Positions 1-64,000 of a stretch of DNA of 64,000 nucleotides are shown here, one piece after another. The position numbers were made by a program, and so were the translations under genes. Where the stretch lies: contig NZ_JAPHUF010000012.1 in assembly GCF_026196735.1 (NCBI RefSeq), positions 310,001-374,000 on the forward strand. The letters are read 5' to 3'. The stretch comes from Sulfurimonas sp. GTDB lineage: Bacteria > Campylobacterota > Campylobacteria > Campylobacterales > Sulfurimonadaceae. The notes beneath the pieces were generated by a model that saw nothing but the letters and a program-made list of their open reading frames with translations, searched no databases and was not told where the DNA came from. The stretch's first letter is position 1; every line of letters begins with the position of its first letter.

Positions 1-590
1 TGACTTTGCTTGCGGGCGCATTGATGTTTTTTATATTTTTTATTTTTACAGCAGAACACAGAATACTTCGTATAAAATCTTGGTGGGCGCTGGCACAAAA
101 CAGTGTTTTGGAACTTTTACCGGCCTCAATCGCTGAACAGTTAAGAGTTCCGACAGTAGAAGAACCATATCAAATAGGACACTCACTAAATGCAATTCAT
201 AACGGTGGTTTCTTTGGCACAGGTATTTCAAACGGAACTTTTAAACTTGGTTTTTTAAGTGAAGTCCATACAGATTTTGTTTTAGCAGGTTTAGCTGAAG
301 AGTTTGGATTTATTGGAGTTTCGTTTGTTGTTTTTATATTTTTGTGGATGCTTCAAAGAATATTTAAAATAGCAAACCGTGTGGAAAATTCTTCACTTTA
401 CCTCTTTAGTATCGGTGTTGGACTTTTACTCTCATTTTCATTTTTGGTTAATGCTTATGGAATTAGTGGGATTACCCCCATAAAAGGGATATCAGTTCCA
501 TTTTTAAGCTACGGCGGCTCATCTATAATAGCTGCTTCAATCGGAGTCGGCATGGTCTTGATGGCATCAAAAAAAGCGAAGATGGATTGA
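1..590 (+). CDS. ftsW: FtsW, septal peptidoglycan polymerase (3' part only)
   Basis: The gene is open at the left edge, so the true start lies outside the window; the reading frame runs through position 3. About 195 C-terminal residues are visible, with several membrane segments and the SEDS-family signature near the end (LSYGGSSII), followed by a short basic tail. SEDS proteins are lipid II polymerases working with a class B PBP; FtsW is the divisome member. I prefer FtsW over RodA because murG follows one base after the stop, the usual division/cell-wall arrangement. The FtsW/RodA distinction is inference from context. Confidence 0.85.
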   Translation, partial: TLLAGALMFFIFFIFTAEHRILRIKSWWALAQNSVLELLPASIAEQLRVPTVEEPYQIGHSLNAIHNGGFFGTGISNGTFKLGFLSEVHTDFVLAGLAEEFGFIGVSFVVFIFLWMLQRIFKIANRVENSSLYLFSIGVGLLLSFSFLVNAYGISGITPIKGISVPFLSYGGSSIIAASIGVGMVLMASKKAKMD

Positions 591-591
591 T

Positions 592-1614
592 ATGAAGTTA
601 TGTATTACAGGCGGTGGAACAGGCGGTCATTTGATGATAGCAGAAGCGTTGGTAGAAGCTGGGGTAAATGATGGGCATGAAGTGATATTTATAGGCTCAA
701 CCAGCGGACAAGATAGAAAATACTTCCAAGAACACAGCGCTTTTTCACATGTATATTTTTTAGAAACTACAGGCGTAGTAAACCAAAAAGGATTTGGTAA
801 ACTAAAAGCACTGTATAAAGTTTTTAAAGCCTTTTTCATCTCAAGAGCTATCTTGAAAAAACATAAAATTGTGGCGACTTACAGTGTTGGTGGTTTCTCT
901 GCTGCTGCGGCATCAATGGCGAGTTTGAGCAGGTTTATCCCTCTTTTTATGCATGAACAAAATGCCGTAATTGGAAAATTAAACTCAATACTAAAACCAT
1001 TTTCTACAAGATTTATATCCGCTTATGATAAGAACTCGCCTATAAAAGGTTATCCGCTAAAAGAAGAGTTTTTTGCAAACGCCAGAGTTAGAAAAGAACT
1101 AAAAACTATCATATTTCTTGGCGGTTCTCATGGAGCCAAGGCTATTAATGATTTAGCTTTGAGTGTTGCTAAAGAGCTTAAAGATTTGGGCATTAAAATT
1201 ATTCATCAAACCGGTGAAAAAGATTTTCAAAGAGTAAAAAAAGAGTATGAAGCCTTAGATGTACATGTAGAACTTTACGCCTTTACAAAAGAGCTGCATA
1301 CTTTAATAAGCAGTGCTGATTTGGCAGTAAGCCGTGCAGGAGCAAGTACACTTTGGGAACTTTGTGCAAACGGATTACCGGCTCTTTTTATCCCATATCC
1401 ATATGCCGCAGCAGATCATCAGTTTTACAATGCAAGATTTATAGTTGATAATAACCTTGGCTGGTGTGAGAGAGAAAGTGAAGATTTAAAAGCTAAACTA
1501 ATTTCTATTTTAAATGAAGAACTTGAAGATAAGAGCAGGGCACTTTTAGAGTACGCTAACAAAGATGTAGCTAAAAAGATGATTCAAGATGTGCAAAAGG
1601 TTATAAATGATTAG
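592..1614 (+). CDS. murG: MurG, lipid I GlcNAc transferase
   Basis: 340 residues, normal for MurG. The enzyme transfers GlcNAc from UDP-GlcNAc to lipid I on the cytoplasmic membrane face to make lipid II. The N-terminal glycine loop GGGTGGH sits at residues 7-13, a second glycine-rich loop GGSHGAKAIND near residue 177, and the C-terminal UDP-GlcNAc site contains SRAGASTLWEL. It starts one base after the ftsW stop, so the two are translationally coupled; the next gene overlaps its end by 8 bases. Family assignment is firm. Confidence 0.97.
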   Translation: MKLCITGGGTGGHLMIAEALVEAGVNDGHEVIFIGSTSGQDRKYFQEHSAFSHVYFLETTGVVNQKGFGKLKALYKVFKAFFISRAILKKHKIVATYSVGGFSAAAASMASLSRFIPLFMHEQNAVIGKLNSILKPFSTRFISAYDKNSPIKGYPLKEEFFANARVRKELKTIIFLGGSHGAKAINDLALSVAKELKDLGIKIIHQTGEKDFQRVKKEYEALDVHVELYAFTKELHTLISSADLAVSRAGASTLWELCANGLPALFIPYPYAAADHQFYNARFIVDNNLGWCERESEDLKAKLISILNEELEDKSRALLEYANKDVAKKMIQDVQKVIND

Positions 1615-2209
1615 AGAATTAGCACAAGACTTGGTAGATTTGATATTTGAGTGGGGTTATTTGGGCATCTTTTTGCTTATGACGGTTGAGAGTTCATTTA
1701 TACCATTCCCAAGCGAAGTAGTCCTTGTTCCGGCTGGCTACTTAGCATCTAAAGGTGACATGAGCATTAGTATGATAATGGCCAGTGCATTGGGTGGGTC
1801 TATGGTTGGAGCTTTAATAAACTACTACTTAGCTCTTAGTCTTGGAAGAAGAGTTCTTGCCAAATATGGAAAATATTTTTTTATAAAAGAGAATGCTTTA
1901 GATAAGATGGACAGCTACTTTGCCAAGCATGGACATATCTCTACTTTTATAGGAAGGCTAATTCCCGGAATCCGTCAGCTTATCTCAATACCCGCAGGGC
2001 TTGCTCGAATGAATTTGGCGGTGTTTTCTACATACACTGCGCTTGGAGCAGGACTTTGGGCTTTGATTCTCGTAATGCTTGGATATTTTATAGGCGAAAA
2101 TGAAGAACTTATTAGTATGTACTTAAAACAGATAACTATAACTGTGCTTATTGCCTTAGTTTTATTGGCTTCTTGGTATTATAGTGTTCAAAAAAGAAAA
2201 AAAGGATAA
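1607..2209 (+). CDS. DedA family membrane protein
   Basis: 200 residues with several hydrophobic segments and the DedA/SNARE-associated signature: an early ESSFIPFPSE motif followed by a central FIGRLIPGIRQLISIPAG segment. DedA proteins are re-entrant-loop membrane proteins, members of which flip undecaprenyl phosphate or phospholipids. Its overlap with murG suggests a lipid-carrier role here, but that is inference. The start ATG overlaps the murG end, pointing to coupled translation. Confidence 0.9.
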   Translation: MIRELAQDLVDLIFEWGYLGIFLLMTVESSFIPFPSEVVLVPAGYLASKGDMSISMIMASALGGSMVGALINYYLALSLGRRVLAKYGKYFFIKENALDKMDSYFAKHGHISTFIGRLIPGIRQLISIPAGLARMNLAVFSTYTALGAGLWALILVMLGYFIGENEELISMYLKQITITVLIALVLLASWYYSVQKRKKG

Positions 2210-2214
2210 AATAA

Positions 2215-2679
2215 ATGAGCCATCTAAATGAAATGTTTAATGCAGGGTTTTTAGGCACTCGTGCTCCGGTTTTTATGGATATAGTGACACTCATAGTTGC
2301 GCTATTGCCTCTTTTGGTAGCCGGTGCAATATCGCTAGCCAGAAACAAACATTATAAAGCTCACTCATATATTCAAATATTTATATTTGCTTTTTCTGTT
2401 ATTGTTCTTTCATATTTTGAGTATGGCGTAAGACTTAGCGGTGGCTTTGATGCTTTTATGCACGAGAGTTCAGTCTCTTACAGTTATGCATTTATGGTTT
2501 TAATTTTTCATATAGCTATCTCAATAATTACATTGATAATTTGGGCGGCTGCTATCTTTAGAGCCAAAAAAATGATACAATCTTATACACATAGAAAAGT
2601 GGGTCTGATTACATTTGCTGGAGTTGTACTGACTTCACTGACAGGGATATGGGTCTATTTTTTAATGTTTGTATATTAG
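2215..2679 (+). CDS. DUF420-like small membrane protein
   Basis: 154 residues with about four predicted membrane helices and histidines near helix ends (NKHYKAH, MHESS, IFHIAIS, YTHRKVG). The pattern resembles DUF420 proteins, which are often near haem-copper oxidase or cytochrome genes. It begins 5 bases after the DedA gene and is followed by a b-type cytochrome, so a respiratory-membrane role is plausible. No enzyme function can be read from the sequence. Confidence 0.7.
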   Translation: MSHLNEMFNAGFLGTRAPVFMDIVTLIVALLPLLVAGAISLARNKHYKAHSYIQIFIFAFSVIVLSYFEYGVRLSGGFDAFMHESSVSYSYAFMVLIFHIAISIITLIIWAAAIFRAKKMIQSYTHRKVGLITFAGVVLTSLTGIWVYFLMFVY

Positions 2680-2729
2680 GCATAGTCCACTAAAGAGAGC
2701 TTGTAATTAAGCTAAACAAAGGAGTTAAG

Positions 2730-3305
2730 ATGAAATACACAATTCAGTTTAGAATTTGGCACTGGCTAAATGCAATCGTAATTTTAGGTTTATTAGCTAC
2801 TTTCTTTTTGAGAAAAACATTTCTTTCTTGGAGAACAAACTCTGAGATATTGATGACAAAACTCTCAGAGGTTGGTATAGAAATAACGGCTGAACAAGCA
2901 AAAATGCTTGCAAAAGCTGTTCGTGCCGGTATGTGGGAGTGGCATATCATATTCGGGTATGCACTTGCATTTTTAGTACTTTATAGAATTTATCTATTTT
3001 TTGCAGACACAAGTGAAAAGGTAAATTTTGACTCTTTAGATATGCACCATAAAGCTGTTAAAATATCTTACTATCTTTTTTATGCAATATTGCTGTTTAT
3101 GACTGTAAGCGGTCTAGGGATACACTTCTATCAAGAGTTGGGCATGAGTAAAGATTTTGCAGGAAGCATTAAAGATATACATGAAAATGTTGCTTATGTG
3201 GTTGCTGTTTTTGTTCCTCTTCATATTGCAGGCACATTTGTTGCAGATGCAACGGACGAAAAAGGTCTTGTATCTACTATGATACACGGCAAAAAAATAG
3301 ATTAA
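2730..3305 (+). CDS. Cytochrome b561-like membrane protein
   Basis: 191 residues, four-helix haem-b protein type. Likely haem ligands are in the RIWHWLNA segment of helix 1, the WEWHIIFGY segment, DIHENVAY and the final PLHIAG helix, the spacing seen in Ni/Fe-hydrogenase-type cytochrome b subunits and CybB proteins. A good Shine-Dalgarno (AAAGGAG) stands 6 bases before the ATG. No hydrogenase gene is adjacent, so the electron partner is unknown. Probably a quinone-linked electron carrier. Confidence 0.82.
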   Translation: MKYTIQFRIWHWLNAIVILGLLATFFLRKTFLSWRTNSEILMTKLSEVGIEITAEQAKMLAKAVRAGMWEWHIIFGYALAFLVLYRIYLFFADTSEKVNFDSLDMHHKAVKISYYLFYAILLFMTVSGLGIHFYQELGMSKDFAGSIKDIHENVAYVVAVFVPLHIAGTFVADATDEKGLVSTMIHGKKID

Positions 3306-3328
3306 AGCAAATTAAGGAAAATGTGTAA

Positions 3329-3793
3329 ATGATAAAAATAGATGAAAAAGCTCCAGAGTTTTGTCTGCCAAACCAAGATGATGTAGAAATATGTCTGAGA
3401 GATTTAAAGGGTAAGTGGATAGTTTTATATTTTTATCCTAAAGACAACACTCCTGGTTGTACAACAGAGGCTTGTGAGTTTACAGAGGCTCTGCCTGATT
3501 TTAATGACCTTGATGCAATCATACTTGGTGTAAGCGCAGACAGCACAAAAAAGCATCGTAATTTTATAGAAAAAAAAGAGTTGGGTATCACGCTTTTAAG
3601 TGATGAGTCAACTAATATGATGCAAGAGTATGGCGTGTGGCAGTTAAAGAAAAACTATGGAAAAGAGTATATGGGAATCGTTCGTACAACACTGATTATA
3701 AATCCAGAAGGTATTGTAAAAGCTGTCTTTGAAAAAGTCAGAGTTAAAGATCATGTAGCAAATGTTAAAGCAAAATTACAAGAGTTAAAGTAA
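3329..3793 (+). CDS. bcp: Thiol peroxidase, Bcp/PrxQ type
   Basis: 154 residues, typical length for Bcp. The motif TPGCTTEACEFT carries the peroxidatic Cys44 and resolving Cys49 spaced by four residues, the arrangement of atypical 2-Cys PrxQ enzymes that reduce hydroperoxides with thioredoxin. It lies 23 bases after the cytochrome b gene with an AAGGAAA ribosome site. A long hairpin follows immediately, between it and the convergent porin gene. Confidence 0.95.
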   Translation: MIKIDEKAPEFCLPNQDDVEICLRDLKGKWIVLYFYPKDNTPGCTTEACEFTEALPDFNDLDAIILGVSADSTKKHRNFIEKKELGITLLSDESTNMMQEYGVWQLKKNYGKEYMGIVRTTLIINPEGIVKAVFEKVRVKDHVANVKAKLQELK

Positions 3794-3800
3794 GAAGTTA

Positions 3801-3833
3801 TATCTACATGTAGAAAATTTCTACATGTAGATA
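3801..3833. terminator. Long hairpin between convergent genes
   Basis: Two 16-base arms (TATCTACATGTAGAAA and its exact complement) flank one central base. Each arm contains the palindrome CTACATGTAG. The hairpin sits between the stops of the convergent bcp and porin genes, so it probably ends transcription from both sides. There is no strong T-run on either strand, so intrinsic termination is likely but not certain. Confidence 0.7.
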
Positions 3834-3847
3834 CCAATAGTTTAAGA

Positions 3848-5464
3848 TTAGTATCTGTATCTGATATATAGACGAATATCTTGAGCTGTATCTACATAGT
3901 TAGCAGCATTACCACCCATCGAGCTATTAATTAAAAATGGTGTTCCTGAACCAGTACTTCCATCAGCAGATCCGCCAAAGAATCCATTACTTCCGCTATA
4001 TTTATAATCAATATATGTATAACGAAGCTGCATAGATAAAATGTCATCTACCAAGTACTCAGTCATATAAGCCTCATAAGCATCACCGCGAGCAGCTAGT
4101 TTTGAACCTATGTTTGTATCTTCACCATAAGTTATACTTCTCCAGTATTTACTACCGTGATTGTACTCAAGTCCCCATCTACCGTCTTCTGTAAGAAGTG
4201 AAGGAAATTGTGTACCTATCCAGTATGATGTACCAGTTTCTGTTTCAGTAGAACCAAGCATTGCCATTCCATCTTTAGGATTAGTAACACTTGCTGCACC
4301 ACTAATAAAGAAAGTAGTATCATCTAGGAAATCGCTGATTTCATTACCTATACCATTTATAGAAAAATAAGCAGTTACACTATGCATACCGCCGACTGTA
4401 TCAAAACCAGCAGAGTAGTCATTAGGATTTTTAACATCTATAAGATTGTCTGCATAGTAGTAGAGTGCAGAAAATTTATATTGTCTGTCGTCATATGGTG
4501 TAAAGATAAGACCTGCAATGTCCATATCCGGATTAGCATTAGCGTCATTATCAGCATAAGGAGTTCCTGCAAACTTCGGAGCAGCGTTACTCATACCGCG
4601 ACCAAGACAAAGCTTAACAGATGTTCCCCACTCTTTATTTAGAGTAAACTGTGAACTAAGACCGTCAAACTCAACATTGATTGAATGTCCTAATGGAGAG
4701 TTAGGTTTGTCATCATCTCTAAGATTTACAAGATGACCACCAGTTGATGGACGACGACCAATACTGAATGTCCAAGGAACATCTAGACCCATAAATTCTT
4801 GTTCTTGCCATAGGAAATAAGCTGAACGAACTCTGATTTGATCATCATAAGCATTTTCGTTTGCTATCCAGTCAAAACCGTCAAGCGACGCATTTGTACC
4901 AGATGTACCTGAACGAGCTCCAAAAGCTTTATTGTAAGCAAGTTGACCTATAAAAGATAAGTTGTTTGTCGCTTTATAGCCCATATCTATCCAGAGTCTG
5001 TTTGTCATAAAACCATTGTTTTTAGCTTCACTTCCATCAGCCATCTCATAGTTTATATTTTCTATCGCAAATCTATAGTCAACTTTAAACTTCAAATGAG
5101 AACCAGATGTTCTTCTGTTAAGCTCAGAAACTGTCTCTTCAAGGTCAGAGATTCGCTCTTCATCAGAAATAATGTCTTCACCATCTTCCTCATCTTCATC
5201 TTCATCCTCTTCAACAGAAGCAACAGTTCTTACAGCATCCTCATCATCGGAGCTCTCTTGATCAGATGCTTCTTCTTCCTCATCCCCTTCTTCTTCCTCG
5301 TCTGCAGGTGCAGCAATTTTAGAAGATTTTAGTGCAGCAATCTCTTGCCTTAACTGATTCATCTCTCTTTCCATAGCTTCAAAGCGTTCAAGCATCGACT
5401 GTGCATTTAAGTTAGTGCTTAAAAGTGCAGCAGCTGCCAAAGATAGCAGTAGTGGTTTATTCAT
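3848..5464 (-). CDS. Outer-membrane porin, DUF3373 family
   Basis: 538 residues. A signal peptide (hydrophobic core LLLSLAAAALLS, cleavage near LNAQS) is followed by a coiled coil with MEREMNQLRQEI, then a strongly acidic linker (residues about 50-105), a second short coiled coil, and a long beta-strand-rich barrel ending in aromatic RYRY, as expected for Bam-dependent insertion. The domain order and ending match the DUF3373 porin-like proteins common in Campylobacterota. The N-terminal coiled coil may contact peptidoglycan or form trimers (inference). The substrate cannot be read. Confidence 0.85.
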   Translation of the reverse strand: MNKPLLLSLAAAALLSTNLNAQSMLERFEAMEREMNQLRQEIAALKSSKIAAPADEEEEGDEEEEASDQESSDDEDAVRTVASVEEDEDEDEEDGEDIISDEERISDLEETVSELNRRTSGSHLKFKVDYRFAIENINYEMADGSEAKNNGFMTNRLWIDMGYKATNNLSFIGQLAYNKAFGARSGTSGTNASLDGFDWIANENAYDDQIRVRSAYFLWQEQEFMGLDVPWTFSIGRRPSTGGHLVNLRDDDKPNSPLGHSINVEFDGLSSQFTLNKEWGTSVKLCLGRGMSNAAPKFAGTPYADNDANANPDMDIAGLIFTPYDDRQYKFSALYYYADNLIDVKNPNDYSAGFDTVGGMHSVTAYFSINGIGNEISDFLDDTTFFISGAASVTNPKDGMAMLGSTETETGTSYWIGTQFPSLLTEDGRWGLEYNHGSKYWRSITYGEDTNIGSKLAARGDAYEAYMTEYLVDDILSMQLRYTYIDYKYSGSNGFFGGSADGSTGSGTPFLINSSMGGNAANYVDTAQDIRLYIRYRY

Positions 5465-5656
5465 TTAAATCCCTTTTTTTATAATTAAAGCATTGTTTAG
5501 TAATATAATACTTTTTTATAAGTTGTGTATAACTATACCAAGAATATATAAAACTTATTTTAAATTGTGATAATTTTATAATAAATAAATATATATGTGT
5601 TTATAGTGTTACTTGTATGTGTAGTCATAAAAAGCTTAATTTAAATATATTTTGAG

Positions 5657-5819
5657 TATAATTCGCGGATTTTTCTTTACTGCAGTCGTAGAATATGAAA
5701 ACATTAACAGATTATGTCAAAAGTTAGTGCAACTCTCTTTTTTAAGAGATGTTTGTTCGACATTCTCAAAGCTAACTAACAAAACTCTGGCTTGAAAAAA
5801 CAGCCTTTAAGGATTACCT
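5657..5819 (+). promoter_or_regulatory. rpsB promoter and structured 5' leader
   Basis: A TATAAT box at 5657-5662 is followed by a leader of about 150 bases before rpsB. It contains an outer stem AGTTAG/CTAACT (5722-5727 with 5772-5777) enclosing a CTCTT/AAGAG hairpin (5735-5748), and a GGCT/AGCC hairpin just before the AAGGAT ribosome site. rpsB leaders bound by S2 are known in other bacteria; autoregulation here is inference. The rest of the 5465-5819 gap is AT-rich and should also hold the porin promoter on the minus strand; no ORF is seen in it. Confidence 0.5.
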
Positions 5820-6614
5820 ATGGTAACTATGAAAGACCTATTGGAATGTGGTGTACACTTTGGACACCAAACTCGTCGTTGGAACCCGAAAATGAAAAAA
5901 TACATCTTTGGTGTTCGTAAAAATATCTATATTATAGATTTACAAAAAACTCTTCGTTACTTCCGCAACACTTACCAAATCGTTGTTGATGCAGCTGCTG
6001 AAGGACATACAGTTCTTTTTGTCGGTACTAAAAAACAAGCTCGTAACTCTGTAAGAGATGCAGCAATAGCTTGTGGTATGCCATATGTAGATAACAGATG
6101 GTTAGGTGGTATGCTTACTAACTTCCCAACTATTCAAAAATCTATTCGTAAACTTGATATCATTACTGAGATGCAAGAAAATGGTCAAATCGATCTTTTA
6201 ACTAAAAAAGAAGCTTTAATGCTTTCAAGAAAAAAAGAGAAACTTGATCAATATTTCGGTGGTATCCGTAATATGAAAAAACTTCCTGATATGCTTTTCG
6301 TTGTTGATGCAGTAAAAGAGCACATTGCTGTTTTAGAAGCTAGATGTTTAGGTATTCCGGTTGTAGCTCCATTAGATACTAACTGTGACCCGGATTTAAT
6401 CACTTACCCAATTCCTGGTAATGATGATGCAATCCGTTCAATTCAACTTTTTTGTCGTGAAATGACAGAGGCTATCAACGAAGGTAAAGCTCTTAGAGAT
6501 GCACCTGCTGAAGAAGAGCAAGTTGAAGAAGTAGCAGCAACTGAAGAAGCTCCAGCAGCAGAAGAAACAGTAGTTTCTACAGAAGAAGCTCCAGCAGCAA
6601 CAGAGGAAGTATAA
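5820..6614 (+). CDS. rpsB: 30S ribosomal protein S2
   Basis: 264 residues with the S2 hallmarks: N-terminal [19 protein letters not shown], the [12 protein letters not shown] segment and [12 protein letters not shown]. The last 35 residues form an Ala/Glu tail that is not part of the core fold and holds a repeated EEAPAA unit encoded by a short direct repeat. ATG 5820 lies close behind AAGGAT; the ATG at 5829 is an alternative. It is followed two bases later by tsf, the usual rpsB-tsf operon. Confidence 0.98.
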
Positions 6615-6616
6615 TC

Positions 6617-7669
6617 ATGGCAGTTACAGCAGCACAAGTAAAAGAATTACGCGCAGCTACTGATGCGCCAATGATGGACTGTAAAAAAGCTCTTGTTGAA
6701 AATGACGGAGATATGGCTAAAGCTACTGAGTGGTTAAAAGAACGCGGTATTGCTAAAGCAGCTAAAAAAGCTGATAGAGTTGCTGCTGAGGGTCTTGTTG
6801 GTTTTAAAATAGCTGATGACTTTTCTCAAGCTACAGTAGTTGAGATTAACTCTGAGACTGATTTTGTTGCTCAAAATGAAGGCTTTAAGAACTTGGTTTT
6901 AAAAACTACAGAAGAGATTTACAGCACTTCTCCTGCTGATGTTGAGTCTATCAAGTCAACAGAGTTTGGTTCATACTTTGCTGAGACAGTAGCTAAAATC
7001 GGTGAGAAAATCGACATCCGTCGTTTTGCTACACTTAAAGCTGATGATGATACTGTTGCTCTTAATGGATATATTCACTCAAACAACCGTATTGCGGTTA
7101 TCGTTTTAGCTAAATGTGATAGCGCTAAAACAGCTGAAGGAATGAAACCGTTTTTGAAAAATGTTGCTATGCATGCATCTGCAATGAAGCCAACAACTCT
7201 TTCATACAAAAATTTTGATCCTGAGTATGTTGAGTCTGAGACTAAAGGTAGAATTGAAGCTCTTAAAAAAGAGAATGAAGAACTATCTCGTCTTAAAAAA
7301 CCTCTTAAAAATGTACCTCAGTACATATCTATGATGCAACTTACTGATGCAGTTATGGCTCAAGCTGAAGCTGATATCAAAGAGGCTTTAAAAGCTCAAG
7401 GTAAACCAGAGCAAATCTGGGACAAAATTGTTCCTGGACAAATAGCTCGTTTTATCCTTGATAATACACTACTAGACCAAGAACAAGCTCTTCTAGATCA
7501 ACAATATGTTTTAGATGACAAGTTGACTGTAGCTCAAGCTGTTCAGGCTGAAGCAAAAAAACTTGGCGGTTCTGCTGAGATTGTAGATTTCGTTCGCCTT
7601 GAAGTTGGTGAGGGAATCGAGAAAAAAGAAGACGACTTCGCTGCAGAAGTTGCTGCACAAATGGGTTAA
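6617..7669 (+). CDS. tsf: Elongation factor Ts
   Basis: 350 residues; the guanine exchange factor for EF-Tu. The N-terminal UBA-like domain has [16 protein letters not shown], followed by the EF-Tu-contact region around the conserved [10 protein letters not shown] (about residues 80-90). The length is above the E. coli protein (about 283) because of extra residues between the core subdomains, as in several Campylobacterota. Directly downstream of rpsB and followed by a hairpin. Confidence 0.97.
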
Positions 7670-7685
7670 GCTTTTAGCTTACCCA
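7662..7685 (+). terminator. Hairpin at the end of rpsB-tsf
   Basis: TGGGTTAAGC pairs with GCTTACCCA (one bulged T) around a TTTTA loop, overlapping the tsf stop codon. It is followed by AACCCCC rather than a clean T-run, so it may stop or slow transcription before the PAS gene. Confidence 0.5.
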
Positions 7686-7791
7686 ACCCCCTTTATAAAC
7701 TTTCACACCTCCAAAACAAAAATATTTTGCTATAATTGAGTCATTAAACATGAATATGCTTTATTTACTATTGTCATGTTAGAGGATGAAA

Positions 7792-8847
7792 ATGCAAACC
7801 ACTCAACTAGTTTTTGATGTAATAGACAAGATATCTTACCCCGTAATTTTACTAGAAGAAAATGAGAAAAAAGAGTGGTCTGAATCCTATATTAATCAGG
7901 CGATGGGGACTGTTTTAAAGCGTAAATCAGCCGATAAAGAGAAAAAAGTAGATTTGACAGATAGTGAAATCTCTCTTAAGAAGTTAATCGATAAGTATAA
8001 TGAACAAGAGCATAGGGACTCTTATACTCTTCATGATGTTGATATATTTGACGGGGTATATAATGTACATTTCAATCATAACCAGAAGCAGCTTTTAATT
8101 ATTTTTATGCAGATTCCAACAAAAGAACTTTTTAATAATATCACTTTTAATGACTTTAGCGGAGCATGTAATTCTATAATGATTGTTCTTGATAGCGGCG
8201 GAAATATTGTTGATACGAATGAGTATTTTTCAAATCTAGTAAAAATGAAAAAAGAGTTAGTTTTAGGAAAGAATTTTTTTGAAACTTTTATGCCTACATA
8301 TATAGATAAATTGAGCCCATATCTTAATGACATATTAACTAAAGATAGTTATTCTCAGCATTTTGTTACTCCACTCAAAGATTCAAATGGTAAAAACTAC
8401 CGAATAAATTGGCAGGTATCAAAAATTATTAAAGGCGAACAGACATATGTAATCGCTGTTGGGAGTGATATTACAAAGTTTATTGAGGAAAACAGCGATT
8501 TAAAACTCAAGCTTACAAGTATTAAAGTCGGATTCGATTATTTTCCTTTAGCTATTGGATATATGAATGCATCCGGTAAATTTATTACAACTAATCCACG
8601 CTTTAAAGAGATGTTTCATATTGAAGATTCAGACGAAAAAATAATGTTTGATCAGATAGCTCCTTTGGTAAAGCACCAATCATTTGAAAAAACAAAAGAG
8701 TATCTTGGGCTAATAAAAGAGATGAGTTATAATATTAAGTATGATGACAAAGGTAAAGAAGTAAATCTAAAAGTAGATATTCGGCTTTTAGCTTCAAAAA
8801 AAGCATCATCAAACTTCTATATTGTTGTTGTTCAAAAAATAAACTGA
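7792..8847 (+). CDS. PAS-domain protein without an output domain
   Basis: 351 residues from ATG 7792, chosen because AGAGG (7781-7785) gives good spacing; ATG 7786 would abut it. Three PAS-like regions are visible: a divergent one at about 10-110, one around IMIVLDSGGNIVDTNEYFSN (about 125-235), and one at LAIGYMNASGKFITTNPRFKE to the end. No kinase, GGDEF or methyl-accepting domain follows, so it is a stand-alone sensor or a protein-interaction module. Its own TATAAT box is at 7731-7736. It precedes the nuo operon, but a regulatory link is only a guess. Confidence 0.75.
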   Translation: MQTTQLVFDVIDKISYPVILLEENEKKEWSESYINQAMGTVLKRKSADKEKKVDLTDSEISLKKLIDKYNEQEHRDSYTLHDVDIFDGVYNVHFNHNQKQLLIIFMQIPTKELFNNITFNDFSGACNSIMIVLDSGGNIVDTNEYFSNLVKMKKELVLGKNFFETFMPTYIDKLSPYLNDILTKDSYSQHFVTPLKDSNGKNYRINWQVSKIIKGEQTYVIAVGSDITKFIEENSDLKLKLTSIKVGFDYFPLAIGYMNASGKFITTNPRFKEMFHIEDSDEKIMFDQIAPLVKHQSFEKTKEYLGLIKEMSYNIKYDDKGKEVNLKVDIRLLASKKASSNFYIVVVQKIN

Positions 8848-8867
8848 TGATTTTTTAAAAATTGTTA

Positions 8868-8873
8868 TATAAT
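8868..8873 (+). promoter_or_regulatory. Promoter -10 box of the nuo operon
   Basis: TATAAT in the gap after the PAS gene, with an A/T-rich upstream region and no -35 consensus. The predicted start of transcription is near 8880, immediately before the AAGAGGGG ribosome site of nuoA, so the leader would be very short. Confidence 0.5.
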
Positions 8874-8896
8874 TTTCTAATAAGAGGGGTTGATAA

Positions 8897-9259
8897 TTGA
8901 ATTATAATTTTTATTTACCATTGACTATCATACTTTTATTGGCTGTTATTATCCCATTTTTGTTTCATTTGAGCCGTTATATCGGTGAAAAAACAAAGCA
9001 TAATACATCTATAAATGAAACATATGAGAGCGGTGTCAAAAAGACATACAAAGACAGCTTTGAGCGTTTTAACATTAAATATTATCTTGTTGCCATTATA
9101 TTTGTACTGTTTGATGTTGAGATTCTTTTTATGTTCCCGTGGGCAGTAACACTGAGAGAGACAAACCTTCTGGGTCTCTTTGAAATGTTTACATTTATGT
9201 TTTTTCTTTTAGCCGGACTTATATATATTTATAAAAAGGGTGCTCTAAAATGGGATTAG
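8897..9259 (+). CDS. nuoA: NADH dehydrogenase I subunit A
   Basis: 120 residues with three membrane helices; a small subunit of the complex I membrane arm. Conserved features are YESGV in the loop after helix 1 and the [12 protein letters not shown] helix with its acidic residues. The start is a TTG at 8897 behind AAGAGGGG; there is no in-frame ATG nearby. It overlaps nuoB by 10 bases. Confidence 0.95.
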
Positions 9260-9768
9260 CAGAGCCTGGGTTACCGTTAGACACCGCAATAGTTACTAAG
9301 CTTGAAGAGGCGATTGGATGGGCAAGAGAATCCTCGCTTTGGCCTATGATATTTGGAACGGCATGTTGCGCAATAGAGTTTATGAGTGTGGCTGCGAGCA
9401 AATACGATATTTCACGCTTTGGTGCAGAAGTTGTCAGATTTTCTCCTCGTCAGGCTGATTTGCTGATAGTTGCCGGGACTGTGACCTACAAGCAAGGGCC
9501 GATTTTAAAACAGATTTATGACCAGATGAGCGAACCAAAGTGGGTTATAAGTATGGGTGCGTGTGCAAGCAGCGGTGGTTTTTATGATAACTATTCAACT
9601 ATGCAGGGAATTGATAAGATTATTCCGGTTGATTTGTATGTCGGTGGTTGTCCGCCAAGACCAGAAGCATTGCTTGATGCACTTTTAACTCTCCAAGCAG
9701 ATGTTAAAACAAATAAATACAATCCAGATAGACACAAAGATTTTAAGGGCTTGCTAGACAATGTCTAA
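9250..9768 (+). CDS. nuoB: NADH dehydrogenase I subunit B
   Basis: 172 residues. NuoB carries cluster N2, the last iron-sulfur centre before quinone. The ligands are visible: [10 protein letters not shown] (tandem cysteines), [14 protein letters not shown] and [11 protein letters not shown]. It overlaps both nuoA and nuoCD. Family assignment is certain. Confidence 0.97.
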
Positions 9769-11407
9769 TTATATAACTATTGCTATAGAAAATCTTCATG
9801 TGTTTATAGAAGAAAAATTTGCCGAGGGGTTTAGCTATCTTCTTGATATTACAGCAATTGACTACAGCGAATATATTGAAGCTCAAGAAGAAGAATTTGC
9901 AATCGTATATATAATTCGTCATAAAGATTTTAAACAAATATTAGTGATTAAGAGTTATCTTGCAGCATTGGAAGTTCAGAGTATAACAGATATTTTTAGC
10001 GGCGCTGACTGGCTGGAGAGAGAAGTTTATGATCAGTACGGCATAAAATTTAAAGGTCATAAAAATCTAAGAAGAGTTTTAAACCATTGTGCATTTGTAG
10101 GTCATCCTTTAAGAAAATCATACCCGATTACAAAAGGTCAACTATCTCTTTGTGTAGATGATTTGCAAGATGAGATGAATAACAGACTGCTTGGTAAAAG
10201 CGTAGTATGTAAACTCGAAGATGGCTCATTTAGCGATTGTAGCAAGGATTTGATGTTTTTAAATCTTGGACCCTCGCATCCCGCAAGTCATGGAACAATA
10301 AGAACCTATCTTGCACTTGATGGCGAGACTATTGAAGCTGCGGTAATAGAGATTGGTTATTTGCACCGCGGATTTGAGAAGAGTTGCGAGAATCATACAT
10401 ATAATCAGATTATCCCATATACTGACAGGCTGAATTACTGCTCTGCTATAAGCAACAACATAGCTTTTGCAAAAACTGTTGAGGATATGCTTGGTGTTAC
10501 TCTTCATCCGCGAGGGCAGGCAATAAGAGTTCTTTTGCTTGAACTATCTCGCATAGAGGATCATCTTGTGTGTTTGGCTGCAATATTGGTCGATATGGGT
10601 GCAATGACAAACTACTGGTACATGTACAACCCAAGAGAGACGATTTATGAGCTGCTCTCCAAGCTTACAGGTGCGAGACTAACTAACTCGTATATGAGAA
10701 TCGGCGGTATGACGAATGATTTGCATGAGGAGTTTGAGAGTGACTTAAATAACGCACTTCTCAAAGTAAAAGAGGGCGTAGATGAGACACTTTCGCTAAT
10801 AAAGCACAATAGAATCTTTCATGATAGAACACAAAACATAGGTATCATAACTCCAAAAGATGCCATAAATGCATCCTTGACAGGTCCGAACCTACGGGCT
10901 TCTGGAGTGGCGTACGATATGAGAAAAGATAGTCCATACTATGGTTATGAAAACTACGAATTTGATGTTGCTGTAGGGAGTGTCGGAGATGTATATGATA
11001 GGATTATGGTCCGCTTTGAGGAGATAAAACAAAGCACCAGCATCATAAATCAAGTTATGAAAACTATGCCTGAGGGTGAGATAAATGTTAAAGATGCTTC
11101 GATAGTATTGCCTAATAAAGAGGCTGTCTATACTACAATAGAGGGAGTGATGAATCAGTTCAAGCTTACTTACGAAGGAGTTAAAGTTCCTGCAGGTGAG
11201 TATTATGGCTCTATAGAAGCCACAAACGGAGAGCTGGGTTTTTTCATAGTAAGCGACGGCAGCGGAACACCGTACAAGGTAAAGGTAAAAGCACCGTCTT
11301 TTACGGCCATTTCAGCCTATGCAGACATGATTGAGGGATTTCAGCTTGCTGATGCTGTTTTAACACTTGGAAGTTTAAATATTATAGCAGGGGAGATGGA
11401 TAGATGA
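9761..11407 (+). CDS. nuoCD: NADH dehydrogenase I fused subunits C and D
   Basis: 548 residues in one frame joining NuoC and NuoD. The NuoC part (1-135) has [14 protein letters not shown] and [10 protein letters not shown]. After a linker of about 30 residues the NuoD part starts near residue 165 with [13 protein letters not shown], the quinone-cavity segment containing the conserved His, then [12 protein letters not shown] and [10 protein letters not shown]. The fusion is like that of E. coli NuoCD. It overlaps nuoB by 8 and nuoE by 4 bases. Confidence 0.96.
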
Positions 11408-11841
11408 GTTTTTCATTTTCACAAGAAAACAGCATCAAGATAGCTTCTTTGTTAAATAGATATCCCCATAAAAAAGCTCTTATCCTTCCGCTTTTATGGT
11501 TTGCTCAAAAGCAAGAGAGTTATATCAGCGAAGATGCAATAGGGCACATCTCTGAATTTTTAGATGTTCCATATATGCATATCTATAGTGTAGTAACTTT
11601 TTACACTATGTTTAGACTGACAAAGCCTCAAAAAAGAGTTATCGAAGTTTGCGCAACACTCTCATGTGAGTTAAACGGTAGCGAAGATATCAAGGCATAT
11701 CTTGATGAGAATTATAGTAAAGATTTTGAAGTTATTGAAGTTGAGTGTATGGGTGCATGTTCGGGTGCTCCGATGTGCGCTATTGATGGAAAGTATCATG
11801 AAAATCTTACAACTAAGACGATTGATGAGGTCTTAAAATGA
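11404..11841 (+). CDS. nuoE: NADH dehydrogenase I subunit E
   Basis: 145 residues, thioredoxin-like 2Fe-2S subunit of the NADH-oxidising module. The four ligands are present: CATLSC (C-x4-C) and CMGAC (C-x3-C) followed by SGAP. Its presence together with NuoF shows that this complex I has the NADH input module, unlike Campylobacter and Helicobacter, which lack canonical NuoE/NuoF. ATGA overlap with nuoCD. Confidence 0.95.
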   Translation: MSFSFSQENSIKIASLLNRYPHKKALILPLLWFAQKQESYISEDAIGHISEFLDVPYMHIYSVVTFYTMFRLTKPQKRVIEVCATLSCELNGSEDIKAYLDENYSKDFEVIEVECMGACSGAPMCAIDGKYHENLTTKTIDEVLK

Positions 11842-13070
11842 TAACCAAGATTGTCAGCAAAAACTTTGAGATACCAGACTCGCATTTAATTGATGTAGCA
11901 CTTGCAAATGGCCGCTACTCATCACTAAAATCTGTGTTTGAAAAAGAGCCTCAAGAACTGATAGATATCATAAAACAAAGCGGACTTCGCGGTAAAGGCG
12001 GCGGCGGAGCAGCTACTGGAAATAAATGGCAGATAGTAAGTGACTGGGATGGAGTGAAGTATGTTGTCGTTAATGCTGATGAGAGTGAGCCTGGAACATT
12101 TAAAGACAGAAGAATACTCTCGCTTGACCCGCATCTTCTTATAGAGGGGATTATCGCTACATGTTACGCTGTAAGCTCAAACATCTCATATATTTATGTA
12201 AGAGGCGAGTATGAAGAGTTCAGTGATGTTCTTCAGGGCGCAATTGATGAGGCTTATGAGAAAAACTTTTTAGGAGTCGGAGCAAAATACAGGGTCGACA
12301 TAACTATTCATAGAGGTGCGGGAGCTTATATATGTGGCGAAAAATCTGCACTATTAGAGTCTCTAGAGGGTAACCGCGGACACCCAAGGCTCAAACCTCA
12401 CTCGCCTGAGCCAGAGTTTTACTTCAATGAACCGACACTTGTCAACAATGTTGAGACAATAGCTTCAGTTCCCTTTATAATTGAAAACGGCGCAGATGCT
12501 TACAGAGCTTACGGTACTGAAAAATCACCCGGAACACTGCTTTTTGGAATCAGCGGAAATGTAAATAAGCCCGGTGTTTACGAGGCTGAATTTGGCATAA
12601 GTATGCTTGAGTTTATAGAAAAAGTAGGCGGCGGTGTAAAAAAAGGCAAAAAGTTAAAAGCAGTCATCCCCGGCGGTGCCTCAACACCGATACTTCCATA
12701 TGAGATGTTAAAAGATGCAAGACTTGATTATGAAAATCTGAGTGCTCTTGGTTCAGCTTTGGGCACTGGCGGAATGATTGTTTTGGGCGAAGATGCATCA
12801 ATGGTTAAAGCTCTTAAAAATCTTCTGAGATTTTATCACCATGAATCCTGCGGACAGTGTACGCCTTGCCGTGAAGGTACATCGTGGAGCGATAAAATAC
12901 TTGACAGATTTGTTGCAAAAAAAGCCACCACAGAAGATTTAGAGATTTTAAAATCAGTTAGTAACAGTATGAACGGAAAAACTATATGTGTCTTTGCACC
13001 GGCAGCTAGCGGCGTTATTGACGGCTTTTTAAAACATTTTGAAGCTGAGTTTCTGGAGTGCATTGTATGA
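11838..13070 (+). CDS. nuoF: NADH dehydrogenase I subunit F
   Basis: 410 residues; binds NADH, FMN and cluster N3. The FMN/NADH loop reads SGLRGKGGGGAATGNKW, close to but not identical with the usual GRGGAGFPTG form (FP replaced by AA). The acidic ESEPGTFKDR segment, GAGAYICGEKSALLES and the cluster motif CGQCTPCREGTSW are intact. Overlaps nuoE and nuoG by four bases each. Confidence 0.95.
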   Translation: MITKIVSKNFEIPDSHLIDVALANGRYSSLKSVFEKEPQELIDIIKQSGLRGKGGGGAATGNKWQIVSDWDGVKYVVVNADESEPGTFKDRRILSLDPHLLIEGIIATCYAVSSNISYIYVRGEYEEFSDVLQGAIDEAYEKNFLGVGAKYRVDITIHRGAGAYICGEKSALLESLEGNRGHPRLKPHSPEPEFYFNEPTLVNNVETIASVPFIIENGADAYRAYGTEKSPGTLLFGISGNVNKPGVYEAEFGISMLEFIEKVGGGVKKGKKLKAVIPGGASTPILPYEMLKDARLDYENLSALGSALGTGGMIVLGEDASMVKALKNLLRFYHHESCGQCTPCREGTSWSDKILDRFVAKKATTEDLEILKSVSNSMNGKTICVFAPAASGVIDGFLKHFEAEFLECIV

Positions 13071-14410
13071 AAATCTTAATCGACAATGCAGAAGTTGAGT
13101 GCAAAGAGGGAGACCTTTTAATAGAAGTTATGCTAAAAAATGCTCTTGAAATCCCACATTTTTGCTATCAGGAAGATTTGGGTGCTGATGGAAATTGCAG
13201 AATGTGTATGGTTGAGATTAAAGGGCAAAAACGCCCACAAATCGCTTGTAATACTTTTGTAAAAGAAAACCTTGAAGTATCGACAATAAGTGAAAATATA
13301 AAAGAAGTCAAGCGCTCTATTTTAGAGCTTGAACTTTTAAACCATCCTGTTGATTGTGCCATCTGTGACCAGGCGGGAGAGTGTAAACTACAGGATTATT
13401 ATATGGACTTTGGTCTATACGACAGCCATCTAAGCACTCCAAAAACAAAAAAAGGCAAACATATAGACCTTGGCTCAAATGTAATGCTTGACCAAGAGAG
13501 ATGTGTCTTGTGTACGAGATGTGTCAGATTTACTTCAAATATTACAAAGACAAATGAACTTGGAATAATCGGCCGTGGCGACAATTCAAGAGTCGCAGTC
13601 GCACCGGGACATGAACTTAACAATCCGTACGCTATGAATGTAGTCGAGCTGTGTCCAGTCGGTGCACTTACATCTAAAGACTTTAGATTTAAACAGCGTG
13701 TCTGGTTTTTAGATTCTACAAAAAGTATCTGCCATGGATGTTCCCGCGGGTGCAATATCTACATAGATTACAATGAAACAAAATACAGCGCAGAGAAAGT
13801 TCACCGTTTTCGTGCAAGAAGAAACAATAAAATCAATAAGTCGTTTTTATGTGATTATGGAAGACTCAGTTACAAAGAATTAAATGAGAATTTCAACGCA
13901 GATGTATCACATGTCAAAGATTTAAAAGAGTTGTTAAAAGATGAAAAAAAACTAGCTCTTGTATCTCCATCGATGAGTCTGCAACAGCTTCAAGCGGTAA
14001 AGTCTTTTTGCAAAGATAACTCTGTAGAGCTTTTTTCCTTGCCTTACATTGATGAGAATTTTGGTGATGAGTGGCTTAAAACAAACGACATGAGCGCTAA
14101 CTTTAACGGTGTAAAAGAGCTTGGAATAAACTATGATGAAGATGAGTTTGGCGTCTCTTTACAAGAGGCACATGTAGTTATAAATTTTGACCATAAATAT
14201 CTTAAAAACAGAGAATTAAAAAGTAAAAAAGTAGTTCATTTTACAACTTCACATGTAGATAGTGATTATGAACTGATATTTGTTATAGCTGACTTTGCTC
14301 ATGATAGTGGAACCATCATTAACTGTGACGGAATAAGACAAGATTTTTATGCTACAAAATATGAGAGCCAAAATTCGCGTCTTGTTGATATATTGGAGGA
14401 GTTAAAGTGA
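13067..14410 (+). CDS. nuoG: NADH dehydrogenase I subunit G, short form
   Basis: 447 residues from ATG 13067, which forms an ATGA overlap with the nuoF stop and has GGAG 8 bases upstream; an upstream GTG at 13058 is less likely. It holds the ferredoxin-like 2Fe-2S domain (C-x10-C-x2-C), the His/Cys cluster HPVDCAICDQAGEC, the 4Fe-4S set CVLCTRC with VELCPVGAL, and a C-x2-C-x3-C...C set (CHGCSRGC, later LCDYGR) like cluster N7. The molybdopterin-like domain is mostly missing: E. coli NuoG is about twice as long. Confidence 0.93.
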   Translation: MKILIDNAEVECKEGDLLIEVMLKNALEIPHFCYQEDLGADGNCRMCMVEIKGQKRPQIACNTFVKENLEVSTISENIKEVKRSILELELLNHPVDCAICDQAGECKLQDYYMDFGLYDSHLSTPKTKKGKHIDLGSNVMLDQERCVLCTRCVRFTSNITKTNELGIIGRGDNSRVAVAPGHELNNPYAMNVVELCPVGALTSKDFRFKQRVWFLDSTKSICHGCSRGCNIYIDYNETKYSAEKVHRFRARRNNKINKSFLCDYGRLSYKELNENFNADVSHVKDLKELLKDEKKLALVSPSMSLQQLQAVKSFCKDNSVELFSLPYIDENFGDEWLKTNDMSANFNGVKELGINYDEDEFGVSLQEAHVVINFDHKYLKNRELKSKKVVHFTTSHVDSDYELIFVIADFAHDSGTIINCDGIRQDFYATKYESQNSRLVDILEELK

Positions 14411-15672
14411 ACACATTTTTGATTCTTCTTCCTCTAATGATGACTATGCTTTACTCTCTTGCTACAGTTCCTATTTTGGTGTGGATGGAGAGACGAATTG
14501 CCGCATTTATTCAAGATAGAGTCGGTCCAAACAGATGTAATATAGGCGGAATCAGACTAGGCGGAATCATTCAGTCAATTGCAGATATGATGAAGCTGGT
14601 TTTTAAAGAGGAGTTTCTACCATCACATATCAAAAATAAACTCTACTATTTGATAGCTCCAAGTATAGCTTTTGTGAGTGCTTTTTTGACTTTTATGGTC
14701 ATACCGTACGCCGATAACATAACTCTCAATGGAGAGACTTACCATATGCAGGCATTGCCGACAGAGTTAGGTGTGTTGTGGTTTTTGGCTTTTGCAGGTC
14801 TTGGTGTTTACGGCATTATTCTCGGGGGCTGGGCTAGTCATAGCAAGTTTGCGATACTCGGCTCCATGAGAGCAACTGCTCAAGTTATCAGTTATGAGGT
14901 TGCCATGGGTTTAGCTCTTGTCTCAATGTTGATAACTTACGGGACAATAAACCTCAATGAGATGGTGAGTTACCAGACACAAAGCTTTTTCATCATACCT
15001 GCATGGGGCGCTATTATTCAGCCTCTTGCGACAATTATCTTTATTGTGACTGCATTTGCGGAGACTAATCGTGCACCTTTTGATGCGGCTGAGAGTGAGA
15101 GTGAGATTGTCGCTGGTTATCATACTGAGTATGGGGCTATGAAGTTTGGTCTATTTTTTGTGGCTGAGTATATTGCAATGGCTGCATCGGGAGCTTTAAT
15201 AGTTACTATCTTTTTTGGCGGTTATCAGCTTCCGTATTTGAGTACAAGTGATTTGATAAATCATTTTGAGACTATTCTTTGGGGAGTGATTATATTTGCT
15301 GTTTTAACATCAATACTTTTTTTAAGATGGATGAATAAAAACAGCAGATTTGAGTTTTCATCAAACAATGAGACAAAGATTTACACTACGCTTATTATCG
15401 GATTTACATTTTTTGCAACCATAGTTATGGCTTATTATGCTTTTGGATTTGGTGAGACTCACGAGGTCGGTGTAATGATTTTACAGTTTGTTGTCTTTAC
15501 AGTAAAGCTTTTTGTTTTGCACTTTGTTTTCATTTGGGTGAGATGGACTCTTCCGCGCTTTAGGTATGATCAGACTCAAAAGCTTGGATGGAATATCTTG
15601 CTTCCTCTCTCTTTGGCAAATATATTTATAACAGCTATAGTTGTAGTTATTGGAGTTAATTATGGGAATTAA
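14407..15672 (+). CDS. nuoH: NADH dehydrogenase I subunit H, extended
   Basis: 421 residues, about 95 longer than E. coli NuoH. It builds the quinone channel next to NuoB/NuoD. Conserved pieces: VWMERRIAAFIQDRVGPNR near the start, ETNRAPFDAAESESEIVAGYHTEY in the middle (split here for reading: ETNRAPFDAAE, then SESEIVAGYH), and LPRFRYDQ near the end. Between the FFGGYQLP segment and the last helices lie about 80 residues with two additional hydrophobic segments, an insertion rather than a tail. Overlaps nuoG and nuoI. Confidence 0.94.
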   Translation: MNTFLILLPLMMTMLYSLATVPILVWMERRIAAFIQDRVGPNRCNIGGIRLGGIIQSIADMMKLVFKEEFLPSHIKNKLYYLIAPSIAFVSAFLTFMVIPYADNITLNGETYHMQALPTELGVLWFLAFAGLGVYGIILGGWASHSKFAILGSMRATAQVISYEVAMGLALVSMLITYGTINLNEMVSYQTQSFFIIPAWGAIIQPLATIIFIVTAFAETNRAPFDAAESESEIVAGYHTEYGAMKFGLFFVAEYIAMAASGALIVTIFFGGYQLPYLSTSDLINHFETILWGVIIFAVLTSILFLRWMNKNSRFEFSSNNETKIYTTLIIGFTFFATIVMAYYAFGFGETHEVGVMILQFVVFTVKLFVLHFVFIWVRWTLPRFRYDQTQKLGWNILLPLSLANIFITAIVVVIGVNYGN

Positions 15673-16180
15673 AGTAGTACATCGTCACGGAAACACCTTT
15701 AAAGAAAAGATGTACATAAGTGCCATATTCTCAGGTATGAAAACTACTTTGAAGCACTTTTCTACAAACTTAAAAGATGCTACGCAGATTCCTACAGTAT
15801 GTTATCCTGATGAAAAACCGACTGACATAACACCGCGTTACAGAGGCGTTCATAGATTAACACATAGAAAAGAAGATAACTCCATAGCCTGTGTTGCCTG
15901 TTTTATGTGTGCAACTGCCTGTCCATCCAACTGTATAGATATAGTTGCTATGGCAAGAGAGGACGGCTTGGATGAGAAGATGCCTAAAGTGTTTAACATT
16001 GACTTGCTTGAGTGTGTATTTTGCGGCTACTGCGTGGAAGCCTGCCCTTGCGACGCCATAAGAATGGACAGCGGAATTTACTCTGTAGTTGGTGAGACAA
16101 GAGAAGAGTTTATCTACGATAAAGAGAAGTTGCTCTCTATAAAAGGAATTTCAAAAGAGGAGTACAGTCTTGCAAAATGA
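15662..16180 (+). CDS. nuoI: NADH dehydrogenase I subunit I
   Basis: 172 residues from ATG 15662 (GGAG at 15652-15655); an in-frame TTG at 15650 is less likely. Two 4Fe-4S motifs carry clusters N6a and N6b: CVACFMCATACPSNC and CVFCGYCVEACPCDAI. The subunit relays electrons from NuoG to NuoB. It overlaps nuoH by 11 bases and nuoJ by 11. Confidence 0.96.
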   Translation: MGIKVVHRHGNTFKEKMYISAIFSGMKTTLKHFSTNLKDATQIPTVCYPDEKPTDITPRYRGVHRLTHRKEDNSIACVACFMCATACPSNCIDIVAMAREDGLDEKMPKVFNIDLLECVFCGYCVEACPCDAIRMDSGIYSVVGETREEFIYDKEKLLSIKGISKEEYSLAK

Positions 16181-16670
16181 GATTATTTTTGCCATATTGG
16201 CACTTCTTACTATAGTGAGTTCAATTGTTATGATAAGTGCTCACAGACCTATAGATTCTGCACTTGCATTTATAGTTGCTTTGATCTGTATAGCTGCACT
16301 TTTTGGGCTTGTAAACGCCACATTTATGTTTGTCGTGCAGATAATAATCTATGCAGGTGCAATTTTATCGTTGATTTTATTTATCATTATGTTTTTAAAT
16401 ATAAAAGACGAAAACCTGCCTGATGAGAAAAATAAAAACTGGTGGCTTCTTGGAACATCGTTTATTGTAGCGCCGTTTGGGCTTATTTTGATTGATTTGA
16501 TTATAAGAAGTGACATAACTATAAATAGAGTGCCCGCTGAAGGATTTGGAAACATAAAAGATGTCGGTCTGACCCTCTTTAGTAAGTGGGTACTTCCTTT
16601 TGAGCTTGTCTCAATTTTACTGCTTGTTGCACTTGTAGGTGCAGTCACCTTAGCAAAGAGGGAGAGTTGA
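16170..16670 (+). CDS. nuoJ: NADH dehydrogenase I subunit J
   Basis: 166 residues, five membrane helices including the VVQIIIYAGAILSLILF helix that carries the pi-bulge in structurally known complexes. The start is TTG 16170 with AGAGGAG just upstream; no ATG is available in this frame before the first helix. Stop and nuoK start share one base. Confidence 0.92.
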   Translation: MQNEIIFAILALLTIVSSIVMISAHRPIDSALAFIVALICIAALFGLVNATFMFVVQIIIYAGAILSLILFIIMFLNIKDENLPDEKNKNWWLLGTSFIVAPFGLILIDLIIRSDITINRVPAEGFGNIKDVGLTLFSKWVLPFELVSILLLVALVGAVTLAKRES

Positions 16671-16972
16671 TGCTGCAAGAGTACATGATACTCTCTATTA
16701 TACTTTTTTGTATCGGGGTGGTTGGACTTATCAGCAGAAGAAACATTATTGTTATCTACATGTCAATTGAATTGCTTTTAAATGCCGTGAACCTGTCTTT
16801 AGTGGCAATAAGTGCAGATATGGCTGATGCTTCTGCTCAAGTTATGTCCATTATCATTATTGCTATTGCGGCATCTGAAGCGGCTCTTTTTATGTCTTTG
16901 TTCGTCGTTTTATTTAAAAAGAAGAGCTCACTTGATGCAAATATATTTGACATGTTGGGAAGTAAAAGATGA
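16670..16972 (+). CDS. nuoK: NADH dehydrogenase I subunit K
   Basis: 100 residues, three membrane helices, with the two buried glutamates of NuoK visible in SIELLLNAVNL and IAASEAALFMSL, which belong to the proton path. ATG 16670 overlaps the nuoJ TGA and follows GGAGAG; the TTG three bases earlier is an unlikely start. Confidence 0.95.
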   Translation: MLQEYMILSIILFCIGVVGLISRRNIIVIYMSIELLLNAVNLSLVAISADMADASAQVMSIIIIAIAASEAALFMSLFVVLFKKKSSLDANIFDMLGSKR

Positions 16973-18846
16973 GCGACTCGCTAATTTTAAATATTTTACT
17001 TCTCTCGCCGCTGCTGAGCGCAACACTTATATTTTTACTTAATATTTCCATTTCGGGAGTAAAGCAGTACATATATACATCTTTAGCCTTGGCAGGCTCA
17101 GGCATCAGCGCACTATTAGCACTTTATCTCAGTTATTTTAGCTACTTTGAAAATCAAGTTTTTACCTCCCACCTTTTTACATGGTTGAGTATTGAGGATT
17201 TTATTGTCGAAGTCGCACTTAAAGCTGATGCTCTTAGCTCTTTTATGATTTTGTTTATTGCACCGGTGAGTTTTTTAATACATGTATATGCTAGCGGATA
17301 TATGAACAAAGACAAAAGCTACGGGCGCTTTTTTGCCTATTTTAATCTTTTTATATTTTTCATGTTCTTGTTGGTTTTAGCTGACAATCCTATCATTATG
17401 TTTATAGGATGGGAGGGAGTAGGTCTTACTTCTTATGCTTTGATTGGCTTTTATTTTGAGGATATTAAAAATACATATGCCGGAAATAAAGCTTTTATAG
17501 CAAACAGAGTAGGGGATTTTGGATTTTTAAGTGCTCTGATGCTTCTGTTTTTAGAGATTGGAAGCGGAGGCATGTCGTTTGATGCAATTCTCTCAAACAT
17601 TGGACAGATTGAAGCTCCTATGCTTAGTCTGATTGCATTTTTGCTTTTTGTCGGTGCTATGGGAAAATCTGCCCAAATTCCTTTGTTTGTCTGGTTGCCG
17701 GACGCGATGGCTGGACCGACACCGGTTTCAGCTTTGATACATGCAGCTACGATGGTAACAGCCGGTGTCTATATGGTCGCAAGATTCGCACCGCTTTATA
17801 ATCTCACATTTGATGTGTCGCTCTTTATAGCTTACATTGGAGCCTTTTCTGCATTGTTTGCCGCCATAGTTGCAACCAGACAGTTTGATATCAAGAAGAT
17901 TCTTGCATACTCGACAATGAGCCAGCTTGGATTTATGTTTATGGCTTTAGGTGTAGGAGCTTATTCGACTGCGCTCTTTCATATGTTTACACATGCCTTT
18001 TTTAAAGCACTTTTATTTATGGGGGCTGGCGCGATTATAGTGGCCTTTCATCATAAGCAGGATATACGAGAACTTCGCGGTATAAAAGAGAGTATGCCGG
18101 CTCTATTTGTCATGATACTAATAGCGACTTTGACCATCAGTGCCATTCCTCCGCTCTCGGCATTTTTCTCTAAAGATGCAATCATGAGTGCACTCTACGC
18201 AAGCGGACATGCACCGCTGTTCTTGATGGCTTTTACTGCTTCACTTTTGACGGTGTTTTATATGTTCAGATTGGTGTTTGTAGTTTTTTACTCAAATACT
18301 AAGCAGGTTGGCGAAGCAAACAGTAAATCTATGCTTTATCCTATGACTGTTTTAACTATATTCTCCATATTTGCAGGGTTGTTAAATATGCCTGAGATTT
18401 TTGGCGGAAATCTCAACATGTCAAACTGGTTGGATATTGCAGACAAGAAGTTTATTGTCACGCACTTTGATGAACTTATGTTGATGTCGATTAATACCTT
18501 GGCTATTATTGGAGTGATATTTTATACATACAAAAGATATGCATACACTAACACTATAGACAAAGAGAGTGAACACACTTTAGTCGCAAACAAATTTTAT
18601 ATTGATGAGATATACAGTGCGGTTGTAGTGAAACCTCTGTATGCACTCTCAATTTTATTTGATAAACACATCAGCAATAATTTAATAGATAATACAATTC
18701 ACAATTTAGCACTATACTATGAAAAACTTGGGCTACTCTTCTCTGGTTTTGAAAACGGCAATGTAAGAAACTACGCACTCTACATGTTAGTTGGGGCAGT
18801 CTCTGGCTTTATCTATCTGTATGTCTTGTTGAGGGCTGCATTATGA
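16969..18846 (+). CDS. nuoL: NADH dehydrogenase I subunit L
   Basis: 625 residues, antiporter-like proton-pumping subunit with about 16 helices and the long lateral helix at the C-terminus. Signature pieces: FIGWEGVGLTSYALIGFY, the lysine/proline helix LPDAMAGPTPVSALIHAATM and AYSTMSQLGFMFMALG. ATGA overlap with nuoK and nuoM. Confidence 0.97.
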   Translation: MSDSLILNILLLSPLLSATLIFLLNISISGVKQYIYTSLALAGSGISALLALYLSYFSYFENQVFTSHLFTWLSIEDFIVEVALKADALSSFMILFIAPVSFLIHVYASGYMNKDKSYGRFFAYFNLFIFFMFLLVLADNPIIMFIGWEGVGLTSYALIGFYFEDIKNTYAGNKAFIANRVGDFGFLSALMLLFLEIGSGGMSFDAILSNIGQIEAPMLSLIAFLLFVGAMGKSAQIPLFVWLPDAMAGPTPVSALIHAATMVTAGVYMVARFAPLYNLTFDVSLFIAYIGAFSALFAAIVATRQFDIKKILAYSTMSQLGFMFMALGVGAYSTALFHMFTHAFFKALLFMGAGAIIVAFHHKQDIRELRGIKESMPALFVMILIATLTISAIPPLSAFFSKDAIMSALYASGHAPLFLMAFTASLLTVFYMFRLVFVVFYSNTKQVGEANSKSMLYPMTVLTIFSIFAGLLNMPEIFGGNLNMSNWLDIADKKFIVTHFDELMLMSINTLAIIGVIFYTYKRYAYTNTIDKESEHTLVANKFYIDEIYSAVVVKPLYALSILFDKHISNNLIDNTIHNLALYYEKLGLLFSGFENGNVRNYALYMLVGAVSGFIYLYVLLRAAL

Positions 18847-20318
18847 GTACTTTAAGTATATTGATATTTTTGCCAATTATAGCCGCAATATTTTTGTTTT
18901 TTGTCAGAATTAATATTCAAATTGTAAAAGTTATTTATATGTTGGTAACATCAATTATTTTGTATGTTTCACTAAAGCTTTATGTTGATTTTGACCCAAA
19001 TGCTCCTATGCAGTTTGTGGAGTATAAAGTTTGGATATATGAGTATGGGATTAATTATTTTGTCGGAGTTGACGGGGTGTCACTCGGTATTGTTATGATG
19101 AATGCTATTTTGATGCCGCTTGTTGCCGTTGCTCTGTATAAACAAAGAGATAAACATGGCTACTGGATTCACCTTCTTTTTGTTCAGGGCGGTATTATGG
19201 GGGCTGTTTTATCCCTTGATTTGATGCTCTTTTATCTTTTTTGGGAAGTCATGCTGCTGCCGATATTTTTTATGATTGGTCTTTTTGGATTTGGCAGAAA
19301 AAACTTTGTTACTATGAAGTTTAACATGTACACAATCCTAGGTTCGCTTATGATGCTTATATCTATACTCTATATAGCAGTGCAGTACAAAGAGCAGTTT
19401 GGTGTATACTCTTTTTCACTTTATGACCTTAAAAATATAACTCTCTCATCAACCCAGTCAATCCTTGTGTTTAGTGGATTTATGCTTGCTTTTGCCATAA
19501 AAATTCCTATTTTCCCTTTTCATACATGGCTAAGTGAGACTTACAGAAGCGCACCAACAGGTGCAGTTATCGTGATGTCGGCTTTGATGGCAAAACTTGG
19601 TACTTATGCTATTTGGAGATTTTTATTTACGCTCTTTAATGAAACTTCTCATGCCGTGGCACCATATTTTATCGGGCTTGGTCTATTTGGTCTTATATTC
19701 TTTGGTATCTCTGCTATGAATCAAACGCATTTAAAAAAGATGTTTGCTCTCTCCTCAGCTTCTCATCTCTCTTTAATCGTAGTAGGATTTTTTATATATG
19801 ATGTTTATGGTCTTGTCGGCTCATCCTACCTGATGGTAGCTCATGCTATATCTTCAGCTGCACTGTTTTTGATGGTAGGTATGCTCTTTGAGCGAACTAA
19901 GACTCACTATATTGCCTCGCTTGGCGGAATTGCAAAAGTTGCTCCAAGATTTGCGCTGTTTTTTGCATTTTTTGCTCTGAGTATTGTCGGAGTTCCATTA
20001 ACAGCAGGTTTTGTGGCTGAGGTGCTTATAATCCTTGGAGCATTTAATTACAATATATACATTGGTTTTATAACTGCTACTACGATTTTAATCGCGATGC
20101 TGTTTATGTTTAAAATGATAAGCAAGGTTCTTTTTGGAGAGCCAAATGAAGTGACTAAAAATTTTCAAGACCTTCGTTTGCATGAACTTTTTGCACTTGT
20201 TCCGCTAGCATTGCTGGTGTTAGCAATGGGAATCTTCCCAAATTATTTTATAAAAAATATTGAGCCTACAGCACAGTTTTATATACTCGAAAAAGAGGTG
20301 CCAAAAAATGACAAATGA
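18843..20318 (+). CDS. nuoM: NADH dehydrogenase I subunit M
   Basis: 491 residues, antiporter-like proton-pumping subunit. YLFWEVMLLPIFFMIG, FHTWLSETYRSAPTGAVIV (with the key Lys in the following helix) and ALSSASHLSLIVVG are conserved features. Overlaps nuoL by 4 bases and nuoN by 11. Confidence 0.97.
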   Translation: MSTLSILIFLPIIAAIFLFFVRINIQIVKVIYMLVTSIILYVSLKLYVDFDPNAPMQFVEYKVWIYEYGINYFVGVDGVSLGIVMMNAILMPLVAVALYKQRDKHGYWIHLLFVQGGIMGAVLSLDLMLFYLFWEVMLLPIFFMIGLFGFGRKNFVTMKFNMYTILGSLMMLISILYIAVQYKEQFGVYSFSLYDLKNITLSSTQSILVFSGFMLAFAIKIPIFPFHTWLSETYRSAPTGAVIVMSALMAKLGTYAIWRFLFTLFNETSHAVAPYFIGLGLFGLIFFGISAMNQTHLKKMFALSSASHLSLIVVGFFIYDVYGLVGSSYLMVAHAISSAALFLMVGMLFERTKTHYIASLGGIAKVAPRFALFFAFFALSIVGVPLTAGFVAEVLIILGAFNYNIYIGFITATTILIAMLFMFKMISKVLFGEPNEVTKNFQDLRLHELFALVPLALLVLAMGIFPNYFIKNIEPTAQFYILEKEVPKNDK

Positions 20319-21798
20319 GTTGATTGCACTGCTTGTACCTGCTTTACTGCTGTTTAGTGCCATTTTTATTTTGCTATATGGTCTTAGCTCGTCATATACC
20401 AAACAAAAGGGTTATACAATAACCTTGATTACACTTTTTTTGAGTTTCATCCTGAGTGTAAGTACTATAACAGAGAAACATTCCATAGATGTTTTACCGG
20501 ATATATTTAACTCAATGTTGGTATATGACACTTTTAGTGCCACTTTTATTTCTTTGTTTCTTTTTGGCGGTTTTTTAACTTTGGCAATTGCAAAGTCTTT
20601 TATAGACAAAACAACATATTTTACTCATGAGTCATTTGTGCTGCTTCTTTTCTCACTTTTTGGTATGGTGATACTCAGTATGGCTAAAGAACTGCTCACA
20701 GCTTTTATAGCCTTAGAGATAGCATCTATGTCAGTTTATGTTCTGGTTGGATTAAACAAAAACTCGCTTAAAGCATCTGAAGCATTTTTTAAATACCTTC
20801 TGCTTGGTTCTTTCTCGGCATCTTTTTATCTGCTTGGAATGATGTTGATATATGCGCAGGCAAAAAGTACAAACTTGGACGCTATAGCTGAGTATATTTT
20901 ACACACAGAGTTGCACTCTCAACTTCTAATAGTTGCCGGAAGCCTGCTGATAATGATAACAATCATGTTTAAAATAGCTTCTGTTCCATTTGGTGCATGG
21001 GTTATAGATGTCTATGAAGGTGCTTCTCTTCCGATTACGGCTTATATGGCAGGAGTATTTAAAATTGCAGTTTTTGCATTTGCTCTTAGGGTGTTTTTAT
21101 TGGACTATATAACATTTGAGAGTATCTATGACCCTCTTATAATAGGTGGTGCTGTTGTTACGATGATAGGCGGCTCACTTCTGGCCATCATTCAAACAAG
21201 TGTTAAAAAAATGTTAGCAGCCTCATCCGTTGTTCATAGCGGTTATCTGCTTGTAGCTTTAGCTTCGGTTGAGGTAAATAACCAAGATGGTGCGCATGCG
21301 ATAATGTTTTATCTTTTTGCATATTTTATCAGTGCAATAGGTGCCTTTGGAGTACTTAGTTATATAAGTAAAGGCGGTGATGTACTGATCACATACGACG
21401 ATTTGAACGGGCTTGGCAAAGACAAGCCGCTAATTGCCGCCTCGCTGAGTATATTTATGCTTTCTTTGGCCGGTTTCCCGTCTACGATAGGTTTTATCGG
21501 TAAGTTTTATATTTTTACATCAGCTATTGAAACAGGCTACACTTCACTCGCTGTTTTTGGAGCCTTGAGTGCATTTGTTTCCATATATTACTATTTTAAA
21601 GTGATTGTACATCTATACTTTAAAGAGAGCGTTCATTTAAATGTAGATTATGGATATAAAGTATCACTTGCATTTATTATCATCTCTGCTTTTATTGTTT
21701 TATGGGGTGGGGTAGGTACATCCCTGCTATTTGATATACCGGGTATAAATGAGCTGAACAAATTGACACAACACTCTATTGAATCACTCGGTTTGTAG
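20308..21798 (+). CDS. nuoN: NADH dehydrogenase I subunit N
   Basis: 496 residues from ATG 20308, which sits behind AGAGG; the frame is open 16 codons further upstream but that part lies inside nuoM and lacks membrane character. Third antiporter-like subunit, with FIALEIASMSVYVLVG, a lysine-bearing central helix (VPFGAWVIDVYEGASLPITA) and AASSVVHSGYLLVALAS. Last gene of the operon; the next gene has its own promoter. Confidence 0.95.
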   Translation: MTNELIALLVPALLLFSAIFILLYGLSSSYTKQKGYTITLITLFLSFILSVSTITEKHSIDVLPDIFNSMLVYDTFSATFISLFLFGGFLTLAIAKSFIDKTTYFTHESFVLLLFSLFGMVILSMAKELLTAFIALEIASMSVYVLVGLNKNSLKASEAFFKYLLLGSFSASFYLLGMMLIYAQAKSTNLDAIAEYILHTELHSQLLIVAGSLLIMITIMFKIASVPFGAWVIDVYEGASLPITAYMAGVFKIAVFAFALRVFLLDYITFESIYDPLIIGGAVVTMIGGSLLAIIQTSVKKMLAASSVVHSGYLLVALASVEVNNQDGAHAIMFYLFAYFISAIGAFGVLSYISKGGDVLITYDDLNGLGKDKPLIAASLSIFMLSLAGFPSTIGFIGKFYIFTSAIETGYTSLAVFGALSAFVSIYYYFKVIVHLYFKESVHLNVDYGYKVSLAFIIISAFIVLWGGVGTSLLFDIPGINELNKLTQHSIESLGL

Positions 21799-21826
21799 TT
21801 TTAGTTAAGATTCGTATTACATTGGT

Positions 21827-21832
21827 TATAAT
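21827..21832 (+). promoter_or_regulatory. -10 box placing the transcript start at the lolD-like ATG
   Basis: TATAAT is followed by only six bases (TCACCT) before ATG 21839. Transcription would begin at or next to the start codon, giving a leaderless mRNA; no Shine-Dalgarno is present. Confidence 0.5.
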
Positions 21833-21838
21833 TCACCT

Positions 21839-22483
21839 ATGAATTTATTATCTGCTAAAAACATATCACATACATTTGAGTATGAACTATTTTCCGATAT
21901 CTCATTGGACTTGGAAGAAAAAGAATCTATCGCCATTATTGGTATGAGCGGTAGTGGAAAATCAACCCTGCTCAATATTTTATCAACACTTTTAATCCCT
22001 AATAACGGTTCTGTTTCTCTTTTTGGCAAAGATACGGCAACTATGAGCAAAAAAAGACTAGCACAAATAAAAAGAGATGAACTTGGACTTGTTTTTCAAT
22101 CGCATTATCTTTTTAAGGGTTTTAGCGGCATGGAAAATCTTGAAGTTGCCGCGATATTGTCAAAGCAAGATATTGATGAAGAGCTTTTAAGAAGATTAAA
22201 CATAAGTGAAGCGATAAATCAAAAAGTCACAGAACTTTCAGGCGGTCAGCAGCAAAGAGTCTCTATTGCCAGAGTTTTGACAAAGCAGCCTCGCATTTTA
22301 TTTGTTGATGAGCCTACGGGAAATTTGGATAATATAACTGCAAACGAAGTAATGGATATATTTTTTGAATATATTGATAAAAAAAATGCCGGTATGATAC
22401 TTGTAACACACGATGAAGAGCTTGCTTATAAATGCCATAAAGTTTTTAAACTTGAAAACAGAGAGTTAGTGGAAGTTAAGTAA
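21839..22483 (+). CDS. ABC transporter ATP-binding protein, LolD type
   Basis: 214 residues, a complete nucleotide-binding subunit: Walker A GMSGSGKST near residue 38, Q-loop VFQSHYLF, signature LSGGQQQR, Walker B ILFVDEPTGNLDN and the H-loop LVTHDEE. The size and DEPTGNLD motif fit the LolD/MacB-type subfamily that drives lipoprotein or exporter complexes. The permease gene is not next to it, so the substrate is uncertain. Its stop shares one base with the fliR start. Confidence 0.85.
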   Translation: MNLLSAKNISHTFEYELFSDISLDLEEKESIAIIGMSGSGKSTLLNILSTLLIPNNGSVSLFGKDTATMSKKRLAQIKRDELGLVFQSHYLFKGFSGMENLEVAAILSKQDIDEELLRRLNISEAINQKVTELSGGQQQRVSIARVLTKQPRILFVDEPTGNLDNITANEVMDIFFEYIDKKNAGMILVTHDEELAYKCHKVFKLENRELVEVK

Positions 22484-23247
22484 TGTCTTGGGCAGAAGTT
22501 TTTACCGACACTTACATAATAGGTTTTGTACTTCTTTTTTTTAGATTTGCTGCACTTTTTATGGCAACTCCAATTTTTGCTCATGAGAGTATACCTCCGA
22601 CATTAAAGACCTCTATAGCTTTTTTCTTCACAATTGTTTTTTACTCTTCAATGCCCGCATTAGATATCCCCATCACAATTGCAAGTATTGTTATGGCAAT
22701 TTTAAGTGAGTTGCTTTTTGGCTTGGTCATCGGAGTGATACTGCAAGTTGCATTCAATGTTATTACTTTTGCCGGCGGTCAGATATCTTTTATGATGGGT
22801 TTCTCTATGGCTAGTGCTATTGACCCAATATCGGGTGTATCGATGCCGATAATCTCACAATTTTTGTCTCTTATAGCACTGATGGTATTGTTTGCGATGG
22901 ATATGCACCATTGGATTTTACTTTTTGTAGATGCTTCTTTGCAAAATGTTCCGCTGGGTGGTTTTTTGATGAGCGAAGATATTTTCAACTATATTATAAA
23001 AGCCACATCAAATATGTTTATGGTTGGTTTTATGATTGCATTTCCTATTATTGCCCTTTCTTGGCTTGCAGATATAATATTTGGAATGTTAATGAAAACA
23101 ATGCCACAATTTAATCTTTTGGTTATCGGTTTTCCTATAAAAATCATGGTTGCGTTCGTTGTACTTATCGCTACTTTGAGTGCTACTATGTTGATTTTAA
23201 AAGGACAAATGCAAGAGGCTTTTAACTATTTAGAGATGTTTTTTTAG
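22483..23247 (+). CDS. fliR: Flagellar export gate protein FliR
   Basis: 254 residues, six hydrophobic segments, with FliR family features: early LLFFRFAALFMATPIFAHESIP (read as LLFFRFAALF and ATPIFAHESIP), GLVIGVILQVAFNVITFAGG, ISFMMGFSMASAIDP, and the C-terminal LLVIGFPIKIMVAF. FliR is part of the flagellar type III export gate in the membrane. TAATG overlap with the ABC gene; no other flagellar gene is nearby, which is normal for scattered flagellar genes in Campylobacterota. Confidence 0.93.
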   Translation: MSWAEVFTDTYIIGFVLLFFRFAALFMATPIFAHESIPPTLKTSIAFFFTIVFYSSMPALDIPITIASIVMAILSELLFGLVIGVILQVAFNVITFAGGQISFMMGFSMASAIDPISGVSMPIISQFLSLIALMVLFAMDMHHWILLFVDASLQNVPLGGFLMSEDIFNYIIKATSNMFMVGFMIAFPIIALSWLADIIFGMLMKTMPQFNLLVIGFPIKIMVAFVVLIATLSATMLILKGQMQEAFNYLEMFF

Positions 23248-23295
23248 TTTTTTTTGATACAATAATGTCAAAAGAGCCTCAAAAGGGAATCAGTA

Positions 23296-24708
23296 ATGAA
23301 AATATTACTTTTAAATAGTAATCCAGTAGTAAATAAGCTAGTTACATTAAGTGCACAAAAGACTTCAGATAGCGTGGATGTAGTAGAAAGTATTGATGAT
23401 ATAGAGTCTAGAAATTATGATCTTTTAGTTGTTGATGATTCGCTGTATAGTGAAGAAATTATGGAAGAAATACATACTGCAGTAGACTACAGTAAATCCT
23501 TATATATATGTTCTAGAGATGCTGAAGATGCTGATGGGTTTACTTCGGTACTAAGAAAACCTTTTTTGCCAACTGACTTAGTTGAGATATTTGCTTCTAT
23601 TGAAAATGAAGAAGAAATAGACTTAGATAAAGAGGAAGTAAATTTAGACTCTTCAGATGAAGAGGAACAGGCTGCAGAAGTTGATGAACTCGATGGTTCG
23701 GACAGTATTGACGATGATATTAATGATTTAGACGAGCTTGATGATTTAGCTGAAAATGAGCAAACTGCAGAAGTTGATGAACTTGATGGTTTGGATACTA
23801 TCGATGATGATATTAATGATTTTGATGAGTTAGCTGAACTTGATGATTTGGATGAAGAAGTTAATACAGACGAGCTTGACGACTTGGATGATTTAGATGA
23901 ACTTGATGATAATATATCTGAGAGCATTCTTGATAAAGATGACCTAAAAGAAGTACAGGACCTTCTGGAAGAGAATGAAAAAGAATTCGACGAAGATGAA
24001 ACAAGTGATGAACTAGACGAACTTGATGAACTCGAAGAGCCTGAAGAGTTGAACGAAGTTGATGAACTCGACGAACTTGAAGAGCCTGAAGAGTTGGATG
24101 AACTTGAAACAAGTGATGAACTCGAAGAGCCAGAAATAGATTCAGAAAGTTCTATTGAATCTGATGAAGATACAGAACTTGATGAACTTGAAACAAGTGA
24201 TGAACTAGACGAACTTGATGAACTTGAAGAGCCTGAAGAGTTGAACGAAGTTGATGAACTAGATGAACTTGAAGAACTCGATGAGCCGGACGAATTCGAA
24301 GAGCTCAGTTTAGAATCTCAAATACAGAGTGCAGTTGAAGGATTGAGTGAAGAAGATTTAGAGAGTGAAGTAGATGAAGATATCTTACTTAACATTGACT
24401 CTTTAACAAGCAGAGATTTAAAAATTGCTATTGGCGAGGAAATAAATGAAGAAGAGATGGACGAAATAGATTCAGAGAGTTCTAGTGAATCCAATGAAGG
24501 TTCAGAAGTTAATGAACTCGAAGAGTTCAGTTCAGAGCCTGACTTAGACAAAGAGGAATTAGAAATACCAACAGACACTGAAACCACACAAGATAACGAC
24601 GGAGTAGAATCTCTAAAAACACTATTAGCAGCACTTACGGATAAAAATGTAGCAGCTTCACTCAAAGGTATGAAAATTAATATCAATATAACTCTAGGGG
24701 ACAAATAG
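23296..24708 (+). CDS. Highly acidic repeat protein with receiver-like N-terminus
   Basis: 470 residues. Residues 1-105 look like a divergent receiver domain (ILLLNSNPVVNKLV start, LLVVDDSLYS at the phosphoacceptor strand, RKPFLPTDLVEIF at the end). Residues about 110-415 are a low-complexity Asp/Glu/Leu tract built from repeated units. The last 35 residues are normal protein (SLKTLLAALTDKNVAASLKG, then MKININITLGDK). Its position just before gmk-tatA-argS matches the poly E-rich protein gene HP0322 of Helicobacter pylori (from memory). Function is unknown. Similar N- and C-termini in relatives would support a shared role. Confidence 0.8.
   Translation: MKILLLNSNPVVNKLVTLSAQKTSDSVDVVESIDDIESRNYDLLVVDDSLYSEEIMEEIHTAVDYSKSLYICSRDAEDADGFTSVLRKPFLPTDLVEIFASIENEEEIDLDKEEVNLDSSDEEEQAAEVDELDGSDSIDDDINDLDELDDLAENEQTAEVDELDGLDTIDDDINDFDELAELDDLDEEVNTDELDDLDDLDELDDNISESILDKDDLKEVQDLLEENEKEFDEDETSDELDELDELEEPEELNEVDELDELEEPEELDELETSDELEEPEIDSESSIESDEDTELDELETSDELDELDELEEPEELNEVDELDELEELDEPDEFEELSLESQIQSAVEGLSEEDLESEVDEDILLNIDSLTSRDLKIAIGEEINEEEMDEIDSESSSESNEGSEVNELEEFSSEPDLDKEELEIPTDTETTQDNDGVESLKTLLAALTDKNVAASLKGMKININITLGDK
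23674..23859 (+). repeat. Two tandem 93-bp units in the acidic protein gene
   Basis: Two adjacent copies of 31 codons, each starting GCAGAAGTTGATGAACT (23674 and 23767) and encoding AEVDELDG(S/L)D(S/T)IDDDIND. They differ at few positions, so the duplication is fairly recent. Confidence 0.8.
24001..24290 (+). repeat. Longer-period repeats in the acidic protein gene
   Basis: A block beginning ACAAGTGATGAACTAGACG at 24001 recurs at 24193, 192 bases (64 codons) later, nearly identical for about 85 bases; a shorter copy starts at 24109. They encode TSDELDELDELEEPEELNEV. The arrangement suggests slippage or recombination between units. Confidence 0.75.
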
Positions 24709-25331
24709 TGAATTATAAAAGTGGAGCTATATTGGTTCTCTCCGGTCCCAGCGGTGCAGGAAAGAGCTCCTTATTAAATGAGGTTATTAATGATATTGGG
24801 GAGTGTTACTTTTCAATTTCAACTACTACTCGTCCAATGAGACAAGGCGAAGTTGAGGGTGTTCATTATCATTTTGTAGACGAAGAAGAGTTTAAAAAAG
24901 ATATTGAACAAGAGCAATTTTTAGAGTATGCCTTTGTTCACGGTAACTATTATGGAACATCTTTGAAACCTGTAAAAAAGGCTCTTAATGATGGTAAATT
25001 AGTTTTATTTGATATTGATGTACAGGGAAATACCTTGGTAAATAATAGACTTGGTGATATCACTACTTCAGTCTTTATATCTCCTCCAACTCTATCTGAA
25101 CTAAAAAAGCGTCTCGAAGCTCGTTCAACAGATGAGAAGGAAGTGATTGATCGTCGTGTAAAAATGGCAAGAAAAGAGATACAGAGAATAAGTGAATATG
25201 ATTATATGATCATAAATGATAATCTTGCCCAAGCTGCAAACACATTAAGAACAATTGCAAAGGCAGCTAGACTGAAAGTTCCAGACAGTGAGATAAATGA
25301 ATTTGTGCAAAAATGGGAAGATATAGACTAG
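24708..25331 (+). CDS. gmk: Guanylate kinase
   Basis: 207 residues, usual length. Phosphorylates GMP to GDP. P-loop GPSGAGKSS at residues 14-22, GMP-site TTTRPMRQGEVEGVHYHF and lid region RRVKMARKE. GTG start at 24708 shares a base with the previous TAG stop, so it is coupled to the acidic-protein gene. Confidence 0.97.
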   Translation: MNYKSGAILVLSGPSGAGKSSLLNEVINDIGECYFSISTTTRPMRQGEVEGVHYHFVDEEEFKKDIEQEQFLEYAFVHGNYYGTSLKPVKKALNDGKLVLFDIDVQGNTLVNNRLGDITTSVFISPPTLSELKKRLEARSTDEKEVIDRRVKMARKEIQRISEYDYMIINDNLAQAANTLRTIAKAARLKVPDSEINEFVQKWEDID

Positions 25332-25379
25332 TAAATAAACTATATACTTATGATAAGAGAATTTACAGCAAAAAATAGC

Positions 25380-25385
25380 TATAAT
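25380..25385 (+). promoter_or_regulatory. Promoter -10 box for tatA-argS
   Basis: TATAAT in the 84-base gap after gmk, 30 bases before the tatA start; an AAGGAA ribosome site follows. Suggests tatA-argS can be transcribed apart from gmk. Confidence 0.4.
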
Positions 25386-25415
25386 CTCTGACTTAATTTT
25401 ATACAAGGAATATGC

Positions 25416-25658
25416 ATGGGAATGCCTGGCGGAACAGAATTATTAATAATATTAGCAATAGTAGTACTACTATTTGGTGCAAAAAAGATACCTGACTTAG
25501 CAAAAGGTCTTGGTAAAGGAATCAAAAACTTTAAGTCTGAGATGAAAGATATCGATTCTGAAACGGCATCTGCAGAAGCTCCAAAAAAAGTAGAAGGTAG
25601 TGAAGAAACTGCATCAACTGAAGCTCCAAAAACTACAGAAACTACAAAACAAGCGTAA
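25416..25658 (+). CDS. tatA: Twin-arginine translocase subunit TatA
   Basis: 80 residues. One N-terminal membrane helix ([18 protein letters not shown]), the [16 protein letters not shown] hinge and amphipathic helix of TatA/TatE, then an acidic Ala/Glu/Thr tail with a repeated EAPK unit. TatA forms the variable pore for folded proteins. Confidence 0.93.
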
Positions 25659-25661
25659 CTT

Positions 25662-27278
25662 TTGAAACAACGAGTATCGGCGCTTTTGCGCGAAACACTA
25701 GGCCGCACGGTTGTTTTAGAAAAGCCAAAAGATCGTTCTTTTGGTCATTTTGCTACTCCAATAGCTTTTTCTTTAGCAAAGGAGCTTAGAGAGTCTCCTA
25801 TGAAAATTGCCGAGGAACTAGCTTCTTCATTTGACAATCACGAGATATTTACCAGTGTTGAGTCTGTAAAAGGCTACTTGAATTTTCGTCTAAGTGAAAA
25901 CTTTTTAAGTGAATATGCTGCTTGGGCACTTGAAAATCAAGATGAATTTGCTTCACAAGAAAAAAAAGAAAAAATACTTTTAGAATTTGTGAGCGCAAAC
26001 CCTACAGGCCCTCTTCATATCGGACATGCTCGTGGAGCAGTTTATGGTGACACGCTTTATAGACTCGCCAAACATCTTGGTTATGATATCACGGCTGAGT
26101 ATTATGTAAATGATGCTGGAAATCAGATAGACTTGCTTGGTCTTTCTATTCAGCTATATGGTCGTGAAAACATACTTAAAGAGAATGTTGAGTATCCAGA
26201 GAGTTACTATCGTGGTGAGTACCTAGATGGTTTGGCAAATACTGCAGTCGAAAAATTCGGCAAAGAAATCTTAACTGATGAATCACGCCAAAAAGAATTA
26301 GCACTTTGGGCAAAAGACGGTGTTATGCAGATAATTGTAGACTCTCTAGCAGACACAAACATCCATTTTGACACCTTTGTTAATGAGTCCTCTTTATATA
26401 ATGACTGGGACAGAGTTATGGCTAAGATGGCTGCAAATGATAAAAATGCTATTTACAAAAAAGATGGCAAGGTTTGGATAGCATCTGAGGCTAAAGGCGA
26501 TGATAACGACAGAGTTGTTGTTCGTGAAGACGGTCGTCCAACTTACTTAGCCGGAGATATAGTTTATCACAATCAAAAATTTGAGCGCGGGTATGATCAC
26601 TATATCAATATCTGGGGTGCAGACCACCATGGTTATATACCAAGAGTAAATGCAGCAGTTGAGTATCTTGGTTATGACTCCAATAAACTAGAAACTCTTC
26701 TCTCTCAAATGGTCAGCCTGCTTAAAGACGGTGAGCCGTACAAGATGAGTAAACGAGCGGGTAATGTTATACTTATGAGTGATATAGTTGAAGAGATAGG
26801 CGCAGATGCCTTAAGATTTATCTTTGCTTCTAAAAAGAGTGATACTGCCTTGGAGTTTGACTTATCAGAGTTTAAAAAACAAGATAGCTCAAACCCTATC
26901 TTTTACATCCAGTATGCACATGCAAGGATTAAAACTATTATTTCTAAAAGTGATTTGAGTGAAAAAGAGATAATGGCTGCAAAACTTAAAAATCTTGATG
27001 AAAATGCGGATAGTTTGATGTTTGATGCACTTCTTTTACCTGAGATTGTTGAAGATGCTTTTAACTCAAGACAGGTTCAAAAACTACCTGATTACCTTAA
27101 AGCACTTGCGGCATCTCTACATAAGTTTTACTATGATTGCAGAATCATTGGCACAGAAGATGAAGCAAAACTTCTTAAACTTTTAATGGTTGTAGCATTA
27201 TCGTTAAGAACCGGTCTTTCTTTGATGGGAATCACTGCAAAAGACTATATGACTAAGGAAGTAGATTCAGAAAATTAG
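25662..27278 (+). CDS. argS: Arginyl-tRNA synthetase
   Basis: 538 residues, class I synthetase. HIGH motif in ANPTGPLHIGHARGAV (about residue 110-125) and KMSKRAGNV in place of KMSKS. The start is a TTG at 25662, three bases after the tatA stop, with only a weak ribosome site, so it probably depends on coupling with tatA. Its end overlaps the convergent L,D-transpeptidase gene by four bases. Confidence 0.97.
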   Translation: MKQRVSALLRETLGRTVVLEKPKDRSFGHFATPIAFSLAKELRESPMKIAEELASSFDNHEIFTSVESVKGYLNFRLSENFLSEYAAWALENQDEFASQEKKEKILLEFVSANPTGPLHIGHARGAVYGDTLYRLAKHLGYDITAEYYVNDAGNQIDLLGLSIQLYGRENILKENVEYPESYYRGEYLDGLANTAVEKFGKEILTDESRQKELALWAKDGVMQIIVDSLADTNIHFDTFVNESSLYNDWDRVMAKMAANDKNAIYKKDGKVWIASEAKGDDNDRVVVREDGRPTYLAGDIVYHNQKFERGYDHYINIWGADHHGYIPRVNAAVEYLGYDSNKLETLLSQMVSLLKDGEPYKMSKRAGNVILMSDIVEEIGADALRFIFASKKSDTALEFDLSEFKKQDSSNPIFYIQYAHARIKTIISKSDLSEKEIMAAKLKNLDENADSLMFDALLLPEIVEDAFNSRQVQKLPDYLKALAASLHKFYYDCRIIGTEDEAKLLKLLMVVALSLRTGLSLMGITAKDYMTKEVDSEN

Positions 27279-27970
27279 TCCAGAGGCAACTCTGGATATA
27301 GTTTCTTAATCTGTTCAAGTTTCTCTTTAGGAACTTGAATCAAAATCGGATTTTTACTCTCATCTAGCCAGTTTACAATCTTTTTTATATTTTGCATACT
27401 CATAGCGGTACATCCGGCTGTTGAGGCATTTTCTGACTTTTGTACATGTATAAATATGCATGAGCCTCTTTGTTTGATTTGATTTTTATTGTGTCCAACG
27501 ACTATGCCTAAGGCATATTGATTGTCGTCTCTTTTCATATCCTCGAAGCTGTTTGGTTTTTCTTTTTCTCCTAGGGACTCAATATTTATAATTTGATTAT
27601 AATACTTTGATTTTGAATCATCTACGCAAATTAATTCTTTTGTTGCATAGAGATAAGGCATCTTAAAATTATGCTCTTTTTCGTAACCAAATATTGAGTC
27701 TAGGGTAAATACACCAATAGGCGCTTTTTTATCACCTTCATATTTTAGCGGCTCATTTTCTTTTTGTTTTAGCTCAGTTAAGCCAATACCCCATCCAAGA
27801 CCATTTGTACCTATATTGACTTGGATATCTTCAAAAACTTTTTTACCACCTTCAATGCAGGACAAGGTAGCCCTTGGAGAGTTGAAACCATCACTAACAA
27901 CTAAAATTATTTGTTCACTGGAATATAGGAATATTTGTAAACTTATTAAGATTAAGAATGTTTTTACCAT
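27275..27970 (-). CDS. L,D-transpeptidase (YkuD) family protein, exported
   Basis: 231 residues with an N-terminal signal peptide (TFLILISLQIFLYSS). The YkuD domain has the fold elements APIGVFTLDSIFGY and IFIHVQKSENASTAGCTAMS, where the His and the catalytic Cys of TAGCTAMS match the H...G-C family pattern. Such enzymes cross-link peptidoglycan or attach/trim peptides in the periplasm; some Campylobacterota relatives are carboxypeptidases that set cell shape. Exact activity unresolved. Confidence 0.85.
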   Translation of the reverse strand: MVKTFLILISLQIFLYSSEQIILVVSDGFNSPRATLSCIEGGKKVFEDIQVNIGTNGLGWGIGLTELKQKENEPLKYEGDKKAPIGVFTLDSIFGYEKEHNFKMPYLYATKELICVDDSKSKYYNQIINIESLGEKEKPNSFEDMKRDDNQYALGIVVGHNKNQIKQRGSCIFIHVQKSENASTAGCTAMSMQNIKKIVNWLDESKNPILIQVPKEKLEQIKKLYPELPLD

Positions 27971-28029
27971 AAAGTATGTTACTATTACTAAAATATGAAA
28001 CAGATTAATATATAAAAGATGGAAAATTT

Positions 28030-28653
28030 ATGAGTATTAAAATAAGAAAAGCAGTTGAGAGCGATGCACCATTTTTAGCACAAATGATTTTGCAGAGCTC
28101 TAGAGCAGGAAAAAAATTTGGTATCTATGATTTGATATTTAATACTAGAAACGATAAAGATGTTTTAAATAAATTAGAAAAATTAACTACTACTACAGCA
28201 AAAAACAGTTGTCATTATAGTAATTTTTTAGTTGCTGAGATGGATGGAAAAAGTGTCGGAACTCTTTGTAGCTATGAGCCAAGAATTGCAACAAAAGATG
28301 TGTTTTGTGATGCAATAAGAGAAGTTGGAGTTGAAACCGAAGATGCAGAATTTTTGGATTTGTTAAATGAGTGTGATTTTAAGCTTAACACTAGAACTTT
28401 AATTTTTGATTTTATGGAAGAGTTAGAAGGTTTTATAGATGTGGGAGTCTTAAAAGAACTTATGCAAAAAAGCCTGCTTACTGCAAGGCTAAAAGGTTAT
28501 AGAATAGCTCAGACTATTGTAGAAATAGGCTCACTAGAAACATTGTTGTATTACAAAAAACTTGGTTTTAAAGAAGTTAGACAGATAGAAAGTGAACTTT
28601 ATAAAGAAAAATTTGGCAGACCTGGATTAGTCTTACTATCATACGAATTTTGA
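28030..28653 (+). CDS. GNAT-family N-acetyltransferase-like protein
   Basis: 207 residues. Starts SIKIRKAVESDAPFLAQMI, the typical GNAT opening; FLVAEMDGKSVGTLCSYEP is the central strand pair and LKGYRIAQTIVEIG followed by LLYYKKLGFKEV the acetyl-CoA and C-terminal strands. About 60 residues are inserted between the two halves. The acceptor is unknown. Its TTT TGA ending overlaps the open frame of the next gene. Confidence 0.8.
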   Translation: MSIKIRKAVESDAPFLAQMILQSSRAGKKFGIYDLIFNTRNDKDVLNKLEKLTTTTAKNSCHYSNFLVAEMDGKSVGTLCSYEPRIATKDVFCDAIREVGVETEDAEFLDLLNECDFKLNTRTLIFDFMEELEGFIDVGVLKELMQKSLLTARLKGYRIAQTIVEIGSLETLLYYKKLGFKEVRQIESELYKEKFGRPGLVLLSYEF

Positions 28654-30043
28654 TTGGACCAGCATAGAACCAACTGCACTTTCACTTTTTCCATCGCTTA
28701 TTGCTATTGCTTTAGCACTCTACTCACGAAATGTACTTTTATCACTTTTTGGCGGTATTGTTTTAGGCCTTTTTGTCTTAAATGACTTTGCGTTTTTAGA
28801 CTCTCTTAGCGCTGTTGTTTCTCTTTTTGTCTCACTCTTATCAGAGGCTTGGATACTGAAAACTTTGGCTTTTGCGGTATTGGTTGGAAGTATTATGGCT
28901 CTAATTGAGAAGTCCGGTGGGATTGAGGGTTTTGTAGATTTTATGCAGCATCGAGTCTCTTTGGTAAAATCTCCCCGTTCAGCATTGATGCTTAGTTACA
29001 TAGTCGGTGTTATTATTTTTGTCGAGTCATCTATTACAGCACTAATAGCCGGTGCAGTCGGAAAACCTTTTTGCGATAAATACAAAATTCCCAGTGCCAA
29101 ACTTGCTTTTGTCTGCGACTCTACATCAGCACCGATTAGTTCGCTGATTGTCCTAAATGGATGGGGCGCACTTCTTCTTGGACTTATATCGACTCAAATA
29201 ACACTTGGTGTGATTGATGCTAACGCAGTTGACCTTTTAATAGACTCTATTGTTTATAACTTTTATGCAATGAGTGCTTTGGCTGTAACATTTTTATCTG
29301 TATGGTATAACATCGATATAGGAGCAATGAAAAATGCAAAGCATATACCTAAAGACATAAAGTATAGCTCTCAAACAAAAGCAAGTATGTTCTACATGTT
29401 AATTCCGATTATTCTGATGATTATTTTTGTATTTATGTTTTTATATATTACAGGAGATGGAGATATTTTAAAAGGCAGCGGTTCAAGTTCTATATTTTAC
29501 ACAATGCTAGCCACTCTTATATTTACATTTTTTTATTTTGTCGGTAGTAAAAACATGTCATTTGCCACTTGGGGCAAAACGACAATAAAAGGAGCTATTA
29601 AACTCATACCTATTGCCCTTATCCTTCTTTTTGCATTTGCCATAGGTAAAGTTACAACAGATCTTCAAACAGGACAATATTTAGCTTCACTTGTAAGCGA
29701 GAGATTAAGTGTCTATCTTTTAGCAGGTGTAATATTTGTTTTGAGTTCTATTATGGCATTTGCAACAGGGACAAGCTGGGGAACTTTTAGCATAATGATT
29801 CCAGTCGCTGCGCCGATGGCAATAGCAATGGACGCAGATGTGGCTTTATGTATAGGTGCTGTAATCTCCGGTGGTATTTTTGGTGATCACTGCTCTCCTA
29901 TTTCAGATACAACTATCATATCTTCAATGGCAAGTGACTGCGAAGTCATAGAGCATGTAAAGACTCAGCTTCCTTATGCTCTTATAAGCGGTGTTATTGC
30001 TTTGGCACTCTTTATAGTCTTTAGTTTCCTAAAGCAATATTAA
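28652..30043 (+). CDS. NhaC-family Na+/H+ antiporter (start codon not found)
   Basis: The frame is open from 28631 and codes a clear membrane protein from 28652 (DWTSIEPTALSLFPSLIAIA) to 30043, about 463 residues. There is no ATG, GTG or TTG in frame before TTG 28865, and starting there would lose about 70 residues including the first membrane helices. Family motifs are intact: DSTSAPISSLIVLNGWG and GDHCSPISDTTIISSMASD. Start options are a rare ATA/ATT codon, a +1 shift out of the GNAT frame at TTT TGA T, or a damaged start. The 3' end overlaps the convergent exonuclease gene by 23 bases. Confidence 0.8.
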   Translation, partial: DWTSIEPTALSLFPSLIAIALALYSRNVLLSLFGGIVLGLFVLNDFAFLDSLSAVVSLFVSLLSEAWILKTLAFAVLVGSIMALIEKSGGIEGFVDFMQHRVSLVKSPRSALMLSYIVGVIIFVESSITALIAGAVGKPFCDKYKIPSAKLAFVCDSTSAPISSLIVLNGWGALLLGLISTQITLGVIDANAVDLLIDSIVYNFYAMSALAVTFLSVWYNIDIGAMKNAKHIPKDIKYSSQTKASMFYMLIPIILMIIFVFMFLYITGDGDILKGSGSSSIFYTMLATLIFTFFYFVGSKNMSFATWGKTTIKGAIKLIPIALILLFAFAIGKVTTDLQTGQYLASLVSERLSVYLLAGVIFVLSSIMAFATGTSWGTFSIMIPVAAPMAIAMDADVALCIGAVISGGIFGDHCSPISDTTIISSMASDCEVIEHVKTQLPYALISGVIALALFIVFSFLKQY

Positions 30044-30764
30044 TAGAGTAGCGCATATCTTCATCCAGATTTTCCATACCCGTTAGCATCCATCTCAAAT
30101 AGCCCGCATCACTTGCTGCTACTTCGTGAAGTGTTTTGCCTTTGTACTTTCCAAATTTAAAAGATGCAATCAAAATAGGCGTATTGGTTAAATCAACCAT
30201 CTTCTCAACCGGATTTTCACCTGGGAATTTAGAAGCAACCTCATCTTTTAGTTTAGAAAGAAGAAGTTTCAAAATCAAAACATCACCTATTGCATCGTGG
30301 GCTTTTACAACTATGCCTAAAGCATCAGCCTCTTTTTGCTCTTGTTTATAGATATCCATTTTATAACGAAAGTACTGAAGTCTGTGAGCTTCTTCATCGG
30401 GAAACATGTGTTTAGCAACTCTTAGGGTGTCTATAACTTTCATTTGAGTGTTAAAGCCCTCTTTTTCAAGCATTTCCAAGTCAAAAGGAGCATTGTGGAT
30501 AATCATATAATTATCGCTAGTGTTTAATTCTAAAAGTCTTTTGTAAGCAGCTGTCTCTTGACATGTAGGTTTTGCTTCAATCATGTCAGGAGTGATACCG
30601 TGCACTTCCATAGCTCCAAAACTAATAGGAACATTAGATGAGCAAAACTCATTATGTACTTCGGGGACTTTTTCTCCTAGCACTATATACCCTAACTGAA
30701 TAACTCTATCTGTTTCGCCTGTTCCTGTTGTTTCTGTATCTAAAATGATGTATTTTTTTGCCAA
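30021..30764 (-). CDS. DEDD 3'-5' exonuclease, DnaQ-like, with DUF3820 tail
   Basis: 247 residues. Exo I motif ILDTETTGTGETD, exo II HNAPFDLEML, and exo III AHDAIGDVLIL with the His-Asp spacing of DEDDh nucleases. The last 60 residues (FKFGKYKGKTLHEVAASDAGYLRWM) match the small DUF3820 domain found after such exonucleases. Stand-alone members process DNA ends or RNA; the exact substrate is open. Confidence 0.88.
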   Translation of the reverse strand: MAKKYIILDTETTGTGETDRVIQLGYIVLGEKVPEVHNEFCSSNVPISFGAMEVHGITPDMIEAKPTCQETAAYKRLLELNTSDNYMIIHNAPFDLEMLEKEGFNTQMKVIDTLRVAKHMFPDEEAHRLQYFRYKMDIYKQEQKEADALGIVVKAHDAIGDVLILKLLLSKLKDEVASKFPGENPVEKMVDLTNTPILIASFKFGKYKGKTLHEVAASDAGYLRWMLTGMENLDEDMRYSINIALGN

Positions 30765-30773
30765 TGTTTTTCC

Positions 30774-31151
30774 TTATTTACCCAAAAAAGAGTCTAGCAT
30801 ATATGTATTGTGAGCATGTAAATACTCTTCATTTAAATTTATTTCAATGGTTTCTTTTTTTATAGAATAAGTACATAATTGAACAAATTTAAGTTGTGTT
30901 ACCTCGCCGTGAAATTCAAAGTTTCTAACAGCAATCGGTTCATTTAACTCTTCTAGTAAATCTTGAATGTCGTTTATTGAGTCTTTACATGGGTGCAGAT
31001 TTAGAAGTTTAAAAAAAGTTGCGAACTTTATTTCCATATCTAAATCATCATATGTAAGATAAGTATTGTAAATGGCACGAGCCAGTTTCAGGGCATTACT
31101 GCTTAATGGTTCTCCCAATAAATTTCGCTTTATTATCTCATCTGAATTCAT
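30774..31151 (-). CDS. Hypothetical protein, 125 residues
   Basis: No family recognised. A soluble, mildly acidic protein, helical in the first 70 residues, then strand-like (VRNFEFHGEVTQLKFVQLC). It lies nine bases upstream of the exonuclease gene on the same strand, so the two are probably co-transcribed. A TATAAT box lies eight bases before its ATG and no ribosome site is present, pointing to a nearly leaderless transcript. Confidence 0.6.
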   Translation of the reverse strand: MNSDEIIKRNLLGEPLSSNALKLARAIYNTYLTYDDLDMEIKFATFFKLLNLHPCKDSINDIQDLLEELNEPIAVRNFEFHGEVTQLKFVQLCTYSIKKETIEINLNEEYLHAHNTYMLDSFLGK

Positions 31152-31159
31152 AACAATAT

Positions 31160-31165
31160 ATTATA
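31160..31165 (-). promoter_or_regulatory. -10 box directly before the 125-residue protein gene
   Basis: On the minus strand TATAAT is followed by ATATTGTT and then ATGAATTC. The transcript would start only two or three bases before the ATG. Confidence 0.45.
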
Positions 31166-31238
31166 GGTATTCGTATTAAAAGCGTATAAAACTAATTGTA
31201 ATATGCTACACTTTTAAAAAATACAGGATAAGTCTTTG

Positions 31239-31898
31239 ATGAAAATAATTTTTTTCCTTATGTCAGTTTGTATATCTACTTTTGCAATTGAGATTAAACA
31301 ACTCCCCATAGAGTTTGGCGATAAAAGGATAGAATTAACAAAACAATATATTAAATCTCATTATGATTTGGATGTACAAGATATAAAAATAACTCCTAAA
31401 ATTATTGTTGTTCATCACACTGCTATAGATGATTTTAAAGATTCTATCTCCAGATTTACGTCTCAAACCCTGCCGACAGATAGACCTGATATAAGTAGTG
31501 GTGGTTCTGTAAATGTATCTGCTCATTTTATGGTTGAGAGAGATGGAACTATTAACCAGTTAATGCCGTTGGATTATATGGGAAGGCATGTTATCGGACT
31601 AAACTATAACTCAATCGGCATAGAGAATGTTGGCGGAGAGAACTCTAAAGACAACTTAACAAATGAGCAGTTAAAAGCCAATATTGAGCTTATAAATGAG
31701 CTAAAGAAAAAATTTAAAACCATAGAGTATGTCATAGGTCATTATGAGTATAGATGTTTTGAAGGAAGTGAGTTGTGGCTTGAGATAGATGATGCTTACA
31801 GAACTTTTAAAGATGACCCCTCAACAAGATTTATGAGTGAATTGCGTGAAAATATAAAAGGTTTTAAGAGTGCCCCTTGCATTCAAAGAGATAAATGA
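31239..31898 (+). CDS. Exported peptidoglycan amidase (Amidase_2/PGRP type)
   Basis: 219 residues from ATG 31239 (AGGATAAG upstream). Signal peptide (IIFFLMSVCISTFAIE) followed by the zinc amidase domain: VVHHTAIDDF with the first His, SAHFMVERDGTINQL, the GRHVIGLNYNSIGIENVGG core and IGHYEYR with the second metal His. It should cleave N-acetylmuramoyl-L-alanine bonds in the periplasm, releasing stem peptides. It overlaps the DUF819 gene by four bases, which in turn overlaps the dipeptide epimerase. Confidence 0.88.
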   Translation: MKIIFFLMSVCISTFAIEIKQLPIEFGDKRIELTKQYIKSHYDLDVQDIKITPKIIVVHHTAIDDFKDSISRFTSQTLPTDRPDISSGGSVNVSAHFMVERDGTINQLMPLDYMGRHVIGLNYNSIGIENVGGENSKDNLTNEQLKANIELINELKKKFKTIEYVIGHYEYRCFEGSELWLEIDDAYRTFKDDPSTRFMSELRENIKGFKSAPCIQRDK

Positions 31899-33031
31899 TT
31901 AGTTCGCCACTTTTTTATCTCTTTACCTTAGCACTATTAGTCGCGGTCATTGCTCTTTTTGAGCAAAAAAGCAGACTAAAGCTTTTTAAGTATGTTCCAT
32001 CTTTTGTGTTTATATATTTACTTAGTATGTTGTTGGCATCAATTGGTGTTTTTGAACAAAATGAAGCCATTGATGCAATATACAAAAACACAAAACAGAA
32101 TCTGCTTCCCGCTATGCTTTTTTTGATGCTTTTGCAGATTGATATAAGGGATTTTTTTAAACTTGGAAAATCTCTTCTTATCGCATATTCATTGTCGCTT
32201 TTCTCTTTTGCTTTTGCTTTTATATTTATATCTTTGCTTTTTGATTTTAATAAAGAGATGGCGTCTGCTTTTGGAGCATTAAGCGGGAGTTGGATGGGTG
32301 GAGTGGCAAATATGGTAGCGGTCGGCTCGGCTTTAAATGTCTCACAAGAGGCGTTTGGATACGCACTTATAGTTGACAGTGTAAACTATACTATTTGGAT
32401 TATATTTTTGCTTTTTTTAACCCCTTTTGCTCATCGTTTTAACAACTTTACGGCTTCGCATGAGCAGATGGCAAAACTGGACTCTATTATAGGGTGTGCC
32501 TGTACGATAGGAGCAAAGAGATACTGGCTTTTAATACTTTTGGCGATTGTTGTTGCGCTAGGGGTAAATCTTGTTGCCTCAAGCGGATTTGTGCTCTTAA
32601 ACTATACTACTACAACGGTTGTTTTAGCTACCGTACTTGGAATTTTAGGCTCATTTACAAAACTCAAAACAATAAACGGCTCAAGCGAAGTCTCCAAAAC
32701 AATGCTTTACATGTTAATAGCGTTAATCGGCTCAAAAGCACTTTTAGAAAATTTTGGCGGAGTAGGTTTTTATGTCTTTGCTGGGTTTTGTATATTGGTT
32801 ATACATGCGCTTATAATGGTTATAGGTGCTAAGATATTAAAACTTGATCTATTTAGCATAGCCATCGCTTCTCTTGCAAACATAGGCGGCGTGGCCTCGG
32901 CATCTATGCTCGCGGCAACTTATAACAAAGCACTTGTCGGAGTTGGTGTTTTGATGGCTATTATGGGTTATATCGTAGGAACATTTGGCGGTTTGGCGAT
33001 TGGAAATATTTTAATCTGGATGACTAAATGA
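31895..33031 (+). CDS. DUF819 family membrane protein
   Basis: 378 residues, about ten membrane helices, matching the DUF819 (YjcL-like) family of presumed transporters: LLPAMLFLMLLQIDIRDFFKLG, SGSWMGGVANMVAVGSAL and ASLANIGGVASASMLAATYN. Function of the family is not established. Sandwiched by four-base overlaps between a periplasmic amidase and a cytoplasmic L-Ala-Glu epimerase, it is a good candidate importer of muropeptides, which is inference. Confidence 0.82.
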   Translation: MISSPLFYLFTLALLVAVIALFEQKSRLKLFKYVPSFVFIYLLSMLLASIGVFEQNEAIDAIYKNTKQNLLPAMLFLMLLQIDIRDFFKLGKSLLIAYSLSLFSFAFAFIFISLLFDFNKEMASAFGALSGSWMGGVANMVAVGSALNVSQEAFGYALIVDSVNYTIWIIFLLFLTPFAHRFNNFTASHEQMAKLDSIIGCACTIGAKRYWLLILLAIVVALGVNLVASSGFVLLNYTTTTVVLATVLGILGSFTKLKTINGSSEVSKTMLYMLIALIGSKALLENFGGVGFYVFAGFCILVIHALIMVIGAKILKLDLFSIAIASLANIGGVASASMLAATYNKALVGVGVLMAIMGYIVGTFGGLAIGNILIWMTK

Positions 33032-34053
33032 AAATAGCAAAGATTACCGCAGAAGTTAAATATATAGAGTTGAAAACACCGTTTAAAACAGCTCTTAGGG
33101 AAACTTCACATGTAGAGTTTGTAAGAGTACATGTAGAAGATGAAAATGGCTTGGTCGGGATAGGCGAAGCTCCTGCAACAAAGGCAATAACAGGCGAAGA
33201 TATTGAAATAATTTTAAACTCTATAAAAAGTGTGCAAGATGTTTTTATGGGCTTGACATGTCAAGAATCGTTAACGATTTTGCACTCAAAATGCAATATA
33301 GGCTCAAGTGCTGCATCAGCTTTGGATATGGCTTTTATATCTCTACATGTCAAAGAGCAAAATCAAACATTGATAGAGTATTTTAACACTAAAGATTTGA
33401 GCCCTTTAAAAACAGATGTGACCATAAGTCTAAATGATTCTGATATGATGATAGAAGATGCAAAAAAAGCCTTTAAAGATGACATGTCAATACTAAAAGT
33501 AAAACTCGCAAGTGATATCTCGCACGCTATAAAAGTTGTAAAAAGCATCTCAAACGAACTTCCATTGGCAGAGATAATCGTAGATGCAAATCAAGCTTGG
33601 TCGTTAAAAGATTCACTTGAGTTTATAGAGGCGATGAAAAACATCAAAATAGAACTTATAGAACAGCCTGTTGGCGCAGACGATTTAAGTGCTTTGAAAA
33701 TTATCAGCGACATGTCACATATCCCGATACTTGCAGATGAGAGTGTCTTTACACTTGAGGACGCTAAAAAAGTAGTTGAGAGCAAAAGTGCTCATATGAT
33801 AAATATAAAGCTTATGAAGTGCGGCGGAGTTACAAAGGCTATAGAAATCTTAGAGTATGCAAGAGAAAAAGAAGTTACATGTATGTTGGGTTCAATGCTT
33901 GAAGGGCCGACCTCTATAAATATTGCCTTGTATCTTGCAATGGCTTATAGAGATGTTATAAAGTATATTGATTTAGACAGTCCTCTGCTTTACAAAGAAG
34001 CATCAGACGAACTAGATTTTACTTACAGAGGTTTCAAGATTATTAAAAAGTGA
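33028..34053 (+). CDS. Dipeptide epimerase, L-Ala-D/L-Glu type
   Basis: 341 residues, enolase superfamily, muconate-lactonising subgroup. Catalytic and metal residues are all visible: KVK pair (ILKVKLAS), the three acidic metal ligands in VDANQAW, IEQPVG and ADESVF, and the second lysine in INIKLMKCGG. Members of this size next to peptidoglycan enzymes interconvert L-Ala-D-Glu and L-Ala-L-Glu so the peptide can be degraded. The gene contains seven ACATGT sites in different reading frames. Convergent overlap of 11 bases with the cytochrome gene. Confidence 0.88.
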   Translation: MKIAKITAEVKYIELKTPFKTALRETSHVEFVRVHVEDENGLVGIGEAPATKAITGEDIEIILNSIKSVQDVFMGLTCQESLTILHSKCNIGSSAASALDMAFISLHVKEQNQTLIEYFNTKDLSPLKTDVTISLNDSDMMIEDAKKAFKDDMSILKVKLASDISHAIKVVKSISNELPLAEIIVDANQAWSLKDSLEFIEAMKNIKIELIEQPVGADDLSALKIISDMSHIPILADESVFTLEDAKKVVESKSAHMINIKLMKCGGVTKAIEILEYAREKEVTCMLGSMLEGPTSINIALYLAMAYRDVIKYIDLDSPLLYKEASDELDFTYRGFKIIKK

Positions 34054-35152
34054 AACTCTGCTTTTTGAAAACATGAAACTCTGTAGCAGCTTTTTCATTT
34101 TCAAGTCCAAGTTTTTTAACAACTTTTGGATTAACTAAGAACCATCCCAGCACAACATCGACTCTGTCACCGTTTTGAAGTTTAAAATCGCGCTTTACTT
34201 CTCTTTTTTCGTTTGCTTTTATCATAGTGTCTTTAATTGTTGAGTCAGCTATCCAAGGCATAGCAGGCTTGCCATCTTTACCGATAACTCTTACAAAAAC
34301 CTCTTTGGGAAGTTTTATAGTTTCATTGGCTCTTTGTACGCTTATTTTTAAAATAGCCACTCGAAGAGGATGAAGTAAAAGAGCGTGTGAACTTCTGTTG
34401 TCAATATTTACAATAAAATTGTCTATGTTTCTAAGAATAGAGATATCTACATACTTAGTTAACATGTCAGAGTGAAAGTGACTTCCAGCAAAACCGTGAA
34501 AAGAGTGCGTCCCCGTGTCGCTAATGGATGATTTGCTTCCTTTTACTTTTGGCATGTGGCAACTCACGCAGTTTGCATCGCTCATTTCGTCATTCACATT
34601 TGAAGAACATAGGTTTAAGCCTGCTTTGTTTACATTGTGAGAGTGACAACCAATACAGATATTTCCGTTTTGCATATGCTCATTGTTATCTGTAATAATC
34701 TTATGATAAGGCGATTCAAGACCTTGTTTTGAAGTCCCATAGTAGCTGTTTGGAGTTTTACTGATGATGTTCGTGTTACTTTGAGGATGTTTTTCTATGC
34801 TCTGTATACGATGACAGTATGCACAGCTGATAGCTTCTTGGTGAGTAGGGTTGTTCACATCAGGTAAAGCTTTTTCACCGTTTGTAAGCATTTTGTCTAA
34901 GTTATCAGCAGCTGGTGTATGACATTTTCCGCATACATATCTGTTAAACTTTTTATTCATTGGGTCTCTATCCCATATAGCTTTGTGTATAGGATCTTGA
35001 CTTGGCGTAGCGTTGGCGTGCATAGAAGTATAAAATTCACTGTATATCTGAGCGTGACACTCCTTACACTCACTGCTAGGAGCAAAATCATGCACCGCAT
35101 CATTTGCAAATATCGAAGAGAATAAGAACAAAAGTAAATATATAGTTTTCAT
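34043..35152 (-). CDS. Periplasmic five-haem cytochrome c
   Basis: 369 residues with a signal peptide (IYLLLFLFSSIFAND). Five CxxCH sites: CKECH, CGKCH, CAYCH, CIGCH and CVSCH, all in the first 215 residues, with extra His residues as probable distal ligands. The C-terminal third (about 150 residues) has no haem site and appears beta-rich. It resembles cytochrome c554-like multihaem proteins; the redox partner is unknown. Downstream of nhaA on the same strand, 16 bases apart. Confidence 0.85.
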   Translation of the reverse strand: MKTIYLLLFLFSSIFANDAVHDFAPSSECKECHAQIYSEFYTSMHANATPSQDPIHKAIWDRDPMNKKFNRYVCGKCHTPAADNLDKMLTNGEKALPDVNNPTHQEAISCAYCHRIQSIEKHPQSNTNIISKTPNSYYGTSKQGLESPYHKIITDNNEHMQNGNICIGCHSHNVNKAGLNLCSSNVNDEMSDANCVSCHMPKVKGSKSSISDTGTHSFHGFAGSHFHSDMLTKYVDISILRNIDNFIVNIDNRSSHALLLHPLRVAILKISVQRANETIKLPKEVFVRVIGKDGKPAMPWIADSTIKDTMIKANEKREVKRDFKLQNGDRVDVVLGWFLVNPKVVKKLGLENEKAATEFHVFKKQSFTF

Positions 35153-35168
35153 GAGAATCCTTAGTTGT

Positions 35169-36503
35169 TTATTCTGGTTTTTTAGCTATATATTTAAGCC
35201 ATAAAAAACCAAAAAGACCAGCAAAGAGAGATGCAGACAAAATTCCTACTTTTGCTTGAAAAATCAATTGACTATTTCCTAAAAAAGCCAACTCAGCAAC
35301 AAAGATAGACATCGTAAAGCCGATACCTCCAAGAAATGCAACACCAAAAACCTGACTCATATTGCTTCCCACCGGAAGCTGAGCAATACCAAGTTTTATA
35401 GCCAGCCATGCAACTCCTGCGATACCTAAGACCTTACCCAAAACAAGTCCTGCAATAACCCCTAAAGAAACAGGTTCTATAAAAGTATCCCCGATGGAAG
35501 AAAAATCTATAGAAATTCCAGCGTTAGCTAATGCAAAAAGAGGAATAACAACTAAACTCACCGGTAAGTGAAGACTATGCTCAAGTCTTGCTGCTGGAGT
35601 TCCAACCGCGTCAATTCTGTCTTTTATATTTAAAAGTATTGCTTTTTGATTTTCATGCAAAGTGTAGTCAGTAGCAACAGGCTGTTCGTCATACTCATCA
35701 AGAAGAGTTCTGGTACGAGAAGTAAAGTTTACCGGGGCCAGTTTTGGTTTTGAAGGTATACACATAGCGGCAATAACACCTGCTATTGTAGCGTGTACAC
35801 CAGACTCTAACATAAAAAACCACATAACAAGTCCTACTATGAAGTAAGGAAGTATTGCGTGTATTCCAAAGCGGTTAAATAGTACCATTATAGAAAAAGC
35901 TACTCCTGAAAAGAAAAGAGATGCTACATGGATTTGATCTGTGTAAAAGAGTGCTATAACAACTACAGCGCCTAAGTCATCAACGATAGCAAGTGCAACC
36001 AAGAATGTAACAAGTGCAGTCGATACTCTTTTTCCTAAAAGCACAAGCGCACTAATCGCAAATGCTATATCTGTAGCCATTGGAATACCCCAACCATTGG
36101 AAGCTTCTCCGCTTGGATTTATGCTAAGGTATATAAGTGCTGGTAAAATCATACCGCCAAGAGCAGCTAGTATTGGCAACATAGCAACTTTTATATTTGA
36201 GAGTTCTCCAACTAATGCCTCTCTTTTTATCTCAAGTCCTACCATAAAGAAAAAGATTGCCATAAGACCATCATTAATCCAGTGATGGATAGTGTGAGAC
36301 AACTCCCACTCTCCTACATCTAAATCTATAACTGTGTGAAACAGATGTGCATATTCGTCAGCAAGTGCAGAGTTGGCCAGTATTAAAGCTAATATTGTAG
36401 TGAACATTAAAATGACACCTGTAGTTGTTTGAGCGTGCAAAAAGTGTTCAAAAGGTGTCGACACCCTTCTAAAAGCTTTTTCCCATGGCGCGTATATTCT
36501 CAT
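35169..36503 (-). CDS. nhaA: Na+/H+ antiporter NhaA
   Basis: 444 residues from ATG 36503 (AGGAA eight bases upstream); the frame stays open another 45 codons but that stretch covers the promoter region. Ion-binding features: WGIPMATDIAFAISALVLLG and AIVDDLGAVVVIALFYT with the paired aspartates of NhaA. A hydrophilic segment of about 60 residues around TRTLLDEYDEQPVATDY separates the two halves and is longer than in E. coli NhaA. Confidence 0.94.
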   Translation of the reverse strand: MRIYAPWEKAFRRVSTPFEHFLHAQTTTGVILMFTTILALILANSALADEYAHLFHTVIDLDVGEWELSHTIHHWINDGLMAIFFFMVGLEIKREALVGELSNIKVAMLPILAALGGMILPALIYLSINPSGEASNGWGIPMATDIAFAISALVLLGKRVSTALVTFLVALAIVDDLGAVVVIALFYTDQIHVASLFFSGVAFSIMVLFNRFGIHAILPYFIVGLVMWFFMLESGVHATIAGVIAAMCIPSKPKLAPVNFTSRTRTLLDEYDEQPVATDYTLHENQKAILLNIKDRIDAVGTPAARLEHSLHLPVSLVVIPLFALANAGISIDFSSIGDTFIEPVSLGVIAGLVLGKVLGIAGVAWLAIKLGIAQLPVGSNMSQVFGVAFLGGIGFTMSIFVAELAFLGNSQLIFQAKVGILSASLFAGLFGFLWLKYIAKKPE

Positions 36504-36579
36504 ATTTGGTATTCCTCGTAAAAATTTTCTAGCATCAAGTGAGAAATTATATCGTAAGAAGATAAAATTTAAAAAAGTG

Positions 36580-36585
36580 TATAAT
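36580..36585 (+). promoter_or_regulatory. -10 box placing the transcript start at ATG 36592
   Basis: TATAAT followed by CCTATT and ATGAATTTA. The predicted first transcribed base is the A of the start codon; there is no Shine-Dalgarno. Confidence 0.5.
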
Positions 36586-36591
36586 CCTATT

Positions 36592-37767
36592 ATGAATTTA
36601 AAAGAGTTAAAAAACAAATCGATTTTATTGTTTGGCAAAAGCCGCGCTTTTAGCAGCGATGAGTTTGAATCACAGTTAAAGTTTCATAAAATATCAGTAG
36701 CTAACGAGTTTAGCGAAGATATAAGAGTAGTGGTTGATGGCAAAATGATGACTCCGTATGAGCAAAACGAGAGTGATGCACTTTATGAGAAAAACTCTAA
36801 AGAATTTGAGTTTATACCTATTGATGTCTTTGAAAAAGAGTTGGCAAAACATATAGATGAAGATACCTTGTTGATGAGTTTGAAGCTTTCTCATGATAAA
36901 CAGAGACTAAAAAGTTTTATACAAAACACAATGCTAAGTGATGAGCTGTTTTTTAAACTGTTAAAGATGTACTCTTGGAGCGGGGAAGACTTCTTTGAAA
37001 ATGATGAAAATCGTGATGTAAGTGCCGCTCTAATTTTACGATTTTATGAAAATATCGAGAGAAACCACAATGTTCAGTATGCAACTACAGGTATTTTGCA
37101 TCTTGTGGGACAAACTAAAAGCCCACAGCTTTTAAGAGCCATCTCGCTGCTTGAACCCATAAAGTTTCATCCCAAGATAGAGTGTGCAATTGCCATGAGT
37201 CTGTACTGTGATGAAGAGATGCAAGAGCGTTTGTTTAAAAAAGCAAAAAGTCCAAGAGTACTTGAAGCTCTCTCATTAAATGAAAACTTGAAACCCTCAC
37301 TTGTAACAGAATTTTTAAAAGATGAAGAGTTGGGCATAAATGTAGCAAAAAGCATAAAGCTAACAGATGAGCTTTTTGAGCTTTGCAGAGATAAAAAAGT
37401 AGGATTAGCACTGAATGAAACTCTTACTTTAGAGATGCAAGAAGAGCTGCTTGGACTTAAAGATGAAGAAATCTCTTACGGGCTGTCTCTTAATGATAAT
37501 CTTCATCAAAAGATTTTAGAGAAACTTTTACAAAGTACAAATAAAGAAATTATCTCAAATATATATGCAAACAAAGCAACTCCGGTAGAGATACTTGAAA
37601 ATGCATATAAAAACGGTGAGTATCTTGGGGAGTTGGCGAAAAATGAAAACACTCCAATAGAGATTTTGTACCAATTGCAACTCGATAGCAGATATGAACG
37701 ATATGTAAAAACCAATGCCGGTTTTGGCAAACATATTCAACAAGAAAATATAGGATGGGAAGTGTGA
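36592..37767 (+). CDS. Repeat protein preceding a MoxR-type ATPase
   Basis: 391 residues from ATG 36592. Residues 1-80 (KSILLFGKSRAFSSDEFESQ onward) have the strand-helix pattern of a BRCT-like domain, which is tentative. From about 130 on the protein is made of short helical repeats, and near the end the pattern TPVEILENAY...GELAKNENTPIEILYQL resembles leucine-rich-variant repeats. Its last codons overlap the ATPase gene by four bases, so it is likely part of a MoxR/VWA machine, perhaps as substrate adaptor (inference). Confidence 0.7.
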   Translation: MNLKELKNKSILLFGKSRAFSSDEFESQLKFHKISVANEFSEDIRVVVDGKMMTPYEQNESDALYEKNSKEFEFIPIDVFEKELAKHIDEDTLLMSLKLSHDKQRLKSFIQNTMLSDELFFKLLKMYSWSGEDFFENDENRDVSAALILRFYENIERNHNVQYATTGILHLVGQTKSPQLLRAISLLEPIKFHPKIECAIAMSLYCDEEMQERLFKKAKSPRVLEALSLNENLKPSLVTEFLKDEELGINVAKSIKLTDELFELCRDKKVGLALNETLTLEMQEELLGLKDEEISYGLSLNDNLHQKILEKLLQSTNKEIISNIYANKATPVEILENAYKNGEYLGELAKNENTPIEILYQLQLDSRYERYVKTNAGFGKHIQQENIGWEV

Positions 37768-38759
37768 AAGCAACAAACCTCATAAGTACAATCAGCTCTT
37801 TAGTAGAACAGAAGGTTCCAACATTTTTGTGGGGTGCACCTGGGATAGGAAAATCCTCAATAGTTAAGCAGATAGCTGACGAAAGAGGTATCAGTTTCAT
37901 TGATTTGAGACTCGCACTTATGGACCCGACAGATTTAAAAGGCATCCCGTTTTATGACAAAGATTCTCATACTGCACTTTGGGCGCCTCCGGCTTTTTTG
38001 CCAAAAGATGGCAGCGGGATTTTGTTTTTGGATGAGTTAAACTCAGCTGCTCCAAGCGTTCAGGCTTCAGCATATCAGCTTATACTTGACAGAAAAGTTG
38101 GCGAATACGAGCTTCCTGAGGGTTGGGCAATAGTGGCTGCTGGAAATCGTGAGGGAGACAGAGGTCTTACTTACCGTATGCCAAGCCCATTAGCAAATAG
38201 ATTTGTGCATTTTGAGATGGAAGTCGATGTTGAAGACTGGAGACTGTGGGCTTATAAAAGCGGACTTGATGAGAGAGTTATCTCGTACATCTCATATAAG
38301 AGTGAACATTTGTTTACATTTGATGCAAAAAGCGATGTAAAAAGCTTTGCAACCCCAAGAAGTTGGGAATATGTTAACAAAATAGTAAAAAGTAAACTGC
38401 CTCAAGAATTGCTTTTAGATACCCTAAGCGGAGCGGTAGGAAAAGATGTAGCAGTCTCTTTTTTGAGTTTTACAAAGGTTATGAACAAGCTGCCTGATAT
38501 GCATGATATTTTATCATCAGGAAGTGGTGAATACAGTGATGAGGTAGATGTTTTATATGCTCTTAGCACAGGACTTGTAAGTGCTTACCTAAAAGATGCC
38601 AGCGAGGAGAGATTAGATAATCTTCTCAAATATACTTTAGAGTTAAAAAGTGAATTTGCCGTTATGATTGTGCAAGATTTGCAAAGAAACGGCATAACGA
38701 TGGAACACTCAGAAGTGTTCAAAGAGTGGGTGCGTAAATTTTCATATCTTTTGGGATAG
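37764..38759 (+). CDS. MoxR-type AAA+ ATPase
   Basis: 331 residues from GTG 37764, which overlaps the previous TGA and has AGGA eight bases upstream; the ATG at 37755 lacks a ribosome site. Walker A LWGAPGIGKSS, Walker B GILFLDELNSA, sensor 1 AAGNREGD. MoxR ATPases work with a VWA-domain protein in metal or cofactor insertion and complex assembly. The matching VWA gene is found only after a 5.5-kb insert, at 44294. Confidence 0.9.
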   Translation: MKATNLISTISSLVEQKVPTFLWGAPGIGKSSIVKQIADERGISFIDLRLALMDPTDLKGIPFYDKDSHTALWAPPAFLPKDGSGILFLDELNSAAPSVQASAYQLILDRKVGEYELPEGWAIVAAGNREGDRGLTYRMPSPLANRFVHFEMEVDVEDWRLWAYKSGLDERVISYISYKSEHLFTFDAKSDVKSFATPRSWEYVNKIVKSKLPQELLLDTLSGAVGKDVAVSFLSFTKVMNKLPDMHDILSSGSGEYSDEVDVLYALSTGLVSAYLKDASEERLDNLLKYTLELKSEFAVMIVQDLQRNGITMEHSEVFKEWVRKFSYLLG

Positions 38760-38761
38760 AC

Positions 38762-38789
38762 TTTTAAAAAAATATATATTTTCACATGT
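38762..38789 (+). repeat. Left copy of the imperfect repeat flanking the RM insert
   Basis: Begins TTTTAAAAAA and ends ATATTTTCACATGT. It resembles 44273-44297 (TTTTAAAAAACGG, then ATATTTACATGT), which covers the ribosome site and ATG of the VWA gene. It may be a relic of the original VWA start left behind at insertion. AT-richness makes chance similarity possible. Confidence 0.4.
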
Positions 38790-38793
38790 GAAA
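38780..38793. terminator. Perfect 14-bp palindrome after the ATPase gene
   Basis: TTTCACATGTGAAA, 20 bases after the ATPase stop and before the RhuM-like gene. Could act as a weak terminator hairpin or a protein site. Confidence 0.3.
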
Positions 38794-38876
38794 TAAAATG
38801 ACAAATTGCAATATTTTTAAATCTAATTTTTATTTTGTATTATAGTTATGCAAATATAATATTAGCAGGGGTAGGT

Positions 38877-39713
38877 ATGTCTAATGTAGTTGTTTATAAT
38901 GATGGGGAATTAGAGCTAAAAATCTCAATTAATGAAGAGACTGTTTGGCTTACTCAAAAACAACTTGCGGAGCTTTTTGATGTAACAAAACAAAATATAA
39001 GTTTACATATCAACAATATTTTTAAAGAGAAAGAACTTGATAAGAATTCAACTGTCAAGTATTTCTTGATAGTTCAAAAAGAAGGAAATAGAGAGATTCA
39101 AAGAAATGTTGAACATTATAATCTTGACATTATAATTTCTATTGGATATAGAGTCAATTCTATCACTGCAACAAAGTTTAGACAATGGGCAACATCTGTA
39201 CTTAAAAATTATATCCATAACGGTTATGCTATCAATACTCATAAAATCACAGAACAAAGATTAAACATTCTTGAAAATGATATAGAAATTATCAAATCTC
39301 ATATTAAAAATAATACAATAGAGATCAAACACGGAATATTTTTTAACGGACAAATATTTGATGCTTATGTACTTTTATCGGATTTAATAAAAAGTGCAAA
39401 AGTTTCAGTCATTTTGATTGATAACTATATAGATGAATCTATATTGACTCTGTTGTCAAAAAATCAAAATGTACAATTTAGCATTTATACTCAAAATATA
39501 TCTAAAAAACTACAACTTGATATTCAAAAATACAACAAACAATACCGCAATCTTGAAGTAAAAATCACTAAAAAATTTCATGATAGATTTTTAATTTGTG
39601 ATGAAATTGTATATCATTTTGGAGCGAGTTTTAAGGATTTGGGAAACAAAGTATTTGCAGTCAATAAAATGAGTATGTCGGTAAATGATTTACTAAAAAA
39701 TAAATTATGCTGA
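38877..39713 (+). CDS. RhuM-like DNA-binding domain fused to a PLD-like domain
   Basis: 278 residues from ATG 38877, behind AGGGGTAGG; TATAAT at 38855-38860. Residues 1-115 match the Virulence_RhuM family (TVWLTQKQLAELFDVTKQNI, NISLHINNIFKEKELD, IISIGYRVNSITATKFRQWA). After a coiled segment, residues 155-278 look like a phospholipase-D-like fold (ILIDNYIDESILTLLSK, later KFHDRFLICDE and HFGASFKDLG), as seen in defence-linked proteins. RhuM genes are common inside restriction loci. Role here unknown; nuclease or effector activity is possible. Confidence 0.75.
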   Translation: MSNVVVYNDGELELKISINEETVWLTQKQLAELFDVTKQNISLHINNIFKEKELDKNSTVKYFLIVQKEGNREIQRNVEHYNLDIIISIGYRVNSITATKFRQWATSVLKNYIHNGYAINTHKITEQRLNILENDIEIIKSHIKNNTIEIKHGIFFNGQIFDAYVLLSDLIKSAKVSVILIDNYIDESILTLLSKNQNVQFSIYTQNISKKLQLDIQKYNKQYRNLEVKITKKFHDRFLICDEIVYHFGASFKDLGNKVFAVNKMSMSVNDLLKNKLC

Positions 39714-39724
39714 TATCTGGATTT

Positions 39725-39913
39725 TTACTTTAAGTTATTATACTTTTCTTGTAACTCTTTTACTTTTTCGTAGCTCTCTTTTTGAGCTTCCACTATTTCA
39801 TCAAAAGCTAAACCTTTCATCACTGTTTTGTATAGGTTAGGTTTAAATTTTTCCCAATTATAAAGCGTTTTTATGTCTACATTTAAATATCCAGCTATAT
39901 CTCTTTTTGTCAT
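39725..39913 (-). CDS. 62-residue HTH protein, candidate RM controller
   Basis: Short protein with an N-terminal helix-turn-helix (KRDIAGYLNVDIKTLYNWEK) and a C-terminal helix rich in Glu and Lys that could form a dimer. It is divergent from mod and its ribosome site AAAGGG lies 10 bases before the ATG, inside a hairpin. Small divergent HTH proteins beside restriction genes are often controllers; no direct evidence of function here. Confidence 0.65.
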   Translation of the reverse strand: MTKRDIAGYLNVDIKTLYNWEKFKPNLYKTVMKGLAFDEIVEAQKESYEKVKELQEKYNNLK

Positions 39914-39917
39914 TTTA

Positions 39918-39943
39918 AAATTACCCTTTTTAAAGAGTAATTT
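39918..39943 (-). promoter_or_regulatory. Hairpin hiding the ribosome site of the small HTH gene
   Basis: On the minus strand AAATTACTCTTT pairs with AAAGGGTAATTT (one G-T pair) around two loop bases. The second arm contains the Shine-Dalgarno of the HTH gene, which would lower its translation when folded. Confidence 0.45.
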
Positions 39944-40004
39944 ACAAAGCTAATGATGAGAACACAACATTGTAATTATTCTATGTTTTCTGCTATTAAT
40001 AAGG

Positions 40005-40031
40005 AATAATTCTATATAATCAGGAATTATT
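40005..40031 (+). promoter_or_regulatory. mod promoter with -10 box inside an inverted repeat
   Basis: AATAATTC (40005-40012) and GAATTATT (40024-40031) form a perfect inverted repeat enclosing TATAAT (40015-40020). A third related half-site, AATTATTC, lies at 39974-39981 on the HTH side. The layout is that of an operator covering the mod promoter. Confidence 0.5.
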
Positions 40032-40062
40032 ACAAACAAAAGTATTAAAATAGGGAAGTTAT

Positions 40063-41673
40063 ATGCCATTAAAGTTAGTTGAACAAGTAAATAAGCTGAT
40101 AAAAACAAGTGAAAAATTTACAGATAAAGAACAAAATCTCTACATTTCTAAAATTTTAGAAGCCATTGAGCAGATAGATAGTGAACTTATAAAACTGCTT
40201 ATAAGTGATGAGAAGATAAAAAACCATTTCTTTACAAAAATAGAGGATGTCTATGTTCTTAATCAAAACAAGCTTATAGAATTTTTTACTATAAATGAGT
40301 ACTCAAAAAACTCTTATACAAGCTACACAAACAAGATAGGGCTTATCAAAAAAGACAGCTTTATCAAAAAATTTGATGATGTTGTTTTAGCGTGGCCTCA
40401 TAAAGATTGTATTTTGGAGGGTGGACAAAGTAGAGATGATGAAAAAAACAATGAAGTTTTTTACAATGAGATACTGAGCAGTGATGAGATTGACAGACTT
40501 TTTGAGCCAAAAGCACTTACAAATATAAAGCGCTACACAAAAGATGGTATGCAAGAAAATCCCCAAATTACCGAAGATGACAATCTTATTATTAAAGGAA
40601 ATAATCTTATAGCTTTGCATAGTTTAAAGAAAAAATATGCAGGAAAAGTTAAACTCATTTACATAGACCCACCTTACAATACAGGAAACGACAGTTTCAA
40701 ATATAACGACAGATTTAACCACTCTACATGGCTTACCTTTATGAAAAACAGGTTGGAAGTTGCAAGGGAATTTTTGAGTGAGGATGGAAGTATATATATT
40801 AATATAGATTATAATGAGACTCATTATTTGAAAATCTTAATGGATGAAATATTTGGTAGAGAATGCTTCCAAAGAGAAATTATTTGGAGAATAGGATGGC
40901 TTTCAGGATATAAAACTATTGCTAAAAATTACATAAGAAATCACGACACAATTTTATTTTATACTAAAAATTCTAATAATTTTTTATTTAATAAAGTTTT
41001 TAATACAAAAAAAGACTATATGGAAAAATTTAACGAGAGTCAAAAAAAAGAAATAGTTAAAAAATTTGAAGAATTAGATATTGATAAAAGCAATAACAAT
41101 AAATTATTAGATTTTATAACTAATTTAGGTTATCCAGAAAAATATCCTATAGAAGATACCTGGAATTGCTCTATATATGATAAGTTAAATAGTATTGCAG
41201 TAGTTTCATTTTCAGGTGAAAAAGTGTCAAAAATGTTAGGAACGGATGAGATAAAAGGCCAAAAATCAGAAGCTCTTTTAAAAAGAATTATAGAAATTTC
41301 AACAAATAAAAATGATTTAGTTATGGACTTTCACTTAGGAAGTGGAACTACATGCGCCGTTGCTCATAAAATGGGGCGAAGATATATTGGCATTGAACAG
41401 ATGGACTATATTGAAGATATTGCAGTTGAGAGAATGAAAAAAGTTATAGAAGGTGAGCAAAGTGGAATTAGTAAAACCCTAACTTGGCAAGGTGGTGGTA
41501 GTTTTGTTTATGCCGAACTCAAACAAATCGACACTTTCAAAGATGCAGAGATAGGCAAACTAAACAAAAACATGCAGTATCTTCCAGTTTCAGAGATAGA
41601 AGATGAAGAGTATAAAATCTCAAAAGAAGAAATTAAAATAAATAAAGCATTTTATGGACTTGATAATGAGTAA
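40063..41673 (+). CDS. mod: Type III DNA methyltransferase (Mod)
   Basis: 536 residues, adenine-specific beta-class methyltransferase. The catalytic DPPY motif is in LIYIDPPYNTGNDSF (about residue 200) and the AdoMet motif in MDFHLGSGTTCAVA (about residue 425). The recognition region lies between, at about 250-380, and is more AT-rich than the rest, as expected for a variable target domain. An N-terminal helical region of about 130 residues precedes the core. It overlaps res by eight bases. Confidence 0.93.
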   Translation: MPLKLVEQVNKLIKTSEKFTDKEQNLYISKILEAIEQIDSELIKLLISDEKIKNHFFTKIEDVYVLNQNKLIEFFTINEYSKNSYTSYTNKIGLIKKDSFIKKFDDVVLAWPHKDCILEGGQSRDDEKNNEVFYNEILSSDEIDRLFEPKALTNIKRYTKDGMQENPQITEDDNLIIKGNNLIALHSLKKKYAGKVKLIYIDPPYNTGNDSFKYNDRFNHSTWLTFMKNRLEVAREFLSEDGSIYINIDYNETHYLKILMDEIFGRECFQREIIWRIGWLSGYKTIAKNYIRNHDTILFYTKNSNNFLFNKVFNTKKDYMEKFNESQKKEIVKKFEELDIDKSNNNKLLDFITNLGYPEKYPIEDTWNCSIYDKLNSIAVVSFSGEKVSKMLGTDEIKGQKSEALLKRIIEISTNKNDLVMDFHLGSGTTCAVAHKMGRRYIGIEQMDYIEDIAVERMKKVIEGEQSGISKTLTWQGGGSFVYAELKQIDTFKDAEIGKLNKNMQYLPVSEIEDEEYKISKEEIKINKAFYGLDNE

Positions 41674-44236
41674 TCTTTTATATCAAAGTATTGAGAGTGC
41701 TTTTGAGTATGTTGAAAAACCAGAAATACCAAAAAGCATAACAGAGAACATAAAACAGCCGCTTCGTGAGTATCAAGTTAGTGCTTTGGAAAATTTTATC
41801 TTTTACATGTCAAGCAAAAAACACAAAGACACCCCACATAAACACCTACTTTTTCACATGGCAACGGGAAGTGGAAAAACAAACATAATCGCTTCATCTA
41901 TTTTGTATCTTTATGAACTTGGATATAGAGATTTTATATTTTTTGTAAACACGAACAACATCATTGCAAAAACAAAAGAGAACATTGTAAACAGGTACGC
42001 AACAAAATATCTCTTTAAAGAGAAGATACTCATACAAAATGCAGAAGTAAATGTAAACCTAATAGAAGACACATTTGATAGCGCAAAAAAAGAGAGTATA
42101 AACATACTCTTTACAACCATAAACAAACTTCACGGCAATTTAGAGACAACTATTGTAGAAAACTCCATAGCTTACGCAGATTTTAAAGATAGAAAATTGG
42201 TACTCATAGCCGATGAAGCGCACCATTTAAATGCAAATACAAAAACCCAAAAAGAGACAGAGCAAAATTGGGAAAAGACTACAAAAAATCTTCTAAACAC
42301 TAACAAAGAAAATATTTTACTTGAGTTTACAGCCACGCAAGACCTTGAAAATAAAAAAGTCGGCGAAAAATATAGGGATAAAATTATTGCAGATTATCCT
42401 CTTATAAAGTTTCGAGAAGATAGATATAGCAAAGATATCAAACTCATAAGCGACAACTTTGATGATAAAAAACGGATACTTCAAGCGATAATGATAAGTG
42501 AGCATAGAAGACTCATAGCTCAAAGAGAACTTGACTTGAGTATAAAGCCCGTCATCATGTTTAAGACTGTAAAAAATACAGCAAATATAGATGCAGTGTT
42601 TGATGCGTTTGTAAAACTCATAGAAGAGTTAAGCGTAAAAGATATAGATGAGATTTTTAAAACCTCAGATGTAGCGGCTATAAAAGCGTTAGAAAAAATC
42701 GTGGATGATAAAAAAAGTTTTGTAAAAGCATTGCAGTATGGTTTTTCAAAATCAAACTGTTTAGTTATACACTCAAAAGTAAAAGATAAAGATGAGAAGC
42801 TTAAAAATTTAAACTCTCTTGAAGATAGCAAAAACCATATTAGAGCGATTTTTGCGGTTGATATTTTAAACGAAGGATGGGATGTTTTAAATCTTTTTGA
42901 CATTGTAAAACTTGATGAGATGCAAAAGAGTGCAAAAAGCACGATTAGTGAAGCACAACTTATTGGACGTGGTGCTAGATATTTTCCGTTTGCATATAAA
43001 GAAGAAGATAAGTATAAAAGAAAGTTTGATGTGGATTTTGAAAACCCTCTTAAAATTTTAGAAGAGATGCACTTTTACAGTATAAATAAGAGTGATTATA
43101 TCGCTTCACTTAAAAGTGAACTTAGAAAAATAGGGCTAATTGATGAAGAAGGGAGTGAGCCAAAAACTGTTGAGTTAAGACTCAAACAGAGTTTTTTGGA
43201 TGATGAACTTTATAAAAACGGAGTATTGTTTACAAATATAAGTATCCCTCAAGATAAAAGTAAAGTAGTCGGCATCGGTGATTATGTCTCATCATATAAA
43301 ACACAAAAAAGATATATAGACAACATGACAAATGAGATAAAAGTTTTTGAAGATGAGCCAAAAGAAGCAAATTTTAAACACACGAAAAAATTTACTATAA
43401 AAAATGAAGATAGTAATCTGGTGCGAGTGGCAATAAATAAAAAACCGTTTTTTTATTTTGCAAATTTGAAAAAATACTTTGTAAATCTTCAAAGTATCAG
43501 TGAATTTATAAAGAGTAGTGATTATCTAGGAGATATAGAGTTTTCTTTTTTTACTACAAAAGAGTTAGCCCTCACAGATGAAATAAAAATCAAATATCTG
43601 CTTGAAGTTTTAGGGGAGATTGAGGACAAAATAGTAAAAAATGCAAAAGAGCATGTGGGAAGCAGAGAGTTTTATCCAGTGCGAATAAGCTCAAAAATCC
43701 CGCCTAAAAAAACTATAAAGCTAAAAGATAGTGATAAAAATATAGATATTTTAGATGAGTGGTATGTTTATGAATCTCATGGTGGAACAAGTGAAGAGAG
43801 GCATTTTACAGATTTTATACTCAAAGTTTCAGATGAGTTAAAAACAAAATATAAAACGATTAAACTTATACGAAATGCACAAGCTTTTAAAATTTACAGC
43901 TTTGATAAAACAAGAGATGGAGCTGGATTTGAGCCTGATTTTATTCTGCTTTTAAAAGACATGAATGACTGTTTTCATCAGATTTTTTGTGAGCCAAAAG
44001 GCGACTGGGCAAAAGATGATAAGAGTGGATTTGAGAACTCTCCTGAGAAGTGGAAAAATGAGTTTTTGGCAGATATAACAAAGCTGACAAATGAAAACAC
44101 TTTAGTGTTAAATGATATAAATGAAAATGGTTTGAAACTTTATGAAAATAAGTGTTACAAACTTTTTGGATTGCCATTTTACAACTATGCACAAGAGAGT
44201 GAATTTAAAGAAAGGTTCAAGGAATTGATGCTTTAG
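41666..44236 (+). CDS. res: Type III restriction endonuclease (Res)
   Basis: 856 residues from ATG 41666, overlapping the mod stop; an in-frame ATG at 41654 is possible. SF2 helicase motifs: MATGSGKTN (Walker A), LIADEAHHLN (DEAH box), EFTATQD and LIGRGARYFPF (motif VI). The C-terminal nuclease carries a PD-(D/E)xK signature in FEPDFILLLKDMN and IFCEPKGDW. Works with Mod to cleave DNA between inversely oriented sites. Both genes look intact. Confidence 0.93.
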   Translation: MSNLLYQSIESAFEYVEKPEIPKSITENIKQPLREYQVSALENFIFYMSSKKHKDTPHKHLLFHMATGSGKTNIIASSILYLYELGYRDFIFFVNTNNIIAKTKENIVNRYATKYLFKEKILIQNAEVNVNLIEDTFDSAKKESINILFTTINKLHGNLETTIVENSIAYADFKDRKLVLIADEAHHLNANTKTQKETEQNWEKTTKNLLNTNKENILLEFTATQDLENKKVGEKYRDKIIADYPLIKFREDRYSKDIKLISDNFDDKKRILQAIMISEHRRLIAQRELDLSIKPVIMFKTVKNTANIDAVFDAFVKLIEELSVKDIDEIFKTSDVAAIKALEKIVDDKKSFVKALQYGFSKSNCLVIHSKVKDKDEKLKNLNSLEDSKNHIRAIFAVDILNEGWDVLNLFDIVKLDEMQKSAKSTISEAQLIGRGARYFPFAYKEEDKYKRKFDVDFENPLKILEEMHFYSINKSDYIASLKSELRKIGLIDEEGSEPKTVELRLKQSFLDDELYKNGVLFTNISIPQDKSKVVGIGDYVSSYKTQKRYIDNMTNEIKVFEDEPKEANFKHTKKFTIKNEDSNLVRVAINKKPFFYFANLKKYFVNLQSISEFIKSSDYLGDIEFSFFTTKELALTDEIKIKYLLEVLGEIEDKIVKNAKEHVGSREFYPVRISSKIPPKKTIKLKDSDKNIDILDEWYVYESHGGTSEERHFTDFILKVSDELKTKYKTIKLIRNAQAFKIYSFDKTRDGAGFEPDFILLLKDMNDCFHQIFCEPKGDWAKDDKSGFENSPEKWKNEFLADITKLTNENTLVLNDINENGLKLYENKCYKLFGLPFYNYAQESEFKERFKELML

Positions 44237-44264
44237 AGTTTATCCTAAAAATATTTTACTTAGA

Positions 44265-44270
44265 TATAAT
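44265..44270 (+). promoter_or_regulatory. Promoter -10 box of the VWA gene
   Basis: TATAAT after the res stop, 23 bases before the VWA ATG. The VWA gene therefore has its own promoter now that it is separated from the ATPase gene. Confidence 0.4.
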
Positions 44271-44272
44271 AG

Positions 44273-44297
44273 TTTTAAAAAACGGATATTTACATGT
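44273..44297 (+). repeat. Right copy of the imperfect repeat flanking the RM insert
   Basis: Partner of 38762-38789; covers the ribosome site (ACGGAT) and ATG of the VWA gene. About 22 of 25 positions can be matched when three bases are gapped. Confidence 0.4.
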
Positions 44298-45445
44298 CAA
44301 CCATCGAGCAAAAAATCTCACAGGCAAAAGCCAAACTCTTAGTTGATCATCCATACTTTGGAACTTTGGCTTCAAAGTTAGAGCTTGTAGTAAATGACGA
44401 CATAGAAGCTTTTAAAAGTAACGGCGTGAAGCTTGAGTACAACAGTGACTATCTGCAGGGTTTAGAGCTAAGTGAGATGGAGTTTGTATTTGCAAACGGG
44501 GCAATGCATGCTTCACTTGCGCACGAGCAGAGAAAAAACAACCGAAGCGGCTGGCTTTGGCAGATGGCAACAGACTACGCGATTAATGACATGTTAGTTG
44601 AAAATGGGCTTGATTTGCCCCAGCGGGCACTTTACAGAGTACGCTTTAAAGGTATGTATGCTGAGGAAATTTATGCTGAGCTAAAAGATGATATTTTAAG
44701 GGAAGAAGATAACTTAGAATATGAAGCCGATAATGCCGAGGATGTTCAAAATAATGATAACAAAAATAACAAGAGTGAGAAAAGTGAAAATCCTCAAACT
44801 CAAGAAGAACTCCAAGAAGAGATTTTACAAGAGCAGCTTTTAGCCGAAGAAGCAATATCTCTGCTTGAGTCAGAGTTCAACAAAGGCGAGGCTCCTCATA
44901 CAATAGAGAGATTTTTCACTCTTACAAGTCAAGGCAAAATCGACTGGAGAGATGAGCTTAAAGTTGCTATTGACAGGTTTCACAAAGATGATTATGTACT
45001 AATTCCTCCAAACAAAAAGTTTCTACATGTAGGTATTTATCTGCCTTCATGCACAAGCCAGAGATTTAAGTTAGTCGTGGCAGTTGACAGCTCAGGCTCT
45101 GTTGATGAAAAACTCTTAAATACATTTTTAAGCGAGTTGAATTTTTTAATGAATACTATACAAAATTATCAAATTGATCTTCTTGTTTGTGATGAGAAAA
45201 TTCAATCTCATACAACTTTTTACAGCGGCGATATCTTAGATGTGGATTTAAAAGGCGGAGGGGCAACTGATTTTAGACCTGTTTTTGATTTTGTAGAGAG
45301 TGAGCTTGATGATACAAAACTGCTTTTATATTTTACAGATTTAGAAGGAAAGTTTCCCTCCAAGACTCCATCTTATGATGTAAAATGGATAGTTCCAAAA
45401 TATGGCGAAGTACCTTTTGGGGAACTTATAGAACTGGATGATTAA
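44294..45445 (+). CDS. VWA-domain protein (DUF2201 type), partner of the MoxR ATPase
   Basis: 383 residues. The N-terminal half (to about 200) is the DUF2201-like, metallopeptidase-like region with AMHASLAHEQRKNN and MATDYAINDML, followed by an acidic linker. The C-terminal von Willebrand A domain has the MIDAS residues: VVAVDSSGSVDE, the later Thr/Asp in GGGATDFRPVFDF. Such proteins pair with MoxR ATPases. The last four bases overlap the convergent response-regulator gene. Confidence 0.88.
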   Translation: MSTIEQKISQAKAKLLVDHPYFGTLASKLELVVNDDIEAFKSNGVKLEYNSDYLQGLELSEMEFVFANGAMHASLAHEQRKNNRSGWLWQMATDYAINDMLVENGLDLPQRALYRVRFKGMYAEEIYAELKDDILREEDNLEYEADNAEDVQNNDNKNNKSEKSENPQTQEELQEEILQEQLLAEEAISLLESEFNKGEAPHTIERFFTLTSQGKIDWRDELKVAIDRFHKDDYVLIPPNKKFLHVGIYLPSCTSQRFKLVVAVDSSGSVDEKLLNTFLSELNFLMNTIQNYQIDLLVCDEKIQSHTTFYSGDILDVDLKGGGATDFRPVFDFVESELDDTKLLLYFTDLEGKFPSKTPSYDVKWIVPKYGEVPFGELIELDD

Positions 45446-46686
45446 GTAAGCATTATCTGGTTTGTTCCCTTTAGTTTCGCATTGTAAAGCATCATGTCTG
45501 CTTGTTCTAGTATCTCATCAAAGGTATCGTACTTACTTAGCGCTGCACCGATTGATATAGTATATTTTACAACTTGATCATCACTTATGTGGATGGAGGA
45601 ACTACTAGCTTTTCTTCTTAGCCTCTCAAGAATATTTATAGCACTATCATAATTTGTATTTTTGAGAACTACACAGAACTCATCAATATTTAATTTAGCT
45701 AATATATCATGGTGATTTATGTTTGCTCTTAAAACTTCAGAGGCATCGATTGCAACTTTATTGATTTTTTCAGAACCGCCAGCATTAGTAATAGCACTAA
45801 AACCATCTATGGTTATTATTGCTACTGTAAATTTTTCTCCACTTTCTTGAGTCTGAGCCATATAATCATTGGTAACTTCAAAAAAATAGCGGCGATTATA
45901 TAATCCAGTTAAATAATCTCTTTTGGAGTGATTTGTAACAATATGAATGTTTTCCAATGCTTCTATGGCATTGTTTATGCGACATGAAAACTCTTCTTTG
46001 GAGAATGGTTTTTTTATATAATCATTTGCACCTTCTTTTAAAAATTGTGCATTGATGTAATCATCCTCACTTGATGAAATAGCGATAATACTAATATCAT
46101 TTTTATTATGTGTTTTTCTGATGGCAGATGTCAATTCAAGACCATTCATAACAGGCATTTTGTAATCAGTAAGAATTAATGATATATCAGGATTACTCTT
46201 TAGAATGTTAATTGCTTCTTCACCATGTGCAACCGTTATAACTTTGAACAACAGATTTTCTAAGAGCTCTTTCATGTACTTTCTAACTATCATTGAGCTA
46301 TCAACAACTAAAATTTTATGGTTTTGATTTTTTTGCAGTCTTTTAATAATATTAACAGCATAGTTAATATCATTTACGCCATTTTTGTTTATGTAGCCAA
46401 TAATATTTTTTTGAAGGAGTTGTTTTCTTAGCTCTTTGTCTACACTTGCACTTAAAATGATGGCACGATTATCTGTTTTTAAAACATAATCAACTATCTC
46501 CCCGTTTGGAGCATCAGGTAGGTTCAAATCTACAAGAGTTAAAAAGTATTTGTAGCGTTTTAAAAAGAGTTTTGCCTCAGATAGTGAGAACGCTATATCA
46601 ACTTCAAACTCAAGTTCGGATTTGATTTTTTTTGCTATTAGTTTTGCTAAAGTCTTGTTGTCTTCTACTATTAAAATTCTATTCAT
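45442..46686 (-). CDS. Double-receiver protein with degenerate GGDEF domain
   Basis: 414 residues. Receiver 1 (1-115: ILIVEDNKTLAK, TLVDLNLPDAP), receiver 2 (about 122-240: ILVVDSSMIVRK, ILTDYKMPVMNG, IKKPFSKEEF), then a diguanylate-cyclase fold (about 250-414: HSKRDYLTGLYNRRYFFEV, final YNAKLKGTNQI). The active-site loop reads LNIDEF instead of GGDEF, so both glycines are lost and cyclase activity is doubtful. It may bind c-di-GMP or GTP as a sensor (inference). Confidence 0.88.
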   Translation of the reverse strand: MNRILIVEDNKTLAKLIAKKIKSELEFEVDIAFSLSEAKLFLKRYKYFLTLVDLNLPDAPNGEIVDYVLKTDNRAIILSASVDKELRKQLLQKNIIGYINKNGVNDINYAVNIIKRLQKNQNHKILVVDSSMIVRKYMKELLENLLFKVITVAHGEEAINILKSNPDISLILTDYKMPVMNGLELTSAIRKTHNKNDISIIAISSSEDDYINAQFLKEGANDYIKKPFSKEEFSCRINNAIEALENIHIVTNHSKRDYLTGLYNRRYFFEVTNDYMAQTQESGEKFTVAIITIDGFSAITNAGGSEKINKVAIDASEVLRANINHHDILAKLNIDEFCVVLKNTNYDSAINILERLRRKASSSSIHISDDQVVKYTISIGAALSKYDTFDEILEQADMMLYNAKLKGTNQIMLT

Positions 46687-46726
46687 TTTTATAAAAAATC
46701 CTCTAAAAGCTTTAGTTGAATTATAG

Positions 46727-46732
46727 TATAAT
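46727..46732 (+). promoter_or_regulatory. -10 box placing the transcript start at ATG 46738
   Basis: TATAAT followed by TTTCT and ATGAATTAT. Only five bases separate the box from the start codon, so the mRNA should be leaderless. Confidence 0.5.
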
Positions 46733-46737
46733 TTTCT

Positions 46738-48006
46738 ATGAATTATTTGAATGTTATTTTAGAAAAATTAAGAGATAAACAAAACATTTTTTTGACCGGC
46801 GGAGCAGGTGTAGGAAAGACTACAATCACCAAAGACATTATACGCTCTTATGAAGAAGAGGCGAAAAAAGTTGCCAAACTTGCCTCAACGGGTATGGCGG
46901 CTACGCTGATAAACGGGCAGACGCTGCATAGTTTTTTAGACCTTGGGATTGCCGGAAATTTAAAAGAGTTGGAGCTTAACTCCAAGCTTGAGATTAGCAA
47001 AAAGACAAAGAAACTTCTGTCTGCCATTGACCTTATTGTCATTGATGAGATATCAATGGTGAGCGATACCCTTCTTGATATGATAAGACTTAGACTGATT
47101 CAAGCAGAATTTGCTGGTTCACTGCTTGTAGTCGGTGATTTTTTGCAACTCCCTCCTGTTGTGCGAGGTTACGGTGAAGTGAGATTCGCATTTGAGTCGG
47201 CATCGTGGAAAAAGTTTGAGTTTGAAACGGTAGAGTTGACACATATCTATAGAACTGATGACAAAGATTTTATAAAACTTCTTTCACATGTCAGAGACGG
47301 TTTCGTAGATGAAAGTGTGCATAACAATTTAAATGAGTTTATAAAACCCTTACCTGAGGACTTGAGTGAGTTTACATTTTTGTTTGGGAAAAACAACTCA
47401 GCCTCAATGCACAATAAAAACCAACTAGAGTTTATAGATAGTGAACTGTTCGTAAAAGAGGCTCAGATAATAAAACATGTAAAAAGTACGAAAGACCTAG
47501 AGATAGAGCGATTTATGGGTGATGCAAGGATAGAAAAGAATTTAGAGTTAAAGATAGGCGTTCCTGTGCTTTTCACAAGAAACTCTTGGAACTATTTCAA
47601 TGGCGAGAGAGGCGTAGTTGTCAATGTGGACAGTAGTTTTGTGTATGTTCAAAAGAGTGACGGTCTTGTTGTTAAACTTGAAGCAATTGCACAAAGTAAA
47701 AGTATGTGGAAAGAAAAAAGTGTCGGCGGAAAAAAGGAGATAGTTGAAGAGTCTGTTTTTAGTGTTTATCAGTACCCTATAAAACTAGCCTATGCCATTA
47801 CAATCCACAAATCACAAGGAATGTCCATAGAAGATTTAATCATTGAGACAAATGAGATTTTTGCACCATCACAGTTTTATGTGGCAATCTCAAGAAGCTC
47901 GAACCCTAAAAGATTAAATCTGATTGCACCAAGAAGGCAGTGGAGAGAGATAGTATTTGTGAACAATAAAGCTTTGGAGTTTGTAAAAGTAGATAAAAGT
48001 TGTTAA
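46738..48006 (+). CDS. Pif1/RecD-like helicase
   Basis: 422 residues, SF1B helicase. Walker A GGAGVGKTTIT (about residue 20), the Pif1-typical TLHSFLDLGI, Walker B LIVIDEISMVS, GDFLQLPPV, and the C-terminal AITIHKSQGMS and VAISRSSNP motifs. Pif1-type helicases unwind DNA 5'-3' and clear G-quadruplexes or forks. Translation starts without a ribosome site. The next gene overlaps its stop. Confidence 0.92.
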   Translation: MNYLNVILEKLRDKQNIFLTGGAGVGKTTITKDIIRSYEEEAKKVAKLASTGMAATLINGQTLHSFLDLGIAGNLKELELNSKLEISKKTKKLLSAIDLIVIDEISMVSDTLLDMIRLRLIQAEFAGSLLVVGDFLQLPPVVRGYGEVRFAFESASWKKFEFETVELTHIYRTDDKDFIKLLSHVRDGFVDESVHNNLNEFIKPLPEDLSEFTFLFGKNNSASMHNKNQLEFIDSELFVKEAQIIKHVKSTKDLEIERFMGDARIEKNLELKIGVPVLFTRNSWNYFNGERGVVVNVDSSFVYVQKSDGLVVKLEAIAQSKSMWKEKSVGGKKEIVEESVFSVYQYPIKLAYAITIHKSQGMSIEDLIIETNEIFAPSQFYVAISRSSNPKRLNLIAPRRQWREIVFVNNKALEFVKVDKSC

Positions 48007-48884
48007 GTAAAATTGACAGAGGCGTGCTATATATGCTCGCAGGAGCGTTAATATCCGCTATGAATGGAGCTTTGACAAAGATTTTAGCGAACGAGATGAG
48101 CGCGCTTGAGATAGTCTTTTTTCGAAATCTTTTAGGTGTGGCACTTATACTTTATGCTCTTAAACATACAGCACCTAAACTTAGCGGCGGTAAGTTCTAC
48201 ATGTTAATCAGCCGTGGAGTATATGGCTTCTTGGCAATGATACTGTTTTTTTATACTATCACAGTTATACCATTGGGTGAGGCTATAACTCTAAACAAAA
48301 CATCACCGCTGTTTGTATCCATCTTAGCGTACTATCTGCTCAAAGAGCATCTGAGTTTTAACACTATCTTTGCACTTATAATTGGCTTTTTAGGGATAAT
48401 TTTGATAGTGAAACCTTTAGGGTTTAGCATCTCATATGCTCACTTTTTAGGGATACTTGGCGGTTTTTTTGCAGCAGCTGCATACACGACAATAAAAAAG
48501 ATAAAAGATATATACGACTCAAGGATTATTGTCCTCTCTTTTGTCGGCATAGGTACAATCTTGCCTGCACTTGGGTTTTTACTAGCACCCTATGTAGATG
48601 CTCCTGAGGCGATAAGTTTTATGTTTCCGATTTTTTCCATGCCTGACACGATGTATGTCTGGTCACTGATAATTTTTATGGGGCTTATCTCAACACTCTC
48701 CCAGTGGCTGCTCACAAAAGCATATAGTGCTTCAAAAGTAAGTATAATTGGTGTGATAAGCTACGCAAATATACCATTTGCTGTAGGTTTTGGATGGATG
48801 CTTGGCGACGCTCTTCCCGACATGTATACTTATATGGGAATAGGATTGATTATAATTGGTGGAATTTTGGTAAGTAAAAAGTAA
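48000..48884 (+). CDS. DMT-superfamily (EamA) transporter
   Basis: 294 residues, ten membrane helices in two EamA repeats (first: LAGALISAMNGALTKILA; second: LGILGGFFAAAAYTTIKKI). Start is TTG 48000 overlapping the helicase stop; a later ATG at 48033 is possible. Substrate cannot be told from sequence; relatives export amino acids or metabolites. Confidence 0.88.
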   Translation: MLSKIDRGVLYMLAGALISAMNGALTKILANEMSALEIVFFRNLLGVALILYALKHTAPKLSGGKFYMLISRGVYGFLAMILFFYTITVIPLGEAITLNKTSPLFVSILAYYLLKEHLSFNTIFALIIGFLGIILIVKPLGFSISYAHFLGILGGFFAAAAYTTIKKIKDIYDSRIIVLSFVGIGTILPALGFLLAPYVDAPEAISFMFPIFSMPDTMYVWSLIIFMGLISTLSQWLLTKAYSASKVSIIGVISYANIPFAVGFGWMLGDALPDMYTYMGIGLIIIGGILVSKK

Positions 48885-48959
48885 AATATTAATTATAATT
48901 TCATTTAATATATAGTAAGATGTGTGTATAAAAAACAAGTTGACTCGGAAAAAATTTAT

Positions 48960-51900
48960 ATGCAAAAAAAGAGTAAAAGCAAAACCTCAAAAAAATCACA
49001 AAACGATACTATAGCGATAAATAGCTCAGAGGAGAGCAGTTTTGAACAAAACTCTTTTTCAATTGTAGGCATTGGGGCTTCTGCAGGCGGTCTTGGAGCT
49101 TTTGAAAGTTTTTTTTCTTCAATGTCATCTTATACTAAACCAAATATGGCTTTTGTTTTGGTTCAACATCTCGCACCTGACCACAAGAGTATTCTTACAG
49201 AAATAATTCAGCGATATACAAATATGCATGTATTTGAAGTTGAGGACGGAATGAAAGTAGAGGTGAATTGTACTTATATAATTCCGCCAAATAAGGACAT
49301 GGCTCTTATCAATGGTAAACTTCAACTCTTAGAGCCAATCACACCACGCGCGCAGCGTCTTCCGATTGATTATTTCTTTCGTTCTTTAGCTCAGGATCAA
49401 GCCGATAAATCTATAGGTATAGTACTCTCAGGCACGGGAAGTGACGGCACTCAAGGTATACGAGCCATTAAAGCTGCGGCTGGGATGGTTATTGCCCAAA
49501 AGCTTAGCTCTTGTGAGTATGAGGGTATGCCCGAGAGTGCCATTAACACAGGCTTGGTAGATTACGAGTTATCTCCCTCAGATATGCCGCAAAAACTGAT
49601 GGAGTATACTAAATATGTCAACAATATAACTTCCAAAGATATATATATTCAGCAGTTAAATGGTGAAAATGAACTGAGAAAAGTATTTATTTTACTGCGA
49701 GACCAGACAAGTCACGATTTTTCTCAGTATAAGCCAAGTACGATAAACCGTCGAATAGAGAGACGAATGGCTTTAAATCAGATTGAAAACCTTAGCTTGT
49801 ATGTTAAATACCTACAACAAACTCCTCGTGAAGTAGATGATTTGTTTCATGAACTGCTAATAGGGGTAACAAGTTTCTTCCGTGACAAAGATGCTTTTGT
49901 GGAACTAAAGAGAGCCCTTCCAAAGATATTTAAAAATAAAAAACCCGGTGACACGATTCGGGTTTGGTCGGTTGGGTGTTCAAGCGGTGAAGAAGCTTAC
50001 TCTTTGGCGATACTTTTATATGAGTATATGCATGAAGAAAACCTGAACTTTGCAGTACAGCTGTTTGCTACTGATATTGACCCAAATGCGATAGATACAG
50101 CCAGAGCAGGAATCTATCCAAAAGACATTGCTTTGGATATTTCTAAAGAGCGATTGTCGCATTTTTTTAAGTATGATTCAGATATTGAAAAATATCGTAT
50201 TCATAAGACAATAAGAGACATGTTGATATTTTCTGAACAAAATATTATCAAAGACCCTCCTTTTTCAAAACTTGATCTTATCGTATGCCGTAACTTATTG
50301 ATTTACATGAATTCGGATATACAAAGGAAAATTATTCCAACATTTCACTATGCTCTCAATGACGAAGGAGTTTTATTTTTAGGCAGTTCCGAAACCATAG
50401 GTGAATTTGGAAATTTATTTGTGGCAATAGACCACAAGTCCAAGCTTTTTCAGCGCAAAAACAATACTCAAGGAACTTATCCAATGGCAACACATTCAAC
50501 AGGTGTAACACAACCATTGCCTCGGCAAGTTACACAAAAAATCAGCATTCCCATAAAAGTTCCATTACGCGAACTTACCGAACAGACACTCCTACAAGAG
50601 ATTGCTCCCTCAGCAATCCTTGTAGATGAGAGGGGTGATATTTTATATCTTTATGGAAATGCAGGAACTTATCTTGAACTGCCATCTGGAGAAACAGGCA
50701 TAAACAATATTTTAAAAATGACTCATAACTCACTACAGCGAAGTTTGATTATAGCTTTGCATAAAGCGACTGAGACAAAAGAGACTGTGCGTAGTATTGA
50801 TGTGAAAGTAAAAACAAATGATCACTTTAGAATGCTTAACATAAGTGTTGTTCCAGTTTCAAAAGACAATATTTCTGTTTCTAAGGCTACTTTGTATCTT
50901 GTTATTTTTCAAGAGAGTGATATTGCTGATGATGATAAAAATGCAAGTATGAGTGAGTTGCAAGAAACCTCAAGTACAAATTCGTATATTAAAAGGTTGA
51001 CGCAAGAACTTCATGACCAAGAGGAGTTTCTCAAGACTTCCAATGAAAAACTTAATATTTCTAACGAAGAACTTCGCTCCTCAAACGAAGAGATACAGTC
51101 TATGAATGAAGAGCTGCAGTCAAGTAACGAGGAACTTGAGACTTCTAAAGAAGAGTTGCAGTCTGTAAATGAAGAGCTCTCAACGGTTAATGCGGAACTT
51201 CAGATGAAGGTAGTGGCTCTGTCACGCTCAAACAATGATATGAACAACCTTTTAGCGGGTACCGGAATCGGTACAATATTTGTAGATCATGACCTGAATC
51301 TTTTGCGGTTTACTCCTGCAGCTACAAAAATCATTAATCTTATCTCAAGTGATATAGGTCGTCCGATAAATCATATTGTCTCAAATATACTTGGGTATAA
51401 CAATCTGCAAGAAGATTTGCAAGAAGTCCTTGAGAATTTAATCCCAAAAGAGATTGAAGTCAAAACTGTAGACGGAAAGTATTACATCATGTGTATTCAG
51501 CCATATCGCACACTTGAAAATGTGATAGAGGGTGCAGTTGTAACATTTACAGAAATCAGCGAAACAGTGCAGATGCGCGAAGATTTGAGTGAACTAAATA
51601 CAAGACTGTTAGCGATGACAAGTATAATACGAGACTCAAATGATGCAATCATCATGCAAGACCTTGATGGAAATATTTTGTCTTGGAATCCTCAAGCACA
51701 AAAAATGTATGGCTGGAGTGAGACTGAAGCATTAAAGATGAATGTTGAGCAGATGGTTTTAAGTGAAGATAAAAAAGATGAAATTCAGAAGATATATAGC
51801 CTGAGCAAATCAGAAACTATAAAGCCATACCGTACTAAACGCGTAGCTAAAGATGGGGCTATCGTAGATGTACTTATTACTTCGACAGCTTTAATCAATG

Positions 51901-51986
51901 AAGATAAAGATATATATGCCATAGTCACGACACAAAGAAAAACTGACTCCAGAGTAACAGAACTTAAGGAACTTAAAAAATGTTAG
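48960..51986 (+). CDS. CheB-CheR-PAS hybrid chemotaxis-type protein
   Basis: 1008 residues from ATG 48960; an upstream GTG at 48924 adds twelve poorly supported residues. CheB methylesterase domain (about 35-220): Ser in IGASAGGLGAFES, His in QHLAPDHKS, Asp in SGTGSDGTQG. CheR methyltransferase (about 240-500): RVWSVGCSSGEEAYSLAIL, ATDIDPNAID, LIVCRNLLIYM. Then a long Glu/Ser-rich coiled coil (about 670-760) and two PAS domains. No receiver domain precedes CheB. It overlaps the kinase gene by seven bases, so the two probably signal together. Confidence 0.93.
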   Translation: MQKKSKSKTSKKSQNDTIAINSSEESSFEQNSFSIVGIGASAGGLGAFESFFSSMSSYTKPNMAFVLVQHLAPDHKSILTEIIQRYTNMHVFEVEDGMKVEVNCTYIIPPNKDMALINGKLQLLEPITPRAQRLPIDYFFRSLAQDQADKSIGIVLSGTGSDGTQGIRAIKAAAGMVIAQKLSSCEYEGMPESAINTGLVDYELSPSDMPQKLMEYTKYVNNITSKDIYIQQLNGENELRKVFILLRDQTSHDFSQYKPSTINRRIERRMALNQIENLSLYVKYLQQTPREVDDLFHELLIGVTSFFRDKDAFVELKRALPKIFKNKKPGDTIRVWSVGCSSGEEAYSLAILLYEYMHEENLNFAVQLFATDIDPNAIDTARAGIYPKDIALDISKERLSHFFKYDSDIEKYRIHKTIRDMLIFSEQNIIKDPPFSKLDLIVCRNLLIYMNSDIQRKIIPTFHYALNDEGVLFLGSSETIGEFGNLFVAIDHKSKLFQRKNNTQGTYPMATHSTGVTQPLPRQVTQKISIPIKVPLRELTEQTLLQEIAPSAILVDERGDILYLYGNAGTYLELPSGETGINNILKMTHNSLQRSLIIALHKATETKETVRSIDVKVKTNDHFRMLNISVVPVSKDNISVSKATLYLVIFQESDIADDDKNASMSELQETSSTNSYIKRLTQELHDQEEFLKTSNEKLNISNEELRSSNEEIQSMNEELQSSNEELETSKEELQSVNEELSTVNAELQMKVVALSRSNNDMNNLLAGTGIGTIFVDHDLNLLRFTPAATKIINLISSDIGRPINHIVSNILGYNNLQEDLQEVLENLIPKEIEVKTVDGKYYIMCIQPYRTLENVIEGAVVTFTEISETVQMREDLSELNTRLLAMTSIIRDSNDAIIMQDLDGNILSWNPQAQKMYGWSETEALKMNVEQMVLSEDKKDEIQKIYSLSKSETIKPYRTKRVAKDGAIVDVLITSTALINEDKDIYAIVTTQRKTDSRVTELKELKKC

Positions 51987-53242
51987 ATAAAGATTTATTA
52001 CGATCAAAAGCTGAAGCCATTGTTAATGAGAAAATGATTCAAGTGCCGTCTGTCTCACAGGCAAAAATGAAAGAGATATTTTTAGAGTTGGAAGTTCACA
52101 GGATAGAACTTGAGATGCAAAATGAAGAACTCCGTCGTTCGCATAAAGAACTACAAGAGAGCAAAGATCTCTATTTTGATCTTTATAATATGGCTCCTGT
52201 ATGTTACTGCACAATCAACAATAAAAATTTGATAACAAAAATTAATTTCAGAGCATCCGAAGTGTTTGGCTTGGAGAGTAGTAAATTGATATACAAATCA
52301 ATATCTGACTTTATATTTCCTGATGATCAAGATATTTTCTATTTACATAAAAAAAAAGTTGCAGCATCATCCAAGCCGCATTCATGTGAACTGCGTGTAG
52401 TAAATCAAGACGGCACCATTACTTGGGTGCATTTGTCTGCTACTGCGGTAAAAGAGGATGAAAAAAATACTTACAGATTAGTCTTTAGCAATATTAGCAA
52501 GCAAAAAAAAGTAGAAGAGGAAATGAAGAAAAAAGATGAGATGATTCTTGTTCAGGCTCGATATGTTGCTATGGGAGAGATGATAAGTATGATAGCACAT
52601 CAGTGGAGACAGCCTTTAAATATCATTGGTTTGGCAATTGCAAATATTCAAACAAAACAAACATTTAAGCAGCTTGATACAGCGGCCATTGAAGAAAATT
52701 CAAATATAATTTCTGAAAATATTTCTTATATGTCTAATACTATCAATGATTTTAAAAATTATTTTAAGTCAGATATGCCAAAAGAATATACAAAAATACA
52801 AGATGTAATAAACTCTACGATAAAAGTCATTAGTAAAACTCTAGAACATAATAAAGTCTCATTAAAGATACAAAACGACAGTAATACACCTATGTTGATT
52901 CAAAAAAGTTTATTGATGCAGGTTCTGATTAATATTTTGATAAATGCAAAAGATGCGCTGGTGTCAAACAATGTTGCAGGTGCCAATATTGACATATCAG
53001 TAAATGAAACAGATGCTGCCACTGTTTTGACTATCTGTGACAATGCCGGTGGAATACCAGAAGATGTCATAGATAAAATCAATCAGCCTTATTTCACAAC
53101 TAAAAAAAGTAATGGTACAGGCTTAGGAGTATATATAGCTCAAATGATTACAGAAAAACAACTTTCAGGGAGTTTAACTTGGTACAACGCATCCCAAGGT
53201 GCTTGTTTTGTGGTCACCTTAAATAAGCATGGTGTTAAGTAA
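51980..53242 (+). CDS. PAS-domain histidine kinase
   Basis: 420 residues, no membrane segment. N-terminal coiled coil (EVHRIELEMQNEELRRSHKEL), one PAS domain (about 62-178), dimerisation domain with phospho-His in MIAHQWRQPLN, and ATPase boxes: N-box ILINAKDAL, G1 CDNAGGIPED, G2 NGTGLGVYIA. No response regulator is adjacent on this strand. Probably acts with the CheB-CheR-PAS protein upstream, which has a similar coiled coil. Confidence 0.92.
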   Translation: MLDKDLLRSKAEAIVNEKMIQVPSVSQAKMKEIFLELEVHRIELEMQNEELRRSHKELQESKDLYFDLYNMAPVCYCTINNKNLITKINFRASEVFGLESSKLIYKSISDFIFPDDQDIFYLHKKKVAASSKPHSCELRVVNQDGTITWVHLSATAVKEDEKNTYRLVFSNISKQKKVEEEMKKKDEMILVQARYVAMGEMISMIAHQWRQPLNIIGLAIANIQTKQTFKQLDTAAIEENSNIISENISYMSNTINDFKNYFKSDMPKEYTKIQDVINSTIKVISKTLEHNKVSLKIQNDSNTPMLIQKSLLMQVLINILINAKDALVSNNVAGANIDISVNETDAATVLTICDNAGGIPEDVIDKINQPYFTTKKSNGTGLGVYIAQMITEKQLSGSLTWYNASQGACFVVTLNKHGVK

Positions 53243-53257
53243 AACATACAGAAGTAT

Positions 53258-53674
53258 TTAGAACTTATACTTCTGCATATTCTCTTTGTTGTATATATCT
53301 GACTCCGTAGTGTTAGTATCTGCGGTATTGTTTGCATCTACAGCTTTAGCGCTTTTCTCTTTTTCTGCAACAATGCCGTGTTTTTTAACATACTCTTCAA
53401 CTTCTTTGTCATCCATCTTTGCATAGGTATCATAATCAACAACACAGCCGCCATATTTTTTGACATGTTCCTCGGCATCTTCTTTTTTGATAAAAGCAAA
53501 GTACTCTTTCATTGTCCCAACTTTATGACTTCCTAATATAAAAAATGCTTTTTTAGAATCTACCAAAATATACTCTTTGGCGTCAACTATATGGCTTGGT
53601 ATCTTTCTTTTATGCTCTTCTTGAGAAGCATTAAGAGATAGTATAAGTAAAAATATTAATAGAGTAGTTTTCAT
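53258..53674 (-). CDS. NosL-like exported protein
   Basis: 138 residues from ATG 53674: the upstream ATG at 53686 lies within the TATAAT box, and GGATT sits before 53674. Signal peptide (LLIFLLILSLNASQ), then a NosL-type fold: YILVDSKKAFFILGSHKVGT and the EDAEEHVKKYGG helix. A Lys/Glu/Thr-rich tail follows. NosL proteins are copper carriers for nitrous oxide reductase, but the N-terminal Cys/Met copper site is not visible here, so the function is open. Confidence 0.7.
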   Translation of the reverse strand: MKTTLLIFLLILSLNASQEEHKRKIPSHIVDAKEYILVDSKKAFFILGSHKVGTMKEYFAFIKKEDAEEHVKKYGGCVVDYDTYAKMDDKEVEEYVKKHGIVAEKEKSAKAVDANNTADTNTTESDIYNKENMQKYKF

Positions 53675-53782
53675 TTTGTAATCCATTATAATAAAATCGA
53701 ATACTAAATGATAGCGATTTAATTATTTAATTAATATAAATAGTTGCAATATAAAAGGGAAGTCTAAGGAGTAGAAGAAAAA

Positions 53783-53803
53783 ACTCCACCAAAAAGGTGG
53801 AGT
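53783..53803 (-). terminator. Rho-independent terminator of the small peptide gene
   Basis: ACTCCACC and GGTGGAGT form a perfect 8-bp stem with a five-base loop. On the minus strand it is followed by a run of T (TTTTTTCTT). It ends the 44-residue gene just upstream (on the minus strand). Confidence 0.85.
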
Positions 53804-53829
53804 AAGGAGTTAAAAAACTCTAGTATCTT

Positions 53830-53964
53830 TTAGTAAAGATCTTGAGTTGGGTGATTAGGCTTAATAGTCTCAGCATTATTGCCATTTTTAGTATCGTATA
53901 CTACGATATTGTCAGCTTGAAGAGCACCTAGTGTTAATCCGATTAATAAAATCAATGTTTTCAT
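53830..53964 (-). CDS. 44-residue exported peptide
   Basis: An unlisted small gene: ATG 53964, TAA at 53832-53830. The first 17 residues are a signal peptide (KTLILLIGLTLGALQA), leaving a mature peptide of about 27 residues (DNIVVYDTKNG... ending THPTQDLY-like; actual end HPTQDLY). AAGGAT ribosome site with good spacing, and a strong terminator 27 bases after the stop. No cysteines. Function not recognised; a pilot for a small secreted factor or membrane-complex peptide. Confidence 0.7.
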   Translation of the reverse strand: MKTLILLIGLTLGALQADNIVVYDTKNGNNAETIKPNHPTQDLY

Positions 53965-54072
53965 TGTGTATCCTTGTTAAGAGAGCGTTACCCTCTAGTA
54001 TTTTTAAATCAGACAAATTTTATCCGATTTAACTTTTAAGCTTCTTATGGTTTTTAAAGTACTATTTTTAAT

Positions 54073-54109
54073 TAAGACAATTTTTATCTTTTATTCAAGA
54101 CTTGTCTTA
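54073..54109 (-). terminator. Possible terminator after the antitoxin-like gene
   Basis: TAAGACAA (54073-54080) is complementary to TTGTCTTA (54102-54109), starting three bases beyond the gene's stop codon. The loop is long and the following sequence is A/T mixed, so termination is only possible. Confidence 0.35.
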
Positions 54110-54111
54110 TA

Positions 54112-54483
54112 TTATGCAACCTCTCCAAGACCGAACTCCACTTTGAAGTTTGTCGCTCTTACTTCGGCAATAAGTGTGTTTTTTTCTTTTGTCAAATCTA
54201 CTATTCCATACCTTTGAAGAGTTTTTAGTGTTCTTGAGAGGTTTGATTTTGCTCTTCCTGTTAGTTTTTCAAGCTCTGCTAATGATTTTGGGTTATTAAT
54301 CAAAATAACTTTAAGTAATTCTTGATTTTCGTTTGAGAGTATTTGAGCCATTGACTTTAGAGATTCAAGCCATATCTTAGGCTCATCTTTTTTAGGGGTA
54401 TATTCGCCTTTTGCAATAGCGATAGTTCTTTTTTTGTACTGTTGTAAAGGCATTATTCCTACTCTTAAAGTTTCTAGTTTCAT
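54112..54483 (-). CDS. HTH regulator of the HVO_A0114 (antitoxin-like) type
   Basis: 123 residues. A winged-helix domain with ILINNPKSLAELEKLTGRAK then SNLSRTLKTLQRYGIVDL as the recognition region, typical of MarR-like regulators that form toxin-antitoxin pairs with DUF6516-type proteins. Directly upstream on the same strand is a degraded frame resembling such a partner. Probably an orphan antitoxin or a domesticated repressor. Confidence 0.75.
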   Translation of the reverse strand: MKLETLRVGIMPLQQYKKRTIAIAKGEYTPKKDEPKIWLESLKSMAQILSNENQELLKVILINNPKSLAELEKLTGRAKSNLSRTLKTLQRYGIVDLTKEKNTLIAEVRATNFKVEFGLGEVA

Positions 54484-54581
54484 CTTTTCATCCTTTTATC
54501 ATGCAAAGTTAAAGAGTATTTAACTCCATGAGGCACAGCCTTGCTCTTTTGAACTTTTTTTGCCTCGAACTTTACCCAGTT
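54480..54581 (-). pseudogene. Relic of a toxin gene partner (DUF6516-like)
   Basis: On the minus strand a frame reads NWVKFEAKKVQKSK then AVPHGVKYSLTLHDKRMKR and stops at the ATG of the HTH gene (ATGA overlap, as in toxin-antitoxin operons). The W..., then HGVKYSL pattern matches the core of DUF6516 proteins, but there is no start codon and the following GYDNE/GKGDH part is missing. Judged from memory of the family, so tentative. Confidence 0.4.
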
Positions 54582-54903
54582 TTATTTGACATTCGAGAAT
54601 ATATTGCAGATTGAAATGTTTAACTTATTTTACAATTCTAAAGAGGAGATTTGTTCGCAAAGACATAGTTTAAAAATAAAGCTTTATAATCAAAACTTTT
54701 CTAATAGTTTCATTACATTATCTCCTATATTATTCAATACATTAAGTCCATTGTTTAAATCATTAAATTCCTTGCAAAAATTATGAGTGACAATTTTAGC
54801 TAAATTAGCAAAAAACAACAAAAAAATGTAATTTGAGATATTATGAATGGGGATTTAGAGAGGTAATTCCCACAAAGATGTGAGAATTAAAAAAGAGAGA
54901 TGA
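54582..54903. other. Gap without a convincing gene
   Basis: AT-rich stretch between the toxin relic and the peroxiredoxin gene. A forward 66-codon frame at 54586 and a minus-strand fragment near 54690-54830 exist, but neither has a family-like sequence, good ribosome site or codon pattern. Only the hairpin at 54865-54888 stands out. Confidence 0.5.
54865..54888 (-). terminator. Hairpin downstream of the peroxiredoxin gene
   Basis: AATTCCCAC pairs with GTGAGAATT (one G-T pair), six-base loop, 15 bases beyond the peroxiredoxin stop codon. A T-rich run precedes rather than follows it on the minus strand, so its strength is uncertain. Confidence 0.4.
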
Positions 54904-55500
54904 TTATAAATCGTCTTTGTGTTTACCAAGATACTCAGCAACACCTTCTGTTGTCGCTTTCATACCTTCGTCACCTTTTTGCCAACCAGCAGGACAAACT
55001 TCACCATGCTCATCAGTAAACTGCATTGTATCTACCATACGAATCATTTCATCTATATTACGACCAAGTGGTAAATCGTTTATTACCGCATGACGAACAA
55101 TTCCTTTAGCGTCAATTAGGAATGAACCGCGTAAAGCTACTGCTTCGCCAAAAAGTACATCATAATCTTTACTTATTTGTTTTGTAAGGTCAGCTACAAG
55201 AGGGTAACCAACTCTTCCGATACCACCTTTATCGATTGGAGTTTCTCTCCAAGCAAAGTGAGAAAATTGGCTATCTACAGATACACCGATAACATTTACT
55301 CCGCGATCTTTAAAGTCTTGAAGTCTGTGATCAAAAGCGATTAGTTCTGATGGACATACAAAAGTGAAGTCTAGTGGATAGAAAAATATTACTGTACCTT
55401 TTTCACCCATATTTTCTGATAATTTAAAGTCTTCAACGATTGAGCCGTCACCTAAAACTGTTGTTGCTGTAAAGTCTGGAGCTGGATTTGTTACTAACAT
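54904..55500 (-). CDS. 2-Cys peroxiredoxin (AhpC/Prx1 type)
   Basis: 198 residues. Peroxidatic Cys in DFTFVCPSELIAF (about residue 50) and resolving Cys in GEVCPAGWQKG (about 170), typical of dimeric 2-Cys enzymes that reduce H2O2 and organic peroxides. A second peroxiredoxin (Bcp type) is at 3329. Divergent from metK; its promoter lies within 55501-55620. Confidence 0.95.
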   Translation of the reverse strand: MLVTNPAPDFTATTVLGDGSIVEDFKLSENMGEKGTVIFFYPLDFTFVCPSELIAFDHRLQDFKDRGVNVIGVSVDSQFSHFAWRETPIDKGGIGRVGYPLVADLTKQISKDYDVLFGEAVALRGSFLIDAKGIVRHAVINDLPLGRNIDEMIRMVDTMQFTDEHGEVCPAGWQKGDEGMKATTEGVAEYLGKHKDDL

Positions 55501-55620
55501 GTAAATGTCCTTTTAGTTTGTTTTGTGAAATTTTAACAAAAGTATATTAATAATAATCTAATTATTTAGTCATCTTTTATGCTTTAAGAATCAATCAATA
55601 TTTGGATTACTATTTTTAGA

Positions 55621-55655
55621 TATAATCTCGACGATTTATGGAGCACGACTCCGTA
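55621..55655 (+). promoter_or_regulatory. metK promoter and leader hairpin
   Basis: TATAAT at 55621-55626, then a hairpin TATGGAG/CTCCGTA with a CACGA loop at 55637-55655, ahead of the AAGGAA ribosome site. The transcribed leader is about 40 bases, too short for known SAM riboswitches; the hairpin may affect stability or start of translation. Confidence 0.45.
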
Positions 55656-55673
55656 TTTCAATAAGGAAAATCG

Positions 55674-56834
55674 ATGACGAAAGAGTATACATTTACTTCA
55701 GAGTCTGTAACAGAAGGTCACCCTGATAAGATGGCAGATCAAATCAGTGATGCGATTCTGGATTATATTATTGAGCATGATACTAATGCACGCGTTGCGT
55801 GTGAGACGATGGTATCAAATGGTTTTTGTGTAATTGCAGGCGAATTGAAGACAACGGCTTATGCCCCTATGCAAGAGATTGCTAGAAAAGTTATTCAAGA
55901 GATAGGATACACGGATGCTACTTATGGTTTTGACCACAGATCTGCTGCTGTTTTAAATGGAATAGGTGAGCAGTCTGCGGATATAAATCAAGGTGTTGAT
56001 CAAGCTGATGGAGAGATTGGAGCAGGTGACCAAGGTATGATGTTTGGTTACGCTTGTAATGAAACAGAGGTGTTAATGCCTATGCCGATTTACTTAGCAC
56101 ATCTTTTGACTCGCAAATTAGCTGAGGTACGCAAAGAGGGAATTATCCCATATCTTCGTCCTGATGGAAAAGCGCAGATAAGTATCAAGTATGTAGATGG
56201 CAAACCGGTATCGGTTGATACGGTTGTTGTATCGACTCAGCATGCACCTGATGTTTCACAAGAACAGATTCACAAAGATGTAATAGATGAAGTTATAAAA
56301 GAAGTTATCCCGGCAGAAATGATTACAGAGGATACTGTATTTCATATAAATCCAACCGGAAAATTTGTAATAGGCGGTCCTCAAGGTGATGCCGGACTGA
56401 CAGGAAGAAAGATAATAGTTGATACTTATGGCGGGTATTGTCCTCATGGCGGTGGGGCATTTTCCGGAAAAGATCCTACGAAAGTTGACAGAAGTGCTGC
56501 GTATGCATGTAGACATGTAGCTAAAAACTTAGTTGCAAGCGGTGCTTGCGAAAAAGTGACTATTCAGGTCTCATATGCAATCGGTGTAGTTCAGCCTACC
56601 TCTATAATGGTTGATACTCACGGTACAGGCAAAGTTGATGAAGAAAAAATACAAGAGTGTGTAAAAGAGCTTTTTGATTTATCACCTAAAGGGATTATAG
56701 ATTCGCTTAATTTGCTTCGTCCTATTTATAGACAAACAGCAGCTTATGGTCATTTTGGCAGAGAAGAAGAAGGCTTTACCTGGGAGTCAACAAACAGAGC
56801 TGTTGAGATTAAAAAATATTTAAATCTTCAATAG
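55674..56834 (+). CDS. metK: S-adenosylmethionine synthetase
   Basis: 386 residues. Makes AdoMet from methionine and ATP. Signature stretches: [15 protein letters not shown] at the N-terminus, [12 protein letters not shown] in the middle and [19 protein letters not shown]. Full length and standard. Confidence 0.98.
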
Positions 56835-56872
56835 TATGTAAAGTGTAACATATTCATATTATTATACTAGTT

Positions 56873-56909
56873 ACAGAAGATATTTTAGCTATCTTTAAAA
56901 ATCTTCTGT
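56873..56909 (+). terminator. Terminator-like hairpin after metK
   Basis: ACAGAAGAT pairs with ATCTTCTGT; a smaller AGAT/ATCT hairpin is nested within. The following TAAACTTACTTT is T-rich. It separates metK from the ferredoxin gene. Confidence 0.55.
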
Positions 56910-56949
56910 TAAACTTACTTTCGAAATTAAAAATAACTAGGAGAATCCT

Positions 56950-57234
56950 ATGGCTGTAATTATAAATGATACATGTATTAACTGTGGTGCTTGTATAGAT
57001 GAGTGTCCAGTAGAAGCGATTGTAGATGAGGATGATAATCCAACAGATGAAGAAATTTATTATGTTTATGCTGATAAATGTGTAGAGTGTGTTGGTCATC
57101 ATGACGAACCAGCATGTGCAACAGCATGTCCTACTGAAGGATGTATTACTTGGGATGCTATTGGTGAAAGCCCAGAGCATCGTGAAGATATTACAGACGA
57201 ACAGCGTTCAAATAAAGAACCTGTAGTAGAGTAG
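56950..57234 (+). CDS. 2[4Fe-4S] ferredoxin
   Basis: 94 residues. First cluster motif CINCGACIDECP (Cys 9, 12, 15, 19) and a second set CVECVGHHDEPACATACP with the insertion of eight residues between the second and third cysteines typical of the YfhL/Alv-type ferredoxins. The acidic tail is extended. A low-potential electron carrier, probably for pyruvate or 2-oxoglutarate oxidoreductases of the reductive TCA cycle (inference). Ribosome site AGGAG. Confidence 0.93.
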   Translation: MAVIINDTCINCGACIDECPVEAIVDEDDNPTDEEIYYVYADKCVECVGHHDEPACATACPTEGCITWDAIGESPEHREDITDEQRSNKEPVVE

Positions 57235-57244
57235 TAACTTTTAC

Positions 57245-57271
57245 ACTACAAAGTGAATTACACTTTGTAGT
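57245..57271 (+). terminator. Terminator-like hairpin after the ferredoxin gene
   Basis: Perfect 11-bp stem ACTACAAAGTG / CACTTTGTAGT around AATTA, beginning ten bases after the stop. A T7 run comes nine bases later, so the fit to an intrinsic terminator is fair. Confidence 0.6.
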
Positions 57272-57372
57272 ATCCACACCTTTTTTTACCCACAAATTTT
57301 TCAATTTAATTCTAAACACAATCTTTTTTAGATACAATTCCACTCACAATTTATATATTTACAGGAGATTTG

Positions 57373-57786
57373 ATGGAACGAACACTATCAATAATAAAAC
57401 CAGATGCCGTAGCCAAGGGTGTTATCGGTAAAATTTTAGATCGTTTTGAGAGCAATGGTCTTAAAATTGCAGCAACAAGAAAGATTCAACTTTCACGCGC
57501 TGATGCGGAAGCATTTTACGCAGTTCACGCTGAGAGACCTTTTTTCGGAGATCTAGTTGATTTTATGATTAGCGGTCCGGTAGTTGTAACAGTTTTAGAA
57601 GGTGAAAATGCTATGCAAAAGAACCGTGATCTAATGGGTGCTACTAACCCTAAAGAAGCTGAAGCTGGTACAATTCGTGCAGATTTTGCTGAAAATATAG
57701 ATGCAAATGCAGTTCACGGAAGTGACTCTGTTGAAAATGCAGCCATTGAGATTGCATTCTTTTTCTCAGAGAGAGAAATTTCTTAA
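57373..57786 (+). CDS. ndk: Nucleoside diphosphate kinase
   Basis: 137 residues from ATG 57373, with AGGAGAT directly before; a TTG one codon upstream is not needed. [14 protein letters not shown] opening, [13 protein letters not shown] and the active-site His in [12 protein letters not shown]. Balances NTP pools. Start of a probable transcript with yceD, rpmF, plsX and fabH. Confidence 0.97.
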
Positions 57787-57792
57787 GCATTT

Positions 57793-58149
57793 ATGCAAGT
57801 AACGCTTAGAAAAGTTGGTAAAACACCATTAGATTTTGAAGTAAAATCTGATGAAATAACTTTTAAAGGTTATTTACAGTATCATGCCGACAAATTAATT
57901 TTGTTAAAAGCAAAATTAAGTGGTAAAATCACTACAGTCTGTGATGTCTGTGCTGAAGAGTTTAAACTAGATGTTAATGAAGATATAGAATTTTTTATCT
58001 CAGATGGCATTTATGAAAAAGAAGAAGACTCTATATTGGATGTTGTAGAATCATTTGATTCTACAATAGAGATAGAAGATCTTATGAATTCAGAAATAGA
58101 ACTCATTAAAAGCGACTATAACAGTTGCGAAAATTGTAAAAACTCATAG
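57793..58149 (+). CDS. yceD: DUF177 (YceD) family protein
   Basis: 118 residues with two CxxC pairs (VCDVCAEEF and SCENCKNS) matching the DUF177 pattern of a paired-cysteine core and tail. It lies just before rpmF, the classic position of yceD, a protein linked to 23S rRNA maturation. Six bases follow the ndk stop. Confidence 0.85.
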   Translation: MQVTLRKVGKTPLDFEVKSDEITFKGYLQYHADKLILLKAKLSGKITTVCDVCAEEFKLDVNEDIEFFISDGIYEKEEDSILDVVESFDSTIEIEDLMNSEIELIKSDYNSCENCKNS

Positions 58150-58183
58150 TTTTTGTAAACAAATCTAAACAAAGGAAAAAAAT

Positions 58184-58333
58184 ATGGCAGTACCTAAAAG
58201 AAGAGTCTCACATTCTCGTTCAGCGAAAAGAAGAACTCACTATAAAATCACTTTAGCTAAACCAGTTAAAGATAAGGATGGAACTTATAAACTTCCACAC
58301 CATATCAACCCTACAACTGGTGAGTATAAGTAG
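58184..58333 (+). CDS. rpmF: 50S ribosomal protein L32
   Basis: 49 residues, not long enough for most gene lists. Starts [19 protein letters not shown], the hallmark of L32, with AAAGGA eight bases before ATG 58184. The zinc-binding cysteines found in many L32 proteins are absent (none in the sequence), as in other zinc-free versions. Followed three bases later by plsX. Confidence 0.97.
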
Positions 58334-58336
58334 TCA

Positions 58337-59335
58337 ATGATAAAAATTGCTATTGATGCAATGGGTGGGGATTTCGGTCCCGATCCAATTGTTAAAGGTT
58401 GTATCCTTGCACTTAGAAAAAAACATTTCATACCTATACTTGTAGGAAATAAATCTGAAATTTTACCTCTGTTACCAAAGCGTTATAGAGATAAAATTTC
58501 TATAGTAGAAACTGATGATGTGATTTCTATGGGTGATGCAGCGACTGATGCAGTAAAGAGAAAAGACAGTACTATCTATAAAGCTATAGAGTTAGTAAAA
58601 AACGGTGAAGCTGACGGTGTAGTCTCTGCCGGTCACAGTGGAGCTACAATGACTCTGGCTACTCTTAGGTTAGGACGCCTTCAAGGTGTCTCTCGTCCTG
58701 CTCTTGTAGCGTTGATGCCTACAAAAAATTCTAAAAAATCGATTGTATTAGATGTTGGTGCTAATGTTGATTCTAAACCTGAGCATTTAGCACAATTTGC
58801 AGTTATGGGTGGATGTTATGCTGAAGATATGTTTGGTATTGAAACTCCATCAATAGGTATTTTAGCAAACGGTGAAGAGAGCTCAAAAGGCAATGAAGTT
58901 ACAAAAGCAGCATTTAAATTGCTTAATGGCTATAAAGGCTTCAAGGGAAATGTTGAAGGCAGCGATATTTTCAATGGTTCTTGCGATGTAATTACATGTG
59001 ATGGTTTTATTGGAAATCTAGTACTTAAAGCAAGCGAAGGTGTTGCCTCAACTATCAGTGGTTTGATTAAAGATTATATTAGAAAATCTCCGGTTGCTAT
59101 TACGGGTGCGCTGTTAATGAGAAAAGTTTTTAAACTTCTTAAGAAACAAATGGACTATGATGAAATAGGCGGTGCGCCACTCATTGGAATCAAAGGCTGT
59201 GTAATTGTCGGACATGGCAAAAGCACTCCAAAAGCAATACAAAATGCTATTTACCAAGCTATTAATTATGTGGATACTGGCGTAAACGAGCATATAGTTG
59301 AAAGACTAGAAGCGCTTAAAGCTAAGGAAAATTAA
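58337..59335 (+). CDS. plsX: Phosphate acyltransferase PlsX
   Basis: 332 residues. Opens [30 protein letters not shown] and [18 protein letters not shown] are family segments. Makes acyl-phosphate from acyl-ACP for phospholipid synthesis. Stop and fabH start share a base. Confidence 0.97.
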
Positions 59336-60333
59336 TGGCTTATGCTGCGTTTCGTTCTATCGGTGCTTATGTACCAAGTAAAATATTATCGAATGAAGAC
59401 CTCGCTACAATGGTTGATACTTCAGATGAGTGGATTACTAAGAGAACGGGTATAAAAGAGCGTCATATTGCAGCAGACGATGAATTTACAAGTGATATGG
59501 GTGTTAAAGCAGCAGAATTAGCAATCCAAAGAAGCGGCTTAGATAAGAGTGAGATTGATATGGTTGTTTGTGCAACTATCTCTCCTGATTACTTTTGTAT
59601 GCCATCAACAGCTACTATAATAAGTACAAAGCTTGGACTTGGCAATGTAACTGCCTTTGACATATCTGCTGCATGTACAGGTTTTGTTTATATTTTATCT
59701 ATCGCAAAAGCATTCATAGAATCCGGAATGAAAAAAAATGTTCTTATTGTCGGTGCTGAAAAATTATCTTCTATTACTGACTACACAGACAGAGGCACAT
59801 GTATCCTTTTTGGAGATGGTGCCGGTGCTGCTATGATTTGTGCAACCGATAACAAAGACGAAGCTATTATTGATGTTCACACTGGCGCAGACGGAACATT
59901 TGCAGACTTGCTTATGACACCAAATGGTGGAAGCGGCTCCGCTCACGATTCGTTGGACCAAGAAGCAAATAGCTGTTTTATGCAAATGAAGGGTAATGAG
60001 ACTTTTAAAGTTGCTGTTCGTACTCTTACAAAAGATGTTATTGAGATTTTACAAGAGAACAACATTGAAAGTTCTGCTATCAAGCATTTTGTTCCACACC
60101 AAGCTAATTACCGCATAATAAAAGCCGTTGGCGATGCTCTAAAGCTAAAAGACGAGCAGGTTGTACTGACAGTTGCAAAATATGGAAACACATCGGGCGC
60201 TTCTATACCAATGGCGATAAACGATATATATGAGCAGGGAAAATTAAAATCGGGTGAGCTGATGCTTCTTGATGCTTTTGGCGGGGGGCTGACATGGGGT
60301 TCAGCGCTAGTCCCTTTTAGCCCTTCAAAATGA
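59335..60333 (+). CDS. fabH: 3-oxoacyl-ACP synthase III
   Basis: 332 residues. Catalytic triad visible: Cys in [11 protein letters not shown] (about 115), His in [11 protein letters not shown] and Asn in [12 protein letters not shown]. Starts fatty-acid synthesis from acetyl-CoA and malonyl-ACP. Ends the lipid cluster. Confidence 0.97.
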
Positions 60334-60342
60334 TACTATAGC

Positions 60343-60437
60343 TTAATTTCTTCGTTGAAATTTAGTGAATATTCGTCACTTACTATTAGTAAGCTCCTCA
60401 AATTAACTAAATTCCGTCTCGAACTTAAACGAAATTA
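60343..60437. other. Structured intergenic element of unknown nature
   Basis: Three nested complementary arms: TAATTTC/GAAATTA (60344-60350 with 60431-60437), AATTTAGT/ACTAAATT (60359-60366 with 60406-60413) and CTTACT/AGTAAG (60379-60384 with 60388-60393, loop ATT). It lies between the convergent fabH and HIT-like genes. Could be a terminator region, a dispersed repeat or a small RNA; no family recognised. Confidence 0.4.
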
Positions 60438-60462
60438 TTCATTTTATTAACTTTCTCATAAC

Positions 60463-60831
60463 TTACAAATTTTCTAAAGCTTTTTTAACTCTTTTGTGAA
60501 ATTCTTTCTCATTTGGGAGATTTAGTTTAGCTTCTCTTAGTTTTTCTCCCCACATAGGGTTAGGAAAGTAGCTGTCTTCTTCAAATCTTGCCATTACATG
60601 TATATGCACTCTTGGCAGCATATTGGCAAATGAAGCCATATTTATTTTTTTTGGATTATAGTAGTTTTTCATCTCTTCTTCTATAATATCATAAACATCC
60701 CAAAGCTTAGTTCTTAAGCTTTTTGGGACATCCCCGAGTTCCTTGTAGGCTTCTTTTGTAAAGATTTTCAACCAAGGTATTTCACTATCTTCTGTCTCAA
60801 CATAAAGCTCTTTTTCTTCATAGATTATCAT
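60463..60831 (-). CDS. HIT-like protein
   Basis: 122 residues, HIT fold by the strand-helix pattern and the RVHIHVMARF segment. The usual histidine triad HxHxH is HIHVM here, so the third His is Met. The middle, nucleophilic His remains. HIT proteins hydrolyse nucleotide-phosphate bonds. The gene has AAGGA before its ATG. Confidence 0.7.
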   Translation of the reverse strand: MIIYEEKELYVETEDSEIPWLKIFTKEAYKELGDVPKSLRTKLWDVYDIIEEEMKNYYNPKKINMASFANMLPRVHIHVMARFEEDSYFPNPMWGEKLREAKLNLPNEKEFHKRVKKALENL

Positions 60832-60873
60832 TATTTATTCCTTGTTTATAATCATAGCAAAAATTGTTCTTTT

Positions 60874-60902
60874 TTGACATTGATATAATATTTTGTTATA
60901 AT
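60874..60902 (+). promoter_or_regulatory. Perfect sigma-70 promoter of the riboswitch RNA
   Basis: TTGACA at 60874-60879 and TATAAT at 60897-60902 with a 17-base spacer. A full -35 box is rare in Campylobacterota, where -35 consensus is usually absent, so this promoter should be strong. Confidence 0.8.
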
Positions 60903-60913
60903 ATACGCCTTGA

Positions 60914-61000
60914 TAAATATTAGAAAAAGCCAACCTTGTTGCGAAGCAAGTACGGAAAGTTATGGGTCTCTCGTAGATCGCCAGACTACCTAGGTATTTA
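60914..61000 (+). promoter_or_regulatory. c-di-GMP-I (GEMM) riboswitch candidate
   Basis: Features of the GEMM-I aptamer: outer helix TAAATATT.AG with CTAGGTATTTA (60914-60923 with 60990-61000), the AAGCCAACC strand with the ligand G, a P2 hairpin CTTGTT/AGCAAG closed by the GNRA tetraloop GCGA (60935-60950), the conserved ACGGAAAG joining strand, and a second arm GGGTCT/GATCGCC-AGACTACC. Ligand type is inferred from the G in AAGCC. About 130 bases separate it from the small gene; a long pair CAGGTATAAA/TTTATACTTG there may be the switch part. Confidence 0.75.
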
Positions 61001-61129
61001 CACTACATTTTCTTTATCTATCAAAATTTATTTCAAGCAGGTATAAACAATCTCAGTATTGTGTTGTACATGTAAGTTATGTATTGTTTTATGCTCTGAT
61101 TTTTATACTTGTTTGTATGGAGGAAGATT

Positions 61130-61405
61130 ATGAAAAGTATAATCTTATGGGCCGTTACAATTTTGGTATTTTTAAACATTGATGCTTTTGCTAAAACTCT
61201 TGCCGAAGACGCTTTTAGTGTAAGTTATATCAATGACAAAGTTGATCTGGCTCCAGTTGTTTTATTAAAAATAAGACCGGAAACTGCATCAGATATTGCA
61301 TTTAAACTTGCAATTTCTAGTAGTTTGTTAGAACTTAAAGAAAAGACTTTGATAGATAGCAATTTGGTAAGTAGGATTGCTCTTTTGGTGAGTTATAGAT
61401 TTTAA
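61130..61405 (+). CDS. 91-residue exported protein under riboswitch control
   Basis: Start ATG 61130 with GGAGGA at 61119-61124; an upstream TTG at 61109 lies before that site and is rejected. Signal peptide (SIILWAVTILVFLNIDAFAK), then LAEDAFSVSYINDKVDLAPV and a helical, hydrophobic end (ISSSLLELKEKTLIDSNLV). No family recognised. Its only visible regulator is the riboswitch, so it probably acts in c-di-GMP-dependent surface life, which is inference. Confidence 0.7.
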   Translation: MKSIILWAVTILVFLNIDAFAKTLAEDAFSVSYINDKVDLAPVVLLKIRPETASDIAFKLAISSSLLELKEKTLIDSNLVSRIALLVSYRF

Positions 61406-61411
61406 GTAATG

Positions 61412-61439
61412 TACATGTACAACTTTTGTTGTACATGTA
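61412..61439. terminator. Hairpin between convergent genes
   Basis: Perfect 12-bp stem TACATGTACAAC / GTTGTACATGTA with a TTTT loop, between the exported-protein gene and the helicase gene. Contains ACATGT in both arms, like the hairpin at 3801. No clear T-run on either strand. Confidence 0.6.
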
Positions 61440-61449
61440 AGAGTGAGAA

Positions 61450-62997
61450 TTAATCTCTGCTTCTGTTACGGTTTCTGTCTCCACTACGGTAACCACCACC
61501 GCCAGAACGGTTTCTGTCTCCACTTCCTGAACGACTTCTGCTTCCACCGCCGCCTGAGCGATTTCTGTTTCCACGGTAACCACCACGACCACCACTTCTG
61601 CTGTCATTTCTTTTACCGGCACGCTCTAAAATAGCTGCTAGTTTGTCAGCAGGGATACCGATAGTATTTGGACCTTTAACACTCTGTCTGTCTAAAATCA
61701 TAGAAACGAGTTTAAACATAATAGTAGCTTCATCAATATCTTCTTTTAACATGTCAAGAATTTGGTGCGCTTCGTCATAGATGTGTTGATCTTCTATAGT
61801 TTTTACAATAGATTTTAAATTTAATGCTCTTAAATCATTTTTGCTTGGAACAAATGCATGAGTCATTGATGTTCCGACTTTGTTTTTGATTCTTTGTAGT
61901 TCTTTAAACTCTAGAGGAGTTAAAAGTGTAATAGCTTTACCTTTTGTTCCAGCACGGCCAGTTCTACCGATACGGTGAACATAAGACTCTGAATCAAAAG
62001 GAATATGGTAGTTAAATACATGTGAAATATCATTTACATGTATACCGCGAGCAGCAACATCGGTTGCAACAAGAACTTTTACTGAATTTTGTTTAAAACC
62101 TTTGATGACGGTTTCGCGCTGACGCTGCTCCATATCTCCATGAAGGCCGTTAGCAAGGTAGCCGGCGTTTGATAAAACATTTGAGAGTCTGTCAACTTCA
62201 CTTTTTGTTCTACAAAATACTACAGATTTTTTTGTAGTCTCAGAATCCATAAGACGGATGATAGCATCATCTCTTTCAGACTCTTCGATTACATAATACT
62301 CTTGTTCTATATCTGTATTTGTAGTTTCACCCTGAGTGATAGAGATGAATTCCGGGTTATCCAAGATTCTCTCAGCAAGAAGCTTGATAGGTTTAGGCAT
62401 AGTAGCCGAAAATAGAAGTGTTTGGCGATTTGTCGGCAGATATGAAAATATTTCATTGATATCATCCAAAAATCCCATGTCTAGCATCTCATCAGCTTCA
62501 TCAAGAACAACAACACTTGGTGTAAAGTCTTTTATCATCTCTTTTTTAAGAATGTCCAAAAGACGGCCAGGAGTTGCAACAACTATGCTAGCGCCTCTTT
62601 CGATAAGGTCGATTTGTCTCTTATATGAGCTTCCGCCGTAAACTGTTGTAGTTCTAGCGCCTAAGCCTCTTCCGTATTTGAAAAGTTCATCACTTACTTG
62701 AGTCGCAAGTTCACGAGTCGGAGTAATAACTAAAATCTCAACTCCATTGTTTCTTTTCATATTGTTAAGTGCGGGAAGTCCGAATGCTGCTGTTTTACCT
62801 GTACCTGTATGTGCCTGACCGACTATGTCGCGACCCTCTAGTATGAATGGTATTGCTGCTTCTTGAATAGGGCTTGGAACTGTAAATCCAGCCTCTTTGA
62901 CAGCTCTTTGGATGTCACTACTTAAACCTAAATCAGCAAATGTGATTAGTGGCTTTTCATTAATTTGTTCTTCGTTTGTTTGTGCATTTTCTTGCAT
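61450..62997 (-). CDS. DEAD-box RNA helicase
   Basis: 515 residues from ATG 62997, chosen over the ATG one codon earlier because AAAGGA then has five-base spacing. Q motif and TFADLGLS, Walker A AHTGTGKTAAF, DEAD box VLDEADEM, SATMPKPI, and motif VI HRIGRTGRAG. The C-terminal 45 residues are Arg/Gly/Ser/Asn rich with RSGGGG repeats, an RNA-binding tail of the CsdA/RhlE type. Probably helps ribosome assembly or RNA decay in the cold. Its leader of about 70 bases could be autoregulatory. Confidence 0.95.
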   Translation of the reverse strand: MQENAQTNEEQINEKPLITFADLGLSSDIQRAVKEAGFTVPSPIQEAAIPFILEGRDIVGQAHTGTGKTAAFGLPALNNMKRNNGVEILVITPTRELATQVSDELFKYGRGLGARTTTVYGGSSYKRQIDLIERGASIVVATPGRLLDILKKEMIKDFTPSVVVLDEADEMLDMGFLDDINEIFSYLPTNRQTLLFSATMPKPIKLLAERILDNPEFISITQGETTNTDIEQEYYVIEESERDDAIIRLMDSETTKKSVVFCRTKSEVDRLSNVLSNAGYLANGLHGDMEQRQRETVIKGFKQNSVKVLVATDVAARGIHVNDISHVFNYHIPFDSESYVHRIGRTGRAGTKGKAITLLTPLEFKELQRIKNKVGTSMTHAFVPSKNDLRALNLKSIVKTIEDQHIYDEAHQILDMLKEDIDEATIMFKLVSMILDRQSVKGPNTIGIPADKLAAILERAGKRNDSRSGGRGGYRGNRNRSGGGGSRSRSGSGDRNRSGGGGYRSGDRNRNRSRD

Positions 62998-63072
62998 CAT
63001 AATCCTTTAAACTCAGGAGATGATACAAGTCTGCCAAGTTGACAGAGCACCTTCCCCTAAAGTATTTCGCGA

Positions 63073-63078
63073 ATTATA
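63073..63078 (-). promoter_or_regulatory. Promoter -10 box of the DEAD-box helicase gene
   Basis: On the minus strand TATAATTCGCG, very similar to the rpsB promoter TATAATTCGCG at 5657. The leader of about 70 bases contains a short CAACTTGG-centred hairpin. Confidence 0.5.
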
Positions 63079-63234
63079 TCTAAATATACCATGATTTTAA
63101 TTTAAATAAATTATATTTGAAATTACTTAAGTTTATATTGTGTAGAAAATGATTGGTTTTTAAGTTTTGATGTATTGTTTTAGAACATATCTCATTTTTT
63201 TGTAAGTAAAACATATTTTAGATATCATACATGT

Positions 63235-63423
63235 ATGAAAATACAAACCCAATATATATACGAAAAGACATGGACAACAACGAAAGAGAGTGACCTTTTA
63301 AGAATGATAGAAGAAGAGGTTGGTGATGCAGATCCAAAAGGCACACTTGAGTACATTAAAGAGGCTATAAAAGGTGGCAAAGTCATAACTGTTGGCGAAT
63401 GCAGATTTAGAGAAGAAAGGTAA
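63235..63423 (+). CDS. 62-residue conserved-looking small protein
   Basis: Starts MKIQTQYIYEKTWTTTKESD and ends GGKVITVGECRFREER. Acidic, with a likely strand-helix-helix-strand layout; no membrane segment or cysteine pair. Immediately upstream of the mechanosensitive channel gene (stop directly followed by GTG), so the two are likely co-translated. Function not recognised. Confidence 0.6.
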   Translation: MKIQTQYIYEKTWTTTKESDLLRMIEEEVGDADPKGTLEYIKEAIKGGKVITVGECRFREER

Positions 63424-64000
63424 GTGAACAAGATGGATAAAGTGGAAGATGGACTTGAAAAAGAACTCGAAGCCGTAGGACATTTTTACAATGTAGTTAT
63501 AGAGTTTATAACTAACTACAGCTTTCAAATAGTTGGTGCAATAATTATATTGCTCATTGGTGTTGTAGCTTCAAAGTACATTCATAGGTATGTATTAAAA
63601 TTATTACTTAAAACAACTATCGATGAGACTTTAGGTGGTTTCATTGCTAATTTTGTAAGATTTTTAGTAGTTGCAATGATGGCAATTTTGGCACTTGGCA
63701 AGCTGGGAATATCAATCGCTCCGTTTGTTGCAGCACTTGGTGCTATATCTTTGACTGCCGGTTTAGCTTTACAGGGAAGTGTTTCCAATTTTGCCGCTGG
63801 AATAGTTCTCATAGCGACTAAGCCATTTAAGATTGGCGATACAATTAGGGTTCACGACACCTATGGCGAAGTAGAAGAGATTAAACTTGCTTATACTATT
63901 TTGGTAAATGAAGACAAAGAACAGATAACTATACCAAACAAATATATGATAGGAGATGTTTTAGTAAACTCCTATAGCTACAGAATAGTAGAGGGAAGTG
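63424..64000 (+). CDS. MscS-type mechanosensitive channel (5' part)
   Basis: Open at the right edge, about 192 residues visible. GTG 63424 follows AAAGG; ATG 63433 is the alternative. One early membrane helix (IVGAIIILLIGVVA), a second (FLVVAMMAILALGKLG), then the pore helix APFVAALGAISLTAGLALQG and the beta domain GDTIRVHDTYGEVEEI, all MscS hallmarks. It releases solutes during osmotic downshock. Confidence 0.9.
   Translation, partial: MNKMDKVEDGLEKELEAVGHFYNVVIEFITNYSFQIVGAIIILLIGVVASKYIHRYVLKLLLKTTIDETLGGFIANFVRFLVVAMMAILALGKLGISIAPFVAALGAISLTAGLALQGSVSNFAAGIVLIATKPFKIGDTIRVHDTYGEVEEIKLAYTILVNEDKEQITIPNKYMIGDVLVNSYSYRIVEGS

Follow-up and report, generated by a model that had tools for sequence, protein, structure and literature searches.

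A described counterpart of the locus reported here is Vc2 of V. cholerae (tfoY), a translational OFF switch in which the outer helix P1 is the switching element (PMC7371385; PMC9262584) and c-di-GMP is contacted by G20, A47 and C92 (PMC4744006). The G20A change shifts selectivity towards cGAMP (PMC6274999). In the same organism another GEMM-I element, Vc1, exerts positive control on gbpA, which encodes an adhesin (PMC4744006). The locus in our window, the whole 64,000-nucleotide stretch of Sulfurimonas sp. DNA that was analysed, shares with Vc2 the predicted use of P1 as switching element, a ribosome-binding site distant from the aptamer and no need of a terminator, whereas the platform sequence and the target gene differ and OFF control in the window is a prediction. 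With Vc1 it shares a GEMM-I aptamer ahead of one exported-protein gene, but the predicted direction of control is opposite, and GbpA is a characterised adhesin whereas the window protein belongs to no known family. On the protein side there is a likeness to YadA-type trimeric autotransporter anchors, in which each chain supplies about four strands and ends in an aromatic residue; the window family has no passenger domain and shows neither sequence nor significant structural similarity to them.

The riboswitch class of the window is ordinary and well known. Features shared with the RF01051 class include the full-length match, helices P1, P2 and P3, the GNRA tetraloop, the three contact bases and the conserved interhelical C-G bases; the lower P2 pairs are G-C in the consensus and C-G in the window, and the leader and platform are specific to the window's group, unlike the class generally. 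The novelty lies in a lineage-restricted family of very small exported beta-proteins, whose genes nearly always follow a c-di-GMP riboswitch and retain it at different sites in the genome.

The aptamer and its transcription unit

A preliminary description of this DNA had proposed, at 60874-61405, a GEMM-I-type aptamer with an outer helix and a GNRA tetraloop, lying behind a perfect promoter and followed by a single gene. The coordinates are correct, and each of these elements was recovered by computation (Table 1). The search with the Rfam GEMM model, which the description had named as a check, gave a significant score: c-di-GMP-I (RF01051) matched positions 60919-60993 of the + strand end to end (model 1-87) with 49.2 bits and an E value of 1.3e-06, against a gathering score of 35 bits, and this was the sole Rfam match in the 64 kb at gathering thresholds. 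The outer helix P1 pairs UAAAUA (60914-60919) with UAUUUA (60995-61000), and the P2 tetraloop is GCGA. All three contact bases are present, as G60929 (G20), A60956 (A47) and C60989 (C92), and from these c-di-GMP, rather than cGAMP, is expected as the ligand. Specificity for cGAMP (GEMM-Ib) was rejected as that class requires A at position 20, where the window has G60929. Within the clan, c-di-GMP-I-GGC (RF03167) gave the window aptamer its top raw score, 57.5 bits, but this lies below the gathering threshold of 59 and the consensus of this model has G where the window has A47, so that this assignment was also rejected for the window; the relatives L015, L028, L029 and L068 do exceed the RF03167 cut-off. 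The host genome, of Sulfurimonas type, encodes 34 GGDEF domains above cut-off.

The promoter scored 12/12 with TG before its -10 element and was the only site to do so among 8 promoter-like sites in 60300-61700, a region for which shuffles average 4.6 sites. TATAAT stands at an unchanged distance in the relatives, and the perfect TTGACA occurs in the window alone. The gene for the small protein is the only one downstream of the aptamer because the next gene, coding for a DEAD-box helicase (61450-63000), is convergent. The locus would represent a one-gene transcription unit in which a strong sigma-70 promoter is followed by a c-di-GMP-I leader and a small outer-membrane-type protein.

Table 1. 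Positions of the elements of the riboswitch locus within the window
Feature	Position	Strand	Remarks
Promoter TTGACA-17-TATAAT, extended -10 (TG)	60874..60902	+	Motif scan; TATAAT equidistant in relatives
5' leader strand UUGAUAAAUAUUAGAAAA	60910..60927	+	Forms P1 or pairs with 61008-61029
c-di-GMP-I riboswitch aptamer including outer helix P1	60914..61000	+	RF01051 match; bases and P1 checked
Conserved switching element UUUUCUUUAUCUAUCAAAAUUU	61008..61029	+	Complementary to leader strand and start region
Long AU-rich hairpin region	61031..61118 (limits approximate)	+	Only in window-type (HIT/DEAD-box) relatives
Shine-Dalgarno GGAGGAAG	61119..61126	+	Kept in relatives
Gene for 91-aa exported protein	61130..61405 including stop (CDS 61130-61402)	+	ORF; family alignment; purifying selection
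Likely signal peptide MKSIILWAVTILVFLNIDAFA	Residues 1-21 of the 91-aa protein		Judged by eye
C-terminal beta signal ...RIALLVSYRF	61373..61402	+	Hydrophobic at -2, -4, -6 and -8, Phe last
12-bp perfect hairpin between two convergent genes	61412..61439	.	No T-run; z -4.0

A 13-mer, GTTGTACATGTAA, was matched four times in the window against an expectation of 0.12, once in the UTR (61063-61075), once in each arm of the post-gene hairpin (61411-61423 and 61428-61440) and once at 10618-10630. A 5'-3' pairing of the UTR with the hairpin after the gene through this shared 13-mer was rejected as the complementarity is not kept in the nearest relative.

A small exported protein family and its linkage to the aptamer

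Searches of Pfam, NCBIfam and PDB sequences returned no match above cut-off for the small-protein family, in line with the earlier view of the 91-residue product as a predicted exported protein of no known family. Matches to DndE, phosphatidylglycerophosphatase C, SVA and other low-scoring families were discarded, being inconsistent among members and far under the cut-offs. In the family alignment the identity of members with the window protein goes down to about 15%, and dN/dS values of 0.05-0.31 in ten pairs make purifying selection on the gene clear.

The pairing of aptamer and gene, which the description had suggested looking for in relatives, recurs across the genus. GEMM-I was found above cut-off in 49 of 135 genomes, and in about 22 of these 49 it precedes a small exported protein related to that of the window. 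Among the species with a homologue is Sulfurimonas indica (L108). The pair occupies three neighbourhoods, namely HIT/DEAD-box (the window type), gatB/atpB and LPP20/MoxR. The gatB gene of the window's own genome lies on another contig with no cassette adjoining. Locus L099 shows a truncated aptamer joined to a broken gene, and to judge from this arrangement the two have decayed together, while L097 holds a gene remnant only and L096 an intact family gene without an aptamer. The family was found in this genus only, and an order-wide search of 399 genomes, in which at most 13 candidates per genome were scored, gave one weak match outside the genus, located in a long reading frame. A search for a plasmid origin gave no match. 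At two loci of the gatB site, L019 and L066, a similar riboswitch leader is followed by a cytochrome-like lipoprotein gene in place of the small protein, the L019 product matching DUF1588/DUF1592.

The last strand carries an aromatic end (F or Y) and hydrophobic residues at three to four of positions -2, -4, -6 and -8 in all 26 proteins scored (21 aptamer-linked members, L035, L096 and three 129-aa proteins), compared with 3.0% of 198 background ORFs. An aromatic-ended C-terminal strand is an outer-membrane insertion signal recognised by BAM. The model of the window protein was poor (pLDDT 53); for member L018 the model (pLDDT 76) showed a meander of four strands, the last of which holds the C-terminus. 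In the family member L069 (1084-1437), 30 residues spanning a predicted strand pair are duplicated in frame (ADINSYEVALTNDKVNYIDVPSLNLQLKTQ twice).

Of the features expected of an outer-membrane beta-barrel, the signal peptide (by eye) and the C-terminal aromatic beta signal are both present, and the sequence and fold searches yielded nothing significant among known outer-membrane families or folds. Comparison with PDB folds yielded no significant match; the YadA anchor 2lme, among the non-significant matches with E 1.1 and TM 0.38, is a lead only. The term "exported" used in the preliminary description can be sharpened to a protein that is probably inserted in the outer membrane. It would be exported by Sec, its C-terminal strand would mark it for the BAM machinery and, with only about four strands, a barrel or sheet would form as an oligomer. 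The protein could instead be exported without residing in the outer membrane, as a periplasmic or secreted beta-protein and perhaps a subunit of a self-assembling fibre. A single chain of four strands is too small to close a barrel and would need to form an oligomer, which together with the lack of a significant outer-membrane family or fold match speaks for this reading, but the aromatic C-terminal strand persists throughout the 26 proteins though most other positions diverge, and we regard a location outside the outer membrane as rather unlikely. On the preferred outer-membrane reading, we would tentatively go further, with considerable doubt, to an undescribed Sulfurimonas family of outer-membrane proteins of about 70 residues (mature), with four strands per chain assembling into barrels or sheets, directly switched off by c-di-GMP through a riboswitch that remains coupled to the gene at different sites in the genome. 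The family may offer a minimal substrate for outer-membrane assembly. For the vent-dwelling sulfur oxidisers we found little literature on c-di-GMP targets, and the small protein is a concrete candidate for a surface protein.

Direction and mode of control

The relatives conserve, after the aptamer, an element close to UUUUCUUUAUCUAUCA(U/A)AAUUU, and its alternative pairings were computed across the family. The duplex of leader and element had a mean of -8.9 against -5.0 +/- 0.35 for shuffles, the automatic leader assignment being off for L068 and L028, of which only the leader values are affected. The duplex of element and ribosome-binding site had a mean of -8.8 against -7.3 +/- 0.46, and none of 200 shuffles was as good. 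The switch helices hardly vary (by eye), and covariation was not counted as support. We propose that bound c-di-GMP would hold P1 closed and so free the switching element, which would pair with the region around the ribosome-binding site and start codon and lower translation. Without ligand the element would pair with the leader strand, so that P1 is disrupted and the start region becomes more accessible. OFF control in this sense would mean that the protein is produced at low c-di-GMP.

With the aptamer fold imposed, the opening energy of the start region rose by +2.30 kcal/mol when averaged across 24 loci, as opposed to 0.82 +/- 0.26 with the leaders shuffled, a comparison in which the constraint removes the competing pairing of the leader by construction and in which independence is overstated, as the loci are related and the shuffle test ignores relatedness. 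The start region became harder to open at 23 of the 24 loci, L068 having the opposite sign. The change for the window alone, +1.0 kcal/mol, is within its own null (0.2 +/- 1.1). Given this value, the opposite sign of L068 and the relatedness of the loci, a Vc2-like translational OFF switch is predicted by the folding at the level of the family only, the energy difference of the window itself being within noise. A scan of the window UTR found no terminator-like site on its + strand, as expected of a Vc2-type platform, and an intrinsic terminator in the leader was rejected on this ground. The platform is probably Vc2-like. For the proposal as a whole, that is, an OFF riboswitch with its predicted ligand controlling a small, oligomeric, predicted outer-membrane protein, we put the chances as evenly balanced.

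In the opposite direction, c-di-GMP would raise expression and the protein would serve a sessile life, through the role in attachment or biofilm that the preliminary description had suggested. Such an ON switch would have a precedent in the positive regulation of gbpA by Vc1 (PMC4744006), and the window offers it some room: in the ligand-free fold a local hairpin is predicted to enclose the window's start codon, and the OFF effect computed for the window does not reach significance. We nevertheless consider this combination unlikely, since a start region that is harder to open under the aptamer fold at nearly every locus, the family mean exceeding that of the shuffled leaders, argues for OFF control; a role in attachment or biofilm as such is neither favoured nor disfavoured by the results. 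The switch might also act through transcription elongation, Rho or RNA stability and not through translation initiation. Many relatives have a U-rich stretch after P1, and control of RNA stability by Vc2 as well has been reported, according to the title of a work cited in PMC7371385 (its reference 42); against this, the + strand of the window UTR is free of terminator-like sites and the complementarity of the conserved element to the ribosome-binding site exceeds chance, which makes a non-translational mode improbable. Translational OFF control is the direction that we infer, at the level of the family.

Other genes behind GEMM-I elements

A second GEMM-I element in the window's own genome (L001, C4:240628-240706) lies upstream of the gene for a conserved protein, roughly 480-510 aa in length, whose copy in this genome has no Pfam match. 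The same target stands behind GEMM-I at L011, L014, L017, L022, L039, L040, L046, L047, L053, L060, L063 and L076. At L010, L023 and L041 the aptamer is ahead of a separate exported family of 128-129 aa with an outer-membrane-type end strand (GLNIRF). Kinship of these proteins with the small-protein family was rejected, as profile comparison aligned only 17 signal-peptide columns with a probability of 4.8%. GEMM-I elements about 330-470 nt upstream of apparent rpsB and tsf genes (by eye) were seen at L064, L065 and L067, that of L065 scoring best with c-di-GMP-I-UAU, under its cut-off. Elsewhere in the order, the GEMM-I targets at L007, L038, L045 and L049 comprise, among others, an outer-membrane protein resembling TolC and proteins with repeats that may lie at the cell surface (by eye).
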